Origin: a virus
Length of the DNA: 64,000 bases
Strand: one strand, 5' to 3'
IMG/VR virus record: IMGVR_UViG_3300033571_011685
Coordinates: 62,001-126,000 of that record
The notes under the pieces were generated by a model, which worked only from the letters and a program-made list of their open reading frames with translations, was not told the DNA's origin and made no database searches. Position numbers and translations under genes: made by a program. Shown here in pieces: positions 1 to 64,000 of the stretch (positions are counted from its first letter, which is position 1; each line of letters begins with the position of its first letter).

Positions 1-2252
1 ACTTCGCATACGATGTCAGTGTTGACCTTGGCAAGATCGCCGCTTCGTGTCAGCTTGTCGCCGATTCTAATTCTACGCTTCCGACCCCATCTAGGACGTT
101 GTATGCCAGAACGATACTTAAAGTTTTGGTCGACGTCAAAGTCGTTGTCTCTATCTTCGTACTGTTCCTTAAACAGCGGCATGAAAAATGGTGTGCCGAT
201 GCCGCGAGAAGGCTCAGTCGTGTCAGTGACCGGATCAGTAGTATTACCTGACACTAGGACGATGGTAGTGTTTGCGCCTGTATTGGCTAAGATCTGAATG
301 GGAGTTTCTACGACGATAGTATCTACCACTACGTCAGCGATGCCGTCGTAGTCGTTGTCTTGATAGATAGAGCGAATATCGGCAAAGTTTTCGCCGGCAT
401 TCATCACAATGTCAAAGAGGTAAACGCGATAGACTGCTTCAGGTGTACCAGCAACACCGCGCTCATGCAAGACAGAACGCACTCTGGCTGTACCGACCTC
501 AGAACCAGCCGCCGTGATGTTTCCTCCGCCGTTTGTGAGGAACTGCGCAAACTCGCTTCTCAACGAGATCACGTCACCCGTGGTGAAGTTAAACTTGCCG
601 CCTAGTTCCTTGACACGAATGAAGTTTCCGTAATTGATCTGCTTAGAAACGGTCGTAGTGGCAGTGTTGATTGCCTTATCAGTCTTGACGCTGTAGTTGT
701 AGTATGTCTGTACTCGCTTGCCTTCGATATATGCGAGACCGGGATCCACGACAACGCTGAAAGAGTTTGCTTCTTCAGCGAACGTTGTGCGTGACTTTGT
801 GGTCGTCAAGAACTGGTCGAGGACGTAGTTTCCAGACTCTTCATAGGTTCTACGAGCAAACTCTTCGGCGATGCCGTTGTATTGAGTCTGTGTGAAGCGC
901 TTTGCTGGATAGCCTTCTGAAAACTCGATAATCGGAAGGAAGCGAGTATTGGCTTCGGCCTCTTCCTTTGTCAGAGTCACCAGTGTCGGAGACAACTTGA
1001 GACGATTGGCGCCAGGAGCAGTAGCGTTTGGAGTTCCGAGAGAGTTGTCGAGCAGCGACGTGTCTTGATTGCTGTTGATGATCTCTTCTTTGGTGTCGAA
1101 ACCTACGACTACTTGGTCTGGAAGAGCGCTGTAGCGATCAACGATAACTGTCTGTGGAAGAACCTTTGTGAAGTAGCCCTTCTGATAGACGATGCCTTCG
1201 CCTACTGACACCGCATAGCCAGAGCCGACTGGGTTATCAAGAGCTCCTAGAACTGTCAACCGAGCCTTATAAGTCTGCGGCTCTAGTTGCAACGTATCGA
1301 TCTCTGCAACGCCGCCAGTAGAAGTTTGAACTGTAACGTGCGGAGCGATGTTGTAGTCTAGACCTTTCTCAGAGATGTTGATCGAGGTAATAGTACCTCC
1401 ACCAGCACCAGCAGTCGTAGCCAGAGTGGCTTCTGCATTAGAACCAAAGACTGTTACGATAGTGCCGTTGACTTGGTTATTTGCAGCTGAGACGAAGGTG
1501 TCGTTAGAAGCCACGGTCCACTTGATAGCCGTAAGTTCGGTGTTGGCAAGGTCAGCCGACACCGGCTTGACTTTAAGAATAACTACTTCTGAGTTGGTCG
1601 TAGTGTCGATGTCTGTAATGATCAGATTCGCCGAAGCAGTATAGATCTGATCGTCCACAGAGAATACGTTGGCGAAAGTGTTTCCGCCTGTTGTGTTCTG
1701 TACGGCGATAGCAGGAACAAACACGACAGTGTCATTGTTCGAGAAGCCCGCGCTGCCGTTGAGGATACGAATACTTTCGATGGGAGTATTGACGTCGTAT
1801 ACTGTCAGGACCTGATTAGCAGAGAAGGCAGAAGTGTTTCCACTAGTTCCTGAATTCTGATAACGAACGTACAGAGTCTTCTTGTCTTCGCGCGACTCGA
1901 ATCCTGGAGCCGTCTGAATGATGACAGCCTGCAGGTTGCTAGACTCATGACGAATGCGATAGCCTTGCAGGTCAGAAACGTTGATAGACGAGATGCCGTC
2001 AGACTGAATGTCACGAATCTTGACATATGGGAAGTATGAGTGATACGTAATGTTGCATCCGTCGATGATCGTGCCTTGCTTGAAGACGTGATCGCCGAAG
2101 CGCTCGATCTGATTTTGAAGAATCGTTTGGAGCTGATTTAGCTCACGCGCCTGAATAGCGACGCCAGGACGGAAAAGAATCTTGTAGTAGTTCTTATTCT
2201 CATCATAGTCGTCGTAGTAGGGAGCGCCAGAAAGATCTGTTTGAATAGCCAT
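1..2252 (-). CDS. DUF4815-type virion structural protein (partial, C-terminus outside window)
   Basis: The frame is open from the ATG at 2252 to the left edge, giving about 750 visible codons. The N-terminal part (YYDDYDENKNYYKILFRPG, then ELNQLQTILQNQIERFGDH) is what I recognise from DUF4815 structural proteins of T4-like cyanophages. The rest is rich in Thr, Asn and Val beta-strand-like segments, as in tail or baseplate appendage proteins. It follows gp8 by 5 bases, the place of T4 genes 9/10, so a baseplate-periphery or fibre-attachment role is inferred. A NATAAATA box lies about 118 bases upstream inside gp8. The family assignment is fairly firm; the exact role is not. Confidence 0.8.
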   Translation of the reverse strand, partial: MAIQTDLSGAPYYDDYDENKNYYKILFRPGVAIQARELNQLQTILQNQIERFGDHVFKQGTIIDGCNITYHSYFPYVKIRDIQSDGISSINVSDLQGYRIRHESSNLQAVIIQTAPGFESREDKKTLYVRYQNSGTSGNTSAFSANQVLTVYDVNTPIESIRILNGSAGFSNNDTVVFVPAIAVQNTTGGNTFANVFSVDDQIYTASANLIITDIDTTTNSEVVILKVKPVSADLANTELTAIKWTVASNDTFVSAANNQVNGTIVTVFGSNAEATLATTAGAGGGTITSINISEKGLDYNIAPHVTVQTSTGGVAEIDTLQLEPQTYKARLTVLGALDNPVGSGYAVSVGEGIVYQKGYFTKVLPQTVIVDRYSALPDQVVVGFDTKEEIINSNQDTSLLDNSLGTPNATAPGANRLKLSPTLVTLTKEEAEANTRFLPIIEFSEGYPAKRFTQTQYNGIAEEFARRTYEESGNYVLDQFLTTTKSRTTFAEEANSFSVVVDPGLAYIEGKRVQTYYNYSVKTDKAINTATTTVSKQINYGNFIRVKELGGKFNFTTGDVISLRSEFAQFLTNGGGNITAAGSEVGTARVRSVLHERGVAGTPEAVYRVYLFDIVMNAGENFADIRSIYQDNDYDGIADVVVDTIVVETPIQILANTGANTTIVLVSGNTTDPVTDTTEPSRGIGTPFFMPLFKEQYEDRDNDFDVDQNFKYRSGIQRPRWGRKRRIRIGDKLTRSGDLAKVNTDIVCE

Positions 2253-2257
2253 TTAAA

Positions 2258-4270
2258 TCAAAACTCCAGAATTAGTTTTATTTTTTCGTTAGTAGTAGAA
2301 TCTCGTGTAACTGCGTCGATGTTCTCTAAGTATAGGATCTCGCCGCTGTCTTTAACCAAATCTCCTGGGTATTTATTATTGACAGTGAAGACCGCATTGC
2401 CAGAAACCACGTTTCCTGTATTGGCTAAGTTGTGCTTCTCGTTCGTTACCCAGAGTGTGGATGAATTTTGAAAGAATACGTTTGCTTCTGGTCTATCTTC
2501 TGCATCTCCAGTCCATCCACTTTGATAGACAAGAGAGTCTTCTGAGAAGACACCTACACTGTTAGCTCCCTCAAGCTTAACTAGCTGCATAAACGTATTG
2601 AAATCGTTAGTCGATCTGCCGTTGTTATTGACGGTGTTGATAGTAATCTTTGTAAAAGATTCCGTGCCGATTAAAGCTTCTCCAGAAGCAAACTTGCCGT
2701 CTGCGTCCGTGACCCAAAGATCTCCACTTCCATAGTCGGTAACAGTAGCAGACGCTGTCGTTCTAATGATAGAAACGTTCATCGAGGAGACGTTTGAAGT
2801 AATCTGCGTGCTCAGCGTCAGTTGAGTAGAGTTGGCTATGCTGTTGACGGTGTTGTAGTAGTACACAGTAGAGTTCGAGAGTAGAATCTTATCCCCTACT
2901 TGAAGAGCGTCAGAAAATAGTGTACCTGTTCCTTTGAGAATGGTATTACTAGACGCAGTGTTGACTGCTGCAGTGCCTACTACCTGAATAGGTCTATACT
3001 GATATACTGTCTCGCCTATGTCAAAGATTTCTGCACCGCCGCTATATGTGATATACACGTTCGCGAACTTAGGATTCTTTAGAATTCCGATCGATCTAAA
3101 GTCGTTCGACGAGATAACGTTGTTCGACTCTGTATTAGATACTCTGACGCTGATGCAGATCTTATTTGCGCCAAGTTCTTGAACAGGATCGTAAGAATGT
3201 CCTATGGCGGGAGAGATGATAGAGCGAACATTTGCTTCGACGTCTACGCTGACAACGTTGGAAGCAAGAACCTTTGTGACTGCGCTTCTATAGCCTTCGC
3301 CTTCTTTTCCAGGAAGAACCTCGATCTTATAGATCGAGTTAGAAGATGTAGTATTGACTAGTCCCCAAGCCTGAGCTTCTACTGTCTCACTTCCGTCACC
3401 GTAGATCTTTACTTGTGGAAAGACTTTATACGTGGTAGTGGTCGTAGGAGTATTGGTAAACGGCGTATCTATGGAAGCTCTCTTGGTAGCTCCGACGTAG
3501 CTAACTACTGTACGATACTCAGTGTTTGCACCAGTCGTAATTTCAATGATACAGTCTTTGTAGTAGTCGTTGAAAGCAGAAGCTGTGCTGCCGAAGACGT
3601 AGTCTGTAGAAACGCCTCCCGGTTGAATGTCTGCAGCAGTGAATGTGCCAGTTGTGTGATTGTCGTATCCTGCTCCTCCGTCGTTGATCAGAATGATCTC
3701 GACCGAGCCTCCTACTGCGCTAGCACGGGCATTGGCATCTACCAGTGCTGGCATGTGTGCCGTCGTAGTAAACTTTGCCCACGTAGAAGAGTCAATAGTG
3801 TACAGATACTTCCATGCATAGCCGTCTGACGTAAAGACTACAGAGTTCGAGGTGCCAGTGGGTTCTGTCCCGTTGGAGCCAGTGTTAGCTCCATCGTTAT
3901 TATATAAGCACTTGTACACTCTATAGTTGGTACCGTTGGCAACAGCTGTATAAAATTCCTTATTAAAAAGATCTACGTCTTGATCGTCATACATTGCATA
4001 CGGAGTGTTGTAGCTGTAGATGATCTTGCCTACCATGTGCTGAACGTCGCTGTTGGCAACTTTCTTGCCGAGGATCATGTTGTCGTATGTCTTGACCACC
4101 TTCTCATATTGGCTGTCAAAGGCTGGCTCTACGATCGGCTCGTTGACGAATTCCGTATGCTTTCCAAGGAACAGATAGTACTGATCATTTTGAGGCTCAC
4201 TGAGAGACTCAACGAATTGAATAGCGTTGTGTACGTTAAACGTCTTTGAAACTAGTTTTTCTGTTGCCAT
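2258..4270 (-). CDS. 8: Baseplate wedge protein gp8-like
   Basis: 670 aa. The N-terminal half contains the stretch around VYKCLYNNDGANT, PTGTSN and SDGYAWKYLYTI that marks cyanophage-type gp8; the rest is Thr/Ser/Asn-rich beta structure, making it about twice the length of T4 gp8 (334 aa). In T4, gp8 dimers hold the periphery of the baseplate wedge and move during the hexagon-to-star transition. The start overlaps the gp7 stop codon (TAATG), indicating translational coupling. The order 25-6-7-8 strongly supports the call. The C-terminal extension probably replaces other peripheral baseplate parts (inference). Confidence 0.8.
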   Translation of the reverse strand: MATEKLVSKTFNVHNAIQFVESLSEPQNDQYYLFLGKHTEFVNEPIVEPAFDSQYEKVVKTYDNMILGKKVANSDVQHMVGKIIYSYNTPYAMYDDQDVDLFNKEFYTAVANGTNYRVYKCLYNNDGANTGSNGTEPTGTSNSVVFTSDGYAWKYLYTIDSSTWAKFTTTAHMPALVDANARASAVGGSVEIILINDGGAGYDNHTTGTFTAADIQPGGVSTDYVFGSTASAFNDYYKDCIIEITTGANTEYRTVVSYVGATKRASIDTPFTNTPTTTTTYKVFPQVKIYGDGSETVEAQAWGLVNTTSSNSIYKIEVLPGKEGEGYRSAVTKVLASNVVSVDVEANVRSIISPAIGHSYDPVQELGANKICISVRVSNTESNNVISSNDFRSIGILKNPKFANVYITYSGGAEIFDIGETVYQYRPIQVVGTAAVNTASSNTILKGTGTLFSDALQVGDKILLSNSTVYYYNTVNSIANSTQLTLSTQITSNVSSMNVSIIRTTASATVTDYGSGDLWVTDADGKFASGEALIGTESFTKITINTVNNNGRSTNDFNTFMQLVKLEGANSVGVFSEDSLVYQSGWTGDAEDRPEANVFFQNSSTLWVTNEKHNLANTGNVVSGNAVFTVNNKYPGDLVKDSGEILYLENIDAVTRDSTTNEKIKLILEF
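2370..2377 (-). promoter_or_regulatory. Candidate T4-type late promoter (AATAAATA)
   Basis: Reads AATAAATA on the minus strand, matching the NATAAATA late box known for T4-like cyanophages. It lies inside the gp8 3' end, 118 bases upstream of the DUF4815 gene. The distance is long, so support is moderate. Confidence 0.4.
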
Positions 4271-7200
4271 TATTCTTGCTCTACAACACTCTCAGCTATG
4301 GTGACAGGGACACTAAACTTATCTTCGATCTGTACTGAACCGAACATCTTAGTGCCTGCAACGTGCATTACTTTCATGAACATCTCTTTATACTTATCGA
4401 TAGAGAGTCGGCTCATGACGTCGTATGAATATTCTTGATAGTAATCACCGTCATAGATATATTTATCTGCACTCAAGAAACCTTTATTGTTTTTATAAAA
4501 CCCGCTAGCTTGACCTGTTCCTTCTACGAAGGCTGTGGCCGTACCGCTATTTTCTCCGTCTAGACTAGTAAATGTGATCAAAGCTCCGTTACTATAACCT
4601 AGACCAGAATCTAAGACTTCTAAACCAGTAACTAGACCCGCAGAGATCAACGCAGTGCTGTTGACCACTGCATCGAGGCCGATTGACGCAGTGGTCAGAT
4701 TTGCTTGAGATATCGTCAGGTTGCCCGTAGCGCCTGAAGATGTGCCTACGACGTTGCTGCCGACTATAAAGTTTTTGACACTCAGCCTTTCGACTTGCAT
4801 GAATATGTCATTAGATCCAGATAGCCCGACCGAAATTACTTTGCCGCGAGCAACGTTTTCTTGCTGTCCAGAAGTGACACTTACGATAGCCTGATTCGCT
4901 GTGGTGTTTGAGAAGCTGACTGCGTTGTTTCCAGCAGTAAAACCGGCGCTATTTGAAACTCCAACGAGCACCAGAGTGTTACTGGTGACATATGACAGGA
5001 TGCCGTTAGACAGGTTATTTGCTGCGCTATAGATCAAATCTCCGACAGTAAAGCCGTTAGTGTTACTCACTACTACATTTAGTGTATTGACATTTGCAAA
5101 TCTTTGCAGAATGGTTTCGCCGCTAACGAACGTCTTGTCGATGCCTTCTACTTTCAGATAGTAGTCTTTAAGTCCAGATCCAGCAACCCTCGGTTCATAG
5201 AGCAGTGCAACAGGATCAGCGGTATAGTCTTCGCCAGGATTTGTAGTGGTAATGAGACCTATGCTGCCTATCGTTCTAGCTTGAATGTCTAGCGCAGATA
5301 AGACGTAACTATTGGCATTTGCGCTGGGGAATTTTGGAAAGCCATAAGTCGCGGCAGCCAGCGCGGTGTTAAGATAGCTAGTATTTCCAGGAAACACTAG
5401 ATCTGTATTGAACCATGCAACCTCTGTATCATCAATGTCAATAACATTATACTCGCCGTCTTTACCAAGGCTACTAGAATCTATATAAAAAGAAGTATTC
5501 GTCAGCGTGGTTTGGGCCACTGATGTATTAGAAACCGAAAGAGTTACAGAGCCATTTGCCAGAGTAAGAGCAGAGTTAGAAGTAAATGCTGTAGAGTTGA
5601 CGATCGATGCAACTTTACTAGAAATTGAAGTGTTGACTATCTGCGTGTTAGACGACCCGCTGATGACATCATTTGTGGAGATATCACTCGTATTTCCTGT
5701 CGTCAAGACAAACAGAGTCGTGTTTGACGTGTTAGAAGAAACTGTTAGGTTGGCGGTAGCAAGAGTAGCTCCGAATCGTGGCTCGGTGTTAGTAACGACG
5801 ATGTTTGCAGACCCGTTTGCCACGATCAGCGAGTTGTTGACGATAAAGGCAGTAGAGTTGACGATGCTAGAAATCTTCGCTGCGTTGTACGTATTGACTA
5901 CAGCCAGATTGCTAGAGTCTCTTATCAGATCTCCAACGTGTAAGTTTGCTGTGTTGCCAGTCGAAAGAATAAACTGAAGAGGAGCTCCAGAATTTGCAGT
6001 AACGGCCAAAGATTGACTGTTGCCTACCACATTGGCCACAGAAATATCAGTAGTGAGTGTTACGAAAGTGGCAGAAGTGTTTGATGCTCTGAAGAGTAGA
6101 TCTACAGAATTTGTAAATACCCCACTATAATTTTGTAATGTAATGAAACCTGTACCAGCAGTTAGCGATACTTGTGCTACTGTGCCGTTTGCAGTGATTT
6201 CGTTGTTTGCATTGACCTGATAACACTCTTCTCCGACAGTGACGAGGCTCGACGCGTCGGTAACAGAGAGAGCAACGTTGCTACTGATTCCTACGATTCT
6301 TCCTTTGGTATTTGCTTGAGAAACTACATCGAGTAGGTGGAAGTATTCTGTTGTCGTTGTAGCTACGTTTGATACTCTCAGAGTCTGCAGAGACAGAAGC
6401 TCTTGGGCATCTATCGTATATCCATAGCCGGTCTTAAAAAGCGAAAAGTCGACGAAACCAGAAATGTCAGTGATGGAAGTAACACGTGCTTGCCCACCGC
6501 TGCCCTGTAGAGCGCTGAGATTGACGAGATCTCCTACTACAAAGTTAGATCCTCCGTTAGTTACGTTTAACTCTTTAAGAGAGCCGAACACCACTGGAGA
6601 GTCTGAATAGATCTTCTCAGCGCCGACGACTTCGTCTTTGACAAACTCACCGACCATGTTGCTGATATAGAGTAGGTTGACCCAGATGCCGCGCGATCTG
6701 ATTCGAATAAACTTTTCGACAAAGGCCTCTGCACCGGAAGTTTGACCTCTGATTACCTTACCTACTAGATCTACGCTACGATCTGTTGCAGACACGCTGA
6801 GATATATCGGCTTGAACCATTGACCGTCAGATGGCTTAAGAACGTGTTCACCTGGAACATAGATCTCTGCCTTCGTCCCATAGATAAGTTTGAAGAATAG
6901 ATCGATGCCGCGTTCTGTGCCTTTTGATCTATACAGATTCAGTGAATTCTTTACGACCAGCGGCCTGTTTGTAGCTACGTCAAACTGAATGTTCTTGAGA
7001 TACTTCTCTTTGAAGTGCACGACAAATCTATCGATAGTATTGTCGATGTCCCTATACTTCATGACCTTACGAGAATGAAATAGGGGATTCGTCGAACCCG
7101 ACTCTTCAATGTACGTACTGCCTCCGCCTGAGCTAACAAACGGAGACAGCACGTTGCATCTTAGTTTACAGCGGAAGGGTGCAGTCGTGGTGGTGTAAAC

Positions 7201-7449
7201 TAAGACGCTAGACTCTACGTCATCGACGTATACTATAGTACCGGAGGCGTCTTCTCCGACCAATTCTTGTGTGACAGTATCACCTACAGAAAATCCTGTC
7301 AGATCTTCGAGGATCAAAAACTGATAGTGAGATTCCAAAAACTCGTAGTAGGCCTTTACAAAGGCCACGAAGTTCTGTCCCTCATCCCGATAAAAGTCAG
7401 GAAAAAGATTATCGATTAATGGAGAGATAAACTGTTCTACGGTCTTCAT
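4270..7449 (-). CDS. 7: Baseplate wedge protein gp7-like (large)
   Basis: 1059 aa, close to the 1032 aa of T4 gp7, and placed exactly between gp6 and gp8. The first ~230 residues (FISPLIDNLFPDFYRDEG; a YRSKGTERGIDLFFKLIYG segment) are the conserved part shared with cyanophage wedge proteins. The middle is Asn/Ser/Thr/Val-rich and contains a ~65-residue internal duplication (about residues 492-556 and 578-641). T4 gp7 is the central wedge subunit binding gp10, gp6 and gp8. The assignment rests on synteny, size and the conserved N-terminus; sequence similarity to T4 gp7 itself is not obvious by eye. Confidence 0.65.
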   Translation of the reverse strand: MKTVEQFISPLIDNLFPDFYRDEGQNFVAFVKAYYEFLESHYQFLILEDLTGFSVGDTVTQELVGEDASGTIVYVDDVESSVLVYTTTTAPFRCKLRCNVLSPFVSSGGGSTYIEESGSTNPLFHSRKVMKYRDIDNTIDRFVVHFKEKYLKNIQFDVATNRPLVVKNSLNLYRSKGTERGIDLFFKLIYGTKAEIYVPGEHVLKPSDGQWFKPIYLSVSATDRSVDLVGKVIRGQTSGAEAFVEKFIRIRSRGIWVNLLYISNMVGEFVKDEVVGAEKIYSDSPVVFGSLKELNVTNGGSNFVVGDLVNLSALQGSGGQARVTSITDISGFVDFSLFKTGYGYTIDAQELLSLQTLRVSNVATTTTEYFHLLDVVSQANTKGRIVGISSNVALSVTDASSLVTVGEECYQVNANNEITANGTVAQVSLTAGTGFITLQNYSGVFTNSVDLLFRASNTSATFVTLTTDISVANVVGNSQSLAVTANSGAPLQFILSTGNTANLHVGDLIRDSSNLAVVNTYNAAKISSIVNSTAFIVNNSLIVANGSANIVVTNTEPRFGATLATANLTVSSNTSNTTLFVLTTGNTSDISTNDVISGSSNTQIVNTSISSKVASIVNSTAFTSNSALTLANGSVTLSVSNTSVAQTTLTNTSFYIDSSSLGKDGEYNVIDIDDTEVAWFNTDLVFPGNTSYLNTALAAATYGFPKFPSANANSYVLSALDIQARTIGSIGLITTTNPGEDYTADPVALLYEPRVAGSGLKDYYLKVEGIDKTFVSGETILQRFANVNTLNVVVSNTNGFTVGDLIYSAANNLSNGILSYVTSNTLVLVGVSNSAGFTAGNNAVSFSNTTANQAIVSVTSGQQENVARGKVISVGLSGSNDIFMQVERLSVKNFIVGSNVVGTSSGATGNLTISQANLTTASIGLDAVVNSTALISAGLVTGLEVLDSGLGYSNGALITFTSLDGENSGTATAFVEGTGQASGFYKNNKGFLSADKYIYDGDYYQEYSYDVMSRLSIDKYKEMFMKVMHVAGTKMFGSVQIEDKFSVPVTIAESVVEQE
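4460..4467 (-). promoter_or_regulatory. Candidate late promoter (GATAAATA)
   Basis: Reads GATAAATA on the minus strand inside the 3' end of the gp7 gene, 190 bases before gp8. It matches NATAAATA but could be chance in A/T-rich coding sequence. Confidence 0.25.
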
Positions 7450-7452
7450 TCA

Positions 7453-9267
7453 TTATTCTCTTATTGGAATAATATCGATAACGACATCTTGGGCTGAGAT
7501 ATTAAGAATGATATCTTTTGATGAAAAGATGTCTTTGACTCGTGGTTTGGCATAGATCTTGATGTCTGTGCCGTCGTATCCTTCAGTCTTGAAGTTTGCC
7601 AAGAATATTTTTCCAGTCTCATAATCCACTGTGCCAGCGAAGCCTAGACTCGTATGTTGCTGATTAGATTCGCTCACCGAGATGTATTCTAAGTTGCCCA
7701 TCCCATCGTCTTCCAAGTACACTCTCTGTCCGTTCAAAGTTTTGAACGGAGTAGACTCGATGATGTGTTCTTCAACAATAGGATGGAAGTTGCCTGTAGT
7801 AACTACAGTAGTCTTCAGAGGAATACCAAAATTGAGCTCATAGTTCTTAGTTCTATTGAGTTGCGGCCTAAAGTACTTGACTGCTAGAACATCTGTCTCG
7901 TTGGACACTATTCCCGTTGCAGCAGAGTCGATCGACTGAACGAGCTTTGAGTATCTCATAGTACGATTGAAGTCGTTGAGATTGTCATTTGCATAGCGCT
8001 GAATGGCTGCCATGACCAGCAACTTAAGATCTCCCGTACTAAGAGCAGAGACGTTGACGTTGTATCTGACCAACGATCTTACTGAGATATACACGTAGTC
8101 GGGATTTGTAAAGATGGGTTCGATCGAGACCATTGTGCGTGGCTTAAGGAAGTTGTAGTATTCTTCGATCTTACCAGAAGGGAGAATGTCGGTCTCTTTA
8201 AGATCTACTGCCACAAAGACTCTTCCATATTGCGGAGGATCTACAGTCTCACCACCAAATGCTGAGACTGCATTGATTTCGGGGAAGTTGAGTTTGAGTA
8301 GGTTCTCAAAGTCTTCTGTGGTAACAGCGCGTTCTTGAGTAGTAAAGGCTCGAGGAGCATTAAACTTGATAGACTCCATCGTCTCGTTGACCGAGCCAGC
8401 TTCTGCCTTCTTATTTGTAGTAATGAGAATGTCGCTAGATCCGCCGATAGAAGCGTCTGGCCTAAATTGATTACATCCGTTAGGAAGCTCGCCTTGACTG
8501 ATGCGATATTCGATGACCACCACGGAGTTGTCTTTTGGTTTACGGCCGATGACGTCGTCTCCAAAAACTATCTCATATGTGTTATTCTCTGCACCCTGTA
8601 AGAAAAATACTTTAGACGTCTCATCATATCCAAACAACGAAGTCGCTCGTTTGTACGTCTGAGTCGTGGCACCCAGATCTTCTAGCACCGTGACGTTGAT
8701 GCTCGAGATGTCTACTTGGCGATTAGATATCAAGAATCTCTGCACCGTTCCAGGCACGGTAGTGTATGTGTCTGTGACGTATGTGCCTTCATAGATATCA
8801 ACGTTTTGTTCTAGAAAGGTCGAGATGTTACCGGTAACACCCGTCTTATTTGTACAGACGATATTCTCTGAAGTAGTAAAAGTAAAGACTCTGTCATTAA
8901 ATCGTGAAGTAAACGAAGTGCCCTTAGGAATACTGATAGCGCGCGTTTCTGGATTGGTAACGCTGATTCGAATATTGACGTTGGCTACAGCAGAAGTAAA
9001 AGATGCAGGCGTGTAGTTAAGCTCTTTGGCATGAGAGACGACAGTATCTCTTAGCTGCGCGGTGTCCAAGAACATCTCGTTGCCCACCATGTTCAGATAG
9101 AACGAGTTCATGTATGTGTTGTATGCCAATAGATCTAGCAAGACTGAGATGTTTGATCCCTCAAAGTCATAGTCTTTGAAACGATCTTGCGACCGCAGAT
9201 ACTGTTTGAAAGTATTCTTTAGTCTTTCGAAGTCTAGATTGCTTAGGATTACACTGGTATTTGCCAT
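7453..9267 (-). CDS. 6: Baseplate wedge protein gp6
   Basis: 604 aa (T4 gp6: 660 aa). The N-terminus (LDFERLKNTFKQYLRSQ, GSNISVLLDLLAYNTYMNS, NEMFLDTAQLRDTVVSHA) is the unmistakable gp6/Baseplate_J-like opening, where gp6 dimers form the inner ring of the wedge. The central part, about residues 290-350 (AEAGSVNETMESIKFNAP, RAVTTEDFENLL), is the Baseplate_J signature region. Start and stop codons overlap or nearly touch gp25 upstream (TAATG) and gp7 downstream, forming one coupled wedge operon. Confidence 0.93.
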   Translation of the reverse strand: MANTSVILSNLDFERLKNTFKQYLRSQDRFKDYDFEGSNISVLLDLLAYNTYMNSFYLNMVGNEMFLDTAQLRDTVVSHAKELNYTPASFTSAVANVNIRISVTNPETRAISIPKGTSFTSRFNDRVFTFTTSENIVCTNKTGVTGNISTFLEQNVDIYEGTYVTDTYTTVPGTVQRFLISNRQVDISSINVTVLEDLGATTQTYKRATSLFGYDETSKVFFLQGAENNTYEIVFGDDVIGRKPKDNSVVVIEYRISQGELPNGCNQFRPDASIGGSSDILITTNKKAEAGSVNETMESIKFNAPRAFTTQERAVTTEDFENLLKLNFPEINAVSAFGGETVDPPQYGRVFVAVDLKETDILPSGKIEEYYNFLKPRTMVSIEPIFTNPDYVYISVRSLVRYNVNVSALSTGDLKLLVMAAIQRYANDNLNDFNRTMRYSKLVQSIDSAATGIVSNETDVLAVKYFRPQLNRTKNYELNFGIPLKTTVVTTGNFHPIVEEHIIESTPFKTLNGQRVYLEDDGMGNLEYISVSESNQQHTSLGFAGTVDYETGKIFLANFKTEGYDGTDIKIYAKPRVKDIFSSKDIILNISAQDVVIDIIPIRE

Positions 9268-9686
9268 TATCGGACTCTTTTAAGAACTACTGAAACGGCC
9301 GTCGGTTCCAGCACATTGACTACGTAAAAGTATATGTTAACTCTGTAGCTCTGATCTACTTCGATCGGAGTAACTTCGACGTTGATGATCTTGGCTCTCT
9401 TCTCATAGTTGCCTAATACCTCACGAATATTTGATTCTATCATGAGTGCAGTTTCTGGAGAAATGGGATCGAACAACATCTTTCTGATGTCTCCGCCCAG
9501 ATTAGGAGCGAAAAGCCTTTCGGTCCTGTTGGTCAGCACCAAGTTACGAATAGAGCGACGAACTGCAAACTCATTAGACAGAAGAAAGGCATCCCCAGAA
9601 TTTGGATGAGGAGTCAAGTCTGTGCTAAAGTCGCTGTACAGCTCTAAAGTCTTATTGCGACCAGTTTGAAAAGACGCTCTAGACAT
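9267..9686 (-). CDS. 25: Baseplate wedge protein gp25 (GPW_gp25 family)
   Basis: 139 aa, the usual length. It contains the gp25/W core: SFQTGRNKTLELYSDFS, then AVRRSIRNLVLTNRTERLF, PNLGGDIRKMLFDP and a MIESNIREVLGNYEKR helix. gp25 nucleates sheath assembly and joins the gp6-gp53 core bundle of the wedge. A TATAAATA late box lies 30 bases upstream, so the gp25-6-7-8 block has its own late promoter. The stop overlaps the gp6 start. Confidence 0.93.
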   Translation of the reverse strand: MSRASFQTGRNKTLELYSDFSTDLTPHPNSGDAFLLSNEFAVRRSIRNLVLTNRTERLFAPNLGGDIRKMLFDPISPETALMIESNIREVLGNYEKRAKIINVEVTPIEVDQSYRVNIYFYVVNVLEPTAVSVVLKRVR

Positions 9687-9704
9687 GTATCTGTGTTGTT
9701 CCTA

Positions 9705-10271
9705 TCATATCATTGTATTTATAGTGATTTGGTTGCTGGTATTCGAGCTAAAAACTATTGTTACGCCCTTTTCATCTTCCAAAAATGCTTTGAATATCGG
9801 TGTTCCAGCTGGAGCAGATACATTTTTTTCTTCTATGGTCTGATTTGATACGGCCATCCTATCGACCGCATCAAAGCTATCGAAAGATTTCATCTCACTA
9901 GTGATCTGCGCAGTTTTTATTGAAGCTCTAAAGGGAACGAAACGAGTCTCTTTAGTCTTTCCGGTCTTTTTGTCGTATTCTCTAAACCTAACAATCTCGG
10001 TATTGTCGCCTATCTTACGATACTGAAAGTAGTAATTTACTACGTCTTTGTCTTGTGAGTATACGACTCGCTCTTTGCTGTCTTTGATAAATGTGTATGA
10101 AGAGCTTGGAATTACAGATTTTCCTATGAACTTTGTGATTTCTGCGATGGGATCCATTGAAATCCCAGCAGTCCCGTAAAGCTTTTCTGCTGCTTCAGTT
10201 CTCTCATCTTGTTCTGTAGGATCGTCTGGATTTGTCTTTATAATTCCAGATAATTCATATATCTTTGTCAT
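9705..10271 (-). CDS. Hypothetical baseplate-operon protein
   Basis: 188 aa, acidic N-terminal region followed by mixed charged/beta-like sequence; no motif recognised. Its ATG overlaps the TGA of the upstream Tyr-repeat gene (ATGA), so the two are translationally coupled. Lying between the tail-tip genes and gp25 in a baseplate operon, it is probably a virion or baseplate assembly protein. The gp25 late promoter sits within its last codons. Confidence 0.75.
   Translation of the reverse strand: MTKIYELSGIIKTNPDDPTEQDERTEAAEKLYGTAGISMDPIAEITKFIGKSVIPSSSYTFIKDSKERVVYSQDKDVVNYYFQYRKIGDNTEIVRFREYDKKTGKTKETRFVPFRASIKTAQITSEMKSFDSFDAVDRMAVSNQTIEEKNVSAPAGTPIFKAFLEDEKGVTIVFSSNTSNQITINTMI
9716..9723 (-). 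promoter_or_regulatory. Late promoter (TATAAATA) for gp25-6-7-8
   Basis: An exact T4 late consensus TATAAATA on the minus strand, 30 bases upstream of the gp25 ATG. Confidence 0.75.
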
Positions 10272-13108
10272 GGCAACTCCACTTTCGGAAGTCTTGAAAC
10301 CCCTGCAGGAACTAGGTCGGTCTTGATATTTGCCTTATCTATGATGTCACCCATAGACATGTTTGTTTTGCGTATAGGTATCCCTTCATACCCATATTTG
10401 GTATACTCCACTCTAATATTGTCTGGTAGTATACTATACACTAGCTTCATTAGATTGAAGGCTTGGGGGAATATTAATTTCATGGCTGTGCCGACAGGGA
10501 ATCTGCCTGTGCATATGTCTATGACCATTTCTATGGCTTTGAGAATAGTTCCTAGAATAGGGAACATCTTCAGAATCATGGAAGGTAGGCTGAGGATGAG
10601 ATCATAAAACTTCTTAAGGAACGCACCAGAAAAAAACCTACGAATCTTGTCCATCAGATCGGCCCAAGCTTCTTTGACTCTTACCAGAACATTCTCTTTT
10701 ATGTGGACTTTAAACTTCTTGACTTCTTCTTTCCAGTTTATGCCCATCACTTTGCCTACAGTCCCGAATAACGGGATCGGGATGTTTAAAATTTGATCGA
10801 TCAAGCCATCTAGAAGCTTATCTGCCATATCTTTTAACTTGACGATAAGCTTCTTGTCGCTGTCTTTTACTGATCCACCCTTGCCGTCTTTCTTTTTAAA
10901 GCTCTTGTAGATGTCTTCTATCTGTTTCTTGATGGCTTTATACTTGGCAACAGCTGCGTCCCAGATCGCATCGAAGATCTTATTGAGAGAGATTGAAGGA
11001 TCGATCAGTATGCCTAGAGCCTTGATAATAGAGCCGATTATCGGGATCTTGGTCAGAAAGCTCCAGATAGCGTTGACGATGTCGATGACTGTCACATTCA
11101 AGATATTTTTAATCCATTGCACGATACGATTATAGATCTCTTCGATCTTATACTCGATAGCTTCGATGCCGCGCTCTGCATAGATCTCGATCATCTTTGG
11201 ATCTATAGCACCTATGGCTTTCTCTACTTGCTTATATTTCTCTTTCAATACTTTCTTGAAGTTTTCTTTGTCTATAAAGTAGTCCAAGATCCTTAGACCT
11301 AGACCAGGAATCGGGAAGTTAAAGATGCTCAAGAATGTAGATACAAACGGGATCTTAGTAAGAGCTCTGATCATGCGTTGGACTAACCAGAGCTCGATGT
11401 TCTTCATAAACTCTCTGACTTTATATTCCATTTCGTGTTCCCAGTTCTTTAGCCGGTCAAACACCTTGGGAAAGATTCCTGTAATAGTCTCGATAGTCTT
11501 TTCAATATTTTTGATGGCGTCCGCAAAGGCACGCTGAGCTTCTTGATCAAAAGCAGATATTCGTGATCTATACTCAAACAGTTGCAGTTTAAGCTGCGCA
11601 GGTATGGTTCCGATAGTCTTGAAATACTCGATCAAATTCTTGTAATTAAAGTTCCCGTTATTGGTTATTTCAAGCTCGAACGGTCGTGGCATGTACACTG
11701 TAAATAACTTTTCTGGAAGTGCAGCGAGACCTGCGACAGACGGCTTCGCTCTAAGTCCAGCTAATGGAGACTCAAAGAGTTCTGTCTTAACACCAGTATA
11801 GTCTTTAGCGTATGAAGAAACAAAATCACCTTCATACAATACATCAAATTCACCAGAATAGTTTGTAGAATAATCTACGTCATAGATCAGTTCATAAGGA
11901 GTCTCTACACTGCCCGTATACTCTGTAGTATACTCGTCATCTTCATAGCTAGACTCATACGTGCCGATATATTCTACGGCATAACTTCCACTATACGAAC
12001 CGATGAATGGTGCTTCAAAGGCTTTTTGATATACAGAAGTAAAAGTTTCTTGATATTGCCCTGAAGTTTCATAAGTCTGTTCATACGGCAGTATGAAGTC
12101 TGTCGTATAAGTGTCTGCGTTATAAGCTTGACCGAACTGTAAGATATAATCTTGAGTATAGGTCGTTTCATACGTAATATCATATACAGAACCATACTCT
12201 GCAGAGTAGTCGCTGAATACTGTAGGATTATATTCAGCTGCAGTAAACTCTTTGATATACGTTCCGGTGTAGTCTCTCAGATATTGCGAAACATATAGAC
12301 CAGAATATGTTGCTGTATAAGAACCTGCAGCTCCGAACCCAAATCCGGGTTCATCATATAAAAGTTCATAGGTTAATATATACGGACCAGCGTCATATAC
12401 TACAGAATCATAGTCTCTTTGATATGTGTGACTATAGTTTTGTTCGTATAGCGGTGTGCCGTAAGTTCTTTCATAATCCGTAGACGTATAGCTGGCTAAA
12501 TAGTTTCCAATGTATTTGGTAGTACCATCATATGTCGGTCCAGCATAACTAATATCAAAGTTTTCAGTGTTATAAAGAACGTTAAAGTTTGCTGAATAGT
12601 CACTTGAAAGATAAGAGACGGTAAAATCGCCACCATACGACACGTTATATCCGACAGTAGGACCAGCATAGCTCTTCTCATAACTTAGAAGAACATAGTC
12701 AATCAAGTAGTCTGTCTGATATTCTAGATCATAGCTACCGTCGAACGTGCCGTAAGTGCGTTGATATGTTACAAGATAGTCAGAAGTATATGTGAGCTCA
12801 TAGTCTATTTCGTAGGACTCTTGATATATTAGGCCTTCGAAGTCTGACTCGTATGTCGTTATAGCGTATTCTGAGATAAAAGTGCCAGAATATTTAGTAA
12901 TAATATCGTACGCTTCTTCATATGCGTTAGTGAAATCTGTCTCATAAGAGGCCAAATAGAGAGAAGCGTAGTTTACAAATACTGTGCCTGTGTACGTGGC
13001 AAGTTCATACGCCAGCGTATATAAGGTTTCATAAGTCCCCTCATATGTGCCAGCGTATAGCGTACTATACGTCGTATCATAATCACTCGTGTATAGTGCA
13101 CTTGTCAT
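10268..13108 (-). CDS. Tyr-repeat tail-tip protein with hydrophobic C-terminal repeats
   Basis: 946 aa of two very different halves. Residues ~5-440 are a degenerate tandem repeat with an aromatic residue (mostly Tyr, sometimes Phe) every fourth residue, e.g. YTSDYDTTYSTLYAGTY, with acidic and Thr/Ser fillers. Residues ~480-940 are helical with amphipathic Lys-rich stretches and at least four hydrophobic segments containing IP-x-hydrophobic-Gly motifs (KIPFVSTFLSIF, KIPIIGSIIKALG, NIPIPLFGTVGKVMG, FPILGTILKAIE). It sits between gp5 and the gp25 wedge genes and overlaps both neighbours by 4 bases, so it is surely a tail-tip or baseplate part. A fibrous stalk plus membrane-interacting region is inferred. 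I recall Tyr-repeat proteins in marine T4-like phages but cannot confirm homology. Confidence 0.85.
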   Translation of the reverse strand: MTSALYTSDYDTTYSTLYAGTYEGTYETLYTLAYELATYTGTVFVNYASLYLASYETDFTNAYEEAYDIITKYSGTFISEYAITTYESDFEGLIYQESYEIDYELTYTSDYLVTYQRTYGTFDGSYDLEYQTDYLIDYVLLSYEKSYAGPTVGYNVSYGGDFTVSYLSSDYSANFNVLYNTENFDISYAGPTYDGTTKYIGNYLASYTSTDYERTYGTPLYEQNYSHTYQRDYDSVVYDAGPYILTYELLYDEPGFGFGAAGSYTATYSGLYVSQYLRDYTGTYIKEFTAAEYNPTVFSDYSAEYGSVYDITYETTYTQDYILQFGQAYNADTYTTDFILPYEQTYETSGQYQETFTSVYQKAFEAPFIGSYSGSYAVEYIGTYESSYEDDEYTTEYTGSVETPYELIYDVDYSTNYSGEFDVLYEGDFVSSYAKDYTGVKTELFESPLAGLRAKPSVAGLAALPEKLFTVYMPRPFELEITNNGNFNYKNLIEYFKTIGTIPAQLKLQLFEYRSRISAFDQEAQRAFADAIKNIEKTIETITGIFPKVFDRLKNWEHEMEYKVREFMKNIELWLVQRMIRALTKIPFVSTFLSIFNFPIPGLGLRILDYFIDKENFKKVLKEKYKQVEKAIGAIDPKMIEIYAERGIEAIEYKIEEIYNRIVQWIKNILNVTVIDIVNAIWSFLTKIPIIGSIIKALGILIDPSISLNKIFDAIWDAAVAKYKAIKKQIEDIYKSFKKKDGKGGSVKDSDKKLIVKLKDMADKLLDGLIDQILNIPIPLFGTVGKVMGINWKEEVKKFKVHIKENVLVRVKEAWADLMDKIRRFFSGAFLKKFYDLILSLPSMILKMFPILGTILKAIEMVIDICTGRFPVGTAMKLIFPQAFNLMKLVYSILPDNIRVEYTKYGYEGIPIRKTNMSMGDIIDKANIKTDLVPAGVSRLPKVELP

Positions 13109-13833
13109 GGATTGATGTTAACCTTAGGCGCCAAGAGGTTTATCTCGGATCTAGAAACTATATTGACGTCCTGAGCTCCGTCGATGGTGATAGAGCCTTT
13201 ATTAGCTACTATCTTGATGTCTCCTCCATGAACATAGATCGTCTTGTCTTTGATCACCACGTTCATGTCCTCGTCCACCACCTTGGTGACCATTCTGCCC
13301 TTCTCATTGATCTCTACATATGACCCGCTCTTGTGATAGACGTGTAGTCTTTCATGAGCAGACGTGTCATCGATCTCGACGATATGACCGGAACGAGATT
13401 CGAATACTTGATTGAACGGATATTGGGCCGCATAGGCAGTAGTTGGTTCAGGACCAACCACGGTCTTACGAATCTTATTCTCCCCACGAGCCAACTTATT
13501 GACGTCGTGTTGAGTAGGATCATTGCGCGGGATCTTGTGAAAGGTGCCCATGACAACAGGAAACTGCCCGCCTTGCCCGTCCAAGAAGAAGCCGATGACA
13601 GTAGAACCTTGTACTAGACCGGTAGGAGAGTTGCCCTTCTGATCTACGCTGGCAGATGAGCATGGCATCATGACCACTGCCCATGGAATGTCTTCAGATG
13701 TCAGCTCAGCGTCGTGTAGATTTACGACTCTGACCTTTACTCTGCCTAATTTTTGGGGATCGTCTAGGTTCTCGACTACGCCAGTAAACCAGCGAAAGCC
13801 TTCTTCACCCATGTTTTGAATAGTACCTGACAT
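13105..13833 (-). CDS. 5: Baseplate hub/spike protein gp5-like, without lysozyme domain
   Basis: 242 aa. Residues ~14-105 form the OB-fold of gp5/VgrG (FRWFTGVVENLDDPQKLGRV, IPWAVVMMPCSS, VIGFFLDGQGGQFPVVMG). Residues ~150-242 have the short repeating beta-helix pattern of the membrane-piercing spike (VIKDKTIYVHGGDIKIVANK, GSITIDGAQDVNIV). T4 gp5 (575 aa) has a lysozyme domain between these parts; here it is absent, as in cyanophage gp5. The protein caps the hub on the gp27-like ring encoded just upstream. Confidence 0.88.
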   Translation of the reverse strand: MSGTIQNMGEEGFRWFTGVVENLDDPQKLGRVKVRVVNLHDAELTSEDIPWAVVMMPCSSASVDQKGNSPTGLVQGSTVIGFFLDGQGGQFPVVMGTFHKIPRNDPTQHDVNKLARGENKIRKTVVGPEPTTAYAAQYPFNQVFESRSGHIVEIDDTSAHERLHVYHKSGSYVEINEKGRMVTKVVDEDMNVVIKDKTIYVHGGDIKIVANKGSITIDGAQDVNIVSRSEINLLAPKVNINP

Positions 13834-13840
13834 ATTATCC

Positions 13841-15094
13841 TCATTGACTCAACAGGTTGCCCTTGATGCATTCCACATACATGCTATGATTAGGGCGATC
13901 GCCGAGTTTTATTACGTGTCTTATTGTAGAGACCATATACTTGCCGCTGATAGACTTATCTTCTTTTGGAAGCTGTGTCTTGGCGGTAGTCTCAGGAAAC
14001 TTACATTCTATGATGTCTGAAATATCAATAGCACTGTCGCCGTATAGATGCAGTCTTACAGTATTACTTATGATCTTGACCATGTAAGATTGTAGGATGG
14101 CTCGCTTCTCGGCAATAAGAATATCTGAAGGCTTCTCTGTGGTGATAGGCATCAGCATCGTCTTGGAAGTAGTGCCGCCATATTTCTTAGAGAACGTAGC
14201 AGAGTTATAAGTTCCGCCCTTGTCTGCTGTCACCAACTTATCGGCAACTTTGCCGTCGTCATGTCTAATTTGTTTGATCTCACCCGTCAATAGATCTTGA
14301 GCGTAGACGATGTTGCTCTGTTCGCCTTCTTGAATGGCAGAACCCGCGTCTCTAAATCCCACACGATTGTAGGCTATGATGTTTCTGATCGTCACAGCGG
14401 TGGCATCGATGTTGTTAGTCTTGTCAAAGAAGAACACTCTGTCTCCAGCGCCAAACTTTTGACCAGACTCGAACAGACTCTCGAGAGTCGTGAAGAAAAA
14501 GCCACGTTGGTTTTCGAAGAACACGAACGAGGATGAGAGATGGCGAGTGGAGATGGCATTCCTTCTGGCCTGATCGATGGCTTGTAGAGGCGTCTTACGG
14601 GCTACAAGCATCTCATCGATGCCCTTCGTAGGTTCTATCTGTAGTTTCTTTTTTGAATATGGCGCGATGTGTGTATCATAAACATCTCGCACGGCGCTAC
14701 TCAACTCGACCTTATACTTCTTGTTGACCAGTTTATTTGCATTAATAAACCACTCTTCGCTGACACACTTAAGTATGTAGCGCTGACTCTGTTGGGCTTC
14801 TTCGATCCTTTGGTTCAAGACAGACTGCAGATACAAGCGATACTTGGCCGTATTAGGTACTCCTGGAGTTCTATATTCAAGTTCTACGTATTCACCTTGG
14901 CAGAGAATAGGAAACCCGCCATACAAGTTGATGGCATCCATGATATCAAACTCAGCAAAGATCACAGGCTGATGTAAGCCCAAGAATATGTCTATTCTCA
15001 TGACCTGTCTACGAATGTCTACTTCGCGACACCCGTCATTACTCTTCAGCTTAAGAGTCTTGATCTCTATGTCGCCTGCTACTGCGTTTTGCAT
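13841..15094 (-). CDS. 27: Baseplate hub protein, gp27-like
   Basis: 417 aa (T4 gp27: 391 aa). It begins with IEIKTLKLKSNDGCREVDIRRQVMRIDIFLGL and continues with paired beta-domain sequence (FAEFDIMDAINLYGG, VELEYRTPG) like gp27/GpD hub proteins. It lies directly before the gp5-like spike gene and after gp53, overlapping gp53's stop. In T4 a gp27 trimer carries the gp5 spike and contacts gp48/gp54. The call is based on position, length and this general pattern rather than on a single diagnostic motif. Confidence 0.65.
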   Translation of the reverse strand: MQNAVAGDIEIKTLKLKSNDGCREVDIRRQVMRIDIFLGLHQPVIFAEFDIMDAINLYGGFPILCQGEYVELEYRTPGVPNTAKYRLYLQSVLNQRIEEAQQSQRYILKCVSEEWFINANKLVNKKYKVELSSAVRDVYDTHIAPYSKKKLQIEPTKGIDEMLVARKTPLQAIDQARRNAISTRHLSSSFVFFENQRGFFFTTLESLFESGQKFGAGDRVFFFDKTNNIDATAVTIRNIIAYNRVGFRDAGSAIQEGEQSNIVYAQDLLTGEIKQIRHDDGKVADKLVTADKGGTYNSATFSKKYGGTTSKTMLMPITTEKPSDILIAEKRAILQSYMVKIISNTVRLHLYGDSAIDISDIIECKFPETTAKTQLPKEDKSISGKYMVSTIRHVIKLGDRPNHSMYVECIKGNLLSQ

Positions 15095-15972
15095 TATGTC
15101 CTAAACATATTTCTTAGTTGATCTTCGAGTTTCGAAGCGTATCTGACATCGAGAATATTGATATTTTTCTTTTCGCGATCTAACTCTAATTCATAATCGT
15201 AGTAGTTGACCGCCGACCAATACTTGGCTTCTACGTTTGCAGAGATGTTATTTGCTACCCAGTGAACAGCAGACTCGCTCTCTTTAATGTCCGCTGTCGA
15301 GCCCGACTCGTCTCCCGTCAATGTGTATGTGATAGAAGGTGTGCTATAGTTAAAAGTTCCGGTCAGGTGCTGCAGTGTCACCACGCTCGTATTCGAGAAA
15401 GTACAGAATCCATAGTTGTTTGCATTCACGGCGACCTTTTCACCAGTAGTGAAAGTGCCGTTGGCGTTCTCTAGTTCTATCTGAACTACTCGATTTGTAG
15501 ACATGATCAAGTCTTCTTTACGACGATTGTACCCTACGATCTCTCCGAACATGTTTACCTTATGAATAAAATACTTCTTCTCTTCTCCAGCTAGAGCTTC
15601 GTAGGCGTTTGGATCGATGGTGTTCTCTTCGAACGTATCCCAGTTGGTTCTATAGAAGATGATCTTCTTTTGTGCGTTCTCGATAGACCCATACTTTTTT
15701 ATAATGAAAGGATCGAAGTCTAACTCAGATATTCCTAAATCGAAGTAAGGATCTACGACGTCGTTGGCAAAGTATAACAGCCACACGTATCCTGAGTCTT
15801 CATAGTATCGATGGGCTATGATGTCTGCTCGACCGTCGTTTTCTCTAATGGTATACGGATAGAACGAGAAGATAGAATTTTTTGTATTCTGATCCAACTT
15901 GGCACGTGCCAAGATGTTCTTGACTTGTTGTCCGCCGTAATAGATTGTTGGAAGAGCGTTGAAGAAGTTCAT
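15094..15972 (-). CDS. 53: Baseplate wedge protein gp53-like
   Basis: 292 aa versus 196 aa in T4. The diagnostic gp53 segment is at residues ~52-78 (HRYYEDSGYVWLLYFANDVVDPYFD), corresponding to the T4 stretch around YGNPQLYWVLLMCNDNYDPY. A ~90-residue Thr/Ser-rich beta insertion (about residues 165-250) precedes a conserved C-terminal helix that reads ILDVRYASKLEDQLRN. gp53 clamps the gp6-gp25 core bundle of the wedge. Start and stop overlap neighbouring hub genes. Confidence 0.87.
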   Translation of the reverse strand: MNFFNALPTIYYGGQQVKNILARAKLDQNTKNSIFSFYPYTIRENDGRADIIAHRYYEDSGYVWLLYFANDVVDPYFDLGISELDFDPFIIKKYGSIENAQKKIIFYRTNWDTFEENTIDPNAYEALAGEEKKYFIHKVNMFGEIVGYNRRKEDLIMSTNRVVQIELENANGTFTTGEKVAVNANNYGFCTFSNTSVVTLQHLTGTFNYSTPSITYTLTGDESGSTADIKESESAVHWVANNISANVEAKYWSAVNYYDYELELDREKKNINILDVRYASKLEDQLRNMFRT

Positions 15973-15983
15973 TTTCTATCCTA

Positions 15984-17357
15984 TTATGGCGCTGGAGCCG
16001 GGGCTGGAGCCGGGGCTGGAGCTGGCGCAGGATTATCTCCTGGAGCTGGCTCTGCACCGGGTTCTGCTTCGGTCGGTTTATTTAGAGCTTCTTGACCATA
16101 TGCCTGAATTGCTGCTGTATCGCGATCTTCTTTATATCCTGAACCAAACCAAGTTTCTGCTGTCTGGAATTCGATTTCTTTCAAAGTCAAACTAACTTGA
16201 ATATAGACAGGAGAGCTTGCATTGTCACCGAAGAACGCAGGAATTCCGTCAGGAGCATAGTTGACGTTGACGTTTGATAAGAAGCATCTCTTAATTCTTA
16301 AAGGCGTCTTAGATCCCCATCCATATATAGAATGTTTTTCAGAGTCTCCGTCCCATGGAAAGAAATTAACCATTACCTGAGGAGGATAGTTTAAAAGACC
16401 GCTGTCTCCAGAAAAAGTCATAGATGGAAGTGAATAGCCTTTCAGCTTATTCATCATCTTTCTGATTCTATTTGACTCATCTTCATTTCTGGCATGGAAC
16501 ATAAAGCTAAAGGTAAACTCTCTCATGAGAGGACCTTTGAAAAGAACCGCCGGATTTGGGTTGGGTGCAACACCCAAAGATTGTTCGAACGCGCTATTCA
16601 ATGTTTCTTCATCGACACCCAACTCTTCCATACTTTTAGAAGCGGCTTGACCTAAAAATCCAGAGTTTCCTAATTTAGATGTAAGTGCACCCAAACCTGT
16701 CCCAGCTGTAGCTTTAGCAATGCGCATTCCAGCCGCCGCTGCAGAGCCAGCACCCTTACCTGGATTAGAAACGATGTCGCCGACAGTCTTCATGTCTTTT
16801 GTTTCGTAGCTAGCTCCAGTGCTTTCCATTATCTCCGGAGGGAGAGGCAACTTGACATTCCATAAATTGGTCGTCTTGGTTTTTTCAAATAGATTTTTTG
16901 TGTCGTAAATGTTAAATCTTAGTAACATGTAGTATTTGCTGTCAAAAGGAATAGCACTCTGAATAGTAGATGCGAGATTGACGTCTAGTCGGGCTCTCTC
17001 TATCTTGCCTTGCGGAGTAATTTTTTCGTAGTACATCTGTGAATCTTGCGGAGCGATCTGTCTATTTGCAGAGACGTCTGCCGCAGACGCGCGCTCAGGA
17101 CACTTACCAGAGAATCCTGTAAACTCTTCGAAGGCGCTACTGATGACGCTGTCCAGCTTTTGGCCAGCTATAGAGTCTGTGATACTGAAGCTTAAACCAG
17201 ACTTGAGAAGAAGCTCTCCTAACCCGCCGAACACCGAGTCGATCTCGTTAATGAATGAGCCTATGCCTGTGCTGTTGACTAGATCCCCGACAAGACTGTC
17301 GACGGCATCTAGAGCAGTATCTTTGACAAAATCTACTGCCTTGTCTAGTAATCCCAT
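15984..17357 (-). CDS. 48: Tail tube cap / baseplate protein gp48-like
   Basis: 457 aa (T4 gp48: 364 aa). The C-terminal half has the tube-protein-like core: FTFSFMFHARNEDESNRIR, VMVNFFPWDG, KRCFLSNVNVNYAPDGIPAFF, PVYIQVSLTLKEIEF, characteristic of gp48/gp54 proteins. The N-terminus is helical and Asp/Val-rich; the last ~25 residues are a Pro-Ala repeat. gp48 caps the baseplate and initiates tube polymerisation with gp54. A TATAAATA late box is 32 bases upstream of the ATG. The Pro-Ala tail is encoded by short GC-rich tandem repeats at 15984-16035 and may vary in length between strains. Confidence 0.82.
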   Translation of the reverse strand: MGLLDKAVDFVKDTALDAVDSLVGDLVNSTGIGSFINEIDSVFGGLGELLLKSGLSFSITDSIAGQKLDSVISSAFEEFTGFSGKCPERASAADVSANRQIAPQDSQMYYEKITPQGKIERARLDVNLASTIQSAIPFDSKYYMLLRFNIYDTKNLFEKTKTTNLWNVKLPLPPEIMESTGASYETKDMKTVGDIVSNPGKGAGSAAAAGMRIAKATAGTGLGALTSKLGNSGFLGQAASKSMEELGVDEETLNSAFEQSLGVAPNPNPAVLFKGPLMREFTFSFMFHARNEDESNRIRKMMNKLKGYSLPSMTFSGDSGLLNYPPQVMVNFFPWDGDSEKHSIYGWGSKTPLRIKRCFLSNVNVNYAPDGIPAFFGDNASSPVYIQVSLTLKEIEFQTAETWFGSGYKEDRDTAAIQAYGQEALNKPTEAEPGAEPAPGDNPAPAPAPAPAPAPAP

Positions 17358-17367
17358 TAAATCTACC

Positions 17368-17375
17368 TATAAATA
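17368..17375 (+). promoter_or_regulatory. Late promoter (TATAAATA) for the plus-strand tail operon
   Basis: Exact TATAAATA on the plus strand, 31 bases before gp4. Start would be near 17381. Confidence 0.75.
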
Positions 17376-17388
17376 GAGCGAGCTAATC

Positions 17389-17396
17389 TATTTATA
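17389..17396 (-). promoter_or_regulatory. Late promoter (TATAAATA) for gp48 and the minus-strand tail operon
   Basis: Exact TATAAATA on the minus strand, 32 bases before gp48. The inferred start (~17383) nearly coincides with that of the opposing promoter at 17368, so the two late promoters are nested and read outward. Confidence 0.75.
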
Positions 17397-17405
17397 TCGA
17401 AAACT

Positions 17406-17849
17406 ATGGCATATCAGGGAATGTTTAAACCCAGGAACCCCAGCAAATACAAGGGGGATCCGACGAACATCGTATATCGCTCGTCCTGGGAACTCAGGTT
17501 CATGATGTATCTCGATGCGCATGACAACATCTTAGAGTGGGCCAGCGAAGAGTTTTGTGTCCCATACAGATCTCCTATCGACGGAAAAGTTCATCGATAC
17601 TTTCCAGACTTCTATGTCAAAAAGAAGAATAAGGAAGGTAAAGTGGACGTCGCTGTCGTTGAGATCAAACCCGCAGCCCAGTCTAAACCTCCTGAACCTG
17701 TGTCTGGCAAGCCTACGAAGAAATATCTGCGAGAAGTCTATACGTGGGGAGTCAACTCGGCAAAGTGGGAAAGTGCAGATAAATACTGTAAGGATAGGGG
17801 ATGGAATTTTGTGGTCCTCACAGAGAACGAATTAAGGATTAACTTTTAG
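17406..17849 (+). CDS. 4: Head completion protein gp4-like (TnsA/PD-(D/E)XK nuclease fold)
   Basis: 147 aa (T4 gp4: 150 aa). It carries the family signature: GMFKPRNPSKYKGD, YRSSWELRFMMYLD, ILEWASEEFCVPY, RYFPDFYVK, then VAVVEIKP; the D and ExK residues fit the TnsA-type nuclease core. In T4, gp4 (50/65) completes the head after packaging and is needed for infectivity. It is the first gene of the rightward late operon and its TAG overlaps the GTG start of the next gene by one base. Confidence 0.9.
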   Translation: MAYQGMFKPRNPSKYKGDPTNIVYRSSWELRFMMYLDAHDNILEWASEEFCVPYRSPIDGKVHRYFPDFYVKKKNKEGKVDVAVVEIKPAAQSKPPEPVSGKPTKKYLREVYTWGVNSAKWESADKYCKDRGWNFVVLTENELRINF

Positions 17850-18445
17850 TGGCACTGATATTCGATACGATCATTACGCAAGGCGTCAGAGCTGGGCAGA
17901 TCCCCGCTCGGACACAATCTGCGCGTAACTGGTATCGTCAGACGGCCAAAAAGATTACCACAATCAATGAGCGTCAGCTTATTAAAGGTGACAAAGAAAG
18001 GCTAAGAACATCCAATCCAATTCCTGGTGGGATGTACATGTTTTTCTACGATCCAAAACACAAAGATACGCTGCCTTACTACGATAGGTTTCCGTTGGTT
18101 TTCCCATATGCATCTGCACCGGGTGGATTTATGGGACTCAACCTTCACTATCTGCCAAGACCGATGAGAGCACGACTGATGGACGCTCTCTATGACTTCG
18201 CCAACAACACTCGCTACGACGAGTCTACCAAGATCAAGCTGAGCTACGATCTTTTGAAAAGCACTGCCAAGTTAAAGTACTTTGCTCCGTGTGTCAAGCA
18301 TTACTTGTCAGGTCACGTGAAGTCTAAGTTCATGTACATCTATCCATCAGAATGGGACATCGCCCTCTTCTTGCCGACTGAACGTTTCGTAAAGAGTCAG
18401 TCAGGCACAGTGTGGCAAGACAGCATGGCTGCGATAAGAGGATAA
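17849..18445 (+). CDS. Conserved T4-like virion-assembly protein of unknown function
   Basis: 198 aa, starting at a GTG that overlaps the gp4 stop. Conserved-looking segments include FDTIITQGVRAGQIPAR, PGGMYMFFYDPKHKDTLPYY, DRFPLVFPY, MGLNLHYLPRPMRARLMDAL and YIYPSEWDIALFLP. I recognise this as a family found beside gp4 and tube genes in cyanophage-type T4 relatives, but cannot assign a T4 gene with confidence. A head-tail or baseplate assembly role is inferred from position only. Confidence 0.8.
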   Translation: MALIFDTIITQGVRAGQIPARTQSARNWYRQTAKKITTINERQLIKGDKERLRTSNPIPGGMYMFFYDPKHKDTLPYYDRFPLVFPYASAPGGFMGLNLHYLPRPMRARLMDALYDFANNTRYDESTKIKLSYDLLKSTAKLKYFAPCVKHYLSGHVKSKFMYIYPSEWDIALFLPTERFVKSQSGTVWQDSMAAIRG

Positions 18446-18446
18446 A

Positions 18447-19373
18447 ATGGCAAACACCACTCCAACTATTAATACACCAAATCTATTGACGGCGATAGAG
18501 AATCCAGGACAGAGCAATACGACGGTAGCTCCTGCTACTCCTGGATTCGACATCGATGCTTTTACCACAGACATTAGAACTCGCGGAGTAGTAAGAACTC
18601 ACAGCTTCTTGGCAATCATCTATCCGCCAGCTATCTTACGCGGTGAGTATAACGACCAATCTATCAGACGTATGATTATTCGCTGCGACGCTTCTAGCTT
18701 ACCTTCAGTCAGCTTCATGACTCGTGAATTCTATCGCGCAGGATACGGATCTTCTGAATCCATCGCTTATAATACCAACTTCGAGCCTGTCAACTTCTCG
18801 TTTCTTGTAGATTCTCAAGCAGAAGTTTACACGTTCTTCTATCGCTGGATGAATTGCATAGTCAACTTTAACGTCTCTGAGGGGTTTGATTCTGTATCAA
18901 ACATCGGAGGAAAGAGTCTTAAGGCTTATGAAGTGGGATACAAAGACAACTTTGTGACCAAGATGGTCATCCTACTATACAACGAAGTGAGAGACAACAT
19001 CGTAGAAGTGACTTTACACGATGCGTTTCCTATGTCACTGTCAGAAGTCGCTCTGTCATGGGGACAAACAGACGATCTAATGAAGATAAATGTTCCTATA
19101 AAATATAAAGACTTTTCTGTCAAGACTGTGGATCCTGTAGCGCTGGTGCAGAGTCCAGAAAACAGCGTGCTGGAACCCGATCCGACAGTTCCTACAGCTC
19201 AGCAGTTTAAACCTATTGTGGCTGATGATCTAAGGAATCAAGGTCGAACACGCGTGGCAGCTCGTACTCCAGTAGAACACTATCTCGCGAGAAACATGAT
19301 TCGACTGAAACCTGAAGCTTCGCCCGCTCCTCAACCTTCAATCGCGCAAGTATCATTCAATCCTAATGCCTAA
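18447..19373 (+). CDS. 54: Tail tube initiator gp54-like
   Basis: 308 aa (T4 gp54: 320 aa). After a low-complexity N-terminus, residues ~45-240 show a tube-protein-like core: GVVRTHSFLAIIYPP, ASSLPSVSFMTREFYRAGYG, FSFLVDSQAEVYTFFYRWMN, VEVTLHDAFPMSLSEVALSW. T4 gp54 sits on gp48 and starts tube (gp19) polymerisation. A second tube protein (gp19) is not excluded, but the length and lack of a neighbouring sheath gene favour gp54. Confidence 0.72.
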   Translation: MANTTPTINTPNLLTAIENPGQSNTTVAPATPGFDIDAFTTDIRTRGVVRTHSFLAIIYPPAILRGEYNDQSIRRMIIRCDASSLPSVSFMTREFYRAGYGSSESIAYNTNFEPVNFSFLVDSQAEVYTFFYRWMNCIVNFNVSEGFDSVSNIGGKSLKAYEVGYKDNFVTKMVILLYNEVRDNIVEVTLHDAFPMSLSEVALSWGQTDDLMKINVPIKYKDFSVKTVDPVALVQSPENSVLEPDPTVPTAQQFKPIVADDLRNQGRTRVAARTPVEHYLARNMIRLKPEASPAPQPSIAQVSFNPNA

Positions 19374-19390
19374 TATAATGGAGATATAAT

Positions 19391-20101
19391 ATGTCACTAC
19401 CTAAAATTGACAAACCGATCTTTACCATGATGTATCCTTCTCAAAAGAGAGAAATCAAGTTTAGACCGTTTCTGGTCAAAGAAGAAAAGATTCTGCTGAT
19501 CGCTCAACAGGGCGGTGTAGATAAAGACATTGTACAAGCCATCAAGCAGATTCTCAAGAACTGTGTGCTTGATGAGAAATTCAATGTCGATGATCTGACG
19601 ACGTTCGACTTAGAATACATGTTCCTTAAACTGCGCTCTAAGTCAGTCAGCAACGTAGTGTCTCTGTCTTACCAGGATGTAGACGACGAGAAGATCTACG
19701 ACTTCGACGTCAATCTCGATGAGATCGAACTGACATTCACCGAAGATCATAACAACAAGATCGCTATTAACGATGAAGTCGGCATCATCATGAAGTGGCC
19801 GTCAGTGAACGTGGTCAACGATACACCTGAAGAAGCTACAGAGATCGACATCACCGATCATCTTATTCGCAACTGTATCGATAAGATCTACGATGCAGAG
19901 ACCGTATACGACGTCAAAGAATACTCTGAAGACGAAATCGTGGACTTCATCGATAACCTCGACGTCAATACTTACGAGAAGATAGGCAAGTTTTTCGAGA
20001 GTCTGCCGAAGCTGAAGCATACGTTGAAGTATACTAATAGCAACGGCACTGAGAGAGTCATCGAGCTACAAGGAATTCGTGATTTTTTTACGTGGGGCTG
20101 A
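19391..20101 (+). CDS. 26: Tail/baseplate hub assembly chaperone gp26-like
   Basis: 236 aa (T4 gp26: 208 aa). The opening (PIFTMMYPSQKREIKFRPFLVKEEKILLIAQ) and helical segment (DIVQAIKQILKNCVLDE, then LEYMFLKLRSKSVSN) are typical of the T4 baseplate/hub chaperone family (T4_baseplate, gp26/gp51). These behave like the tail assembly chaperones encoded before tape-measure genes in other phages. A GGAGATATAAT leader gives a good ribosome site. It ends at 20099-20101, just after a run of seven T's where a -1 frameshift would continue translation. Confidence 0.83.
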   Translation: MSLPKIDKPIFTMMYPSQKREIKFRPFLVKEEKILLIAQQGGVDKDIVQAIKQILKNCVLDEKFNVDDLTTFDLEYMFLKLRSKSVSNVVSLSYQDVDDEKIYDFDVNLDEIELTFTEDHNNKIAINDEVGIIMKWPSVNVVNDTPEEATEIDITDHLIRNCIDKIYDAETVYDVKEYSEDEIVDFIDNLDVNTYEKIGKFFESLPKLKHTLKYTNSNGTERVIELQGIRDFFTWG

Positions 20102-20154
20102 ATCATACCTCACTGAATCATTACTTCTCCCTGATGTTCTCTTTGATTCAGCAC

Positions 20155-20162
20155 CATAAATA
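20155..20162 (+). promoter_or_regulatory. Candidate late promoter (CATAAATA)
   Basis: CATAAATA on the plus strand, 103 bases before the tape-measure-like gene, inside the frameshift extension. It matches NATAAATA. Confidence 0.4.
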
Positions 20163-20264
20163 CTCTATTAGTGATATTGAAAATCTGATGCCTTTTGAAA
20201 GAGACATCTACGTTGACATGCTGCTTGATTATCTAGAAGAACAAAAGGCAGAGTTTAACAGATA

Positions 20265-23219
20265 ATGGCAAGAGGCCCAAAAGTAAGAGCACCTGGCTCC
20301 GGCGGCGGAGGATCACGTGGCGGTCGTCGCGGTGGAGCTGGAGGAAAGAGAAGAGCGAGTGGTGGCGGCGGAAAGAGTTTGGCCGCGGCAGCAGCTCTGT
20401 CTGCACTCTTCGGCGGAGGCGGACTTGCTTCTGGTGTAAAGGGCAAGAAAGGTGGTCCAGGCGGAGCAGGTGGTCGCGGAGGCGGCGGCGAGGCAGAATA
20501 CAAGCCTTTACCTTCTTTTAATAAGCCTACGGCTCAAGTCAAACGTTACTCTAATCCTACGCTGAGCAACATATCCGACCAGATCGGTATGATGGTTCGT
20601 GGCCTCGTTATTCAAGAAAAGCTATTAGAGAGACAGAGCCAAGATCTACAATTTGGTTACAAGGAAATGGCTCGAGCTACGCGTGAAAAGAACGCAGAGT
20701 CCGGAGCCATGGCCATCGGAGGATCTGGCGCTTTGCCGATGGATGCCATCAAGAGCATGGCTGAATCATTCTCGGCCTTTGATCTTGCTTTGAAAGAAGC
20801 GACGGCTCTACTCAATGACATCAATGAAAACGGGGGCGGCGCCGGAGGACCTGGAATGCCGCTTGGTGTTCCAGACAAAGCTCCTAAGACTGCTAGAAAG
20901 CCTCCTCATAAATCATATCAATTTGTTCCTAAAGCTCAGGCGCTAGATGCTGACGGAGCAGTTAAAAAGGGTTTCGAAGCCGTAACAGACAAGAACGGCA
21001 GAGTAGTAGGTTATAGAAAGAAGCCTGGATTCATCGAGCGACAGCGTAGACAGATTACACGTGACGTCAAAGCCTTAAGACAGGCTGGAGTAAAAGCTTT
21101 TCGCCAAAAAATTCGTAACCCATTCATGAAGTTTTATCGCACACAAAAGAGGCGATTGACTAAAGCATTCACTCGTGTAAAAGATGCTGCTATGGCCAAG
21201 CTTGGAGAATGGGGACAAGCCGCCAAGAATGCCATGGGAAAAGTCGGCGGGCGGGCTGGACAAGTACTAGAGAAGATCCTCAAAGATCCAAGAGTCAGTA
21301 AAGTATTAGAAGCTATCAAGAAAGCCGGTGGCAGAGTAAATGCCATGACTCTTGGTCGTGTCGCGCTCTACGTCTGGGCTTTATGGGAGCCTATCTCGGG
21401 AATCTTTAATACTTTTAAAAATAAAGACAAGCTTTCTGACAATGAGTTTAAGCAGCAGATGTCGCAACACGTCGCAGATCTTATCTCTGAGGCGGGTGTT
21501 CTTGTAGCCACCGAAATCGTATCTGCGTTTGTTCTAGCAACAATAGGTTCAGTCGTTCCGGGTATCGGTACAGTCATTGGTTTCATCTTAGGTCTGATCG
21601 TAGGTGGTTTCGCCTACGCTATCATCAGCTTTATCTATGGAAAGACAGCAGAAGAAGCTGTCGAAGGCGTCATACAAAAACTAGTCGGTCTTATCATCGA
21701 AGCTGCCTATAAGATTAGAGGAAACAAACGAGAGTCTGCCAGCAGAACTACTCCGGCTCAGACTAGACCGCAGACTAGAGGTGGAGCTGCACAAAATACG
21801 CAAAAAATAAGCGGCAGCGGTACAGTTCCTCGCGGAGGTGGAGCTAAATCCAATCTCGGAGTTATCAAGAACCTAACAGTAGCAGACATCATCAACGACG
21901 CTGCGCAAAAGGCAGGGATCGATCCTGTAGCTCTGATGGCAATTGCTAGTGAAAATGCCGGGTTTGATCCTCGCAAGAAGATGGAAAACGTCACAGGCAA
22001 AGAGTTGTTTCCGCTGACTCAAGAACAATGGAAACAAATTACAGGAAAATACGGCTCGGCATTTCCTCAGCTTAAAGCTGGTATCAATGATCCTCGTGCG
22101 GCATCTATAGCATCAGCGCTTCTTCTCAAAGACGCTCAAGATTTCTTGGCTACAAATAAATTGCCTACGACTGCGCCTGCGCTCTATGCATCATGGCTGT
22201 TCGGTCAAGACGGTGCTTATAAGTTACTTACATCAAAACCTGACGACGTGGCATCGAAGCTTCTTCCTGAAGCCGCAGGAAGAAGGCCAGAACTATTTAA
22301 AAACTCTGCTGGTCAAGACGTAACATCTCAAGAATTAGTCAAAGCTTTGTATGACACCACCGTCAGAACAAAGAAAGAAGCAGGCGGCAAAAAGAGTAAG
22401 CGAGCTCCCGGTGAAACTAACGGAGGTTCATCTTCAAGCCCAAGCGGCGGAGGAAATACTTCGCCCGAGGGGGCAACACCTGCTGCTTCTCCTGCCGCTG
22501 CCACTCCGGCACCGGCAGCTAGTTCATCTTCTCCAGGCGCAAGCTCCACTGGCGGAGAAACTGCTTCTCCAGCCGCTGCAGCTGCTCCTGCTGCGAGTAC
22601 TGGCGGAAATGCTTCCGCAACTCCTACAGCCTCTTCTCCCTCTGCAGTTCCGGCAGCTGGAACTCCTCCAACACCAGGCGCTACAACTACACCTGGAGGA
22701 ATGGCTAAAGTAGAATTGCCGGGCGATAAAGCTCCAACGCCCGGTGCTCCAAGTGCAACTTCTCCAGGAGCAGTTCCTGCAGGAGGATCTTCTCCGACTC
22801 CTGGTTCAGAAATAAACAAGGCGGCAAAAGCTGAGACAGAAGGTGCTCCAGCAGCTCCAGTCGATCCTAAAAAAATCAAGGAAATAGAAGAAAAGGGCCA
22901 GAAAGAAGCAGCTCTTAACGGTGCTCCGGCCGCGGCAATTCCTACACCTGGAGTTCCTCCTGCAAAAGATATGGCGGCTAAAGTCTCTGCTGCGTCTAAA
23001 GAAATTGAAAAAGAATTAAACACTCCGACGTCTCAGGTCAACAGTGAGCCTAACACAGAAGCTAGCTCGCGTAAGCCGGCGATACTTCCATCAGGCTCTG
23101 CAGGTAGAGCCGGCACTGGTCTCGTTCTTTCTCCATACTATAATCCTGGCGATATCTCCAAGTCCATATACTTTTCACCCATTACATATCCAGCTGACGC
23201 TGCTGGTTCGAGGTCATAA
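20265..23219 (+). CDS. Tape-measure/hub-like tail protein with degenerate transglycosylase domain
   Basis: 984 aa, positioned right after the tail chaperone as expected for a tape measure (T4 gp29 position). Residues 1-75 are Gly/Arg-rich. Residues ~75-360 are basic and helical. Residues ~363-384 and ~410-460 are hydrophobic, membrane-like and Gly-rich. Residues ~541-690 look like a soluble-lytic-transglycosylase-type domain (AGIDPVALMAIASENAGFDP, then FPLTQEQWKQI), with Glu in the usual catalytic position. Residues ~710-880 are Pro/Ala/Ser/Thr low complexity. The start codon overlaps the preceding TAA; the stop overlaps the next ATG. Confidence 0.72.
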   Translation: MARGPKVRAPGSGGGGSRGGRRGGAGGKRRASGGGGKSLAAAAALSALFGGGGLASGVKGKKGGPGGAGGRGGGGEAEYKPLPSFNKPTAQVKRYSNPTLSNISDQIGMMVRGLVIQEKLLERQSQDLQFGYKEMARATREKNAESGAMAIGGSGALPMDAIKSMAESFSAFDLALKEATALLNDINENGGGAGGPGMPLGVPDKAPKTARKPPHKSYQFVPKAQALDADGAVKKGFEAVTDKNGRVVGYRKKPGFIERQRRQITRDVKALRQAGVKAFRQKIRNPFMKFYRTQKRRLTKAFTRVKDAAMAKLGEWGQAAKNAMGKVGGRAGQVLEKILKDPRVSKVLEAIKKAGGRVNAMTLGRVALYVWALWEPISGIFNTFKNKDKLSDNEFKQQMSQHVADLISEAGVLVATEIVSAFVLATIGSVVPGIGTVIGFILGLIVGGFAYAIISFIYGKTAEEAVEGVIQKLVGLIIEAAYKIRGNKRESASRTTPAQTRPQTRGGAAQNTQKISGSGTVPRGGGAKSNLGVIKNLTVADIINDAAQKAGIDPVALMAIASENAGFDPRKKMENVTGKELFPLTQEQWKQITGKYGSAFPQLKAGINDPRAASIASALLLKDAQDFLATNKLPTTAPALYASWLFGQDGAYKLLTSKPDDVASKLLPEAAGRRPELFKNSAGQDVTSQELVKALYDTTVRTKKEAGGKKSKRAPGETNGGSSSSPSGGGNTSPEGATPAASPAAATPAPAASSSSPGASSTGGETASPAAAAAPAASTGGNASATPTASSPSAVPAAGTPPTPGATTTPGGMAKVELPGDKAPTPGAPSATSPGAVPAGGSSPTPGSEINKAAKAETEGAPAAPVDPKKIKEIEEKGQKEAALNGAPAAAIPTPGVPPAKDMAAKVSAASKEIEKELNTPTSQVNSEPNTEASSRKPAILPSGSAGRAGTGLVLSPYYNPGDISKSIYFSPITYPADAAGSRS

Positions 23220-26158
23220 TGGCAAAAGAACCAGTTACGATAGGCAATCAGAAGTTTATATACGACGAGAAGCGTGGAGGATGGATAGACTCCAAGTCTA
23301 AACAACCTGCAGATAAAGGTTTGCTGGCTATCTTAAACTCTGTTTCGAAAGAAACAAATGTCAAACCGAAAAGACTGAACATAGATCCTGCTGTAGCTCC
23401 TGTGTCAATGGGAACTACTAAGTTTGTCTATGATAAAAACTTGGGTTGGATAGACGAGAAGTCCAAAGTCCCAGCAGATCCTAAGTTCGCTTCTATGTTA
23501 GACGCGGCTGTCGGTGTGAAGAAGAAAGCCGTAACCGAAATCAAAAAAGACGTAGCCGAAAAAGCTATCAGCGGCGTAGGCTCTATAGTAAAGCCAAAAG
23601 ATAGCGCAGCTTATAAAAAGATCTCTGATAGATTAGGAGATGGGCTGGCTTCTATTCAACGCATAAACGGTCACACCGAAAACTTAATATCGGCTAATCG
23701 ATTTAAATACAAAGAAGAATCCAGAATCTCTAGAGAAAAGGCTCGAGAAGGCGGAAGTTCTGGAGCCACACAGACAGATGGTACGGCCGCGCAGTCTATG
23801 TCAGTCATGGCTGTCCTCGTCTCTTCTGTTACAGACAGCATGAATGAGTTTGTCGCTGTGCTCAAAGACACCAAACAAAGGGGTGGTTTCGGCGGAGGTG
23901 GTCTAGGAGGCGTAGTCAATGACGTCGTCGAAGGCGGATCTTCTATGTTTACTAACATAGTCGGTGGAGCCATAGCTGCTGTAGGCGTCGTCGGTACTGG
24001 ATTAGCAATAGGCAAAAAAGCCACTGAGGATGACGAACGTCCTGGTGTAGCGCCTATCGAATCTCCTGCGGCAACGCGAGTAGATAATCAACAAGCTCAG
24101 ACTCCTGAAGAAGGTCAAGGAGAAGAGGAAGAGCCTGCTTCGACGACTTCTAGCGGAGGCGCTGCGGTTCCTGTTGCTGCAGCTTCTAAAGCTGCAGCCG
24201 GAATACCTACTAGAGAAGAGAGTGAATCTGGAGGAGATCGTGGTGGAGGCTCCAAGAACATTAAGGTTCAGGTGCAAACTCCTGAAGAGCGCGGTAAACT
24301 AGAAGAGCCTCAACGCAAATCTAAGACGTCGTTTAAAGTAGCTCCCAAAAAAGAAGAGAAGAAAGAGGCTACTTCGAAGCCCCCATCTGGACAATCAGCT
24401 CGAAGAGTATCTACTGGGACTCCTCCAGGTGGAGCGAAGGGACCTGCGCAAGCTACATCGTCTAGAAAAGAGCCTGCAGCTCCTAAAGTTTCTTGGGCAA
24501 AAGCATTCGCCGACATCGGTAAAGCTTTAACGGATATCAAAAAATCTATAGCAAGTGCTATTAGAAGCGGAGCTGGTGCTATTCAAAGGGCTGGTTCTGC
24601 AGTATCAGAAGCAGTGTCTGGTGCTGTGACTGCAGTCACTGAGACTGCTGCAGGTATGGGTGAAACTGTCAATGCTCCGACTTCTGGTAACGCCGCTCTT
24701 ATATTTCAGACTGCCAAGCGTAAGGGATATGACGACAGAATGGCCGTGGCGTTTGTTTCCGTGGCACAAAAAGAGTCTGGTCTAAATCCCGCTCGAGGCG
24801 AAGTCATGAACTATACGTCTCAGCAGAGACTGGTTCAGGTTTTCGGTAATCGCGTTCAACCAAACCCATCGGCATATCTCAGAAATCCTCAAGCTCTTGC
24901 AAACAAGGTATATGGACCTGGAGACAGAGTCGGCAGGAGCTTAGGAAATACCGGTCCAAACGATGGATGGACGTATAGAGGTCGTGGATTCAACCAGCTA
25001 ACTGGTAAAGCTAACTACGCCGACATCACTTCTAAGCTCGCACGAACCGGATCTAATATCAATCTGGTCAGAAATCCAGATGCATTGGCAGATCCAAGAA
25101 CAGCTGTGGAAGCCTTCTTTGCTTTTTATGAAACAAATCGTGTTCTCAGAGGTAGAAAGACCGCAAGAAGTCAATCAGAAGCGAACAGATTAGTCACTGA
25201 TGCCACCGGCGGGCGTGAAGGATTTAGTAACACGAGATTCGGTCAAGAAAACTTAGCAAAAGTTGAAGGCTTTTCACGAAACTATACGAGCGCTGGCACT
25301 CTATCACAATTAGCTACAGGAGCGACAGAAGGAGCTGCAGCTGTAGGCAGCGCAGTAGTTTCTACAGGTCAACGTATAGGTGGAGCTATTACTGCAGCTG
25401 GTAGAGGCGTTAGAGGTATGGCATACGAGGCCTCTAGAGCTGCCATCTCTGCCATGGGCATTCGAGGAACGAACGGTAACCTCGAGACTAGTCAGTTGGC
25501 TCCTATCGGCGTAGGATCTCTCAAAGCTGCACCTCCAGCTGCTCAGGCCATAAGAGCTCTACGTACGGCAGCTGAGCGAGATGGCGTTAGGATCGGTGTA
25601 ACAGATGCCTATAGAAACTATGCTACTCAGGTAGATCTAAAGAGACGTAAAGGTAGAATGGCAGCCACACCAGGCAGATCTAATCACGGTTGGGGTTTGG
25701 CATTTGACCTTAGTGACAATGGAAGTGGTCTTCGCGAAGGCAGTAGAGCTGCCAATTGGCTGCGTCAGAATGCTCCGCGCTTCGGCATCTTTGGTCCACT
25801 CGCAAGTCCATATGAATTGTGGCACTGGGAATATCGAGGAGGAGGAACTGGCAATTCCAATACTCCTACCACTCCACCTCCACAAGAAAGGAGCGCGCCA
25901 GCTGGTCAACCACCGAGAGGAAATGTACCAGCTCCTAGATCTGATAGACCAGCCGCGGATCAAGCTATTCAGCAGGTAGCCATTCAGCAGGCAGCGGATC
26001 GCAGAAGAAGAAACGCCGCAGTAAATGGAGGAAATACTCAGACGAGAGGCGGTAATACCCGAGCGGGTGGAAATACTACCAATCGTGGAGGCACTGGGGG
26101 AGGAAACAGGCGACCGGTAGAATCTTCAGGTGGTCTGTGGAAATCATTGTTCGGATAA
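23219..26158 (+). CDS. Tail-associated peptidoglycan hydrolase: GH19-like lysozyme plus M15 (VanY-like) peptidase
   Basis: 979 aa. Residues ~7-36 and ~63-93 are two copies of a short motif (KFIYDEKRGGWID / KFVYDKNLGWIDEKSK-PAD). A hydrophobic Gly/Val segment lies near residue 245. Residues ~484-694 match GH19 phage lysozymes: AVAFVSVAQKESGLNP with the catalytic Glu, NPQALANKVYG, and GWTYRGRGFNQLTGKANY. Residues ~787-870 match M15 D,D-carboxypeptidases: SNHGWGLAFDL and ELWHWEY supply the His/Asp metal ligands. The C-terminus is Gly/Asn/Arg-rich. Glycan cleavage and peptide cleavage in one tail protein suggest cell-wall penetration during entry, replacing the missing gp5 lysozyme (inference). 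Confidence 0.87.
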   Translation: MAKEPVTIGNQKFIYDEKRGGWIDSKSKQPADKGLLAILNSVSKETNVKPKRLNIDPAVAPVSMGTTKFVYDKNLGWIDEKSKVPADPKFASMLDAAVGVKKKAVTEIKKDVAEKAISGVGSIVKPKDSAAYKKISDRLGDGLASIQRINGHTENLISANRFKYKEESRISREKAREGGSSGATQTDGTAAQSMSVMAVLVSSVTDSMNEFVAVLKDTKQRGGFGGGGLGGVVNDVVEGGSSMFTNIVGGAIAAVGVVGTGLAIGKKATEDDERPGVAPIESPAATRVDNQQAQTPEEGQGEEEEPASTTSSGGAAVPVAAASKAAAGIPTREESESGGDRGGGSKNIKVQVQTPEERGKLEEPQRKSKTSFKVAPKKEEKKEATSKPPSGQSARRVSTGTPPGGAKGPAQATSSRKEPAAPKVSWAKAFADIGKALTDIKKSIASAIRSGAGAIQRAGSAVSEAVSGAVTAVTETAAGMGETVNAPTSGNAALIFQTAKRKGYDDRMAVAFVSVAQKESGLNPARGEVMNYTSQQRLVQVFGNRVQPNPSAYLRNPQALANKVYGPGDRVGRSLGNTGPNDGWTYRGRGFNQLTGKANYADITSKLARTGSNINLVRNPDALADPRTAVEAFFAFYETNRVLRGRKTARSQSEANRLVTDATGGREGFSNTRFGQENLAKVEGFSRNYTSAGTLSQLATGATEGAAAVGSAVVSTGQRIGGAITAAGRGVRGMAYEASRAAISAMGIRGTNGNLETSQLAPIGVGSLKAAPPAAQAIRALRTAAERDGVRIGVTDAYRNYATQVDLKRRKGRMAATPGRSNHGWGLAFDLSDNGSGLREGSRAANWLRQNAPRFGIFGPLASPYELWHWEYRGGGTGNSNTPTTPPPQERSAPAGQPPRGNVPAPRSDRPAADQAIQQVAIQQAADRRRRNAAVNGGNTQTRGGNTRAGGNTTNRGGTGGGNRRPVESSGGLWKSLFG

Positions 26159-26160
26159 AA

Positions 26161-26186
26161 AAAGAGGGAGCCGAAGCTCCCTCTTT
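26161..26186. terminator. Bidirectional rho-independent terminator
   Basis: An 11-bp perfect stem (AAAGAGGGAGC / GCTCCCTCTTT) with a CGAA tetraloop, preceded by A's and followed by T's. It lies between the convergent tail-hydrolase and gp32 genes and can end transcription from both sides. Confidence 0.9.
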
Positions 26187-26189
26187 CTC

Positions 26190-27098
26190 TTAGTCATCCT
26201 GCAACTTCTTGAAGAAGTCGTCTAGATCCTCATCTTCATCAGAGGAACCTGCCAGTGCAGGAGCGGCCGCTTCCTTCAGCTGAGGCGCAGGAGCTTCAGT
26301 GTGCCAAGGAACATCGTCCTCATCGACCGTAGCACGAGCAGCTGCAGTGGTAGCAGTGCCAGTCAGACCGAGAACACGATTAAGCTTGGCTTCCAGCTCA
26401 GCGAACGACTTGAAGTTAGAACGATCGAGGAAGGGCTGCAGCTTGTGCTCGCTCTTGTAGATCGCTTCCAGCTCGTCGTCACCAGCCAGCGGACGTTCGG
26501 CATCGAACTCAGACTTGTCGTAGTTGCGATAGCCTTCTACCTGGCGAATCTTCAGCTTGAAGTTGGCGCCGTTCCAAAGATCAAACGGATTGATCGGAGC
26601 GTCGTCAGGAAACTGAGGATTCATGAGGTCATTGATCTTGTCGAAGATCTTCTTGCCATACTTGTACAAGAAAACCTTGCCTTCGTTTTCCGGGTTTGCC
26701 GGATCAGAGACGACATAGATGTTCGAGATGTAGGTCAGACGACGCTTCTGCTTGCGAGCCTGTTCCTTGTCCTTGTCGTTGCCTGAATTCCAGAGCTTGG
26801 AATTGTACTCGCCGACAGGATCCTTCTCACCGATGGTGGTCAGTGAGTTCTCAATGTACCAACCGGCGGGGCCCTGGAATCCATGATCCCAGATACGAAT
26901 GAACGGCAGATCTTCACCGTCAGGAGCAGGAAGAAAGCGAATGACAGCGTAGCCGTTGCCAGCCTTGTCTACGCTAGGCTTCCAAAAACGATCGTCGTCG
27001 TTGCTGTTGCTCTGAGTGGTGGTATTCAGCTTGCTAAGGGCTTGATTAAGCTTATCGAAGCTGTTCGCCGACTGGCGCTTGAGGTCTGCAAATGACAT
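26190..27098 (-). CDS. 32: Single-stranded DNA-binding protein gp32
   Basis: 302 aa (T4: 301). N-terminal LAST-like cooperativity region (SFADLKRQSANSFDKLNQAL), an OB-fold core (YAVIRFLPAPDGEDLPFIRIWDHGF, NIYVVSDPANPENEGKVFLYKYGKKIFDKI, INPFDLWNGANFKLKI), and a strongly acidic tail (SSDEDEDLDDFFKKL) that recruits replication proteins. It has no Cys, so the T4 zinc site is absent, as in cyanophage gp32. AAGGAAACACACAT gives its ribosome site. It is the last gene of 33-59-32, the same order as T4. Confidence 0.95.
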   Translation of the reverse strand: MSFADLKRQSANSFDKLNQALSKLNTTTQSNSNDDDRFWKPSVDKAGNGYAVIRFLPAPDGEDLPFIRIWDHGFQGPAGWYIENSLTTIGEKDPVGEYNSKLWNSGNDKDKEQARKQKRRLTYISNIYVVSDPANPENEGKVFLYKYGKKIFDKINDLMNPQFPDDAPINPFDLWNGANFKLKIRQVEGYRNYDKSEFDAERPLAGDDELEAIYKSEHKLQPFLDRSNFKSFAELEAKLNRVLGLTGTATTAAARATVDEDDVPWHTEAPAPQLKEAAAPALAGSSDEDEDLDDFFKKLQDD

Positions 27099-27166
27099 AT
27101 GTGTGTTTCCTTATATTGCGTTGTATTGCGAGTTATCCACTTTGACATAATGATATTCTATATATC

Positions 27167-27742
27167 TCACTCCACAAACTTGTTCTTCAATATTTCGCGA
27201 CACTTGAATGCATCGTAGTTGAAGAAAGGCTTGTACTTGACGAGCTTGGTATATAGGTCTGGCCAAAGCACGTTGTCTTGTATGTGCTTGTTCCAGTGCG
27301 GGAAAAAACCGACAATATCGTTGAGGATAATGACGGTCTCTATAGACACCTCGCCTTGTCTATAAAGCTTGAGCAGCAATGGATGCTGTCCATTGTCTAC
27401 CTTAAAGTTATCGTTGAAGTTTGTACATAGTTTTTCTAAATCTTGCGTAAAGATATAGGTCAGAGACTGCTGTCTCTTCTGCCATGCAACGTAGTTGTCT
27501 TCAGCCTCATTCGTAAAGAGGTCTCCGATCCAAGTAACCTTTGAGGCTATTAGATTGGAGACCAGATACTTTAAAGGATCTTTATGTTTGGAGAGCTTGT
27601 AATACTGATACTTGTCTTTACGAGTATCGAAAGACGCCGCGTTGGCGTTGACCTTGCCGTTGTACTTAAAGTAGTCGTAGGCAGGTTTCGTGAAATGCAT
27701 CTTCAGAGCTTGAAAAAGCTGGTATGTTTCGAATGGTGACAC
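27167..27742 (-). CDS. 59: Replicative helicase loader gp59
   Basis: 191 aa (T4: 217). The alignment-quality segment KDKYQYYKLSKHKDPLKYLVSNLIASKVTWIGDL corresponds to the T4 stretch RRDKYFFQKLSEKY...ISNLVANQDAWIGDI, and VSIETVIILNDIVGFF corresponds to ISFETFILLDSFL. gp59 binds forked DNA and gp32 and loads the gp41 helicase. It is flanked by gp33 and gp32 as in T4. Confidence 0.9.
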   Translation of the reverse strand: MSPFETYQLFQALKMHFTKPAYDYFKYNGKVNANAASFDTRKDKYQYYKLSKHKDPLKYLVSNLIASKVTWIGDLFTNEAEDNYVAWQKRQQSLTYIFTQDLEKLCTNFNDNFKVDNGQHPLLLKLYRQGEVSIETVIILNDIVGFFPHWNKHIQDNVLWPDLYTKLVKYKPFFNYDAFKCREILKNKFVE

Positions 27743-27754
27743 GCTGTGCCTCCG

Positions 27755-27991
27755 TCATATAGGTAGTTTAGCTCGCTTAGGAAGGAAGTTAAGATCTTCT
27801 GCTTCGTTCCGCAGCCTCGCCTTGATCCGCTGGTTGTTGCGAATAAGTGAGGCTGCGGCTTCTATTTCCAATCCATTCTTTTCACAGTAATGAATGACAG
27901 CGTCGATATAGTCAATGTTATGATTAGCCACGATCTTATCGATCTCAATGCTAAACTTCTCTGTACTCATTACTTTTTCCAAATGATCCAT
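27755..27991 (-). CDS. 33: Late transcription coactivator gp33
   Basis: 78 aa (T4: 112). STEKFSIEIDKIVANHNIDYIDAVIHYCEKNGLEIEAAASLI with LNFLPKRAKLPI at the end matches the cyanophage gp33 pattern. gp33 links RNA polymerase to the gp45 sliding clamp to activate late promoters. An AAGGATAATT site sets the start at 27991, just after the SleB-like stop. Its presence fits the NATAAATA late boxes found across the window. Confidence 0.85.
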   Translation of the reverse strand: MDHLEKVMSTEKFSIEIDKIVANHNIDYIDAVIHYCEKNGLEIEAAASLIRNNQRIKARLRNEAEDLNFLPKRAKLPI

Positions 27992-27993
27992 AA

Positions 27994-28551
27994 TTATCCT
28001 TGATAAAAGATGTGTGTGTCGATCTTGATTAGTCGCCTCATACGCCAGCCGGGATTGACATAGTCGGCATGATAGAATTGAGCTCCACCTGTCACGTCAC
28101 CGATGTTTCCAATATAGACCTGCTCGGCGATTTTCTTGGCTTCAGCGTAAGCATCGTGATCAGTCACACGCTTACCACGTTCGCAGACCCATGAAAATTG
28201 GCACACTCTACTTGTTCGTTGTGATATAACTGCACAAGGAGTCTTAGGAAAACGTGGATCAGACACTCTGTTCATGACCACGTTATTGACAGCGATCTTG
28301 CCGTCTCGCGATTCGTATGCTGCTTCGAAGTATGTGTTTTCTGCCATACACGCGATCTGTCTACGATCGGCAGCATTTAGATATACGGGCACTTTTTCTA
28401 CGCGTTCAATGATTTGAACTTCTGTTTCTGGTATATTAGCATATGCTTTTGCTGCAACCGAAAGTGTCAGAGCTACAAAAATCGTAGTAACGACGCCTAA
28501 AAGCTTTTCTCTTGTAGTTAGATTATTTATTTTTTGAATTAGAGAAGTCAT
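27994..28551 (-). CDS. SleB-type cell wall hydrolase (Hydrolase_2), signal-anchored; candidate endolysin
   Basis: 185 aa. Residues ~18-38 form an N-terminal hydrophobic signal/anchor (LLGVVTTIFVALTLSVAAKAYA). The rest is the Hydrolase_2/SleB domain: RRQIACMAENTYFEAAYESRDGKIAVNNVVMNRV with the catalytic Glu, SRVCQFSWVCERG, GGAQFYHADYVNPGW. SleB enzymes are lytic transglycosylases. A weakly hydrophobic Ala/Gly/Ser-rich anchor fits a SAR or signal-peptide endolysin. The site TTAAGAGGTTACA precedes the ATG. It lies far from the spanin cluster. Confidence 0.85.
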   Translation of the reverse strand: MTSLIQKINNLTTREKLLGVVTTIFVALTLSVAAKAYANIPETEVQIIERVEKVPVYLNAADRRQIACMAENTYFEAAYESRDGKIAVNNVVMNRVSDPRFPKTPCAVISQRTSRVCQFSWVCERGKRVTDHDAYAEAKKIAEQVYIGNIGDVTGGAQFYHADYVNPGWRMRRLIKIDTHIFYQG

Positions 28552-28617
28552 TGTAACCTCTTAAGTCAATGACTTTGGCATGTAGAGACGACGATACGAG
28601 TGCATCGCAGCACTCCG

Positions 28618-28737
28618 TCAGTCAATACCGCTATAGAAGATACAAGACATCATGGTAAAGGTATCTTCCATCCATCCCTCTCTTACTAGGAATGCAAAAT
28701 CATTATTGTTTTCGTCGGTGGATATAATCTCGATCAT
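28618..28737 (-). CDS. Small hypothetical protein (39 aa)
   Basis: ATG at 28737, TGA at 28618-28620; sequence MIEIISTDENNNDFAFLVRE..., acidic with a C-terminal SCIFYSGID. It has only a weak AAGCGG site. It lies between a late promoter and the SleB gene, so it may be the first gene of that late transcript. No family recognised. Confidence 0.5.
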   Translation of the reverse strand: MIEIISTDENNNDFAFLVREGWMEDTFTMMSCIFYSGID

Positions 28738-28811
28738 ATCCGCTTTCTAGCCAACTTTGACTTGAAGCTTTGTAAGAGTCAATGGAGTGGCAACACCCCC
28801 TATTGATAATT

Positions 28812-28819
28812 TATTTATA
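28812..28819 (-). promoter_or_regulatory. Late promoter (TATAAATA) for the SleB-gp33-59-32 transcript
   Basis: Exact TATAAATA on the minus strand. A GTACTT at 28836-28841 lies 16 bases upstream of TATAAA, the same spacing as the early-promoter family described here, so the site might serve both programmes. Confidence 0.65.
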
Positions 28820-28820
28820 C

Positions 28821-28873
28821 TATATGGGTGCTCAGAAGTACATCCTTTTATGGCGACTCGTAGCACCCATATA
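28821..28873. repeat. 12-bp perfect inverted repeat with 29-nt loop
   Basis: TATATGGGTGCT (28821-28832) and AGCACCCATATA (28862-28873) are perfectly complementary. The element lies between the SGNH gene stop and the late promoter at 28812. There is no T-run after either arm, so it is not a standard terminator. It could be a structured RNA, an RNA-processing site or a regulator of the small reading frame inside it. Confidence 0.7.
28832..28870 (-). CDS. Possible 12-codon leader peptide inside the inverted repeat
   Basis: ATG at 28870, TGA at 28832-28834, encoding MGATSRHKRMYF. A GAGGTG ribosome-like site lies 4 bases upstream, immediately after the SGNH stop. The frame starts in one arm of the hairpin and ends in the other, which suggests a leader or attenuator, but it may be chance. 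Confidence 0.25.
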   Translation of the reverse strand: MGATSRHKRMYF

Positions 28874-28878
28874 ACACC

Positions 28879-29295
28879 TCATAGATCTGCTTTACGAACT
28901 AAATCTTTGTATCCTCGCCATGACGGATGGATATTATCTGGCTGGACGTAAGAAGTAGAGATGATGGTATCATTGTGTGCTGCAGCGATCTGTCTAACTG
29001 TGTTGTTGACGTTAGACTTACAGAAACCTCTGTTACAGGGAGGCATGATCCATACCACATTCACAGAACGAATTCGGTGACGAACCTTATTCAGTTCTCT
29101 GTAAGTGTTGATGTACCTGTGATCATTAGTACCTAGGCTGATCACGACCTTATTGGCTTCGAGCTTTACATTGCCCCAGCGTTTGTTCCACTGCCAAGTG
29201 TTGTAGCCGCCCTTAGAATAAGATACGCATTCTTTGGGAGCAAACATCTTGGTGCCGACGGCGATACTATCGCCAATAATCAAACATTCAAGCAT
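28879..29295 (-). CDS. SGNH/GDSL-like hydrolase
   Basis: 138 aa from the ATG at 29295, chosen because AGGAG lies 8 bases upstream; the longer frame would run into the tmRNA. SGNH blocks: IIGDSIAVG (nucleophile Ser), KGGYNT (Gly), ISLGTNDHR (Asn), and DNIHPS (Asp-x-x-His) near the C-terminus. It lacks a signal peptide. Such enzymes remove acetyl or other ester groups from polysaccharides; the substrate here is unknown. It starts 33 bases after the tmRNA coding piece and is probably co-transcribed with it. Confidence 0.83.
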   Translation of the reverse strand: MLECLIIGDSIAVGTKMFAPKECVSYSKGGYNTWQWNKRWGNVKLEANKVVISLGTNDHRYINTYRELNKVRHRIRSVNVVWIMPPCNRGFCKSNVNNTVRQIAAAHNDTIISTSYVQPDNIHPSWRGYKDLVRKADL

Positions 29296-29327
29296 ACTAT
29301 TTACTCCTATGATATTGGGCCCGTTCT

Positions 29328-29604
29328 GTTCCAAGGTGGAGCCCATACCCGTGAGATCACGCCGCTAGGCGAGATTCAAGGACACCGTTATCGTTGGCAT
29401 CTATACGTTGTGACCGCTCGGTCAGCGAATCAGTCTCGAATCTTCCTATTCCGTCCCAGTCGATCCTAGTTCACCCCCATCATAAGCGCTCAGTGTTGCT
29501 GAGAGGAGAATCCCGGTCCTCGGATGTGCAACCATCCTACATACCACTCCTGTTGCAACGCTTATGGTGGAGGTGGCGGGTACTGCCCCCGCGTCCTCGG
29601 AACC
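29328..29604 (-). ncRNA. ssrA: Circularly permuted two-piece tmRNA (alphaproteobacterial type)
   Basis: Read on the minus strand. The acceptor piece comes first: P2 strand GTTCCGAGG (29603-29595), T-arm GCGGG-GGCAGTA-CCCGC (29592-29576), acceptor strand CACCTCC (29575-29569), then A and encoded CCA (29565). An 86-nt spacer follows, closed by ATAAGCG/CGCTTAT. The coding piece starts at 29478 with GGGGGTG, which pairs all seven positions with CACCTCC including the G3-U70 wobble that specifies alanine. The D-region GGATCGACTGGG, a TGACC-GAGC-GGTCA pseudoknot stem, the tag frame, and CCTTGGAAC (29336-29328, pairing nine positions with the acceptor P2 strand) complete it. This rescues stalled ribosomes by trans-translation. 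Outer ends are approximate. Confidence 0.93.
29357..29398 (-). other. tmRNA proteolysis-tag reading frame (ANDNGVLESRLAA, stop)
   Basis: Thirteen codons plus TGA, starting with GCC at 29398. With the alanine carried by the tmRNA, the added tag would be A-ANDNGVLESRLAA. ANDN at the start and LAA at the end are the hallmarks of alphaproteobacterial tags; the LAA end is the ClpXP/ClpAP recognition signal. The final codons fall in a CGCC/GGCG hairpin. Confidence 0.9.
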
Positions 29605-29635
29605 TTTATTGTTGATTGTCATCAACTGATAGATT

Positions 29636-29666
29636 TATTTATACCAAAATACTTCAAATATGTAAA
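29636..29666 (-). promoter_or_regulatory. tmRNA promoter: sigma70-like TTTACA-N17-TATAAA overlapping late box TATAAATA
   Basis: On the minus strand TTTACA (29666-29661) is 17 bases from TATAAA, which is itself part of an exact TATAAATA late box (29643-29636). The acceptor piece starts about 25 bases downstream. The tmRNA could be transcribed both early and late. Confidence 0.65.
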
Positions 29667-29669
29667 TGC

Positions 29670-30107
29670 TTAGTTGCACCAAGATTGCTTGGCATCACCA
29701 AAATATGGACGCGCATAGCCGTTGGAGATCAGCTGTTCGCGAAGGCTCTTGCCATCAAGAACCACGTCGCCGAGTACACGACCACCAAACTTGTCCCAAT
29801 CATACAGCACGTACTGTTTCTTGGCAGCTCGAGCAATCAGATCCTTAGTGAAGGCACTTGCTGCCTGACCTTTGGCATCTTCAGCTGAGCACTTGGCACG
29901 AAACCCCTTCTCAGGCGTGTCCACGCCGAATATGCGAATCGCAATCTCCTTCTTAAGAGGAGCTTGGATCCACAGTGCTTCTACGACGACAGTATCACCG
30001 TCTGTAGCTCGTAGAATGTTGGCATCATACGTGACGCCTGTAGGTGTTTTTTGCGCAAACGCTGGAGTCGCCAGCGCCAACAGCGCAAGAAATGCAAGTT
30101 TCTTCAT
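29670..30107 (-). CDS. Secreted thermonuclease-like (SNase) protein
   Basis: 145 aa. Signal peptide KKLAFLALLALATPAFA with an AFA cleavage site near residue 18. The SNase core is complete: ATDGDTVVVE, IAIRIFGVDTPEKGF (catalytic Arg, Asp, Thr, Glu) and KFGGRVLGDVVL with the second catalytic Arg. It should act as a Ca-dependent nuclease in the periplasm or outside the cell. It lies upstream of the tmRNA and downstream of a gene for another secreted protein. A role in degrading competing DNA or salvaging nucleotides is speculative. Confidence 0.88.
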   Translation of the reverse strand: MKKLAFLALLALATPAFAQKTPTGVTYDANILRATDGDTVVVEALWIQAPLKKEIAIRIFGVDTPEKGFRAKCSAEDAKGQAASAFTKDLIARAAKKQYVLYDWDKFGGRVLGDVVLDGKSLREQLISNGYARPYFGDAKQSWCN

Positions 30108-30126
30108 TATTGGTTTTTTCTCTCTA

Positions 30127-30498
30127 TTATTGGCAGGTGCGAGTGACGTAGATATTTCCCCAACGATCTACCTGCTGACTAGTTACGCAATAGTGGTCGT
30201 AATAGTTACGAGCGTCAGGGTTGTACTGATAGTTGTAGTAGGTAGGAATATCGCGCCGATTCTGAGGCGGATAGTTCGGTTCACGATCATAGTAACGATC
30301 GTCACGGCGGTCATTGTCAGATCCTGAGATCAAAGCACCGATGATGATGCCGCCGATCAGAGGAGCTACCCACTTACCTCCACCGCCATGACGATGGTGT
30401 TCAGAATGGCCTCCGCGATCGTGATGACGATCGCGCGCCAGGGCAGGCGAGGCGATCAGGGTACAGGCTACTGTAGCTGCAAGAATCTTCTTAATCAT
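30127..30498 (-). CDS. Secreted or membrane His/Arg/Tyr-rich protein
   Basis: 123 aa from the ATG at 30498. This start has AAGGAAG 6 bases upstream and gives a clean signal peptide (MIKKILAATVACTLIASPALA); the ATG at 30516 is only about two bases from the predicted transcript start. After the signal there is a His/Arg/Gly-rich stretch, a Gly-zipper-like hydrophobic segment (WVAPLIGGIIIGALISG) and a Tyr/Asn/Arg-rich C-terminus with two Cys. It is similar in style to small bacterial periplasmic proteins; the function is unknown. First gene after an early-type promoter. Confidence 0.78.
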   Translation of the reverse strand: MIKKILAATVACTLIASPALARDRHHDRGGHSEHHRHGGGGKWVAPLIGGIIIGALISGSDNDRRDDRYYDREPNYPPQNRRDIPTYYNYQYNPDARNYYDHYCVTSQQVDRWGNIYVTRTCQ

Positions 30499-30525
30499 GT
30501 TTGCTTCCTTCTTCATTATAGGCCT

Positions 30526-30553
30526 ATATTACTCTGTTTTTGATAATAAGTAC
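30526..30553 (-). promoter_or_regulatory. Phage early-type promoter, copy A (GTACTT-N16-TAATAT)
   Basis: GTACTT at 30553-30548 and TAATAT at 30531-30526, with 16 bases between including TTATCAAAAA. One of five copies with identical spacing. Confidence 0.75.
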
Positions 30554-30578
30554 ATGCTTATTTTTAGGCCCTAAGTCT

Positions 30579-30767
30579 TTAATATATAAAGCCATTTTCA
30601 TCAAGAATCAATACAGATTGTTCAGACGGTGCGCCAATACATCTGGCCAGAGTCTGAGCTTCCTTCTCGGAGCGCGTATTAAAGCGCACGAAAAAGATAC
30701 TCGGAAGGTCATTTTGATCAAAAGTAAGACAACTTACTGCATACTGTACAGGAGCACTATTTCCCAT
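30579..30767 (-). CDS. Small hypothetical protein (62 aa)
   Basis: The sequence contains SIFFVRFNTRSEKEAQTLARCIG and ends VLILDENGFIY; a small mixed alpha/beta protein with no recognised family. It follows the 96-aa gene by 11 bases. No strong ribosome site is visible, so the start is uncertain. Confidence 0.55.
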   Translation of the reverse strand: MGNSAPVQYAVSCLTFDQNDLPSIFFVRFNTRSEKEAQTLARCIGAPSEQSVLILDENGFIY

Positions 30768-30778
30768 ACATCTATTTA

Positions 30779-31069
30779 TTAGATTGTCAATCCCGTAGTC
30801 TGCTTAATGTAAGCGTCTGCCACAGGCTTATGAGTCTTGACGATGGCCAAGATCTGACTGCGCGGGATGGTGATCTTGGTGTCAGGATCTGCTGTGAGAA
30901 CATACGGCATAAAGCCGAAGCCTTGCTGAGCCATCATAACTACCATAGGCTTGATAAGTTTAATCTCGTCAGGTCCAGCAGAGTCATCGAAGCGAGCTAC
31001 AACCTCGTCTCCACCGACGAGCTTGATAGTGATGGTATCTCCGTTCTTGTAGGGAGTTTCAATCAACAT
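30779..31069 (-). CDS. Conserved small phage protein (Sm-like beta-barrel appearance)
   Basis: 96 aa. The sequence GDTITIKLVGGDEVVARFDD...IKLIKPMVVMM...ITIPRSQILAIV alternates short beta strands in the way of Sm/Lsm-like barrels. Similar small proteins occur in T4-like cyanophages, but no function is known to me. The neighbouring genes are likewise small early-type genes. Confidence 0.7.
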   Translation of the reverse strand: MLIETPYKNGDTITIKLVGGDEVVARFDDSAGPDEIKLIKPMVVMMAQQGFGFMPYVLTADPDTKITIPRSQILAIVKTHKPVADAYIKQTTGLTI

Positions 31070-31089
31070 TCTTATTCTCCAAATTTATC

Positions 31090-31281
31090 TTAAAATCTCG
31101 TACACTTAATAACTAACTCTCTGACAACATCACAGAGCAGATCAAAGTCTTTGTTCGCATGCGCGATATGAACAGCTTCAAGAAAGTGTTCACGCTCCAA
31201 GACTTTGCTGGCTTCGATGGCGCCGCATTCATGCTCATCCATGTAGCGGCGCACATCTTCATTAGTATAGTTACGCTGCAT
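31090..31281 (-). CDS. Small hypothetical protein (63 aa)
   Basis: A short, mainly helical acidic protein (YTNEDVRRYMDEHECGAIEASKVL..., ending ELVIKCTRF). Its start overlaps the end of the upstream DUF932-like gene by 11 bases, so it is translated from the same mRNA. The first part resembles a small helical binding domain. Function unknown. Confidence 0.7.
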   Translation of the reverse strand: MQRNYTNEDVRRYMDEHECGAIEASKVLEREHFLEAVHIAHANKDFDLLCDVVRELVIKCTRF

Positions 31282-32233
31282 CTGCCATTTCCACGGCAGT
31301 TTCCAGCGCCTTGGTCTTGAGCGTCTTGTTCTGACCGTACCAAGCCGACTGAAGGCGAGTATCAGCCGAACGACCGATGATGTGATCAGTCATATAGGTA
31401 ACAGTGTTGAACAACTGCCAGAAAGAACCTTCGCCGAACTCAGCACCAGGCTGAGTGTGCATCAGGTCGAGAGCAGCGGTGGCCGACTTCGAGAGATCCT
31501 TCTGCGAATCTTCCTTGCTGGTCAGGACCGGGAAAACACGCTTGAAGTAGTCTACGACGTCTTCGTTCTTGTAGCGCTTCTGGCTGAGGTGCTGAGCCAT
31601 TTCCTTGTACTGCTCGAGCTTGTGCTTGGCAACTCCCAGCGTTTCCTTGACCATGTCAGCGTCGAACTCACGACGATGGCTGACCTTGACCATCTGCTTG
31701 GCAGTCTGATTCAGCGAGAGAGTCAGCGTGTTGTTGCAGACCACGCGAATAGGAGTGAAGCGAACGTCGATCGACTGACCGTAGGAGTGCGGGTTGGTGA
31801 AGAGCAGGTAGCTGTCTACCTGGTCCTTGCCACCGAAGAGCTCGAACGACTCGTTGACCTTAGCCAAGGCCCAGACGATCTTGCCGTCGCGAAGCGAACC
31901 AGCGGTGTGCATCTCCATGTCACCAGCACCAACGAAGTCGTTGAAGAACTCGAAAGCTTCGTGGTTCTGCATCGGATTCCAGTCGTCAGTGATGACGTCG
32001 ATCACCTTCTGGTCGAGCGAGCGAACCAGCGCGCGGTGACCAGTAGCCAACTTCTGACCACCAACCTCAGCGAAGAGATCCACCGGATCTACTGTCCAGT
32101 CGAGGCCAGCTGCCTGCAGCATCTGCTCAGGAGTCAGGTCGTTAGGAACCTTGGTGCCGAGACCGTGCCACGGAAGATCACCAGCGTAAGCCATAGAAGC
32201 CTGACCATTTACCATTTCAATCATATGTGCCAT
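31271..32233 (-). CDS. DUF932 / phage-plasmid-like protein
   Basis: 320 aa. DUF932 landmarks: MAYAGDLPWHGLGTKV near the N-terminus, HRALVRSLDQKVIDVITDDWNPMQNHEAFEFF, DSYLLFTNPHSYGQSIDVRFTPIRVVCNNTLTLSL, and a C-terminal helical part with NTVTYMTDHIIGRSADTRLQSAWYG. The family (TIGR03299-like) is common on phages and plasmids; its function is unknown. It has strong codon bias and AAGAGGT 9 bases before its ATG, downstream of early-type promoter B, suggesting abundant early expression. Confidence 0.88.
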   Translation of the reverse strand: MAHMIEMVNGQASMAYAGDLPWHGLGTKVPNDLTPEQMLQAAGLDWTVDPVDLFAEVGGQKLATGHRALVRSLDQKVIDVITDDWNPMQNHEAFEFFNDFVGAGDMEMHTAGSLRDGKIVWALAKVNESFELFGGKDQVDSYLLFTNPHSYGQSIDVRFTPIRVVCNNTLTLSLNQTAKQMVKVSHRREFDADMVKETLGVAKHKLEQYKEMAQHLSQKRYKNEDVVDYFKRVFPVLTSKEDSQKDLSKSATAALDLMHTQPGAEFGEGSFWQLFNTVTYMTDHIIGRSADTRLQSAWYGQNKTLKTKALETAVEMADAA

Positions 32234-32264
32234 AACAAAATTACCTCTTAGTGTTGATATTCTT

Positions 32265-32292
32265 AATCTACTACGCTTTTGAAAATAAGTAC
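32265..32292 (-). promoter_or_regulatory. Phage early-type promoter, copy B (GTACTT-N16-TAGATT)
   Basis: GTACTT at 32292-32287 and TAGATT at 32270-32265, spacing 16, drives the DUF932-like gene. Confidence 0.75.
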
Positions 32293-32310
32293 ACTAGTTT
32301 TTTAAAAAAA

Positions 32311-32514
32311 TTAGTCGATCATGATCTTAGCCCCAGCTGCCATCAAGATCAGACCGCCGATAGACTGCAGAGTCATCTGCAAGCCACTCATAGGCTCACC
32401 AGCGACGCAGTCTGCTGCAGCACGACATTCTTCGTAGAAGTCCGAGCTACCGGCAGTGCCGATGATCAGGAAGAAGCCGCCGAGGACCATAATGTAACCA
32501 AGAGTCTTCATCAT
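32311..32514 (-). CDS. Small membrane protein (67 aa)
   Basis: The start is set at the tandem ATG ATG (32514) behind TTGGAGATA. Two predicted membrane segments (TLGYIMVLGGFFLIIGTAG and LQSIGGLILMAAGAKIM) flank a Cys-containing loop (YEECRAAADCVAG) that could be disulphide-bonded. It could alter the host envelope early in infection; no family recognised. Confidence 0.7.
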   Translation of the reverse strand: MMKTLGYIMVLGGFFLIIGTAGSSDFYEECRAAADCVAGEPMSGLQMTLQSIGGLILMAAGAKIMID

Positions 32515-32531
32515 TATCTCCAAATAAAAAG

Positions 32532-32598
32532 GATCAGAACGCCGGCTCACTTAGCAATATCTAGCAATTTACGAAAAGCCATTCGGGACGTTCTGATC
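32532..32598. repeat. Inverted repeat in the leader of the small membrane protein gene
   Basis: GATCAGAACG (32532-32541) and CGTTCTGATC (32589-32598) are perfect 10-bp complements separated by 47 bases. On the minus strand this lies between promoter C and the membrane protein gene and encloses a short frame (ATG GCT TTT CGT AAA TTG..., ending TGA) preceded by AAGAGGT. A leader structure or attenuator is possible. Confidence 0.5.
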
Positions 32599-32626
32599 AA
32601 GTAACCTCTTAACTGATTATAGGTCT

Positions 32627-32654
32627 ACCTTACTCTAGTTTTCAAAATAAGTAC
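32627..32654 (-). promoter_or_regulatory. Phage early-type promoter, copy C (GTACTT-N16-TAAGGT)
   Basis: GTACTT at 32654-32649, TAAGGT at 32632-32627, spacing 16 with ATTTTGAAAACTAGAG between, nearly identical to copy D. Confidence 0.78.
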
Positions 32655-32666
32655 ATGCCTATTTCG

Positions 32667-32690
32667 AAAAAAGGATAAAATATTTTATCT
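32667..32690 (-). terminator. Possible AT-rich terminator
   Basis: A 16-base perfect palindrome (GATAAAATATTTTATC, 32674-32689) followed on the minus strand by C and six T's. It separates the preceding operon from promoter C. The stem is AT-only, so weak. Confidence 0.4.
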
Positions 32691-32705
32691 AACAATATCA
32701 ATGGT

Positions 32706-32875
32706 CTAGTTCTTATCCTTCCATTGACCACAGAATGCGCTAGGCTTTACCTCAGGAAAACATTCCATCCTTTAACATCATACACAGGAGGACTGATTCT
32801 GCATTGACCGATCTGGCCCGCGAACTCGTCCTGCTTTAAATAGACATAATATCTACACGATTCACATAGTCTCAT
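32706..32875 (-). pseudogene. Cys-rich zinc-binding-like small gene with an internal frameshift
   Basis: From the ATG at 32875 (GGAG 8 bases upstream) the frame reads MRLCESCRYYVYLKQDEF...QCRISPP...DVKGWNVFLR and stops at 32747. In the -1 frame, ECFPEVKPSAFCGQWKDKN continues to a TAG at 32706. Together they give the familiar C-x2-C ... C ... PxxFCGxW layout of small phage zinc-binding proteins, so one base shift near GTTAAAGGATGG separates the two halves. It may be a mutation, a sequencing error or a recoding site. Confidence 0.5.
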
Positions 32876-32889
32876 TACAACTACTCCAA

Positions 32890-33132
32890 TTATGACGTCA
32901 GCTTCTGGTGAGCCATGGTGATGTGCTTACACTTACCATGATGGGTAAATCCCATACACTCGCACTTCCACCCAGACTCAGTCAGGGTAGTCAGGTAGGT
33001 CGTACCCATACAGTTGGTATACGGCCACTGAAAGCCAGCGTAGAAGTGGCCCCTGTAGTTGATTCCAGGCAGAGCCAGAGCCTTACGGTCATACTTGTTA
33101 CGCCGCTTAGGAGCAGGATTACGTCTGTCCAT
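32890..33132 (-). CDS. Small SWIM-type zinc-finger protein
   Basis: 80 aa. The C-terminal WKCECMGFTHHGKCKHI is a C-x-C-x6+-C-x-H SWIM zinc finger, a DNA/protein-binding motif; the N-terminus is very basic (RRNPAPKRRNKYDRK). Its start overlaps the MazG-like gene by 14 bases. A nucleic-acid-binding role is likely but unproven. Confidence 0.75.
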   Translation of the reverse strand: MDRRNPAPKRRNKYDRKALALPGINYRGHFYAGFQWPYTNCMGTTYLTTLTESGWKCECMGFTHHGKCKHITMAHQKLTS

Positions 33133-33403
33133 TGGCTACTCCAAAGATACTGGACCATGTCTCAAGACGCTCTCTTTTGTTGTATCTTGACGTGTTCATT
33201 ATGTTCTCATCGATCAGATCATGGTCAACCATCAGAGCTACCATGCACAGCAGATCGCCTACCTCGGCGGATAGGTGCTTCTTGTTGATTACACCTTTCC
33301 ACTCAGACTCTAGGCCAAAGCGCAAGACTTTACTGATGGCTTGAGTCACCTCAGCACATTCCTCTGCTGCGATCAGCAGGATCTCTTTATCTTTATCGTT
33401 CAT
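33119..33403 (-). CDS. MazG-like nucleotide pyrophosphohydrolase
   Basis: 94 aa from the ATG at 33403, which has AAGGA 6 bases upstream. The EExxE helix (LIAAEECAEVTQAISKVLRFG) and the second metal helix (HLSAEVGDLLCMVALM) are the MazG/all-alpha NTP-PPase signature. Phage MazG-like proteins hydrolyse dNTPs, NTPs or ppGpp; the exact substrate cannot be told. Confidence 0.8.
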   Translation of the reverse strand: MNDKDKEILLIAAEECAEVTQAISKVLRFGLESEWKGVINKKHLSAEVGDLLCMVALMVDHDLIDENIMNTSRYNKRERLETWSSIFGVANGQT

Positions 33404-33603
33404 TACCATTCCTTAAAGTCGCCAGAATCACACTGATCGTTGAAACCGGCCGCATATGCGGCGAGTTCTTCTTGAGTCAGATCCTCGACTCGCTCAGACG
33501 AGTATGTGCCGGACTTGTAGTAGTGCGGATCATAAGGACGCCGATAGTAGGCATCAGCCGACCCCCGATCGTATGGACCTCCGTGACGCTTGTCGTAAGT
33601 CAT
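33403..33603 (-). CDS. Conserved small phage protein (66 aa)
   Basis: MTYDKRHGGPYDRGSADAYYRRP...HYYKSGTYSSERV...GDFKEW. I recognise the MTYDKRHGGP-DRGSAD-YY and YSSERV pattern from phages of many hosts; the function is unknown. Its stop overlaps the MazG-like ATG region and its start overlaps the upstream gene stop. Confidence 0.8.
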   Translation of the reverse strand: MTYDKRHGGPYDRGSADAYYRRPYDPHYYKSGTYSSERVEDLTQEELAAYAAGFNDQCDSGDFKEW

Positions 33604-33938
33604 TAGTACTGCTCCAGAGGGTTGAAGCCAAACGAAGCGCAGCGATAGAGCTGACCGTCGTGTTCGACAATGTCGCCGACCGACATCGAGCTGCAGCGCT
33701 TCAGACGCTCGATCTTCGACTCATCGTTCCAGAGATTCATGAGGCTGAAAGCTTCTTCGAGGTTATCTGCGTCAACGTTCGCGACGTGATCGTAGTGCTT
33801 GAACGTTTCGGCCTTGAAGGTCTTCTCGAACGAGCGGTTGAAGTACGCCTTGATGCGATCGTTCTCAGGCATTTCGCCCGAGTTGTTCACGAGGTTGATC
33901 TCGTAGTCGCTCAACTGGATCTGGTAGACCTTGATCAT
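33603..33938 (-). CDS. YodL-like phage protein
   Basis: 111 aa from the ATG at 33938, chosen because AAGGA is 7 bases upstream and the promoter start lies just before 33959. The C-terminal SMSVGDIVEHDGQLYRCASFGF is the YodL-type motif seen in many phage and Bacillus proteins; function unknown. It is the first gene after early-type promoter D. Confidence 0.78.
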   Translation of the reverse strand: MIKVYQIQLSDYEINLVNNSGEMPENDRIKAYFNRSFEKTFKAETFKHYDHVANVDADNLEEAFSLMNLWNDESKIERLKRCSSMSVGDIVEHDGQLYRCASFGFNPLEQY

Positions 33939-33965
33939 GTATGTTCCTTTCTTCATCATGGTCCT

Positions 33966-33993
33966 ACCTTACACTAGTTTTCAAAATAAGTAC
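33966..33993 (-). promoter_or_regulatory. Phage early-type promoter, copy D (GTACTT-N16-TAAGGT)
   Basis: GTACTT at 33993-33988 and TAAGGT at 33971-33966, spacing 16. It lies directly downstream of a terminator, a typical operon boundary. Confidence 0.8.
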
Positions 33994-33995
33994 AC

Positions 33996-34033
33996 AAAAA
34001 AACGCACCCAGAGCCTGTCCAAGTGCGTTTTTT
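33996..34033. terminator. Rho-independent terminator of the phoH-nuclease operon
   Basis: AAAAAACGCAC and GTGCGTTTTTT form an 11-bp stem with a 15-nt loop; U-runs are available in both directions. It ends leftward transcription just before promoter D. Confidence 0.85.
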
Positions 34034-34055
34034 ATTTTGCTTTAGAATCAAAGGT

Positions 34056-34721
34056 TTATCTGGAGTGATACCTTTTGACCAGTTCTGTGGCCTTCTGAGC
34101 GTAGTTCTTAGGATACTCTACGAACACCTGAGGCTCTGGGTTGTCATCCACAGCTATCAGGACAGCTACCTTCTTGGCCATCAGGCCAGTCATTTCCCAG
34201 AGCATGTAGGAGTACAGGCTGGCCTGTAGGAAGTAGCCCTCGATCCATTCCTTGCGCTTGAGCTTGGACGAGGTCTTGTAGTCGATGATGGCTAGCTCGC
34301 CGTCAAAGTCAGCGATCAGGTCACACGTTCCTGCCACCTTGAGGTAGTGGCTGACGAGCATCGACTCGATGCCTCTGATGTTGTCTACCCTACGATCAAT
34401 GACTGACTTGAGCTGCTTGAAGGCGACCAGGTTGGTCAGTCTGCTGGTGTCTACCATGTTTCCTAACACATAGTCTTCACACATGCTATGGACGTTAGTG
34501 CCTCGAGTGGAAGCAAAGCTAGAGACTCTGTCTGCTTCTGCGTCGCCTACTCTCTTGCGCCATTGGTCTAGTGCAGACTTGTCAGTCATGGCTCCTAGGA
34601 CGGTGGTGACAGAAGGATACTTCCTTCCATCCTCTGTTACATAGTATCTAGTACCGTCTTCTTCTACACGACTAAGCGGCTCAAAATTGAGCAAGTCAAT
34701 GTTAAATGGCTTTCGATCCAA
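34056..34721 (-). CDS. RecB/Cas4-like PD-(D/E)XK exonuclease
   Basis: About 221 aa. YPSVTTVLGAM and TRGTNVHSMCEDYV precede the nuclease core GTCDLIADFDGELAIIDYKTSSK (D and DxK), then EGYFLQASLYSYML (QxxxY motif), the typical Cas4/RecB-family order. It probably acts in DNA end processing for replication or recombination. No good ATG exists; TTG at 34721 leaves a 20-base overlap with phoH, while a TTG at 34805 would be longer. The start is therefore uncertain. Confidence 0.82.
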   Translation of the reverse strand: MDRKPFNIDLLNFEPLSRVEEDGTRYYVTEDGRKYPSVTTVLGAMTDKSALDQWRKRVGDAEADRVSSFASTRGTNVHSMCEDYVLGNMVDTSRLTNLVAFKQLKSVIDRRVDNIRGIESMLVSHYLKVAGTCDLIADFDGELAIIDYKTSSKLKRKEWIEGYFLQASLYSYMLWEMTGLMAKKVAVLIAVDDNPEPQVFVEYPKNYAQKATELVKRYHSR

Positions 34722-35463
34722 GACCAAGCTTCTCGCGGGTGATAATGTATTCACGAACCAATTTGCTCCTAACAATGTCGTTCTGATCAAATTCAATATA
34801 CTCAAAATCTGACAGCTTGTAAATGATTTTCATGAAGTCTTTTAGACCGTTACGCTCTTGTTCTCTCGTAAGGTCTGACTGACGGAAGTCTCCGCAGAAG
34901 ATGACTTTGCAGTTGCTGCCGATGCGAGTGATGACCGAGTCTAGTTCCTGATAGGTCATGTTCTGCATCTCGTCTACGATCACGTAGCAGTCGTTCATTG
35001 TAATGCCACGAACGAACGACGTAGACACAAAGTCGATAGCAGCTTTCTGCTTTAGAATGTCGTATGCATCTCCGCGACCAAACAACTCAGTTGAGATGGA
35101 GTAGTACGGAGCCTCGTAGACCTTCATCTTTTCTTTCTGACTGCCGGGCAAGAAACCCATGTCTCTCGTGGGCACTACAGACCGAACCACATAGATCTTG
35201 TTCTGCAGACCAGAGCCATCGATCAACTCGCGCAGTGTCAGATACAGAGACAAGAACGTCTTGCCTGTACCAGCCATGCCGTGAAGCATCAGATGCTTAC
35301 CACGTTCAAAAGCCTCGAACGTCAGACGCTGATTCTCTGTCAACGGCTCAATGTATCTGAGATTAAAGTTTTCTGACTTGAAGTTTGGTCTATTCAGGAG
35401 AACTTCGTCACCAGTCTGCCTAAGAATACGCTTTTGTCTTTTAGTAAGTCTCGGCTGATTCAC
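34702..35463 (-). CDS. phoH: PhoH-like ATPase
   Basis: 253 aa, the PhoH P-loop family. Walker A GMAGTGKT at ~residue 62, VVRSVVPTRDMGFLPGS, Walker B CYVIVDEMQNMTYQEL, and the sensor motif VIFCGDFRQSDL. PhoH-like proteins are common in marine and rhizobial T4-like phages; an RNA-helicase-like or phosphate-stress role is proposed for the family but not established. Followed by and overlapping the RecB-like nuclease gene. Confidence 0.92.
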   Translation of the reverse strand: MNQPRLTKRQKRILRQTGDEVLLNRPNFKSENFNLRYIEPLTENQRLTFEAFERGKHLMLHGMAGTGKTFLSLYLTLRELIDGSGLQNKIYVVRSVVPTRDMGFLPGSQKEKMKVYEAPYYSISTELFGRGDAYDILKQKAAIDFVSTSFVRGITMNDCYVIVDEMQNMTYQELDSVITRIGSNCKVIFCGDFRQSDLTREQERNGLKDFMKIIYKLSDFEYIEFDQNDIVRSKLVREYIITREKLGLGSKAI

Positions 35464-35464
35464 T

Positions 35465-35755
35465 TTATGTCCTATTCTTATACTTGTTTACAGCTTCTCT
35501 GACTTTGACAGACTTGGTATCTTTTGCACCGTGTTTTTCTGCAAGAGGAGAGCCGGGGTTTGCATCTGCGACTCTTCTCAACATGTCATTGAAACCGGAG
35601 TCGGTCTTGATGCCACCTACACCACCTACCACATTCACCTTATAGACCAGCCGAATGTCTGGGTTTTCAGCGAGAAACTCCTTCATGCTGTCATATGACA
35701 TGAATTCGTCCCACTTCTCGTCAGTGGTAGTGTCATGAAATTCATAGAGAGGCAC
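35465..35755 (-). CDS. Conserved T4-like hypothetical protein (MPLYEF family)
   Basis: 96 aa from a GTG that overlaps the previous stop (TAGTG). MPLYEFHDTTTDEKWDEFMSYDSMKEFLAENPD resembles a FmdB-type zinc-ribbon opening without Cys; DSGFNDMLRRVADANPGSPL is the conserved C-terminal part seen in cyanophages. Function unknown. Confidence 0.75.
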   Translation of the reverse strand: MPLYEFHDTTTDEKWDEFMSYDSMKEFLAENPDIRLVYKVNVVGGVGGIKTDSGFNDMLRRVADANPGSPLAEKHGAKDTKSVKVREAVNKYKNRT

Positions 35756-35913
35756 TATTCTTCGTCGATCTTTAGAAGAGTGTCGATGTCTTTCGCTCGA
35801 AGAGCACTGATCAGGTGTTTTTCTTTACGATGATTTTGAAGATCACGGCGATTGGGAGTGTAATCGTCTTCAAGAAACTCTTTAAGCTTCTTGATGTTCT
35901 GCTTTTTCTTCAT
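35755..35913 (-). CDS. Small basic helical protein (52 aa)
   Basis: ATG at 35913, TAG at 35755. The sequence begins MKKKQNIKKLKEFLEDDYT and ends AKDIDTLLKIDEE. Its start lies within the end of the DUF6433-like gene and its stop overlaps the next GTG. The ribosome site is weak, but the tight packing between two genes supports it. Confidence 0.6.
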   Translation of the reverse strand: MKKKQNIKKLKEFLEDDYTPNRRDLQNHRKEKHLISALRAKDIDTLLKIDEE

Positions 35914-36322
35914 GGATCAGACCCGGAAATGCTTTGTTGATGTGCTTTACTGTAAGTCCCTTGACAGGGAGTTTCTTGTCTTTAGCAGACAGAAGGAGTT
36001 TGGCGTCGCCAGGATGTATAGTCTCCAACATTTCAATGAAGAGCTGTTCACGCCTGACCGGTCGCATATTTACATTAGCATGTTCTAAGAATAGGTAGAG
36101 ACGACGAGCTTCAGTGTACATCATGCCGTGTGTCTCAGGCTCAGGAGCTTCGTTATAAGGAGGCTCGCCTTCTGGCAATAGCCACTTGACTCGTGGATCC
36201 AAAGCAAACTGTAGGATCATCTTCAGCGGCTCGCTCTCGTTTTTTTGAAGGAAAGCAATCTTATCCTCTTCCTTCTTTTGAGCTGCAGCTTGAGCCACGA
36301 TTTCGAATATAGCTAACTTCAC
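35882..36322 (-). CDS. Conserved T4-like protein (DUF6433-like)
   Basis: 146 aa. Segments LKMILQFALDPRVKWLLPEGEPPY, ARRLYLFLEHANVNMRPVRREQLFIEMLETIHPGDAKLLLSAKDK and PGLIHEE match a family I know from cyanophages beside rnh. Function unknown. It directly follows rnh with no gap. Confidence 0.75.
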   Translation of the reverse strand: MKLAIFEIVAQAAAQKKEEDKIAFLQKNESEPLKMILQFALDPRVKWLLPEGEPPYNEAPEPETHGMMYTEARRLYLFLEHANVNMRPVRREQLFIEMLETIHPGDAKLLLSAKDKKLPVKGLTVKHINKAFPGLIHEEKAEHQEA

Positions 36323-37174
36323 TTAAAAGTCTCCAATGCTCTCAATGAGATTCTTCATTCTCTTTTGAATAAAGTAGTTGAGAAGGTTCTTCCTAGACTT
36401 GCCTTCCTGGTTTATATATTCATCCAAGATTTTCTCCCTGATCTGGGGAGGAGTAAAAGACAGGTCGACTAGCTGTTGGTTGCGCTTATAGTTACGCAAC
36501 ATCTGCTCGTCACAGAACTGTTCAGGTTGCTGAGTAACCCAGTGATCAAGCTTCTTCTGTCCTAGAGGACGCTGACGCTGACCAACCACAAAGGTGTTGT
36601 CAGCAGACAAGAAGTTAGGCACACCGTCGCCTACGTCGCCGCGCATGATGTGCTCGTTGAGGAAGCGAGTAGGATCGTTCGTAATACGCCACTTCTTCTG
36701 GACCGGGTCGTACTGCTTGACGTTGAAGTACTTCTGCAGCTGCATGAAGTCCTTGTCGCCTGACACGATCAAGATCTTTTCGCTGGTGTTGGCATACTTT
36801 TCGACCAACACTCCGATGACGTCGTCAGCTTCTGCGCCGTCTACGTGAATGACCCTGTACGGGAAGTTGTTCTTGATGTCTTCGCGCACGCCGTTCAAGA
36901 TCGTAAAGATCTTGTTCCAGTCCAGCTCGCTGGCATCACGAGACTTCTTGCGATTGGCCTTGTAGTAAGGAAAGATTTGCTTGCGCCAGTTGTTGCCAGC
37001 GTCTGCTGCAATGACCATCTCTCCGTATTCCGAACGGAACTTGGCATTGTATGAGCGCAGTGAGTTGAGGATCATGTGGCGAAGGAGATCCTCGTCCACT
37101 TCGATGTTAGTGTGATTACCGATCTGCGACATAAAGTTCGAGATCATCACTTGGTTCAAGTCAACAATAATCAT
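36323..37174 (-). CDS. rnh: RNase H / 5'-3' exonuclease (T4 Rnh family)
   Basis: 283 aa (T4: 305). FEN-type acidic residues are visible: IIVDLNQVM, EMVIAADAGNNWRKQIFPYYKANR, VDGAEADDVIGVL, ILIVSGDKDFMQLQ, and IMRGDVGDGVPN of the H3TH region. It removes Okazaki primers together with gp32. Its neighbourhood of small T4-like replication genes fits. Confidence 0.92.
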   Translation of the reverse strand: MIIVDLNQVMISNFMSQIGNHTNIEVDEDLLRHMILNSLRSYNAKFRSEYGEMVIAADAGNNWRKQIFPYYKANRKKSRDASELDWNKIFTILNGVREDIKNNFPYRVIHVDGAEADDVIGVLVEKYANTSEKILIVSGDKDFMQLQKYFNVKQYDPVQKKWRITNDPTRFLNEHIMRGDVGDGVPNFLSADNTFVVGQRQRPLGQKKLDHWVTQQPEQFCDEQMLRNYKRNQQLVDLSFTPPQIREKILDEYINQEGKSRKNLLNYFIQKRMKNLIESIGDF

Positions 37175-37189
37175 AGCTATATAAGAGTA

Positions 37190-37555
37190 TTACTCTTCTC
37201 CAGTTTTATCTACAACGATATCTAGGTCATACTTATATTCTAGATTTCCATCTTCGTGTTCGAACAGAGAGAACGAAGATTCAGTGAAGTCGTGCAGCGC
37301 GTGTTCTAGGTCTAGTGACTTATAGACCAGCGCCTTGAAGCTCTCGCAAAATAAAGCTAGATCCTTGCCGCACTTTTCACTGTCGATATCCAATCCTCCT
37401 TCGAGGATGATCTGAATAATATGCGGAAAGGCCATAGTCATCATGTAATCTGCGCGAGCTTTGCGAAGAGTTGCTATAGATTCATGCAACTCTTCAAGCG
37501 ATTGCGGTGGACTCTCGCCCTTGGCTTTAGGAAATATGATAACATTATTTGTCAT
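37190..37555 (-). CDS. Conserved T4-like hypothetical protein (121 aa)
   Basis: VIIFPKAKGESPPQSLEELHESI at the N-terminus, then a helical middle and an acidic C-terminus. The pattern (VIxFP...PPQ) is familiar from cyanophage-type phages. Function unknown. Its ATG overlaps the TGA... of the upstream 377-aa gene and a TATAAATA box precedes it. Confidence 0.72.
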   Translation of the reverse strand: MTNNVIIFPKAKGESPPQSLEELHESIATLRKARADYMMTMAFPHIIQIILEGGLDIDSEKCGKDLALFCESFKALVYKSLDLEHALHDFTESSFSLFEHEDGNLEYKYDLDIVVDKTGEE

Positions 37556-38685
37556 TTAATGATCCGCAACAGGATGGTATCTGTATTTATACGTCCGTTA
37601 GGCTTGGACTCGACAGTCTTGAGATCATCCATTATCTTTCTTAGTGCCACACGCCCTGCTCCAAGCAACTGCTGTATGGTGATATCTGGCTTGCGCAAGC
37701 TTTTGGTCGATGACTTGTCGACATCGTAGCCAATAAGCGTGGTACCCTTCACTTGGATCCCAGTTGGGCCAACAGCGTCGTACCTCGTCAGCCTCTTGTA
37801 CTTTGTATTGTAGGTCCATAGTTGCTGACATCCCACGATCTCGACGGGGTTAACAGATACGATCTTGAGAGGAGCGAACTCCTTCTGGAACTTGAGCTTC
37901 TCGACCTGCTTGGCCAGAGGCTTCTCGCGAATCGTCTTTGGCTTGCGAACCTTGGTGACCTTCTTGTTGCCGATGTACCGATTCAGATCATCGATGACCG
38001 CCTGCATGAAAGCACGTTCATCCTTTAGCTTCTTACCAAAAGCTTCTTTGACCTGCTCATCGTCGCTCATGACCTCGTCATAGATCGGCTGGTAATAAGC
38101 CAGCATGAAGCGAGCTGCAGCAGGAGTGGCTGTGTACTTCTGCAGAAACTCATACATCGATCCACGCTCATCGATGACTTTGCCTTCGGCGTCAGACAGA
38201 AGCTGATTGTTCCTGGCCTTTGTGCGAGCCTGAATGTCGACGATCGGCTTTGCCTTAGGAACCTGAGGCTGCTCTTCAGTCTCTTCATCGAGACGGATGC
38301 GAGCTGCTCCCATCTCCTCGATGCGAGTGACGATCCATTCCTTGTTCTCTGCAGCAAGCTTAGTACCGTTCAGCGCCATCTTGGCGATCCAGCCAGGGGT
38401 GGTGCTGACGAGTTTATCAGGGATATCGCGAACGATCTTGCTGAGGTCTGCACGACCTTCGATCTTGAGATACTGAAGCAACCACTGCTTTGCCTTGGAG
38501 GCATCGTACATGTAGTTGTACCAGTTGAGGACTTCCGTCAGACGAGGATCTCGCCGACCAGTCAGTTCCTCGAGGATGGGCTCGTCGCCCATGTACTTGC
38601 TATCGAGCGAAGCGTTGCGACGGTTCGAGATAGGCTTCTTCTTGATCTTCTGTGTGATGCTCTTTTTAGCCACGTTTTTCTCCAA
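37552..38685 (-). CDS. Conserved T4-like protein of unknown function (377 aa)
   Basis: Very basic N-terminus (KSITQKIKKKPISNRRNAS) and a helical middle. The C-terminal third contains VSVNPVEIVGCQQLWTYNTKYKRLTRY and VKGTTLIGYD, a small beta domain that I recall from a conserved cyanophage-type family of this length. It is the first gene after early-type promoter E, so it is expressed early. No enzymatic motif recognised; nucleic-acid binding is plausible from the charge. Confidence 0.75.
   Translation of the reverse strand: MEKNVAKKSITQKIKKKPISNRRNASLDSKYMGDEPILEELTGRRDPRLTEVLNWYNYMYDASKAKQWLLQYLKIEGRADLSKIVRDIPDKLVSTTPGWIAKMALNGTKLAAENKEWIVTRIEEMGAARIRLDEETEEQPQVPKAKPIVDIQARTKARNNQLLSDAEGKVIDERGSMYEFLQKYTATPAAARFMLAYYQPIYDEVMSDDEQVKEAFGKKLKDERAFMQAVIDDLNRYIGNKKVTKVRKPKTIREKPLAKQVEKLKFQKEFAPLKIVSVNPVEIVGCQQLWTYNTKYKRLTRYDAVGPTGIQVKGTTLIGYDVDKSSTKSLRKPDITIQQLLGAGRVALRKIMDDLKTVESKPNGRINTDTILLRIIK
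37584..37591 (-). promoter_or_regulatory. Candidate late promoter (TATAAATA)
   Basis: Exact TATAAATA on the minus strand, 29 bases before the 121-aa gene, inside the end of the 377-aa gene. Confidence 0.6.
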
Positions 38686-38695
38686 TCTATGATTA

Positions 38696-38723
38696 AATCT
38701 ACCATAGATTTCAAAAAATGTAC
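38696..38723 (-). promoter_or_regulatory. Phage early-type promoter, copy E (GTACAT-N16-TAGATT)
   Basis: GTACAT at 38723-38718 and TAGATT at 38701-38696, spacing 16 with TTTTTTGAAATCTATGG between. It is the most divergent copy but keeps the layout. Confidence 0.65.
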
Positions 38724-38746
38724 ATGTTTATTTTTATTAAATGTTA

Positions 38747-39343
38747 TCAATACTTTAGGTCTTCAGGATCTAGGTAGGTATGGCGAGCCCTGATGTTTTG
38801 AGCTATGAAGTGCATGATGGCTTGACTCACGTCCTCTACGATACCGTAGTTTCCTGATGGGATGTGAATGGCCACGTCTGCCAATTCTTTGGCCTTTCCT
38901 CCATCGAACCCGAGGATGGCGATCGACTTCATGCCGATCTCTTTGGCCATCTTGAGAGCATTGATGATATTAGGACTGTTGCCGCTCGAGCTGATGGCAA
39001 TCAGCAGGTCGTCTTGAGCTGCTGACCAAGATAGCTGCTTAGAAAACACATGCTCAAAGCCGATGTCGTTGGCCACAGCAGTCATCATAGAATCGTTGCA
39101 GTTCAGAGACACGATCTTCGGAAAGAAGTTTGTATCGCATGCCACGCCTTTGACGCAGTCACATACCAGATGGTTTGAGATGGCAGCAGAGCCGCCGTTA
39201 CCACATGAGTAGATCGTGCCACTGGTAACGTAGGCTTCTACGATCAGCTCTATCGCACGTTCAACCTTATTGGCTTCAACGTTATCCAAAGCCTTTGATA
39301 GATGGTCAGAGTACTCGAATAAGCTCTTAATCACGGTAGACAA
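38747..39343 (-). CDS. gmhA: Sedoheptulose-7-phosphate isomerase (GmhA-like, SIS domain)
   Basis: 198 aa. GTIYSCGNGGSAAISNHLVCD, LSWSAAQDDLLIAISSSGNSPNII and AIMHFIAQNI are the GmhA SIS-domain signatures. The enzyme makes D-glycero-D-manno-heptose 7-phosphate. It is the last gene of a four-gene overlapping cassette (HAD phosphatase, glycosyltransferase, heptose kinase, GmhA), overlapping the kinase by 17 bases. Confidence 0.9.
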   Translation of the reverse strand: MSTVIKSLFEYSDHLSKALDNVEANKVERAIELIVEAYVTSGTIYSCGNGGSAAISNHLVCDCVKGVACDTNFFPKIVSLNCNDSMMTAVANDIGFEHVFSKQLSWSAAQDDLLIAISSSGNSPNIINALKMAKEIGMKSIAILGFDGGKAKELADVAIHIPSGNYGIVEDVSQAIMHFIAQNIRARHTYLDPEDLKY

Positions 39344-40274
39344 CGCGTGCTCCTTCGTGTGCGCATTGAATGATTAGACACTCGCGATCACTAAACTCTT
39401 CATGCAGAGCAGGATCGTCTTCTGACAGGGCTAGCATGTATCCTCCGCCGCCGGCACCGAGAAGCTTGGCACCCCATGCTCCTGCCTTCATGCAACGATC
39501 GTACATCTCGTCGATGGTACTGTTTGAGATGCTGTCATCCATCTGCTTCTTTAGTTGCCACGCAGACACCAACAGAGCTCCGTATTCTTTGGCAGTCATA
39601 GGCGGTTGACCATATGTCATGTCTGCCATATCGGCCAGAGAACGAATTACGAACTGTTTAGCGTCGAAGTTGATGTTGCCGAGTATCTCAGATGCATGTC
39701 TCTCGATGTTAGTAGGGATCAGAGTAATGTAGGGTTCAATGAATGCGGGATTCATGCGACTTACTCTAATGTTGCCTTCATTACTATACTTGATATAGTT
39801 CATTCCACCAAGAGCAGACGCATACTGATCTTGCTTACCGATCTTCCATTCACACATGTCTAATTCAATATGACATGCTAGTTCGGCTACGTCGAGTTGA
39901 TTGTACACATCTCCCATTCCAATGTATTCTGTAATGGCCCTGATCAGTGCACAAGTAAAGGCAGACGATCCACCAAGACCTGTACCGATCGTGGGAATGT
40001 CTGCGAAAGATGTGATCTCGATGTTAGATCGAATGTTGAAGTACTTCAGAACGTTCTTGACGATCTCGTTCTGGAGATCTTCTACGTCAGTCACGCACTC
40101 TTGTTTTGAATAAGAGACTTTGATATGATTCTGAGGAGTGTACATGACAGCTACATAGACGTAGCGATCAATGGCCATGGAAATGGTAGCTCCACCCCAT
40201 TGCATGAAGTGGGCCGGAATGTCCGACCCACCTCCGAAGAAACTAATTCTAAGCGGCGCTTTTGACAGAATCAT
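39327..40274 (-). CDS. hddA: GHMP kinase, heptose 7-phosphate kinase-like (HddA)
   Basis: 315 aa. GHMP motif 1 (SKAPLRISFFGGGSDIP), motif 2 (IPTIGTGLGGSSAFTCAL) and motif 3 (GAWGAKLLGAGGGGYMLA) are all present. The opening GGGSDIP is typical of HddA/FKP-type sugar kinases. Next to GmhA this predicts D-glycero-D-manno-heptose 7-phosphate 1-kinase. It overlaps its neighbours on both sides. Confidence 0.87.
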   Translation of the reverse strand: MILSKAPLRISFFGGGSDIPAHFMQWGGATISMAIDRYVYVAVMYTPQNHIKVSYSKQECVTDVEDLQNEIVKNVLKYFNIRSNIEITSFADIPTIGTGLGGSSAFTCALIRAITEYIGMGDVYNQLDVAELACHIELDMCEWKIGKQDQYASALGGMNYIKYSNEGNIRVSRMNPAFIEPYITLIPTNIERHASEILGNINFDAKQFVIRSLADMADMTYGQPPMTAKEYGALLVSAWQLKKQMDDSISNSTIDEMYDRCMKAGAWGAKLLGAGGGGYMLALSEDDPALHEEFSDRECLIIQCAHEGARVVYRD

Positions 40275-41268
40275 TCGTTGCTTCCCTGCGTGCCTTATCT
40301 GCCTTGAGCGAGTTGATCAGCGCCTTCCAGCGAAGCGAGATCTTGTCCCAACCGAAGCGATTGTCGGTGTATGCTTTGATGAACCCGAGCATGTTGGTCA
40401 TGTCGTTGTTCATGACGTTCTCGATGGTGTACATCAGGTTATGAGCAAAGATGTTGGCGTGCATGTTGGGATCCGTATGATCGCCATCATACTGCACAGT
40501 CAGACCAGCAGAAGTATCGGTCAGAGCTGAGAAGTTAGGATGGACCGCAACGCAACCAGCACTCATGGCTTCAATCAGTGAACGACACGAAGTCTCAGGC
40601 CAAATACATGGATATGCAAAGATGTGTGCCTTCTGATAAGCTTCACGAACCACTTCGTTAGGCTGCCATCCGTAGTAGTTGATCTTAGGATGATCGCGGC
40701 ATGCCTTGAAGAGCGACTCAAACTGGGCATCACGCTGCTCCCACTTAGGACCATAGATGCCGAATGAGGAATAAACATCCAGCTCGATGTTGTCATACTT
40801 CTTACAGAGAGACATAAACACTGGCACCAAGATCTCAAGGCCGCGATGCGGCGTCGAAGTGTAGATAAGACGAATGGTGTCCTTCTTGTTCTTCTCGACA
40901 GGATCGAACGGAATAGGATCGATGCCAGTCTCGATCACGCAACTCTGTGCACTGTACGGGACTCCGAGGAAATCGCGATAGTGCTGATACTGCCAGTTAG
41001 AAGAGAATACCAGCTTATCGAAGCGGGCCCGACTGTCCTTTTCCTTGAGATGCTTGCACTCAGGATCCATGGCCAGATCATGAAGATGGTAGATCTTAAT
41101 CTTGTCATCGTGTAGCTCGCGTACGCGAGACGAGATGATCTGTACGCCTTCTAGTTCTTCACGCGTAAGACGGTTGAAGAGGGCTCGTGTGGTCAGCTCA
41201 GTGCCACCTTGCGAGTCTTGATTAAGTTCATTGAACTCGATCAAGTCTTGGTTCTTAAGGTCTTTCAT
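40249..41268 (-). CDS. Glycosyltransferase, GT4-like
   Basis: 339 aa. GGTELTTRAL near the N-terminus, LIYTSTPHRGLEIL at the start of the second Rossmann domain, and the E-x7-E donor motif in PETSCRSLIEAMSAGCVAVHP are typical of family GT4. Encoded between a HAD phosphatase and heptose enzymes, it probably transfers an activated heptose or related sugar. The acceptor (phage DNA, virion protein or host LPS) is unknown. Confidence 0.87.
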   Translation of the reverse strand: MKDLKNQDLIEFNELNQDSQGGTELTTRALFNRLTREELEGVQIISSRVRELHDDKIKIYHLHDLAMDPECKHLKEKDSRARFDKLVFSSNWQYQHYRDFLGVPYSAQSCVIETGIDPIPFDPVEKNKKDTIRLIYTSTPHRGLEILVPVFMSLCKKYDNIELDVYSSFGIYGPKWEQRDAQFESLFKACRDHPKINYYGWQPNEVVREAYQKAHIFAYPCIWPETSCRSLIEAMSAGCVAVHPNFSALTDTSAGLTVQYDGDHTDPNMHANIFAHNLMYTIENVMNNDMTNMLGFIKAYTDNRFGWDKISLRWKALINSLKADKARREATNDSVKSAA

Positions 41269-41585
41269 TGCAATGCTCCAGTAAAATACATATCAGAATT
41301 GATGGCTTTATCGTCGATCCAAATATCATAAGATGGCTTGCCCATCCACAGCTCTTTATACTTGCATCCCCATGAGTCAAGTTGATTTTTTGTCAACTCA
41401 GCCCAATCGAGGCCAGTCGAAGAGCCACGTGCAGTCCAATAGATGATGGTCTCTCCTGCATCGTGTAGCTTGTTGATTGCTTCGATGCGACCGGGCAAAG
41501 GTTCTGCCTTGTCGTACTGACGAGATCCATCTTCGCCAGTAAACGAAGTGCAGATGGTGTCGTCGATGTCGACCACATAGATCAT
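41265..41585 (-). CDS. Small HAD-superfamily phosphatase
   Basis: 106 aa. HAD motif I VVDIDDTIC (DxDxT), motif II YWTARGS and motif IV IWIDDKAI. It lacks the zinc-binding loop of GmhB, but in this operon dephosphorylation of heptose 1,7-bisphosphate is a reasonable guess. Its stop overlaps the glycosyltransferase ATG and its start overlaps the preceding stop. Confidence 0.82.
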   Translation of the reverse strand: MIYVVDIDDTICTSFTGEDGSRQYDKAEPLPGRIEAINKLHDAGETIIYWTARGSSTGLDWAELTKNQLDSWGCKYKELWMGKPSYDIWIDDKAINSDMYFTGALQ

Positions 41586-41890
41586 CTATCAGTCTCCGAA
41601 AACCCGATTACAGAGTCGTAGCGAAATGAGCGCCAACCCTCCTTCTCGAGGTCGTATACGGCCAAGATGTCAGGATTTTGAGTCTTCTTCTGCACCGACT
41701 CTTCTATATCTATCTGTGCAGGCAGGAGATCGGGATTGAGGGTGCAGAGCATATCTCGCACAGTCCCGTCTTTCTTGATAAAGTTGACCTTGAGGACCTT
41801 AGTCTTCAGCTGGTCTCGGAGAAAAGTATTCCTCCACGATGTCTCGCTCGACGCTTGGTTCGAACCATTCTGTAAGTTTGTCAAATCCAC
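41582..41890 (-). CDS. Conserved T4-like small protein (SH3/WYL-like appearance)
   Basis: 102 aa. LKVNFIKKDGTVRDMLCTLNPDLLP and DILAVYDLEKEGWRSFRYDSVIGF form the conserved small beta domain seen in many T4-like phages (KKNGExRxMxCTL ... WRSFRxxSI). Function unknown. It starts inside the 3' end of the glutaredoxin gene. Confidence 0.78.
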   Translation of the reverse strand: MDLTNLQNGSNQASSETSWRNTFLRDQLKTKVLKVNFIKKDGTVRDMLCTLNPDLLPAQIDIEESVQKKTQNPDILAVYDLEKEGWRSFRYDSVIGFSETDR

Positions 41891-42080
41891 CGATGTTCAC
41901 TCCGTCAATAATAATAAATGGGACACTACGCACGTTAGGAAAGATACTCACGAAATCTTCTCGCGTAATATCTGATCCTATACCAACTTGAGTGTATTGT
42001 AAACCCTTTTGTGTCAAAAGATTCTTGGCCGCATCACAATACGGACAGTTTTCTTTGGTATAGACAATGATCTTACTCAC
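41799..42080 (-). CDS. grx: Glutaredoxin
   Basis: 93 aa from a GTG at 42080 that overlaps the previous stop; a longer frame to 42134 is possible. IIVYTKENCPYCDAAKNLL holds the CPYC dithiol, and NVRSVPFIIIDGVNIGGFDKL has the cis-Pro and GG glutathione-binding motif. It likely reduces the phage ribonucleotide reductase encoded nearby. Confidence 0.87.
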   Translation of the reverse strand: MSKIIVYTKENCPYCDAAKNLLTQKGLQYTQVGIGSDITREDFVSIFPNVRSVPFIIIDGVNIGGFDKLTEWFEPSVERDIVEEYFSPRPAED

Positions 42081-42342
42081 TCTCTTTACTCTTGTAAATG
42101 CTATAAGATTTGTTAGGATCGCCCCAATAGGCATTTGATCTCACTCTGATAAAAGGTTGATTAGTGCCTCTTGAGGGATTGGGAATGGATAACCATGGGT
42201 TCTTACCCCGGCGCCATGCTTCAAGCTTGGTTAGATACTTATCTAGCTCTGTACGACTCTGACGAACCTCTTTAACTCCGTTCACGATAGAACGACGTTC
42301 ACCTTTGGATGTCTGCGACGTACGTGTTCTCTTCTTACCCAT
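42073..42342 (-). CDS. Conserved T4-like hypothetical protein (89 aa)
   Basis: Basic N-terminus (GKKRTRTSQTSKGERRSI), then a helix, KNPWLSIPNP and a C-terminal RVRSNAYWGDPN. No known domain. It lies directly upstream of glutaredoxin and downstream of a tiny basic protein gene. Confidence 0.7.
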   Translation of the reverse strand: MGKKRTRTSQTSKGERRSIVNGVKEVRQSRTELDKYLTKLEAWRRGKNPWLSIPNPSRGTNQPFIRVRSNAYWGDPNKSYSIYKSKESE

Positions 42343-42353
42343 TAATTAAGTCC

Positions 42354-42443
42354 TCACTTCTTACGAGCTGCACGAGCCTTACGCTTTGTAGAGCCGATCT
42401 TGCGGCGCCCTTTGCGCGGTCTATTTTTTGATGGCCATGGCAT
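42354..42443 (-). CDS. Tiny Lys/Arg-rich protein (29 aa)
   Basis: ATG at 42443 with an excellent AAGGAG 8 bases upstream and a TGA at 42354. The peptide opens MPWPSKNRPRKGRRKIG and ends RKARAARKK, with about half its residues basic. Very short basic peptides of this kind occur at the same place in cyanophage-type T4 relatives. Nucleic-acid or RNA-polymerase binding is plausible. Confidence 0.75.
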   Translation of the reverse strand: MPWPSKNRPRKGRRKIGSTKRKARAARKK

Positions 42444-42455
42444 AATATATCTCCT

Positions 42456-42845
42456 TCACGTTAATATGCCTTTGTTGATAAGAGTCAGATCATGTTCTCT
42501 GTCTATATACTTATACTCGACCCGGACTGGCTCGAACTGCATTATAGCAGAAAATACATCTTGGATGTTGAGAGTCGAGCATGTGTACACGTCCAGTTGC
42601 ATCAGGCCAGGATCTTCTTCGTCCCAGATATGCAACGCGATGTGTGATGTCTCGATGATAGTGACTGCTGTGAGTCCTTGATTTCCCGGCATCGCAGAGT
42701 AGACGGCGTATGGCCCCATCAAAATCTTCATTCCGATGGTCTTGACAAGATTACTCATCCAGTCCTGAATCATCTCTGGGCTTTTGGGAGGATTGTTTAG
42801 AGTCGCCCGGACTATAAGATGTTTGTGCTCAAGAATCTTAGACAC
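42456..42845 (-). CDS. speD: S-adenosylmethionine decarboxylase (SpeD-like)
   Basis: 129 aa. AVTIIETSHIALHIWDEEDPGLMQLDVYTCS contains the Ser-His processing/pyruvoyl region (E-x-SH..H), followed by DVYTCS as in class 1b AdoMetDC. The enzyme supplies decarboxylated AdoMet for spermidine synthesis. It occurs in T4-like cyanophages. The residue before the Ser is Thr rather than the more usual Glu, so activity is likely but not certain. Confidence 0.85.
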   Translation of the reverse strand: MSKILEHKHLIVRATLNNPPKSPEMIQDWMSNLVKTIGMKILMGPYAVYSAMPGNQGLTAVTIIETSHIALHIWDEEDPGLMQLDVYTCSTLNIQDVFSAIMQFEPVRVEYKYIDREHDLTLINKGILT

Positions 42846-42846
42846 T

Positions 42847-43281
42847 TCATAAAATCTCCGTATTGTTATCGATATTCTTTTTAAAACAAAGGGCTTTCAC
42901 GTGACTCGTCTGTACTTTTACAGCTGCCCAACTGTTATAGTAGTCCTCATCAAGGATCGCATCTACTTCGAACATATACTTCATCTCGTAGTAGTTGCAT
43001 TCGCCTCTTGTTTTACATAGTCTAAGAATACGCCTCACGAACTTGTCTGTACCGTACTTTTCGACATCTTCTCTCAGAGAAGGCGACGAACCGTAATAGT
43101 CTTTCCAATCCGATTCAACACGGATTTTTTTACGTTTGCCTCGTACTTGTTTGTATCCGGCTTTGGTTAGGTATTTTCTACCTATATACTTTTTTCCGTT
43201 GACTGTACACGTTATTTCGTAAACAAAGCCGTAATAGTCGTCAACATTTTCAAATTCTTTATCTTCTATCAACCAAGTCAT
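42847..43281 (-). CDS. GIY-YIG-type putative endonuclease
   Basis: 144 aa. YGFVYEITCTVNGKKYIGRKYL is a degenerate GIY-YIG start, followed by SDWKDYYGSSPSLREDVEKYGTDKFVRRIL and an NYYEMKYMFEVDAIL helix containing the conserved Glu. This belongs to a short conserved T4-like family; a homing role is possible but it is not inserted in a gene. The ATG is preceded by GGAAAG and a NATAAATA box. Confidence 0.78.
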   Translation of the reverse strand: MTWLIEDKEFENVDDYYGFVYEITCTVNGKKYIGRKYLTKAGYKQVRGKRKKIRVESDWKDYYGSSPSLREDVEKYGTDKFVRRILRLCKTRGECNYYEMKYMFEVDAILDEDYYNSWAAVKVQTSHVKALCFKKNIDNNTEIL

Positions 43282-43304
43282 AGTATCTTTCCGGTAGAAA
43301 GATC

Positions 43305-43312
43305 TATTTATT
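43305..43312 (-). promoter_or_regulatory. Candidate late promoter (AATAAATA)
   Basis: AATAAATA on the minus strand, 24 bases before the GIY-YIG gene and overlapping the stop of the zinc-ribbon gene. Confidence 0.5.
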
Positions 43313-43466
43313 ATAGTCTGGTGTTATCTACAGACTCCCAATCGTAAACTGCTTCTTCTTCAATAAGCATCTCTTCACCGCAGAATGGACAAAAAGAAGT
43401 GGGTAGATCTGCATCAGAGATCACTCTGAACTCTTCTTCACAGCTTGAACACGTGATCCAATCCAT
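43311..43466 (-). CDS. Small zinc-ribbon protein (51 aa)
   Basis: ATG at 43466 with AGGAG 9 bases upstream, TAA at 43311. MDWITCSSCEEEFRVI and SFCPFCGEEM give two CxxC knuckles of a zinc ribbon; the C-terminus is acidic. Small zinc ribbons like this occur in T4-like cyanophages. It lies just after nrdB. Confidence 0.82.
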   Translation of the reverse strand: MDWITCSSCEEEFRVISDADLPTSFCPFCGEEMLIEEEAVYDWESVDNTRL

Positions 43467-43494
43467 TGTTAGGTTCTCCTAATCTTTTTGTTTC

Positions 43495-44580
43495 TCATAG
43501 CGAGAATCCCCTGAATGTATCTGCATCGACATCTTTTTTGACACCGCCGATGACATAGCTAGTGATCTCGGTTTCCTGTGGTGCCACTTGAACATCAGAG
43601 CCGCTGATCCACTTCTGTGTCCACGGCAACGGATTTGCACCTGGCTTACCGTTCAAGCCTACTGCTCCCATTCTCTTGGCAGCGATATGATCTACGTATT
43701 CAGCGAGCAGCTGTTCGTTCAGACCGATCATCGATCCGTCCTTGAATAGATAACTCGCCCAAGCCTTTTCTTGGTCGACCACTTTGTAAAACATATCAAT
43801 ACACTCATCCCGTGTATCTTCCCGAATCTGTTCAAAGTCTGGATCTTCTTTTGGAAGAATCTTGAGGAGCTGCTGAGTTGAGGCAAGGTGAACGTTCTCG
43901 TCCCGTGCAATGAGTTTGATGATCTTAGCATTTCCCTCCATCTTCTTGACTTCGGCGAAAGCCCATGAGCATGCAAACGAGACATAGAACCGTACTCCTT
44001 CGAGCGCATTCACCGCATTGAGACAGAGCCAAAGAGCCCGCTTATGATGATACGTATCTTTCTTGTTTCCACCAAACAACGAGCGCTGATTGTTATGTGT
44101 GATCAGACGATCGTAATACTTGCTAATGTCCTGTGCGCAGTCTACGATTTCCGGAAGATCGAGCATCTCGTCGAAGACTTTCGACGGGTCGTTGTAGACG
44201 TTACGAATGATGTGAGTGTAGGACCGAGAATGTATCGTCTCAAAAAATGCCCACGTCTGGATCCAGGTTTCAAGCTCAGGTATCGAACACACAGGAAGAA
44301 AAGCCATAGAAGGGGCTCGACCCTGCACGCTATCAAGAAGGATCTGACGTTTGAGATTCGATGTGAAGATGTGTTTTTCATGGTCTGTTAATGCCTTAAA
44401 GTCCTTACTGTCGCGAGACAGATCGACCTCTTCTGGACGCCAGAAGAAGCCGAGTTGTTTCTCAGTAAGTTTTTCAAAAATAGAGTGACGCTGCTTGTCA
44501 TAGCGAGCTATATTGACGGATTCTCCAAAGAAACACTTTTGCTCAGTTGCATCAAACTTATTTGTATTGAATACGGTCAT
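43495..44580 (-). CDS. nrdB: Ribonucleotide reductase class Ia, beta subunit
   Basis: 361 aa. It contains the di-iron ligand helices (FTSNLKRQILLDSVQG, AFFETIHSRSYTHI, IARDENVHLAST) and the conserved radical-Tyr region near DISKYYDRLI. The C-terminus is the short tail that docks on NrdA. With NrdA and glutaredoxin it supplies dNTPs for phage replication. Confidence 0.95.
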   Translation of the reverse strand: MTVFNTNKFDATEQKCFFGESVNIARYDKQRHSIFEKLTEKQLGFFWRPEEVDLSRDSKDFKALTDHEKHIFTSNLKRQILLDSVQGRAPSMAFLPVCSIPELETWIQTWAFFETIHSRSYTHIIRNVYNDPSKVFDEMLDLPEIVDCAQDISKYYDRLITHNNQRSLFGGNKKDTYHHKRALWLCLNAVNALEGVRFYVSFACSWAFAEVKKMEGNAKIIKLIARDENVHLASTQQLLKILPKEDPDFEQIREDTRDECIDMFYKVVDQEKAWASYLFKDGSMIGLNEQLLAEYVDHIAAKRMGAVGLNGKPGANPLPWTQKWISGSDVQVAPQETEITSYVIGGVKKDVDADTFRGFSL

Positions 44581-45122
44581 TCAACTCTCCAGATACTTGT
44601 ATTCAATTTAAGATCCTTTGGCCAATCGCCTTCTGTATATGACTTGTCGTGGAATCTCATCTCATTGGTCGGCATTATCGATAGTCGTCCATTGTCTAGC
44701 TGTAAAAACATAAACTCTTTAGACTGAGATGGATCTTGAGTGAATCCATCATACATGGGCACTACTGTAAACAAGTATCTGCCCATATGATTACCATTTT
44801 TTACCTCTGCCCTCTGTCCGTTTAAGTAGTCGTACTTGACTACAGAAAACTGATCGCCGTAACAATCCCAAATCTGACAGTCGAGTAGAGACCATTCGGG
44901 TTCAGGATTCTCAGAGAAAGCTATGGCATGCGGAGGAACTCCCCGATAGACTGCTCCACATTCTAACATTACATGACATCCCCACGAATGTCCTGCTTTT
45001 GCATGTAAAGCAAACCAAATACACGATTCAAATGTATTTGGTTTAGCGTTTTTTCTAATAAAAGAAGAGTCTACATAACAGTATATGTGGTGTGGAATAT
45101 TACCAGAACCGGTGTAAAGCAT
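44577..45122 (-). CDS. Conserved hypothetical protein between nrdA and nrdB (181 aa)
   Basis: Contains ESCIWFALHAKAGHSWGCHVMLECGAVYRGVPPHAIAF and YNDG-like beta segments; Trp and His rich. No recognised domain. Its stop overlaps the nrdB ATG (ATGA), so it is coupled to nrdB and possibly serves nucleotide metabolism. Confidence 0.75.
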   Translation of the reverse strand: MLYTGSGNIPHHIYCYVDSSFIRKNAKPNTFESCIWFALHAKAGHSWGCHVMLECGAVYRGVPPHAIAFSENPEPEWSLLDCQIWDCYGDQFSVVKYDYLNGQRAEVKNGNHMGRYLFTVVPMYDGFTQDPSQSKEFMFLQLDNGRLSIMPTNEMRFHDKSYTEGDWPKDLKLNTSIWRVE

Positions 45123-45126
45123 TTAA

Positions 45127-45312
45127 TTAATAGACCCATTCGATAGAGTGATAAGCGACAGTGCGTCTAAAACGATTGCCCCGATATTCTAATACTAACT
45201 CTACAGCCGTACTATCTTCTCTTCGCGAGTACTGCAGAACTCTATATATCTTTCCGATGTCGTCCCAAGAATCGTTGTTGATACGAATCTTATCGGTAAC
45301 TAGATCGTGCAT
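45127..45312 (-). CDS. Small hypothetical protein (61 aa)
   Basis: A small beta-rich protein (KIYRVLQYSRREDSTAVELVLEYRGNRFRRTVAYHSIEWVY). It overlaps the nrdA 3' end by 13 bases. Function unknown. Confidence 0.65.
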   Translation of the reverse strand: MHDLVTDKIRINNDSWDDIGKIYRVLQYSRREDSTAVELVLEYRGNRFRRTVAYHSIEWVY

Positions 45313-47573
45313 GAATCGCAGTCATCTTGACTAATTTGCCCAACAGCAAGAGGTTCTTCGATCTTCATCTCACCAGAACCATCGAACGTGTTGAAGTAGT
45401 ACAGAGTCTTGCCTCCATACTTATAGTGCATCAGAATGTGCTTAAGCATCTCAGACATCGGGATCTTCTCGTCTTCATAGTGACGAGGATTATATGACGT
45501 GTTGACCGAGATAGCCTGGTCGATAAACTTCTGCAAGACTGCCATGATCTTGAGATACCCTTCGGGAGAAGGTTGATCCCAAAGCAACTCGTACTTGTTC
45601 TTAAGACGCTTGAGCTCAGGCACCACCTGCTTCATGACTCCGTCCTTCGATTGCTTGATCGAGACGAGTGCACGAGGAGGTTCGATGCCGTTGGTCGAGT
45701 TACTGATCTGGGCAGAAGTTTCTGAAGGCATCAGAGCCATCAACGTGGAGTTGCGAATACCCCATTGATTAGCTCGAAACGCCAGAGCATCCCAATCCAT
45801 CTTATATTCTGGAGCGACTAGCTCGTCTACTTCTTTCTTGTAAGTATCAATCGGCATAATGCCAGAGCCATACTTAGTGTCGACGAACTTAGGACACGGC
45901 TTCGTCTCTTCTGCCAGATCTACTGAAGCTTTGATCAAGTAATAGGACCAAGCCTCGGCGTATTCATGAACCAGATCAAGGTTAGGATTGGAATAAGTGC
46001 TATCATTCTTAGCCAACCAATAGGCGAAATTAATAATGCCAATTCCAAGAGGGCGGCGAGCCATAGTACCCAATTGGGCAGCTCGAATCGGGTAACTTTG
46101 GTAATCGAGGAGCGCGTCGAGTGCTCTAACGGCAATCGTACACGGCTTCTCAAAGTCACTAGGCTTCTTGATTTTGCCCCAGTTGATGGCTGCAAGTGTA
46201 CAGAGTGAAATCTCTCCATCTTCATCATGAACATCCTTTAGTGGAGTTGTAGGCAGTGTGATCTCGCAACAGAGATTAGACATCTTGATAAGCGCCTTGT
46301 CCTTATCAAACGAGCCATGATCGTTGGCATGATCAACATTCATCAGATAGATTCGTCCAGTATCCTTACGTTCGGTGACGAATGCACTAAATAGATCGAT
46401 GGCTGGGACGACTTTCTTTCTGATCTTTGTGCTTCTCTCATACTTCTCATAGAGTGTACGGAACGCATCAACATCTCGAAAGAACGCTTCGTAGAGATCC
46501 GGGCAATCATGAGGTGAGAAGAGGGTGATATTACCTCCAGCCAAAAGTCTTTCATACATCACCTTATTGAACTGAACGCCATAGTCTAGATGACGTATGC
46601 GATTGTCTTCAGTGCCTTTGTTGTTCTTCAGGACAAGAAGATCTTCCACTTCGTAATGCCAGATGGGATAATAGAGTGTCGCCGCTCCACCTCGGACACC
46701 GCCTTGGCTACAGCTCTTAACAGCAGATTGAAAATGCTTCCAAAAAGGAATAACGCCAGTGTGACTAGCATCACCATAGCGAATAGGAGATCCAATAGCC
46801 CTAATACGACCAGCACCAATCCCAATTCCAGCTTTCTGACTAACGTACTTGACGATCGAGGAGGATGTTGCATTTATGGAATCCAATGAGTCGTCAGTCT
46901 CGATAAGTACACACGAGCTAAACTGACGTTGAGGGGACCGAACTCCTGCCATGATAGGAGTAGGAAGGCTAATATCAAATGTACTGATAGCATCATACAA
47001 ATCCTTTACCCACTTAATACGATCTTTCTTATAGTTCTGAAACAACGTCATAGCAATGAGCATGAACGCCATCTGAGGCGTCTCATAGTATTTACCTGTG
47101 ACGCGATTTTTGATGAGATACTTGCCACGAAACTGTTCCATGGCAGCATAAGTTAACAGGTTATCGCGGTCATGGTCGATGTACCGATCGAGTTCCTGCC
47201 ACTCTTCGGGAGAATATGCATCATAGATCGCCCAGTCATAGTAACCAGCAGTAGCTACTTCAAAGTAGTGTGTGATCAGAGACATTGGTTCATACTGACC
47301 ATACACTTCTTTACGAAGGTGGTAGTTGATCAGACGACCAGCAACGTACTGATAGTTGGGGTTCTCTTCGGAAATCAAGTCAGCAGCAGCCTTGATCAGA
47401 GTCTCCTGAATGTCAGAAGACTTGATGCCGTTATAAAACTGAATGTGAGTCTTTATTTCTAGATCTGATACTGATACACCAGTCAGGCCTTCGCAAGCAT
47501 GAGAAGCAACCTTATGGAACTTATTGATGTCTAGTGGTTCTTTAGTTCCATCACGCTTGGTTACTTGAATCAT
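45300..47573 (-). CDS. nrdA: Ribonucleotide reductase class Ia, alpha subunit
   Basis: 757 aa. N-terminal ATP-cone (VTKRDGTKEPLDINKFHKVA), the 10-stranded barrel (PTPIMAGVRSPQRQFSSCVLIETDDS with an active-site Cys, SNLCCEITLPTTP with NxCxE) and the DDCDSCTI C-terminal redox Cys pair. It converts ribonucleoside diphosphates to deoxy forms. The start is overlapped by the AbrB-like small gene. Confidence 0.96.
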   Translation of the reverse strand: MIQVTKRDGTKEPLDINKFHKVASHACEGLTGVSVSDLEIKTHIQFYNGIKSSDIQETLIKAAADLISEENPNYQYVAGRLINYHLRKEVYGQYEPMSLITHYFEVATAGYYDWAIYDAYSPEEWQELDRYIDHDRDNLLTYAAMEQFRGKYLIKNRVTGKYYETPQMAFMLIAMTLFQNYKKDRIKWVKDLYDAISTFDISLPTPIMAGVRSPQRQFSSCVLIETDDSLDSINATSSSIVKYVSQKAGIGIGAGRIRAIGSPIRYGDASHTGVIPFWKHFQSAVKSCSQGGVRGGAATLYYPIWHYEVEDLLVLKNNKGTEDNRIRHLDYGVQFNKVMYERLLAGGNITLFSPHDCPDLYEAFFRDVDAFRTLYEKYERSTKIRKKVVPAIDLFSAFVTERKDTGRIYLMNVDHANDHGSFDKDKALIKMSNLCCEITLPTTPLKDVHDEDGEISLCTLAAINWGKIKKPSDFEKPCTIAVRALDALLDYQSYPIRAAQLGTMARRPLGIGIINFAYWLAKNDSTYSNPNLDLVHEYAEAWSYYLIKASVDLAEETKPCPKFVDTKYGSGIMPIDTYKKEVDELVAPEYKMDWDALAFRANQWGIRNSTLMALMPSETSAQISNSTNGIEPPRALVSIKQSKDGVMKQVVPELKRLKNKYELLWDQPSPEGYLKIMAVLQKFIDQAISVNTSYNPRHYEDEKIPMSEMLKHILMHYKYGGKTLYYFNTFDGSGEMKIEEPLAVGQISQDDCDSCTI

Positions 47574-47724
47574 TCTCTCTGCTCTCTCTTAAAATAATAG
47601 TTCCGTCAGTTTCAACGATAAAGACCATGTTGGTGCCTTCATCCCATCCCATTTTTTCTAGAAGTTCAGGAGGTAATTCTATATATAACTCTCCGTCTTC
47701 ATTTTCTTTGACTATCAGTTTCAT
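47551..47724 (-). CDS. AbrB/SpoVT-type small DNA-binding-like protein (57 aa)
   Basis: ATG at 47724 after GGTGAAAT; TGA at 47551, overlapping the nrdA start by 23 bases. MKLIVKENEDGELYIELPPELLEKMGW...TDGTIILRE follows the AbrB/MazE swapped-hairpin pattern (polar strand, LP-x-ELL-x-K-G, strand, G-x-I-x-I). It could regulate transcription of the nrd region; no partner toxin was seen. Confidence 0.65.
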   Translation of the reverse strand: MKLIVKENEDGELYIELPPELLEKMGWDEGTNMVFIVETDGTIILRESRENDSSNQA

Positions 47725-47727
47725 ATT

Positions 47728-47886
47728 TCACCAGTGCCTTATAGCGTTTGCGACAATAAAAATGTTCGTGATTACTGCTTGTATAATTAAAAATGTTCGA
47801 ACCCAGGCAACTCGATCAGATTCATTGTCACAGTCCGATGCCTTCTCTCCTAGCGCTTTGAACCAAATTCGTTTCCATGATTTCAT
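47728..47886 (-). CDS. Small single-pass membrane protein (52 aa)
   Basis: ATG at 47886 overlaps the thyX TGA (ATGA); TGA at 47728. A charged N-terminus (MKSWKRIWFKALGEKASDCDNESD) precedes one membrane helix (TFLIIQAVITNIFIVANAI). It is wedged between thyX and the AbrB-like gene with no gaps, which supports its reality. Function unknown. Confidence 0.62.
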   Translation of the reverse strand: MKSWKRIWFKALGEKASDCDNESDRVAWVRTFLIIQAVITNIFIVANAIRHW

Positions 47887-48587
47887 GGAAGTTTACTTTC
47901 GAAGTCTTTCCACATTGCAATCTCTGCAACTGCATCACGGATATCTGGGAAATGTTGCATGATAATTTTCCAGCACTGCTCGGCTACGATGCGATGTTCC
48001 TTCTGTGTGGCCTTATCCGTACGAAGCTGACAGTAGTGAACCCACGATCGAAGCGATCCGCTCATGATCATGACCGACTCAGTGTTACCCTCAGGAAGAA
48101 CAGCTCGAGCTTGCTCCTTGGCGATGCCGCGCTCTGTGGCCCACTGATATGCAAACTGCGCTGCATTGATAGCTTGCTGCTGGACTACATTCCACTCTTC
48201 GGCCAGTCGGTTTTCATCTGGAGTCAGTTCGACCGAATTCTGTCGATTCTTGGCATCTTGCAGTCTGGCTTCCCGTCTAACAAATCCAAGATCCTTGGTT
48301 GGATCAGCGTAACGCTGACTGTACTCTTGGAATGAGAAAGAACGATGCCGCAAGATCTGGCGGGCGATATCTCGGGTGGTCTTGATTTCCATTGAGACAT
48401 GAACCATCTCCAAAGGTGACCAGTGCTGGTTCTTGATGAGATACTGCACAAGCTTAGATGCAGTGGCGGTATTGTTTTGATTTGATGGGTTGGATACACG
48501 AGCACTCCATGCCACCAGTTCATTTGCAGTAGCACAACCAGTATAGGCGCTAGGCTTAGTAAGACCGATTAGATTTACTTCACTCAC
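47883..48587 (-). CDS. thyX: Flavin-dependent thymidylate synthase
   Basis: 234 aa. The ThyX signature RHRSFSFQEYSQRY (RHRxxSxxxxSxRY) is complete, with FAD/substrate segments LEMVHVSMEIKTTRDIARQIL and NTESVMIMSGSLRSWVHYCQLR. It makes dTMP using FAD and methylene-folate. Coupled by overlaps to small genes on both sides. Confidence 0.95.
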   Translation of the reverse strand: MSEVNLIGLTKPSAYTGCATANELVAWSARVSNPSNQNNTATASKLVQYLIKNQHWSPLEMVHVSMEIKTTRDIARQILRHRSFSFQEYSQRYADPTKDLGFVRREARLQDAKNRQNSVELTPDENRLAEEWNVVQQQAINAAQFAYQWATERGIAKEQARAVLPEGNTESVMIMSGSLRSWVHYCQLRTDKATQKEHRIVAEQCWKIIMQHFPDIRDAVAEIAMWKDFESKLP

Positions 48588-48766
48588 TTAATAACTCCAT
48601 ACATAAGAGGCTCAAATAACTCTGGCTCACCGATCTCGTCGAAAAATAATTTCATCAGCTGATCACCCACCGGCTTTTTATCAGATTCGGTAGTTTCAAG
48701 TAGAGTTTTTTCCCGACGTCGAATAATTTCAATATAAAATAGCATTTTCTTCTGATTTTCAGTCAC
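48584..48766 (-). CDS. Small hypothetical protein (60 aa)
   Basis: Helical, charged (ENQKKMLFYIEIIRRREKTL, GDQLMKLFFDEIGEPELFEP). Overlaps thyX by 4 bases and the previous gene by 8. No family recognised. Confidence 0.62.
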   Translation of the reverse strand: MTENQKKMLFYIEIIRRREKTLLETTESDKKPVGDQLMKLFFDEIGEPELFEPLMYGVIK

Positions 48767-48947
48767 TTACAAAACTCCTCAAAAGACGCTGTAGTTCAAT
48801 ATCATGTGCAGCTTGTAGACTCTCTACTTCAGAGAGTTGGGACTTAGTCAATGTTTGCTTGACAATTTTGCCTCCTGCTAGACGACCATTCATGATAACT
48901 TCATCAGACCAAAACAAATTAACTAGATCAAAATATTCCTCAGGCAT
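48759..48947 (-). CDS. Small hypothetical protein (62 aa)
   Basis: Begins MPEEYFDLVNLFWSDE and ends with a helix (LSEVESLQAAHDIELQRLLRSF). Its start overlaps the stop of the SLOG gene. No family recognised. Confidence 0.62.
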   Translation of the reverse strand: MPEEYFDLVNLFWSDEVIMNGRLAGGKIVKQTLTKSQLSEVESLQAAHDIELQRLLRSFVSD

Positions 48948-49312
48948 TAAATAAAATCCTCTAGAGTTGCTGATGTCATGCCGATGTGATAGGGCTTCTT
49001 ACGTCGAATCATGTTCTCGATCATGTTACGAGTGCCGCGAGATTCTCCATCCCAGATAATGATGGCTGCGTCTGCATAGATCGCCATGTCTCGATTACGA
49101 ATTGGACCTGCGCTGTTGCCGTGGCTGTTCCAGTTAGCAGGCATCTCCTTGATAGGAATATTATTAGTTCTTGCCCACTGTTCGCCGAGTCTATCTACTC
49201 CGACAGCACAACCTGTGACGACTTCTGTGATGTCGTATCCAGAACTTTGAATGGTTTTTACGACGAGAGCATAGTCTTCGATGTTACGAGAACCTGCAAT
49301 GATGACCTTCAT
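48947..49312 (-). CDS. SLOG-family (DUF2493/YpsA-like) nucleotide-binding protein
   Basis: 121 aa. KVIIAGSRNIEDY at the N-terminus and VVTGCAVGVDRLGEQWAR, then AGPIRNRDMAIYADAAIIIWDGESRGTRNMI are the DUF2493 SLOG signature (GxR and GG/GCA-GVD loops plus R-N-x-M). Members bind nucleotides or nucleotide-derived ligands; some work in defence or NAD/nucleotide pathways. The specific role is unknown. Confidence 0.85.
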   Translation of the reverse strand: MKVIIAGSRNIEDYALVVKTIQSSGYDITEVVTGCAVGVDRLGEQWARTNNIPIKEMPANWNSHGNSAGPIRNRDMAIYADAAIIIWDGESRGTRNMIENMIRRKKPYHIGMTSATLEDFI

Positions 49313-49578
49313 TACTCTACCTCAAAAGTCTTTACTGTCTGGAACCGAGTCTTGGACACGAACTTGGCAGTGCGCAGAAACTCTACACGTTCGCGAGCAT
49401 CCGTGTAGTCGACGTACTTGCCGTCGTTGAACCACCACCAGCGATCGAGGCCCAAGATCCAACGAGGCTTGCGGCGATACTCTACCAACCATTGACCGTC
49501 TGTTCTAAAGATGCGGAGTTTGGTAATTTCGATCTGATCAAACTCCACGCCGTATTCATTTGTTACTGGCTCTGTCAT
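49312..49578 (-). CDS. Conserved small T4-like protein (88 aa)
   Basis: Trp-rich beta segment (GQWLVEYRRKPRWILGLDRWWWFNDGKYVDY) followed by a helix. Similar small Trp-rich proteins occur in T4-like phages. Function unknown. Coupled to both neighbours by stop/start overlap. Confidence 0.7.
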   Translation of the reverse strand: MTEPVTNEYGVEFDQIEITKLRIFRTDGQWLVEYRRKPRWILGLDRWWWFNDGKYVDYTDARERVEFLRTAKFVSKTRFQTVKTFEVE

Positions 49579-49835
49579 TAGTTTGCTCCATTTCCACGAT
49601 GCGCAAAGAAGTCAGGACTGTAATACACCTTCCTCGGATTGAGGCTTTCTTGGTGTAGCGAGTTGACACTGTTTGCTGCAATGACTGTGACGCGAGAAGC
49701 AAACTCTTCTCCTCGAAGTTCGACGATCATTGCTCGGTTCTTTTCAATCATGTCGTAGTTATAACATACCCAATAGATCTCATCTTGAATCGTCTCAGGT
49801 ATTTTCATGATGGCATTGGTGATGGCTTCGCTCAT
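49578..49835 (-). CDS. Hypothetical protein (85 aa)
   Basis: The start is set at 49835, where ATGA overlaps the primase stop and GGAGAAAAG precedes it. The sequence is IPETIQDEIYWVCYNYDMIEKNRAMIVELRG... with a C-terminal YYSPDFFAHRG. No family recognised. Confidence 0.68.
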   Translation of the reverse strand: MSEAITNAIMKIPETIQDEIYWVCYNYDMIEKNRAMIVELRGEEFASRVTVIAANSVNSLHQESLNPRKVYYSPDFFAHRGNGAN

Positions 49836-50854
49836 GAATCTTTTCTCCATACGGCCAAGCGCATCTTGGCCTGCAAATCTTTGTAGGTATTCTGATCGAT
49901 CATCTGTCTGATAGTGTCAGGACTCATTCCCGCCATTACCATGTCGTTGATGTCCTTGTACACTAGGCCGTCAGGCCAAATACACACATTATACTTATTT
50001 GCTATGGCCGCTTCGATCTTCTTGACGGTGTCTTTGCTGCGAGGTTCGTTGTCGTATACCACTACTGTATTACCAGTATCGATAAAAGTACATCTTTTTA
50101 TCTCATTTTCTATCTTACCGCCGCACGAGGCCAGGCTGTTTGGAATAAACATGGCGTCGATGGGACCTTCGAACACGTATACAGTCTTGTCAGGATCCAC
50201 GGCATCGAGACCAAACAATTTAGGTTTACTCTCGTCGACGATTATGGTAATGTACTTGAGTGGATCGTCTTTCTTGAACGATCTGCCCTGAAACCCGATG
50301 ATCTCTCCGTCCTTGTCCAGCATAGGGATCACCAGACGAGGCTCATCCTTTGTAATGTCCACATACTTGTCAGAACGAACCGAGTTGACCCACTTCTTAA
50401 ACTTAGGAGCGAAGTAGAGCTTGTAGTGCATGTTAGAAGGGATCGCTCGCTTCTCGACGTATGCCTTGACAGGATGCCCGACTTCGAGCTGAGATACCTT
50501 ACGCAGCGACTTGAGGATCTTGATGTCTGCATACTTGATAGGAGTCTTCTTCGGCGGAGGCACAGAGACGTGCCGCGTCCCTCCATTTTCTGCCATAAAC
50601 TCGAGCGTATACTCCTTATGAAGGATCGGGTCGAGTGTATAGAGAAACTTAGAGAACCGCATCGATGCGTTGCAGTTGTGACAGTAGAACCGAGTCTTGT
50701 CGCCGTTAGATAGGATCCAACCGCGAGCCTTGGACTGGTTTTTCTTTGAATCTCCGCAGATAGGGCAACGGAAGTTGAAGTTGCCGCCCACCCTCTTAAA
50801 TCTGTCGAGGCGGGCCGAGAGAAGATTACTGTATTTTGTATCGAGCCAATTCAT
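49832..50854 (-). CDS. 61: DNA primase gp61 (DnaG-type)
   Basis: 340 aa (T4 gp61: 342). N-terminal zinc-binding module (RCPICGDSKK and RFYCHNCNASM), a central RNA-polymerase-like region (EDEPRLVIPMLDKDGEIIGFQGRSF), then the Toprim part (VYVFEGPIDAMFIPN, TVVVYDNEPRSKDTV). It makes RNA primers with the gp41 helicase. A sigma70-like promoter lies just upstream. Confidence 0.93.
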   Translation of the reverse strand: MNWLDTKYSNLLSARLDRFKRVGGNFNFRCPICGDSKKNQSKARGWILSNGDKTRFYCHNCNASMRFSKFLYTLDPILHKEYTLEFMAENGGTRHVSVPPPKKTPIKYADIKILKSLRKVSQLEVGHPVKAYVEKRAIPSNMHYKLYFAPKFKKWVNSVRSDKYVDITKDEPRLVIPMLDKDGEIIGFQGRSFKKDDPLKYITIIVDESKPKLFGLDAVDPDKTVYVFEGPIDAMFIPNSLASCGGKIENEIKRCTFIDTGNTVVVYDNEPRSKDTVKKIEAAIANKYNVCIWPDGLVYKDINDMVMAGMSPDTIRQMIDQNTYKDLQAKMRLAVWRKDS

Positions 50855-50878
50855 ATCTACTCCAATGACGATAACTCA

Positions 50879-50907
50879 TTATACGCCTAGGAGCTGAAGA
50901 TGTAAAT
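50879..50907 (-). promoter_or_regulatory. Sigma70-like promoter for the primase operon (TTTACA-N17-TATAAT)
   Basis: On the minus strand TTTACA (50907-50902) is 17 bases from a perfect TATAAT (50884-50879), 25 bases before the primase ATG. Confidence 0.75.
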
Positions 50908-50911
50908 GTTT

Positions 50912-51382
50912 TTAGAAGAGACTTGAGAAATTAATTTGACCGATCACGTAGCTGATAATTGCTGCCCCGCCCACGGCGATCCAGATCAGCTTTTCCAAAG
51001 TAGTTATGCGAGTACTCAGGCTCTCGTGTTGCTTGGTAGACTCTACACGGAGCTCTTTGATCTCTTTCATGATATCGTCGTATTGCTTGTCTATCTTTTC
51101 TGACATTTGTTTTTCACCTGAAGAGATGCGACCATGAAGCTGCTGTATCTTATTATCGTTTTCCACCCTTCTACTTTCAACTAGATCAATGGTGCTCTTT
51201 GTTAGAATCTCTTGACTCGTTAGTTTGGCTTCATGGACGGCCAGAAGTTTCGAAACTCCAGTAGAAATGTCTGTCAACTTTTCAAGAGTAGAGTCGAGGC
51301 GGTCTACGAGTAGACCGACCTTAGCCATATCTTGTTGCAAGTCAGTAACGTCTTCTTTGATTTTCTGAACGTCAGCGACCAT
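50912..51382 (-). CDS. Coiled-coil protein with C-terminal membrane anchor
   Basis: 156 aa from the ATG at 51382, just after the stop of the holin-like gene. Residues ~1-125 are heptad-rich coiled coil (VADVQKIKEDVTDLQQDMAKV...), and residues ~133-150 are a membrane helix (LIWIAVGGAAIISYVIGQI). The layout (soluble coil, C-terminal anchor) resembles XhlA-like or lysis-accessory proteins. A lysis role is inferred from the neighbouring holin-like and spanin genes. Confidence 0.75.
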   Translation of the reverse strand: MVADVQKIKEDVTDLQQDMAKVGLLVDRLDSTLEKLTDISTGVSKLLAVHEAKLTSQEILTKSTIDLVESRRVENDNKIQQLHGRISSGEKQMSEKIDKQYDDIMKEIKELRVESTKQHESLSTRITTLEKLIWIAVGGAAIISYVIGQINFSSLF

Positions 51383-51383
51383 T

Positions 51384-51617
51384 TTATTCGATTGGATCCA
51401 CTGGTTTTCTAGGAGCAAACTTCTCTACACCAGTAAAACCAAACCCTGCGATGACGATCATCATGACAGCATCGATTAGATTGTCGTCGACGTTGTAGTC
51501 CCAAAATAGATTGGCGACATAACCCACCATGACAAGAAAGGCGCACAGGACGGTAACCACTCTCTTGGTGGATGGGACGCCTGCTGCATCGCCTAGCATT
51601 TTAGCTAAGTAGTTCAT
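51384..51617 (-). CDS. Holin-like two-TM membrane protein
   Basis: 77 aa with two membrane helices (VVTVLCAFLVMVGYVANLFW and NLIDAVMMIVIAGFGFTGV) and charged ends (RKPVDPIE). Size and topology fit a class II holin. It lies three genes after the spanin pair in the same operon. No holin signature exists to prove this. Confidence 0.65.
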   Translation of the reverse strand: MNYLAKMLGDAAGVPSTKRVVTVLCAFLVMVGYVANLFWDYNVDDNLIDAVMMIVIAGFGFTGVEKFAPRKPVDPIE

Positions 51618-51669
51618 GATTGACTCCGATTTCTGTTATCATAATGAATCAACCATCAAATAACATTTT

Positions 51670-51677
51670 TATTTATT
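51670..51677 (-). promoter_or_regulatory. Candidate late promoter (AATAAATA) for the holin-like gene
   Basis: AATAAATA on the minus strand overlapping the stop of the EF-hand-like gene, 53 bases before the holin-like gene. Confidence 0.5.
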
Positions 51678-51957
51678 TCTTTTTACGACCCGGCCGATTC
51701 TTGCCTTTGACTGCGTCGACTACGTCTGCTGCCTGATCAACTACTTCTGCTGCAGCTTCCTTGATATCTACTAGCTCTTCTTTAACACGCTTAGCACGAC
51801 GCTTGGTTTCTGCTTTAGCTTCGTTGATGATCCTATTAGCATCTTTGATCTTAGCTTCTGCAACTGCTTGAGCTACAGCTGCGTCTTCTGCTGTAATGCG
51901 ACCGTCATTGTTTAAATCAAAAATCGCTTTGATCTTTTCCCATAGATTCTTTAACAT
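51673..51957 (-). CDS. Small protein with EF-hand-like loop and long charged helix
   Basis: 94 aa. DLNNDGRITAEDA (residues ~14-26) is a good EF-hand/dockerin calcium loop (D-x-N-x-D-G-x-I-x-x-E/D). The rest is a long Ala/Glu/Lys helix ending in a very basic tail (GKNRPGRKKK). Located in the lysis-like gene cluster; function unknown. Confidence 0.72.
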   Translation of the reverse strand: MLKNLWEKIKAIFDLNNDGRITAEDAAVAQAVAEAKIKDANRIINEAKAETKRRAKRVKEELVDIKEAAAEVVDQAADVVDAVKGKNRPGRKKK

Positions 51958-51958
51958 G

Positions 51959-52213
51959 TTATACCTTCCCCGTTCCTCTCGATAGTGCGTTAGAAATCAA
52001 TCTACGCGCAGTTTGCATGAGCAAATCATTCCCGTTACTCATGTTCATTATCACCAAAGCGGCCAGAACCATCAAGACTCCTGTCTTGTTTGGATCTTTG
52101 GCGCTCGAGAACCTCTGCAGAGCCATAGCTGCCATGCTAGCATAGGCTTTCTTGCTATTTAGGTCTCCGACCTGAGTAAGGCTATACTCGTTGTCGTCTT
52201 CTCTCGGTGTCAT
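51959..52213 (-). CDS. Small membrane-associated protein (84 aa)
   Basis: Residues ~44-60 form one hydrophobic helix (TGVLMVLAALVIMNM) between a polar N-terminus and a basic amphipathic C-terminus (TARRLISNALSRGTGK). Its ATG overlaps the Rz stop. It lies in the lysis-like cluster; role unknown. Confidence 0.7.
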   Translation of the reverse strand: MTPREDDNEYSLTQVGDLNSKKAYASMAAMALQRFSSAKDPNKTGVLMVLAALVIMNMSNGNDLLMQTARRLISNALSRGTGKV

Positions 52214-52725
52214 TTGTTTTTCTTTTCTTCTGCCATCTCATCTACGGCGCGCTTATTGTCATTGATCCATTGTTGCAAACTTGTAAGTTGTTGACTGTTT
52301 TGCAGGCATCTGTTGTAGTTGCCGATGATTCCGAGGAGGGCTTGAGTGTCCGTAACTCCTGAGGGGGACGCATCAGAAGCTCTGGAGGCGTCGGCATCAC
52401 TGGATGTGGCACTAATGTCGTGCGTGTACACCCAGCCGTTAGACATAACAGACTGACTAGGCACACTGTTTTGAGCGATGTCACGATAGACATATTCTTT
52501 TTCCCTAATAGTGTTGACTCTATCAACGTATTCTGTGACTACGTTGTTACTGATCTCTGCGTTCTTCTTTTCGAGCTCGGCGATCTGTTCAGACTTTTCA
52601 GCTGCAAATCTAGCCAGCTCTGCTTCAGCGTATGCAGATCCCTTCATGTACCCAAACACGAATACACCCACAATGATTGCGGCAGCCGCTAATAATTTAT
52701 ATGGGAGTGGGATCATACCGAGCAT
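52210..52725 (-). CDS. Rz: Inner-membrane spanin subunit (Rz-like)
   Basis: 171 aa from the ATG at 52725 behind GGAAAATAAT. N-terminal membrane anchor (KLLAAAAIIVGVFVFGYMKG), then a periplasmic charged coiled coil (AEAELARFAAEKSEQIAELEKKNAEI) and a further helical part. With an outer-membrane lipoprotein encoded inside it in another frame, this is the classic embedded Rz/Rz1 pair that fuses the membranes at the end of lysis. Confidence 0.85.
   Translation of the reverse strand: MLGMIPLPYKLLAAAAIIVGVFVFGYMKGSAYAEAELARFAAEKSEQIAELEKKNAEISNNVVTEYVDRVNTIREKEYVYRDIAQNSVPSQSVMSNGWVYTHDISATSSDADASRASDASPSGVTDTQALLGIIGNYNRCLQNSQQLTSLQQWINDNKRAVDEMAEEKKNK
52242..52493 (-). CDS. Rz1: Outer-membrane spanin lipoprotein (Rz1-like), embedded in Rz
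   Basis: 83 aa from the ATG at 52493, wholly inside Rz in a different frame. Signal peptide SLKTVCLVSLLCLTAG followed by lipobox Cys (LTAGC), then a Pro-rich stretch (VPHPVMPTPPELLMRPP). These are the o-spanin hallmarks: short, Pro-rich, lipidated. The embedding supports the call for both genes. Confidence 0.87.
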   Translation of the reverse strand: MSIVTSLKTVCLVSLLCLTAGCTRTTLVPHPVMPTPPELLMRPPQELRTLKPSSESSATTTDACKTVNNLQVCNNGSMTISAP

Positions 52726-52726
52726 A

Positions 52727-53785
52727 TTATTTTCCAGTCGTAAATGGCTTGAATCTCTTGATTGGTTTGCCAAATAGCTTCTTGTTCTTTGGATCTGCAA
52801 CAGCTCCCGAAGACATGTTGTTGGTAGGAACCCCACCAGCAGCGCCCATTTCTTCGTCTACCTTGTCTACCTTGGCATGAGCTTTGGCCTTGGCCAGCCC
52901 ACCTTCAGTGTCTCGCCAATCTTTTCTTTGACCCCACTTGCTCAGAGACTTGAGCGCAGTGGTTCCATCTGAACGTGTATAGCGCTTTATGCTGGGTTTT
53001 CCAGGTGCACGAGCTTCGCTCAGCTCTGTGCTCATATAATCTGTAGCCGTCTGAAGATAGTCGTAAGCTAGAGTGATCTTCGATTGGACCCATTCAGGAA
53101 GGTCTGTGTCGGGCTTAAGCATACCATGCATCTTGTCCGCATGCATCATGATGCCCTTGAGCTGAGACATGACCATCTCGCCTTCGTATCCATATTCTCT
53201 TGAATCTTTTGCTTCAGCCATCTCTCTTAAGTCCTTGTCGGCACCATGATACGTACCTTTGCCTTTACGAATGTAAGCATTTACACGAGCGTGACCCCAT
53301 TGCTGAGGCGTAGTTCCTGGTCTGTGACCAGAATTCCATGCTGCAACTCCTCGCTTATACACCGTCTTGAGTGTAGATAGCGAGATGCCTGTCTTCTTGG
53401 CCTTTGCGGATAAAGAAGAGTCTGCCTCATTGACTTCGTCTTTCTTATCTTTTTTAGAAAGACTTTTCAACACGTCTCTTTGCTTGGCGTGAGTCTTGAC
53501 AGACTTGTCGAGCTGACCAACAAATTTTTTCAGTTTCTTGTTGACAGCATCAGGAATCTCTACTTCTTGCTCTTTCATCATTTTTCTAACTTCTATGGTA
53601 GCCTTGCTTGGTCTAGTTTTTGCTCTAGCATCCCCTGGCGCAGGTTCATATGCACGAGGATCGCGATCAGAGTACTTACTCATCTTCTTCCAATGGGCTT
53701 TTCTAGCTTTTGCAGTAGAAGCGCTGAGCTTACCGACATATGGCTTCGGTAATCCAGACTCCTTGTGCTTGTCTACTTTGTCCAT
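52727..53785 (-). CDS. Basic virion-cluster protein with DUF5824/DUF5872-like motif
   Basis: 352 aa, Lys-rich. The central YKRGVAAWNSGHRPGTTPQQWGHARVNAYIRKGKGTYHGADKDL is a motif found in many T4-like virion proteins (AWxxGHRPGTTPQQWAxARVNxF). The C-terminus (RYTRSDGTTALKSLSKWG) also recurs in such proteins. Function unknown; its place among structural genes and its charge suggest a head-interior or DNA-associated protein. It ends 1 base before Rz. Confidence 0.78.
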   Translation of the reverse strand: MDKVDKHKESGLPKPYVGKLSASTAKARKAHWKKMSKYSDRDPRAYEPAPGDARAKTRPSKATIEVRKMMKEQEVEIPDAVNKKLKKFVGQLDKSVKTHAKQRDVLKSLSKKDKKDEVNEADSSLSAKAKKTGISLSTLKTVYKRGVAAWNSGHRPGTTPQQWGHARVNAYIRKGKGTYHGADKDLREMAEAKDSREYGYEGEMVMSQLKGIMMHADKMHGMLKPDTDLPEWVQSKITLAYDYLQTATDYMSTELSEARAPGKPSIKRYTRSDGTTALKSLSKWGQRKDWRDTEGGLAKAKAHAKVDKVDEEMGAAGGVPTNNMSSGAVADPKNKKLFGKPIKRFKPFTTGK

Positions 53786-54177
53786 CAGATCTTCCTAAGA
53801 ACGTCTACGATATATTGGTCTAGAGGTATTTCACTACTGATAATCGTCTCGTTTTGAAACCCAATTCCTGTAACAGTTTCTGGCATTCGACCTAAAAATA
53901 CCAAGAATGGTTTTAAGTATTGATGATAGTTCTTAAGTCTAAATAACAATAACTTTGTAGCAGAATTGCCGAACACGTTATACAAGATAATCAAGTGATT
54001 GAGGATTAGTCTCTCTTTTAATTCACCAGTCTCTACATACTTGTTAAAGTGTCTCTTGATATACTTTATACGTTTTAAATCTTCGTAAAACTCTAGCGTG
54101 TCAAAGCACTCTGGATTATCATAGTGTTTTGCAGCATACAATACAAAGTTGGTCTCATCTACTTTATCATCTATCAT
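53785..54177 (-). CDS. Conserved T4-like virion-cluster protein (130 aa)
   Basis: Alpha-helical (AAKHYDNPECFDTLEFYEDLKRIKYIKRHFNKY, ILNHLIILYNVFG, YLKPFLVFLGRMPE). A family of this size and pattern is conserved in cyanophage-type T4 relatives (a DUF7207-like protein). Function unknown. Overlaps the previous and next genes by one base, suggesting tight coupling. Confidence 0.75.
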   Translation of the reverse strand: MIDDKVDETNFVLYAAKHYDNPECFDTLEFYEDLKRIKYIKRHFNKYVETGELKERLILNHLIILYNVFGNSATKLLLFRLKNYHQYLKPFLVFLGRMPETVTGIGFQNETIISSEIPLDQYIVDVLRKI

Positions 54178-54428
54178 TATGTAATTCGTACTTTGACGAC
54201 TCCTGCCGCTGTGTAGTATAGTTGACCTAATAGAACGCCTGCTGTGTTTGCGGCAGCATCATCAGCAAATGGGCCTTGAACGACTGCTTTACGAATAGTC
54301 GCCAGAGTGGCAGACTTGGTCGAGTTAGCGGAGACATCCACCAATGGGAAGAGGTCTCCGCTAGCAATCGAGTTGTTGGCGGTTCCAATAGATGTCAGTT
54401 CAGATATTTTCTTGGCACGATCTGACAT
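54177..54428 (-). CDS. Small fibre/structural-like protein (83 aa)
   Basis: KKISELTSIGTANNSIASGDLFPLVDVSANSTKSATL is the kind of sequence found at trimeric fibre bases (ISELT...SGDxFPLVD). The C-terminus ends in a short beta segment. Probably a virion component; it lies just after a clearly structural 290-aa gene. Confidence 0.7.
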   Translation of the reverse strand: MSDRAKKISELTSIGTANNSIASGDLFPLVDVSANSTKSATLATIRKAVVQGPFADDAAANTAGVLLGQLYYTAAGVVKVRIT

Positions 54429-54439
54429 ATGTTATATCC

Positions 54440-55312
54440 TTACGCGTCTGGTAGAGTCTTATCGTCAGTCGCGTCGTTTGTGAAGTTGCCGCCGAATGCA
54501 ACGAGCGTCTCATACTGTACACGACCAGCGCGACCGCCAGTACCGACTGTGCGAAGTAGCCAGCCAGTGTGAGCAGCGCCCTTGGTATAGCCACGCTCTG
54601 TGAGAATAGCCACAGCTGTAGCTGTCTCTCCAGTCAAGGTATGAGTTTCGCCTGGGTTTGTAACACGAGCGTCTGTAAGATCGATAGCTGTACCACCCTT
54701 GGTAGCTGAGATCTTGACCGACGTAGTGTTGGCAGCTACTACGTAGTAGTAAGAGTTGCCTGTCAGCGGAGCGATAGCTGTGTTATTTGTCGGCACAGTG
54801 TAGTATACCTTATCACCCACCAGCAACTTCGAGTTGGCTGTCGAGATGAGAAGTGTGTCCGCCGTGTTGCTGAAACCAGTCGAGTTGGCTGTGATGTTGA
54901 TCGCAGCAGGAGCAGCTATCGTTACAGATGGAACAGACGTGTATCCGCCCACCGTTACGTTTGCTGTCACAGCTGTGACACGACCAGTAGCGACTGTCGA
55001 GTTTGCAAGAACCGTGTTAGCACCACCAGATGTATTGGCTACTGTGACAGCTGCGTTTGCCGCATAGCCAGAACCTGCGAAGGTGATGATGTACTGTTGA
55101 ACCGCCGCGTTGCCGCTGACACGAATTTCTGTAGCATCAAGACCAAATTGACCGACGCCTTTGTTCATTGCAACATTGTTGTTCTTGAACGCTTGCACGG
55201 TCGTGTTACCAAACAGATTAGTCTGGTTGGTCGTATTAGGTGTTAAGTTCACTGCTGTAGTGGCCCAAAGGACCGAATTCGCAGCATCGTCTGTTTTTCC
55301 CCACTGGGCCAT
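54440..55312 (-). CDS. Virion structural protein (cyanophage-type)
   Basis: 290 aa. It begins MAQWGKTDDAANSVLW and ends with GWLLRTVGTGGRAGRVQYETLVA, both familiar from a conserved structural protein of T4-like cyanophages. The middle is Asn/Thr/Val-rich repeats. Two NATAAATA boxes lie 31-42 bases upstream. It is probably a highly expressed decoration or fibre protein. Confidence 0.8.
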   Translation of the reverse strand: MAQWGKTDDAANSVLWATTAVNLTPNTTNQTNLFGNTTVQAFKNNNVAMNKGVGQFGLDATEIRVSGNAAVQQYIITFAGSGYAANAAVTVANTSGGANTVLANSTVATGRVTAVTANVTVGGYTSVPSVTIAAPAAINITANSTGFSNTADTLLISTANSKLLVGDKVYYTVPTNNTAIAPLTGNSYYYVVAANTTSVKISATKGGTAIDLTDARVTNPGETHTLTGETATAVAILTERGYTKGAAHTGWLLRTVGTGGRAGRVQYETLVAFGGNFTNDATDDKTLPDA

Positions 55313-55342
55313 TAGTTTTCTCCTGTTAAGGCTCGATGTTCT

Positions 55343-55354
55343 TATTTATTTATT
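55343..55354 (-). promoter_or_regulatory. Tandem overlapping late boxes (AATAAATA twice)
   Basis: Two overlapping AATAAATA matches on the minus strand, 31-42 bases before the 290-aa structural gene. Confidence 0.6.
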
Positions 55355-55613
55355 TAATAATATCAGTCAAGTAATCAGAATCTCGGTCTATAATGAAGGT
55401 AGTTTTAGTTTCTTCTGAAGAATTCTTAAACATTTTTAAGTTTTCTTGAGGAGCATTACGAGCAGCTATTCGAGCTTCTATCTCTTGCGCGCGCTTCTCT
55501 CTTTCAATTCTAAGCTTTTCTTTTGCGATCTTTTGATGAATAGATTCGAGACCAGAAGTCTTTTCTTCGACTTCTCGACCTTTGACTATTATCTTAGATG
55601 CATTGATAGCCAT
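55350..55613 (-). CDS. Small charged helical protein (87 aa)
   Basis: KIIVKGREVEEKTSGLESIHQKIAKEKLRIEREKRAQEIEARIAA is a long charged helix. Its start overlaps the polyprotein stop and the late boxes overlap its stop. No family known to me; probably virion assembly. Confidence 0.68.
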   Translation of the reverse strand: MAINASKIIVKGREVEEKTSGLESIHQKIAKEKLRIEREKRAQEIEARIAARNAPQENLKMFKNSSEETKTTFIIDRDSDYLTDIIK

Positions 55614-58237
55614 TACTGTCCTGCCTCTTTCTGCAAGAATTCTTTTTCGCGCAGCTTGTCTTGATAGTCCAGCTTTTCTTTGGCTGTCTTCATACCAGCG
55701 TGCTTGTCGAGGATGCGGGCTGCTTGAACTCCTGTGACATGATGCTTCTCTCCAGTATGAAGAGTTACATGATGACCACCTGTCATGCTAGTAGAAGCCT
55801 TACGTAGCTGATTGATAGGATTCTCGCTAGAAGGGCGATCACCGAGATTGGTGTATCCTTTAGCACGAAGCTTCGAGATCAGCTCTTTGTCTTTGACAGG
55901 ATGGAGCTTACGATCCTTGTTCCATGGATGCTGGATCATGATCTTCGGCCGACCTTCGACCAACTCTTCGAATGCCTCGTCCAGCTCATTGACCTGAGGA
56001 GTAAGCCACTTGGCTTCGAACTCTTCAGCTGAAAGGTTCACGGCATCCTGCTCAAACTGCTCGAACTCTTCCTTGTAAGGTTGATTCATTCCCTTAGAAG
56101 CAAGCTTTAGACCAACAGAGCGCTTACGAACGCGTTCAGCTGCCTGCGCATGGAACTGCTTGTTATCTTCTTTGTTTCCAAGATCGTGCTTTAGTTCGCC
56201 ACGAGCTTCTTCCTCATCGCCGCGGGCCATAGCGTGATAGCTCTTGCGCAATTTGTCTGAAATCTCGTCGATCTGCTCAGCTTCTTCTTTCTTCAGCATG
56301 CTCATGCCCTTCTGACGGCGATTCCATTTCTTTACTTCGTCAGGATTCATGCTGTGAGCTTTGTTCATGATGTATGATGAAGCTTTCTTAGCGTACTCAG
56401 TTTTCGTCTTTGCAGAGATCTCGTCGATCTGCTCAGCTTCTTCACTCATATACTTGCGCTTGATTTCATTGGCTGCGCCCATGGCTGCAGCTGCAAGAGC
56501 GTGACTACCATTCTTCTTGAACATCTTGTGTGTGGTCATGTATGTATCAAGATGACGCTTGACTGCATCTTTTGGCATGTTCTTAAGTTCAGCATGTGCC
56601 TGAGGAGTAAGGAACGATTCATCAAGCTCTTCTGAAACAATACGTGCACTCTTAGTAGAAACTAATCCACGATAGTGATTTAATGCTTTATATGCATTGG
56701 TTGGGTGTACAGGTACTTTCTTTTTATGGCCGAGAAGATGGGTTATTTCAATATACTGTTTGTTCTTTGAGAGCTCGTCGATCTGCTCGACTTCTTCATT
56801 GGCAATCTTACAAATGGTGTTCTTACGGTTATAGTACTTGCGTGCTGCATCAGCATCTACATTGCTCTTGTGCCAATATTTGTGTACTTGCGGTACTGCC
56901 TTCTTGACATATGCATCCTTTGCTACGGCTGAGATCTCGTCTAGCTCTTCAACTTCTTCAGTGGCATTGACTTTTGCTTTTAGCGGTGAATTCTTATATT
57001 GATCGGGATAGAGTTTTGCAGAAGCAAGATTTGCAGACTTCATGTGCCTGTCTGCGTCTTTACCGCCTTCTAGTCCTTTACGCAGCATTCTACCGCCAGC
57101 ATTACGTAAGGTTGTCTTTGAGAGCTCGTCGATCTGCTCGACTTCTTCCATAACATAAAGATGTTTTGTACCTAGCTTTTTAGCTGCCTCGGCATGTGCA
57201 TCCCTTAAAGTTTTTTCGCCTGAGGAAAAATGCATCTCGTGTTCTTTCGGTGAACCGTAGAGCTTTGTAGTAAAAGCCCATGATCCAGTGCCGCGTGCCT
57301 TCTTGCCGTGATTGCGTTCATATCTATTATGCATGATGCCTTCGATGATCTCAATGTCTTCATTAGCCTTTTTGGCTTTCCAAGCAGTGGCGTAGGCGAT
57401 CGATCTTTCTTGATCGGTCAGTCCGCCCTTCGAGTAACCCTTCTTGATGTGCTTGACCATACGCTCAAACTTTTTACCGGGAGGAGCTACTTCTACCACA
57501 TCATTGCACTCGCCGCAACACTCAGGAGTGCCGCAGTTGTTGTGCTCTACTTCTTCTTTGAAGTTTTCGGACTTATAAGTCTTCTTGAAGTGGGCGAAAC
57601 GGGACGTGATGTTGCTGTCTGTCGGCTCGCCAGCAATGTGACGACCGTGAGCTGAGTCGAGGAAGTGCTTGACCATTACGTTGGGCTTCTTGGCATCTTG
57701 CAGATGACCTTTTGAACTCACAAGCTTCTTAACCTTGGCATGCATGGCAGAGTACTTCTTCTCACGATCTTCATCGCCAGAAGCTTCTACTGAGCCGTGA
57801 TAACCATATGTAAGATTGCCCGACTTGATCTTTGATGAAGCTTCGTCAAGATCCACCTCTTCGTTGGCTTTCATAGCCTTTTTGGCAAGGTGCTTGGCAA
57901 CGTTCTTGATGGTGTTTCCATACTCATCTTTACGCGTGCCGGTTGTACGTGTAGGATTCTTTGGATCTTCTTTCCAAGGTAGATCTTCCTCTTCCTTATA
58001 AAGAGTACCGTCCTTCTTATACTTCGATGCAACTTTGTTCTTTAGAGTCCCGATCGTCTTTGCTCCATGAATGGTAGCCTGACGCTGACGAGTATCTCCT
58101 GCGACCTTGACAGGAGTCTGATAGTCTTCGCAGGTATTCAGCGATTCCGCCGCATCCTTTTCTTTCTTTTGCAAAGTTTTCTTGACTTCGTCTAGAAGAC
58201 CCTTAGAAAACTGATCTGTTAATTTCTTGCTGAACAT
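55613..58237 (-). CDS. Modular virion polyprotein with EQIDE(L/I)S linkers
   Basis: 874 aa of small basic modules separated by acidic linkers: EEVDLDEASS, EEVEQIDELS (twice), EEVEELDEIS, EEAEQIDEIS (twice), SEELDESF. Each linker contains (I/L)-D-E, fitting the T4 prohead protease gp21 rule (I/L)-x-E. Modules include a CGTPECCGECNDVVEV Cys cluster and a YSKGGLTDQERSIAYATAWKAKKA segment. Basic modules released by cleavage would be DNA-binding internal head peptides (inference). Similar linkers appear in many large T4-like phages. It is followed directly by small virion genes. Confidence 0.82.
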   Translation of the reverse strand: MFSKKLTDQFSKGLLDEVKKTLQKKEKDAAESLNTCEDYQTPVKVAGDTRQRQATIHGAKTIGTLKNKVASKYKKDGTLYKEEEDLPWKEDPKNPTRTTGTRKDEYGNTIKNVAKHLAKKAMKANEEVDLDEASSKIKSGNLTYGYHGSVEASGDEDREKKYSAMHAKVKKLVSSKGHLQDAKKPNVMVKHFLDSAHGRHIAGEPTDSNITSRFAHFKKTYKSENFKEEVEHNNCGTPECCGECNDVVEVAPPGKKFERMVKHIKKGYSKGGLTDQERSIAYATAWKAKKANEDIEIIEGIMHNRYERNHGKKARGTGSWAFTTKLYGSPKEHEMHFSSGEKTLRDAHAEAAKKLGTKHLYVMEEVEQIDELSKTTLRNAGGRMLRKGLEGGKDADRHMKSANLASAKLYPDQYKNSPLKAKVNATEEVEELDEISAVAKDAYVKKAVPQVHKYWHKSNVDADAARKYYNRKNTICKIANEEVEQIDELSKNKQYIEITHLLGHKKKVPVHPTNAYKALNHYRGLVSTKSARIVSEELDESFLTPQAHAELKNMPKDAVKRHLDTYMTTHKMFKKNGSHALAAAAMGAANEIKRKYMSEEAEQIDEISAKTKTEYAKKASSYIMNKAHSMNPDEVKKWNRRQKGMSMLKKEEAEQIDEISDKLRKSYHAMARGDEEEARGELKHDLGNKEDNKQFHAQAAERVRKRSVGLKLASKGMNQPYKEEFEQFEQDAVNLSAEEFEAKWLTPQVNELDEAFEELVEGRPKIMIQHPWNKDRKLHPVKDKELISKLRAKGYTNLGDRPSSENPINQLRKASTSMTGGHHVTLHTGEKHHVTGVQAARILDKHAGMKTAKEKLDYQDKLREKEFLQKEAGQ
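56259..57148 (-). repeat. Dispersed ~27-nt direct repeats encoding the EE(V/A)EQIDE linkers
   Basis: Five copies at about 56259-56287, 56415-56443, 56771-56797, 56931-56959 and 57122-57148. The copies at 56771 and 57122 are identical at the DNA level over 27 bases, which could let modules be gained or lost by recombination. Confidence 0.85.
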
Positions 58238-58248
58238 GTTTTTCTCCG

Positions 58249-58860
58249 TTAGTCCGCATCTATGATTTTAATTTTTCGTTGAGCTTTCTGTGATCTTCTG
58301 ATCAAGTAACGTTTGATATTATCTATGTCCCTGTCTCCTGCACCCTGTACATTCGCAGGATCTGGATGAGACGTCTTGGGAGGGCCACGAAATCTGGGAT
58401 CGTCTGAAGGATGCAAGTGATCCTCAGGATCTATGTGATGATGATGTTGACCCGTGTCAGTAAGCTGAGCACGAATAGCGTCTAGATGGTTCTTAACAAA
58501 GCCATGCTTTTCCAACATGCCTGGACCCATCTGCTCTGCGTTGTGCAAGATGATAGATGCGAGTTGCTCTGCTCTGTTGACGTTGTCCTGAGAAGCCATC
58601 TTCGTATTCAGTACTGATCTTTCTAGATCAAACAGCTTGTCGAGGTTAATGGCAGTAATCTCTGCAGGGACAAAGTCTGTGTCAGGCGGCAAGTCAGCGT
58701 ACAGCTTCTGTGCCATGGGGCACATCTCAAACGACTTGGTGGTGTATGTGCCAACCGTTACTTGGTCGTTCTGATCAGTCTCTTGCTCAGGACGCAGCGT
58801 ACGCTCGTCGATGCGAGCCATAACGCGTCTAATTGAGCTTTCGACCGAGAGATATCCCAT
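58249..58860 (-). CDS. Hypothetical virion-cluster protein with His-rich segment (203 aa)
   Basis: Start at 58860 in a TAATG overlap with the Dps-like gene and behind GGAAG. Contains a conserved-looking helical part (RRVMARIDERTLRPEQETDQND..., LDKLFDLERSVLN), an unusual GQHHHHIDPEDHLHPSDDPRF segment that could bind metal, and a basic C-terminus (RRSQKAQRKIKII). Coupled to a ferritin-like gene, so a metal link is conceivable. No family recognised. Confidence 0.7.
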   Translation of the reverse strand: MGYLSVESSIRRVMARIDERTLRPEQETDQNDQVTVGTYTTKSFEMCPMAQKLYADLPPDTDFVPAEITAINLDKLFDLERSVLNTKMASQDNVNRAEQLASIILHNAEQMGPGMLEKHGFVKNHLDAIRAQLTDTGQHHHHIDPEDHLHPSDDPRFRGPPKTSHPDPANVQGAGDRDIDNIKRYLIRRSQKAQRKIKIIDAD

Positions 58861-59303
58861 TACACGATCTTCCCGTAAGAACGAAGCATCCATGCATGCT
58901 TGGCGTGTTGATCCATACGATCTTCTAGAAAGTTGACTAGACCGTTTAGACCCATACTGTCAGCAAGGTCGCGTGTCTGCTTAAGAGTGTTGCGCAGCGT
59001 ATCGTTATCGGCTCTAAGAATAGAGACCATCATCAGCGGAGACGGGACAGTGTTTTCACCAGTAATCCCCGACAACTCGCCGAAACGTTCTAATGAACCC
59101 GGTGCATAGGCATCTAGCGCACGAATCTGTTCAGCCATAGGATCGATGGCGCCGTAAACTTCCTCGTAAAAGTTACCAAAGAAGTCATGAAACTGTTGAA
59201 AGTCCGGACCTTCCACGTTCCAGTGGAAATAGTGCGCCTTCAGATAAAGGGCAAAAGACTCTGCGAGAGTCTTCTTCATCAGTTGAACTAATTCATCCAT
59301 CAC
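58860..59303 (-). CDS. Dps/ferritin-like protein (DUF5856-type)
   Basis: 147 aa. AHYFHWNVEGPDFQQFHDFFGNFYEEVYGAIDPMAEQIRALD keeps the Dps ferroxidase ligands (H, H, D/E) and the W-N-x-x-G-P-x-F motif; four helices follow. Free-living Dps proteins protect DNA by storing iron; phage members of this type are widespread in T4-like genomes and are probably virion or DNA associated. No basic DNA-binding tail is visible. Confidence 0.85.
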   Translation of the reverse strand: MMDELVQLMKKTLAESFALYLKAHYFHWNVEGPDFQQFHDFFGNFYEEVYGAIDPMAEQIRALDAYAPGSLERFGELSGITGENTVPSPLMMVSILRADNDTLRNTLKQTRDLADSMGLNGLVNFLEDRMDQHAKHAWMLRSYGKIV

Positions 59304-60853
59304 TCTTCACCCTCATCTTCTTCGTCTTGAATTTCTAGTTGCTTTCTCTTGTTCATCTCTTTGATTACCGCAGGATGATGTTCGAAAGCCGGCTTAAACT
59401 TAATACCGATGTCGTCGGCGGTCAACGTCGTTCCGATGCCTGCAGCAGCCACGATGTTGAAAGACTCGTTGATGCTTTCAGAAGTGACCTTCTTCTCTAT
59501 CTCTTGCTGCTTGGTAGGCGAACGCTTACCTTTGTCGTTTCTCGGGACGTTATAGATCGTTTGGCGAACTTTGGTTGGTTCTCCAGGAGTGTCGTCTTTA
59601 TATGTGTTGGTCAGGTCTACTGTGCCGACTTCACGCTTATACGGATCGAGATTCATCTCTTTCATCGAAGCGTCTTTAAAAGCTTGTTTGGTAGGAGCAC
59701 CCTTCGAACCTGGCTTACGAGGCTTTTCTCCACGCGCTCGCTTGGCATGGATGTTTGCCCACAGACCATTCTTTTCGAACAGCTTGTCGACTTCTGACCG
59801 ATTGTCAGGAAGCGTCTCGATCTTGCCTTCTACAATGACCTTCTGCCACTTGCCGTCGATCTTTCTCATCTCGACCATTGGCTTGGCTGAAGGTTGTAGG
59901 TCTGCATCTTCTGTGTAGTAAGTGCGACCTTTATTTAAGAAAGAGTTTACACGAGCAAAAGCTTTCTGTAAAGCGTACGTCTCATTTTCTTCTGTACGAT
60001 AGCCACGCTCGAACACTTGAAGGATGGTATCCATGTCGATACCGCTCTTGTCGCTTTTCTTGAGAAGCGAACGATAGGCAGCTTCGCTGATTTGAATCTT
60101 GTCGTCTTCTGGCGTCAACAGGCTTTCTGCGAGTCTGTGAACCGAGAAGTTGTGCTTGAGTGCACGAATCTTGGGATCTACGCTCTCTGCTACCAGATCA
60201 TGAATGAGAGGTAGGAGCTGATCGTTGTTGGTCAGATCTAAATCGTTCAAGAAGTCAAATGACTCTGAAGTTATTGACGTCGATCCGGATTGTGGTCCTG
60301 TCATCTTTGTGCCGTGTAAGAACGACTGCAGCCTACGTTGCTCTGCTGCCTTGACACGTGGAATCAAGCGCTGAGCGATCTTCTTGATCAGCTTAACGCG
60401 CTTGTCGACCTGACGATCTATCGCTTCTTTTTCTGTAGGACCAAGAGTAGCATACTCTGCGCCTCGGCGGCCGGCGACTCTCATGCGCACGCGCTGACGG
60501 GCTAGTTGAAATGCTCTCTTTTTGATGATTTGTGGCGGAGCCATTTTTCTTTGAGCTATTTTTTTGGCTCTCTGAATCTTACCTTCCCAACGACGTATGA
60601 TCATAGCACGCTTCTGTCGTTGCTGTATATTCAGAGCTTCTACCATGAGGCCTTCTGCCTCTAGCTCTTCATTCATTTGTTTTCTCAGCTCGATGATGTA
60701 GGTCAAGACTACGTCATCCACGTTCTGCTCTTTTACGTCTAGCTGAGGATTGACGACGACTTTATCGAGCGGTTTGCCTGTGACCGAGTTGCCAGTACGC
60801 TTCGGATCAGGTTTTAGTAGTTTAGGTTTCTTAGTCTTATCATTCTTTTCCAT
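59300..60853 (-). CDS. Basic virion-interior-like protein (517 aa)
   Basis: N-terminal third has a long Arg/Lys-rich helical region (QQRQKRAMIIRRWEGKIQRAKKIAQRKM..., FQLARQRVRMRVAGRRG, VKLIKKIAQRLIPRVKAAEQRRL) that I recognise from internal or prohead-core-type proteins of many T4-like phages. A second module, VFERGYRTEENETYALQKAFARVNSFLNKG, follows in the middle, and the C-terminus has IxE sites (TSESINESF, LEIQDEEDEGEE). A DNA-binding internal role is inferred. A late TATAAATA box lies 59 bases upstream. Confidence 0.75.
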   Translation of the reverse strand: MEKNDKTKKPKLLKPDPKRTGNSVTGKPLDKVVVNPQLDVKEQNVDDVVLTYIIELRKQMNEELEAEGLMVEALNIQQRQKRAMIIRRWEGKIQRAKKIAQRKMAPPQIIKKRAFQLARQRVRMRVAGRRGAEYATLGPTEKEAIDRQVDKRVKLIKKIAQRLIPRVKAAEQRRLQSFLHGTKMTGPQSGSTSITSESFDFLNDLDLTNNDQLLPLIHDLVAESVDPKIRALKHNFSVHRLAESLLTPEDDKIQISEAAYRSLLKKSDKSGIDMDTILQVFERGYRTEENETYALQKAFARVNSFLNKGRTYYTEDADLQPSAKPMVEMRKIDGKWQKVIVEGKIETLPDNRSEVDKLFEKNGLWANIHAKRARGEKPRKPGSKGAPTKQAFKDASMKEMNLDPYKREVGTVDLTNTYKDDTPGEPTKVRQTIYNVPRNDKGKRSPTKQQEIEKKVTSESINESFNIVAAAGIGTTLTADDIGIKFKPAFEHHPAVIKEMNKRKQLEIQDEEDEGEE

Positions 60854-60911
60854 CAGAGTTTCCCTAAGGCTTATCTGTTAAACGGGTTTGCCGTAGCCTT
60901 GACCGTATACC

Positions 60912-60919
60912 TATTTATA
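60912..60919 (-). promoter_or_regulatory. Late promoter (TATAAATA)
   Basis: Exact TATAAATA on the minus strand, 59 bases before the 517-aa virion gene, in one of the few short intergenic gaps. Confidence 0.7.
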
Positions 60920-60929
60920 ATAAATCAGT

Positions 60930-61208
60930 TTAGCAGTTCCAACGCTTAAGGGAAGCGGCCTTACGGGTCGGTCTGCCCTTCTCGTCCTTCATAGGACCGG
61001 GCATGCCGCTCATGCGAGCGCAGAAAGACTTACGTCTTTTGGCTGCCTCGCCGTCTGGATCTAGTTTGCTAGGCGGAGTAGTGACTGCCATCTTGACGCC
61101 AGCCGCCTTAGCTCCCTTACGAGTCAAGCCAGCGCCGTCTTCGGTCGGTCTCTTGTGGCCTTTTGTGTCTTCTCCGCGTTCTGTTATGAATTCTTTGAAC
61201 TTGATCAT
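60930..61208 (-). CDS. DUF6321-like protein with T4-type capsid-targeting N-terminus
   Basis: 92 aa from the ATG at 61208 (ATGA overlap with the fibre gene stop). MIKFKEFITE closely matches the T4 internal-protein capsid-targeting sequence MKTYQEFIAE, which gp21 cuts after the Glu. The rest (RKSFCARMSGMPGPMKDEKGRPTRKAASLKRW) is a conserved basic phage domain. Packaging into the head and possible injection with DNA are inferred. Confidence 0.8.
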   Translation of the reverse strand: MIKFKEFITERGEDTKGHKRPTEDGAGLTRKGAKAAGVKMAVTTPPSKLDPDGEAAKRRKSFCARMSGMPGPMKDEKGRPTRKAASLKRWNC

Positions 61209-62518
61209 GTGACTTCTTCCCATGTCATGGCTCCGACCGCGTCGTTGCCATTGGCTGCACCAGTAGCAGCAAGAGTAATGGTAACACCAATGTTGTTAGC
61301 AGCAAAAGGATCTCTTTCAAATTGATACGCAAAGAGATCGGATCTAGATAAGTTAACTGCTGCGCCGCCAGAACCTGCAGCCACATTTACATAACCGATC
61401 TGTGCATCTCTACCACCGGTGATAGCTGTAGCTGTAGTGTCATATTCTATTGCAGAATCATTAGACGTATTAGCAAAGTTAGCTCCAGTTAGAGTTCCAC
61501 CAATAATGATCTTATACCTGTAGCTGGTATTGTTTGTAACACCAAAGAACTCGACATCTTTTAAAACAGCAACAGCATCTTTAAAAGAATCTCTTAATCT
61601 CAATGAAACGATAGGAGTAAATGTTCCAGCCGTGGGAAGATCTTTTGGTGAGGTGATGGGTATACTAACGCTTCTAGCTCTACCGTTTAGTTCATATCCG
61701 CCTTCTGATATGACTGTAGAGCATATCTGCTTAAGCGTAGAGTTGCTGGCAGTGTTGGCGGTATTTTTAATCTCATATCTACAAGGCAACGTGGCAGTGG
61801 TCATATATGTCGTGGTGTTTACGTTGTCGTTATGAAATATATGAGCAGGTAGCATTATGCCATCTACAACAAATCCACATCTAACGTCACCAACACCGAG
61901 CCATTCGACGTCTATCCAGAAGATATTAGACTTGGTGATGTTTAGTCCGCCTGAATGTTCAGCTGATGTGCTCTGACCAGAAAAACCTGTTCCATCGAAG
62001 CTATCGACGTTCCAGTTTGATTGAGCTATTCTATTATCTGTAGGAGTTCCTGTGACGTTGCTCCGAAGGACCAGATAGTTTCCGCTACCATCATTTTCTA
62101 AAAAGATCCCGTTCTCTGTATTGAAGTATCCTACTCGCTGAGTTAATCCAGCTTTAGGAGTATTCATACAGAAAGTATTTAAGATGAGTAGAGATTTGCC
62201 AGGCTGATAAGAGAATACACGCTTGGTTTCTCTATAGACGTGAGAGTTATTGGCAGTATCTACGTTCATATTTATGACCGATTCGTTGGTCATGTGCTCG
62301 GTATTAGAAGTGCCAGCAGTATTTGTCGACCACTTGTCGTTGTCTTGATAACGATGAGAAGAATCGAAAAGAGTGTACCCTGTAGAGGTGCGAAGTCTAC
62401 CAAACGCATCTGTTACAGTTCCTGACGGAGTAAGTCTGTTGTCTAACATGTTTACTTCGTATAGAGTCTTGTTATGAGACCTATGCAGTATCTTTTGATC
62501 TGATCTCCACTGCGCCAT
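61205..62518 (-). CDS. Virion structural/fibre-like protein
   Basis: 437 aa. VTDAFGRLRTSTGYTLFDSSHRYQDNDKW is a conserved start motif seen in structural proteins of cyanophage-type T4 relatives. The rest is beta-rich with Asn/Thr, like fibre or whisker proteins, and the C-terminus is VGAMTWEEVT. Located among virion genes; exact location in the particle unknown. Confidence 0.78.
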   Translation of the reverse strand: MAQWRSDQKILHRSHNKTLYEVNMLDNRLTPSGTVTDAFGRLRTSTGYTLFDSSHRYQDNDKWSTNTAGTSNTEHMTNESVINMNVDTANNSHVYRETKRVFSYQPGKSLLILNTFCMNTPKAGLTQRVGYFNTENGIFLENDGSGNYLVLRSNVTGTPTDNRIAQSNWNVDSFDGTGFSGQSTSAEHSGGLNITKSNIFWIDVEWLGVGDVRCGFVVDGIMLPAHIFHNDNVNTTTYMTTATLPCRYEIKNTANTASNSTLKQICSTVISEGGYELNGRARSVSIPITSPKDLPTAGTFTPIVSLRLRDSFKDAVAVLKDVEFFGVTNNTSYRYKIIIGGTLTGANFANTSNDSAIEYDTTATAITGGRDAQIGYVNVAAGSGGAAVNLSRSDLFAYQFERDPFAANNIGVTITLAATGAANGNDAVGAMTWEEVT

Positions 62519-63129
62519 TAACTAATCCAGTTCTTGAATGTGGCGATGAACATCTCTGAGATACCGATGCCCTTACGAACGTCATGATACAACTCGTCTT
62601 TATGAGCTTTGCTCATGCCGCTCGGAGCCATCTTATGAAACTCTTCTCTATTTCCTGCTGCAGCGTGTCTACGCATCGCAGTGCCAGAGGCTGCAGCTAG
62701 ACCTTCGCCGCCTTCTGATCTCTCGGCCCCGACTGACTTGACTTTGATACTCTTGAAGTTGTATCCGCCATGTCTACCTTCTTTGCCGTTGTACTTGTGT
62801 AGAAGATCATGGAATTCCTTGACACGATCTGAACCGACATGCATAGTCACGTGAGTGTAACCGGCTTTGTGTAGCTTAGACATCTGAGCCAGCAGAGTAG
62901 GATGATCTTTACCCATGGCCTCTACGTTGGCACCAGGAACTGCACGCTTGAGATGTTTGACCTTCTGTTGCGGAGTCAGAGGATTCTTCTTGGCATCGTG
63001 TGAGCCAGTCGTCAGGATCTTGTGATCTGCGCCTTCCTTCTTAGCAGCATCCATAACTTGCTTGACTACCATAGCATGTCCAGCGTGGACTGGATTGAAT
63101 CTGCCTTGAGTTATATGGATGGCTTTCAT
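62518..63129 (-). CDS. Nucleotidyltransferase (NMNAT/cytidylyltransferase-like)
   Basis: 203 aa. ITQGRFNPVHAGHAMVV holds the HxGH nucleotide-binding motif and SGTAMRRHAAAG the second (S/T-x-x-R) motif; HVGSDRVKEFHDLL lies between. This is an adenylyl/cytidylyl transferase fold. In its virion-gene context it may be an internal or injected enzyme; NAD or nucleotide modification is possible. The substrate cannot be told. Confidence 0.83.
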   Translation of the reverse strand: MKAIHITQGRFNPVHAGHAMVVKQVMDAAKKEGADHKILTTGSHDAKKNPLTPQQKVKHLKRAVPGANVEAMGKDHPTLLAQMSKLHKAGYTHVTMHVGSDRVKEFHDLLHKYNGKEGRHGGYNFKSIKVKSVGAERSEGGEGLAAASGTAMRRHAAAGNREEFHKMAPSGMSKAHKDELYHDVRKGIGISEMFIATFKNWIS

Positions 63130-64000
63130 TTCTTTGTTACTCTTGATGCTCTGAGCATTTCGCTGCGGGCTCTGTTGGCTTTCGAGAAACCTTCGCGATC
63201 AACGATCTTGATCGGGCTAGTTCCTCCTGCCACGTAGCCTTCGCCGCCTGCCTTGTTACCGCCAATATGAGTTTCAAATCCTCCGGCTCCATGACTGTCC
63301 AACGCACGAGCCAGATGATTGGTGGCTTGCTGTACGTGATGATGGATCTGCAGAGATCTGTTGAATGCCGATGCATTCTTCTTGACATGCTGTAGAGCAG
63401 CTTCTTTGGTCGCGCGCTTCTCATCTTTCGCTTTCTGTGTCTTGACAGAATCAATCTTCTTGTCATGATGTGCAGCCAACCATGTCGCATAGCCGCGTGT
63501 TGAAGGCTTCTCTCCTGAAGAGACGGTCGAGTTGATGTACGTTCTCATGGTAATCTCATGACCAGCGAGGTGCTGATACGAGTGGCCTTTCATGAGTTTA
63601 GTGGCAGCTCTGAGATGCTGATCTACTAGCTTCTTATGTTCAGGCGCAATGTTTCTTTCAGCGCCGCTGACGACGTGCGATACTCTATGTACGTCTGGAT
63701 GTTCACCGAACTCTGAGTCGTCTGTGATAGGATGAGGCTTCTTGTCTTTGCCCTTCAATTCAGTATGAATGACGGTGCTGACCTTAGACTTGGCAAGCTT
63801 CTTACCTTCTGCAGAGTTGGCAGGAGTCTTGTACTCGATCGTGTTTGGAGTATGAGATATCTGGCCGTCTTTGGTCTCGCGAGTCTCAGGAGTCGACATG
63901 AACCCACCTTGATACTCGCCAGCTCTGTTAGGCAGCACTTTGCTTAGATGCTTATGTAGAGCTTTTAGCGGACCAGCAAGATATGGCTTATGGCCGTGTT
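63126..64000 (-). CDS. DUF6267-like phage protein (partial, N-terminus outside window)
   Basis: About 291 residues are visible, open to the right edge with no stop. YQGGFMSTPETRETKDGQISHTPNTIEYKTPANSAEGKKLAKSKVSTVIHTELKG resembles the central part of the DUF6267 family (QGDxxF... FxPNTIxYxxP...GVVxHTxYxG), which has a nucleotidyltransferase/kinase-like look in large T4-like phages. The C-terminus is basic and Lys/His-rich. Its stop overlaps the ATG of the nucleotidyltransferase. Confidence 0.72.
   Translation of the reverse strand, partial: HGHKPYLAGPLKALHKHLSKVLPNRAGEYQGGFMSTPETRETKDGQISHTPNTIEYKTPANSAEGKKLAKSKVSTVIHTELKGKDKKPHPITDDSEFGEHPDVHRVSHVVSGAERNIAPEHKKLVDQHLRAATKLMKGHSYQHLAGHEITMRTYINSTVSSGEKPSTRGYATWLAAHHDKKIDSVKTQKAKDEKRATKEAALQHVKKNASAFNRSLQIHHHVQQATNHLARALDSHGAGGFETHIGGNKAGGEGYVAGGTSPIKIVDREGFSKANRARSEMLRASRVTKK

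Follow-up and report, generated by a model that had tools for sequence, protein, structure and literature searches.

A permuted two-piece tmRNA gene with a putative composite early and late promoter in an uncultured T4-like phage

Introduction

Why bacteriophages carry a ribosome-rescue RNA of their own is an unsettled question, and it is raised here by a tmRNA (ssrA) gene in IMGVR_UViG_3300033571_011685, a 133,314-base virus record. The DNA analyzed, referred to below as the window, is a stretch of 64,000 nucleotides corresponding to bases 62001-126000 of that record. Two-piece tmRNAs of marine T4-like phages were published in 2022, in the description of the phage Melnitz, with 53 phage two-piece tmRNAs counted by 2021 (PMC9004378); the 2025 tmRNA database includes bacteriophage entries (PMC11915505), Bradyrhizobium elkanii phages with a tmRNA were reported in 2025 (PMC12656738), and we find that IMG/VR holds many further phage examples. 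The gene in the window thus belongs to a known kind, and the novelty implied by an earlier reading of this DNA, made from its letters alone (the sequence-only reading), was overstated. What appears to be new is comparative: a shared place upstream of a gp33-gp59-gp32 locus, a composite promoter, a nearly clean separation of phage and bacterial genes in a tree, and longer tags and spacers in the phages. The conserved, putatively early-plus-late promoter and the fixed place before the late-transcription coactivator make the question of why phages carry such an RNA a testable one.

The source phage and its gene content

By its gene content the source phage is T4-like. The window encodes baseplate wedge and tail proteins, gp32, gp59, gp33 and a NrdA-like reductase, and comparison with the Melnitz proteins locates gp55, gp45, gp44, gp23, gp17, gp20 and gp18 in the record, with gp55 and gp45 at 56% and 40% identity respectively; the late-transcription set of gp55, gp33 and gp45 is therefore encoded in full. 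The phage collection searched contains no near match to this phage. Its gp32 is closest by coverage to that of Melnitz (58%), the first 240 residues of the same protein are closest to cyanophages (about 65%), and the gp6-like baseplate protein is closest to those of Stenotrophomonas, Caulobacter and Sinorhizobium phages, at 40% or less. A search of the stretches that make up the record turned up no tRNA genes, only the tmRNA, and no SmpB was found in 19 phage records searched, the source record among them, so the tmRNA would have to rely on the SmpB of the host.

Anatomy of the tmRNA gene

The RF01849 model (alpha_tmRNA) matches positions 29670-29314 of the minus strand end to end (100 bits, E 4.2e-26), and RF04321 (tmRNA_permuted) matches 29627-29357 of the same strand (97 bits, cut-off 47). 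ARAGORN, used as an independent predictor, likewise reports a permuted tmRNA, whose tag is ANDNGVLESRLAA. Together with a base-by-base reading these matches bear out the proposal of the sequence-only reading, that this is a phage-encoded permuted two-piece tmRNA of the alpha type; the RF01849 search, which it had named as a check, gave a score well above the gathering cut-off of 50 bits.

All of the elements lie on the minus strand and in permuted order, with the T-arm, the 3’ acceptor strand and the encoded CCA preceding the 5’ acceptor strand. The acceptor piece has at its 5’ end a hairpin recognized by folding, GUUGAU-GACA-AUCAAC (29611-29626), and at its 3’ end a segment (29565-29592, from the Rfam alignment and base reading) made up of the T-arm GCGGG-GGCAGUA-CCCGC (29592-29576), the 3’ acceptor strand, and an encoded ACCA of which the CCA occupies 29567-29565. 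Seven acceptor pairs including G3-U70 can be read base by base between GGGGGUG (29478-29472) and CACCUCC (29575-29569). The internal spacer (29564-29479) is exactly 86 nt long, has complementary ends (UAAGCG and CGCUUA), and is predicted to be removed in processing. The coding piece opens with the 5’ acceptor strand GGGGGUG and the D-region AACUAGGAUCGAC (29459-29478; Rfam and base reading), with GGATCGAC at 29466-29459. A GACC-GAGC-GGUC stem (29412-29423) before the tag is, from its sequence, a candidate for the PK1 region; the tag frame of 13 codons and its TGA stop follow at 29398-29357 (ARAGORN and base reading). At the 3’ end there is a GGGCUC/GGGCCC hairpin (29317-29344; Rfam and relatives) with the loop CACCUUGGAACAGAAC, which corresponds to the alphaproteobacterial ACCUGGCAACAGAA motif. 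The acceptor pairs, T-arm, CCA, spacer, D-region and tag frame are thus all as the sequence-only reading had described them. The T-loop GGCAGTA, in which it had seen a departure from TTCGA, is normal for the family, being the commonest loop in both the phage (45 of 81) and the alphaproteobacterial (112 of 183) sequences; GGCGGTA is the second commonest in both sets. When taken from its predicted start the precursor folds better than 100 of 100 shuffled sequences (z -3.1).

The RF04321 score of the gene is below that of nearly all of the alphaproteobacterial sample (135-167 bits among the matches listed), so that it may be less active or have a changed function. Such divergence would fit an RNA that resembles tmRNA but acts as a decoy or inhibitor, keeping host SmpB or host trans-translation occupied, as would the lack of SmpB in these phages and the precedent of DS6A, whose RNA consists of the tRNA-like domain alone, has no tag, and inhibits tmRNA (PMC4131195). 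A decoy has no need of a tag, yet none of the tag frame, resume site, stop codon, G3-U70 or CCA is impaired here and the tag ends are conserved in relatives, and we consider a decoy improbable.

The P2 helix

One element of the earlier description does not hold. As the P2 helix joining the two pieces, the sequence-only reading had proposed nine pairs between GUUCCGAGG (29603-29595) and CCUUGGAAC (29336-29328), and these strands are indeed complementary, yet they are not conserved as a pair in relatives. We compared the pair stability of each gene’s own strands with that of strands swapped between genes, and for the nine-pair helix this gives, among genes that have the 3’ motif, z -0.8 in 18 from phages and +2.0 in 166 from bacteria; moreover, the partner strand differs in the closest relatives of the window’s tmRNA, L015, L192 and L198. 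We note that CACCUUGGAACAGAAC is the motif concerned and lies in the 3’ hairpin loop, as it does in alphaproteobacteria. The nine-pair helix was therefore rejected. The same comparison applied to the canonical P2 region gives z -15.8 in 81 phage genes and -7.4 in 183 bacterial genes, and L015, L192 and L198 keep CTGGGAC/GTTCCGAG exactly. On this evidence the real P2 is CU-GGGAC/GUUCC(G)AG, a helix of seven pairs around one bulged G that adjoins the D-region. Its strands, each placed by the RF01849 alignment, the swap comparison and the relatives, are GUUCC(G)AG in the acceptor piece (29596-29603) and CUGGGAC in the coding piece (29453-29459), the first C of which is the last base of GGAUCGAC.

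A putative composite promoter

Upstream of the gene an exact match to the T4-type late-promoter box, TATAAATA, occupies the position of a -10 element (29636-29643, minus strand), a place that is conserved in relatives. It is preceded at a distance of 17 nt by a -35-like hexamer, TTTACA (29661-29666, minus strand), for which relatives have an exact TTGACA at the same spacing. Set against the sigma-70 pattern of TTGACA and TATAAT 16-18 nt apart, the site reads TTTACA-17-TATAAA and matches five of six positions in each hexamer. The T4 late consensus is TATAAATA at -13 to -6 (PMC1524935), so that the sigma-70 -12 and late -13 positions nearly coincide and both polymerases would initiate no more than one or two bases from the same predicted start, at about 29630; this would coincide with the 5’ terminus of the acceptor piece. 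In the phage group the arrangement looks like a sigma-70 -35 box fused to a T4 late-promoter box, TTGACA-N17-TATAAATA. We found no earlier report of such a promoter in the freely accessible literature searched.

The phage tmRNA genes compared here were collected by means of a single D-region pattern and two scans with T4 proteins, and the fractions describe the matches listed; the gene counts vary slightly with the parser (81 for the swap comparison, 127 for the locus, 123 for the promoter). Of the 123 phage genes listed whose upstream sequence is long enough, 67 show an exact TATAAATA at a distance of 42-55 nt upstream of the T-arm, against 0.14 expected from shuffling, and the other 56 lack it there; alphaproteobacterial tmRNA genes have it anywhere in the 130 nt upstream in 4 of 190 cases. 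An exact TTGACA is in place in 53 of the phage tmRNA genes listed and is followed 17 nt later by TATAAATA in 40 and by TATAAT in one, whereas 830 TTGACA hexamers elsewhere in the same contigs are followed by TATAAATA in two cases and by TATAAT in 23. Viewed from the late box, an exact TTGACA spaced by precisely 17 nt accompanies 39 of the 68 TATAAATA promoters of phage tmRNA genes, compared with 2 of 162 other TATAAATA sites in the same contigs. These counts indicate that ordinary early promoters in these phages have TATAAT, ordinary late promoters are without a -35, and the tmRNA promoter has both. In L103 the two types of box are adjacent, as TATAATATAAATA.

The source record has about 20 TATAAATA sites, several of which precede late genes such as gp18, and the best -35 among them is that of the tmRNA gene, with one mismatch against two or more for the others. 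The gene could nonetheless be expressed late only, with TATAAATA as the working promoter, the -35 match as a residue, and rescue RNA made only when gp55 is active. The other TATAAATA sites of the record, for example that before gp18, have no -35, and the tmRNA promoter goes undetected in a standard sigma-70 scan; this miss goes with the mismatch in TTTACA and with a TATAAA that lacks the last T favoured by sigma-70. The excess of exact TTGACA at the tmRNA TATAAATA promoters relative to other sites implies, however, that selection maintains the -35 in the phage group, and we regard late-only expression as unlikely.

A scan of IMG/VR that began from the promoter gave 117 readable TTGACA-N17-TATAAATA sites, of which at least 29 lie directly before a permuted tmRNA (a strict parser recognized 21 of these, and ARAGORN or visual inspection a further 8). 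We abandoned the notion that tmRNA genes alone have the composite promoter, as two other recurrent gene settings share it. One of these is a gene starting with MAHFAEL, located directly behind it in six IMG/VR sequences (L465, L467, L500, L514, L529 and L561). The other is a TGTAG-TGCC-GGGG-CTACA hairpin just after the promoter, followed by CTCGCTTAA...AAGGAG and an ATG, in nine (L469, L475, L478, L483, L485, L491, L495, L509 and L533); this is possibly a structured 5’ leader in T4-like phages.

A shared locus upstream of gp33, gp59 and gp32

The neighbouring genes for which coordinates are given here are on the strand of the tmRNA gene. An SNase-like nuclease gene (29670-30107; Pfam PF00565) lies directly upstream of the tmRNA promoter, and the downstream gene encodes a GDSL-type hydrolase (28879-29295; PF13472, 36.3 bits) whose ATG at 29295 is behind an AGGAG and 18 bases past the predicted end of the tmRNA. 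The gp32-like single-strand DNA-binding protein gene (26190-27098; PHROG 224) is about 2.2 kb from the tmRNA, and between them are the GDSL hydrolase, a cell-wall hydrolase (PF07486), a gp33-like late-transcription coactivator (27755-27991; PHROG 254, E 1.4e-19) and a gp59-like helicase loader (27167-27742; PHROG 269). No terminator is predicted after the tmRNA, including the gap to the GDSL gene, so that an operon transcript probably begins with the tmRNA. Another late box, TATAAATA at 28819 (minus strand), lies between the GDSL and cell-wall hydrolase (endolysin) genes, such that lysis may have its own late promoter within the tmRNA operon.

Among 40 gp32-bearing IMG/VR records searched whole, 16 have a permuted tmRNA over the cut-off, located upstream of gp32 on the same strand and within 10 kb in 15 of them and about 31 kb upstream in the other. 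In a set of loci collected by tmRNA sequence and gp32 together, all of the gp33 (55 of 55), gp59 (50 of 50) and gp32 (39 of 39) genes found are downstream on the strand of the tmRNA, 0.2-6.5 kb away.

The ssrA genes of Melnitz and similar Methylophilales phages (MZ577095-MZ577098; PMC9004378) resemble that in the window in being permuted, of the alpha type, carried by T4-like phages, located on the strand of gp33 and gp32 and upstream of both, and preceded by the composite promoter, there TTGACA-N17-TATAAATA. They differ in their tag (ANDNYVPVDYALAA rather than ANDNGVLESRLAA), and Melnitz has a glutamine riboswitch at the 3’ part, for which there is no match over threshold within the window. 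The authors of that study described the promoter as early (using BPROM) and the origin of the gene as SAR11-like (PMC9004378); our reading notes a late box too, departing from their call of an early promoter.

The permuted tmRNAs of Erythrobacter phage vB_EliS-L02 and Mesorhizobium phage Cp1R7A-A1 are, like the window’s, over the RF04321 cut-off, but have another genomic setting, with no T4 cluster in the stretch seen and no TATAAATA upstream; the vB_EliS-L02 promoter is an ordinary TTGACA...TATGAT. Both tmRNAs are unannotated in the public records (L002, OL955261.1:75768-76055, and L003, MT188704.1:58735-59021, respectively). The ssrA genes of mycobacteriophages and phage G (PMC4131195) are also phage-encoded, but are not described there as permuted and belong to phages of other hosts.

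Relationships of the phage tmRNAs

The tmRNAs closest to that in the window are L015, L192 and L198, from uncultured T4-like phages in IMG/VR, which have the same P2 strands and T-arm and are up to 86% identical. L192 and L198 also have the gp32 locus in common with it; all three differ in the tag (ANDNNAYGAYALAA, 14 aa), in having TATATATA in place of TATAAATA, and in the spacer. Alphaproteobacterial ssrA genes (RF01849, Caulobacter type) share the permuted order, the T-loop GGCAGUA or GGCGGUA, G3-U70, an ANDN...AA tag and the 3’ ACCUGGCAACAGAA hairpin, but score higher and have a shorter tag and spacer. Median spacer lengths are 79 nt in the phages and 31 nt in the non-SAR11 alphaproteobacteria.

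We built a tree from 170 columns with 71 tmRNAs of phages and 65 of alphaproteobacteria; the data are short and the branches long. It requires two changes between the phage and bacterial labels, compared with 45.6 in shuffles, and one clade (support 96/93) takes in 64 of the 65 bacterial tmRNAs. The tmRNA in the window groups with L015, L192 and L198 (100/96) and with L119, and that of Melnitz with the phages and not with SAR11. Placement of the window’s tmRNA with the bacteria is not rejected by the AU test (p 0.17), nor is that of Melnitz with SAR11 (p-AU 0.063, not decisive), and on these short data the phage and alphaproteobacterial tmRNAs seem to separate almost cleanly, the phages forming a family of their own. 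An alphaproteobacterial tmRNA, L420 (G103:C11:81847-82047), groups with phage L073 on a long branch and is possibly phage-derived or misplaced.

Phages use ssrA as an integration site and ssrA fragments occur in prophages (PMC9004378), and it is conceivable that the gene in the window was captured recently from a host and is passively carried. Its nearest relatives are all phage genes, the label changes in the tree are few even if the AU test tolerates a bacterial placement, and the locus and the promoter are phage-specific; recent capture is accordingly the least probable of the alternatives considered, and very improbable. We put forward, at about even odds, the broader proposal that the permuted tmRNAs of phages constitute an old lineage belonging to the phages themselves and not the product of repeated captures from hosts, held at one T4-like locus and expressed throughout infection from a promoter that passes from sigma-70 to late transcription at a shared start.

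The proteolysis tag

Tags have a median length of 14 aa in the phages and 11 aa in the non-SAR11 alphaproteobacteria, and about 95% of both phage and bacterial tags combine an AN... start with a hydrophobic-Ala-Ala end. The middle of the tag varies even between closest relatives, as between ANDNGVLESRLAA and ANDNNAYGAYALAA. The suggestion that a distinct tag may redirect degradation finds no support: ANDNGVLESRLAA is unique in the sample examined, but it retains the AND... start and the ...LAA end, and RLAA ends occur in bacteria too (for example ANDNNYAEARLAA). With its ends conserved it should still be a ClpXP-type degron. We also note L047, a phage permuted tmRNA whose predicted tag is very long, at 31 residues (ANATVNNGEFTFVNFGALNDFAVNEDFALAA).

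Proposed function

Given these features, we propose with a probability of roughly 0.7 that the gene is a working permuted phage ssrA, transcribed both early and late and acting in ribosome rescue with the SmpB, AlaRS and ClpXP-type proteases of the host. A precursor beginning near 29630 would be made from the one composite promoter, early in infection by host RNA polymerase using the sigma-70 -35 box and late by the phage gp55-gp33-gp45 machinery using TATAAATA. Host enzymes would cut out the 86-nt spacer to give two pieces of about 63 and 160 nt, an acceptor piece and a coding piece, joined by the acceptor stem and P2, and the RNA would be charged by host AlaRS via G3-U70. Host SmpB would then bring it to stalled ribosomes, which would move to the ANDNGVLESRLAA frame, and the tagged fragments would pass to ClpXP-type proteases. 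The phage would thus control the supply of the RNA, with trans-translation itself being ordinary. A steady supply is likely to be beneficial, probably because numerous non-stop mRNAs arise through phage infection and the degradation of mRNA. The perfect TATAAATA box just upstream and its conservation across relatives lend support to the earlier suggestion that the tmRNA sustains ribosome rescue late in infection, and the -35 box may extend this to the early phase.

From the conserved promoter and the fixed place of the gene follow predictions on the timing of the RNA and on its use to the phage, which should extend over the whole of infection. Promoter and place also speak against inferring a recent change of host from the ssrA sequence of a phage, and if the permuted tmRNAs of phages are indeed an old lineage of their own, the published inference of early action and recent SAR11 origin would be overturned.
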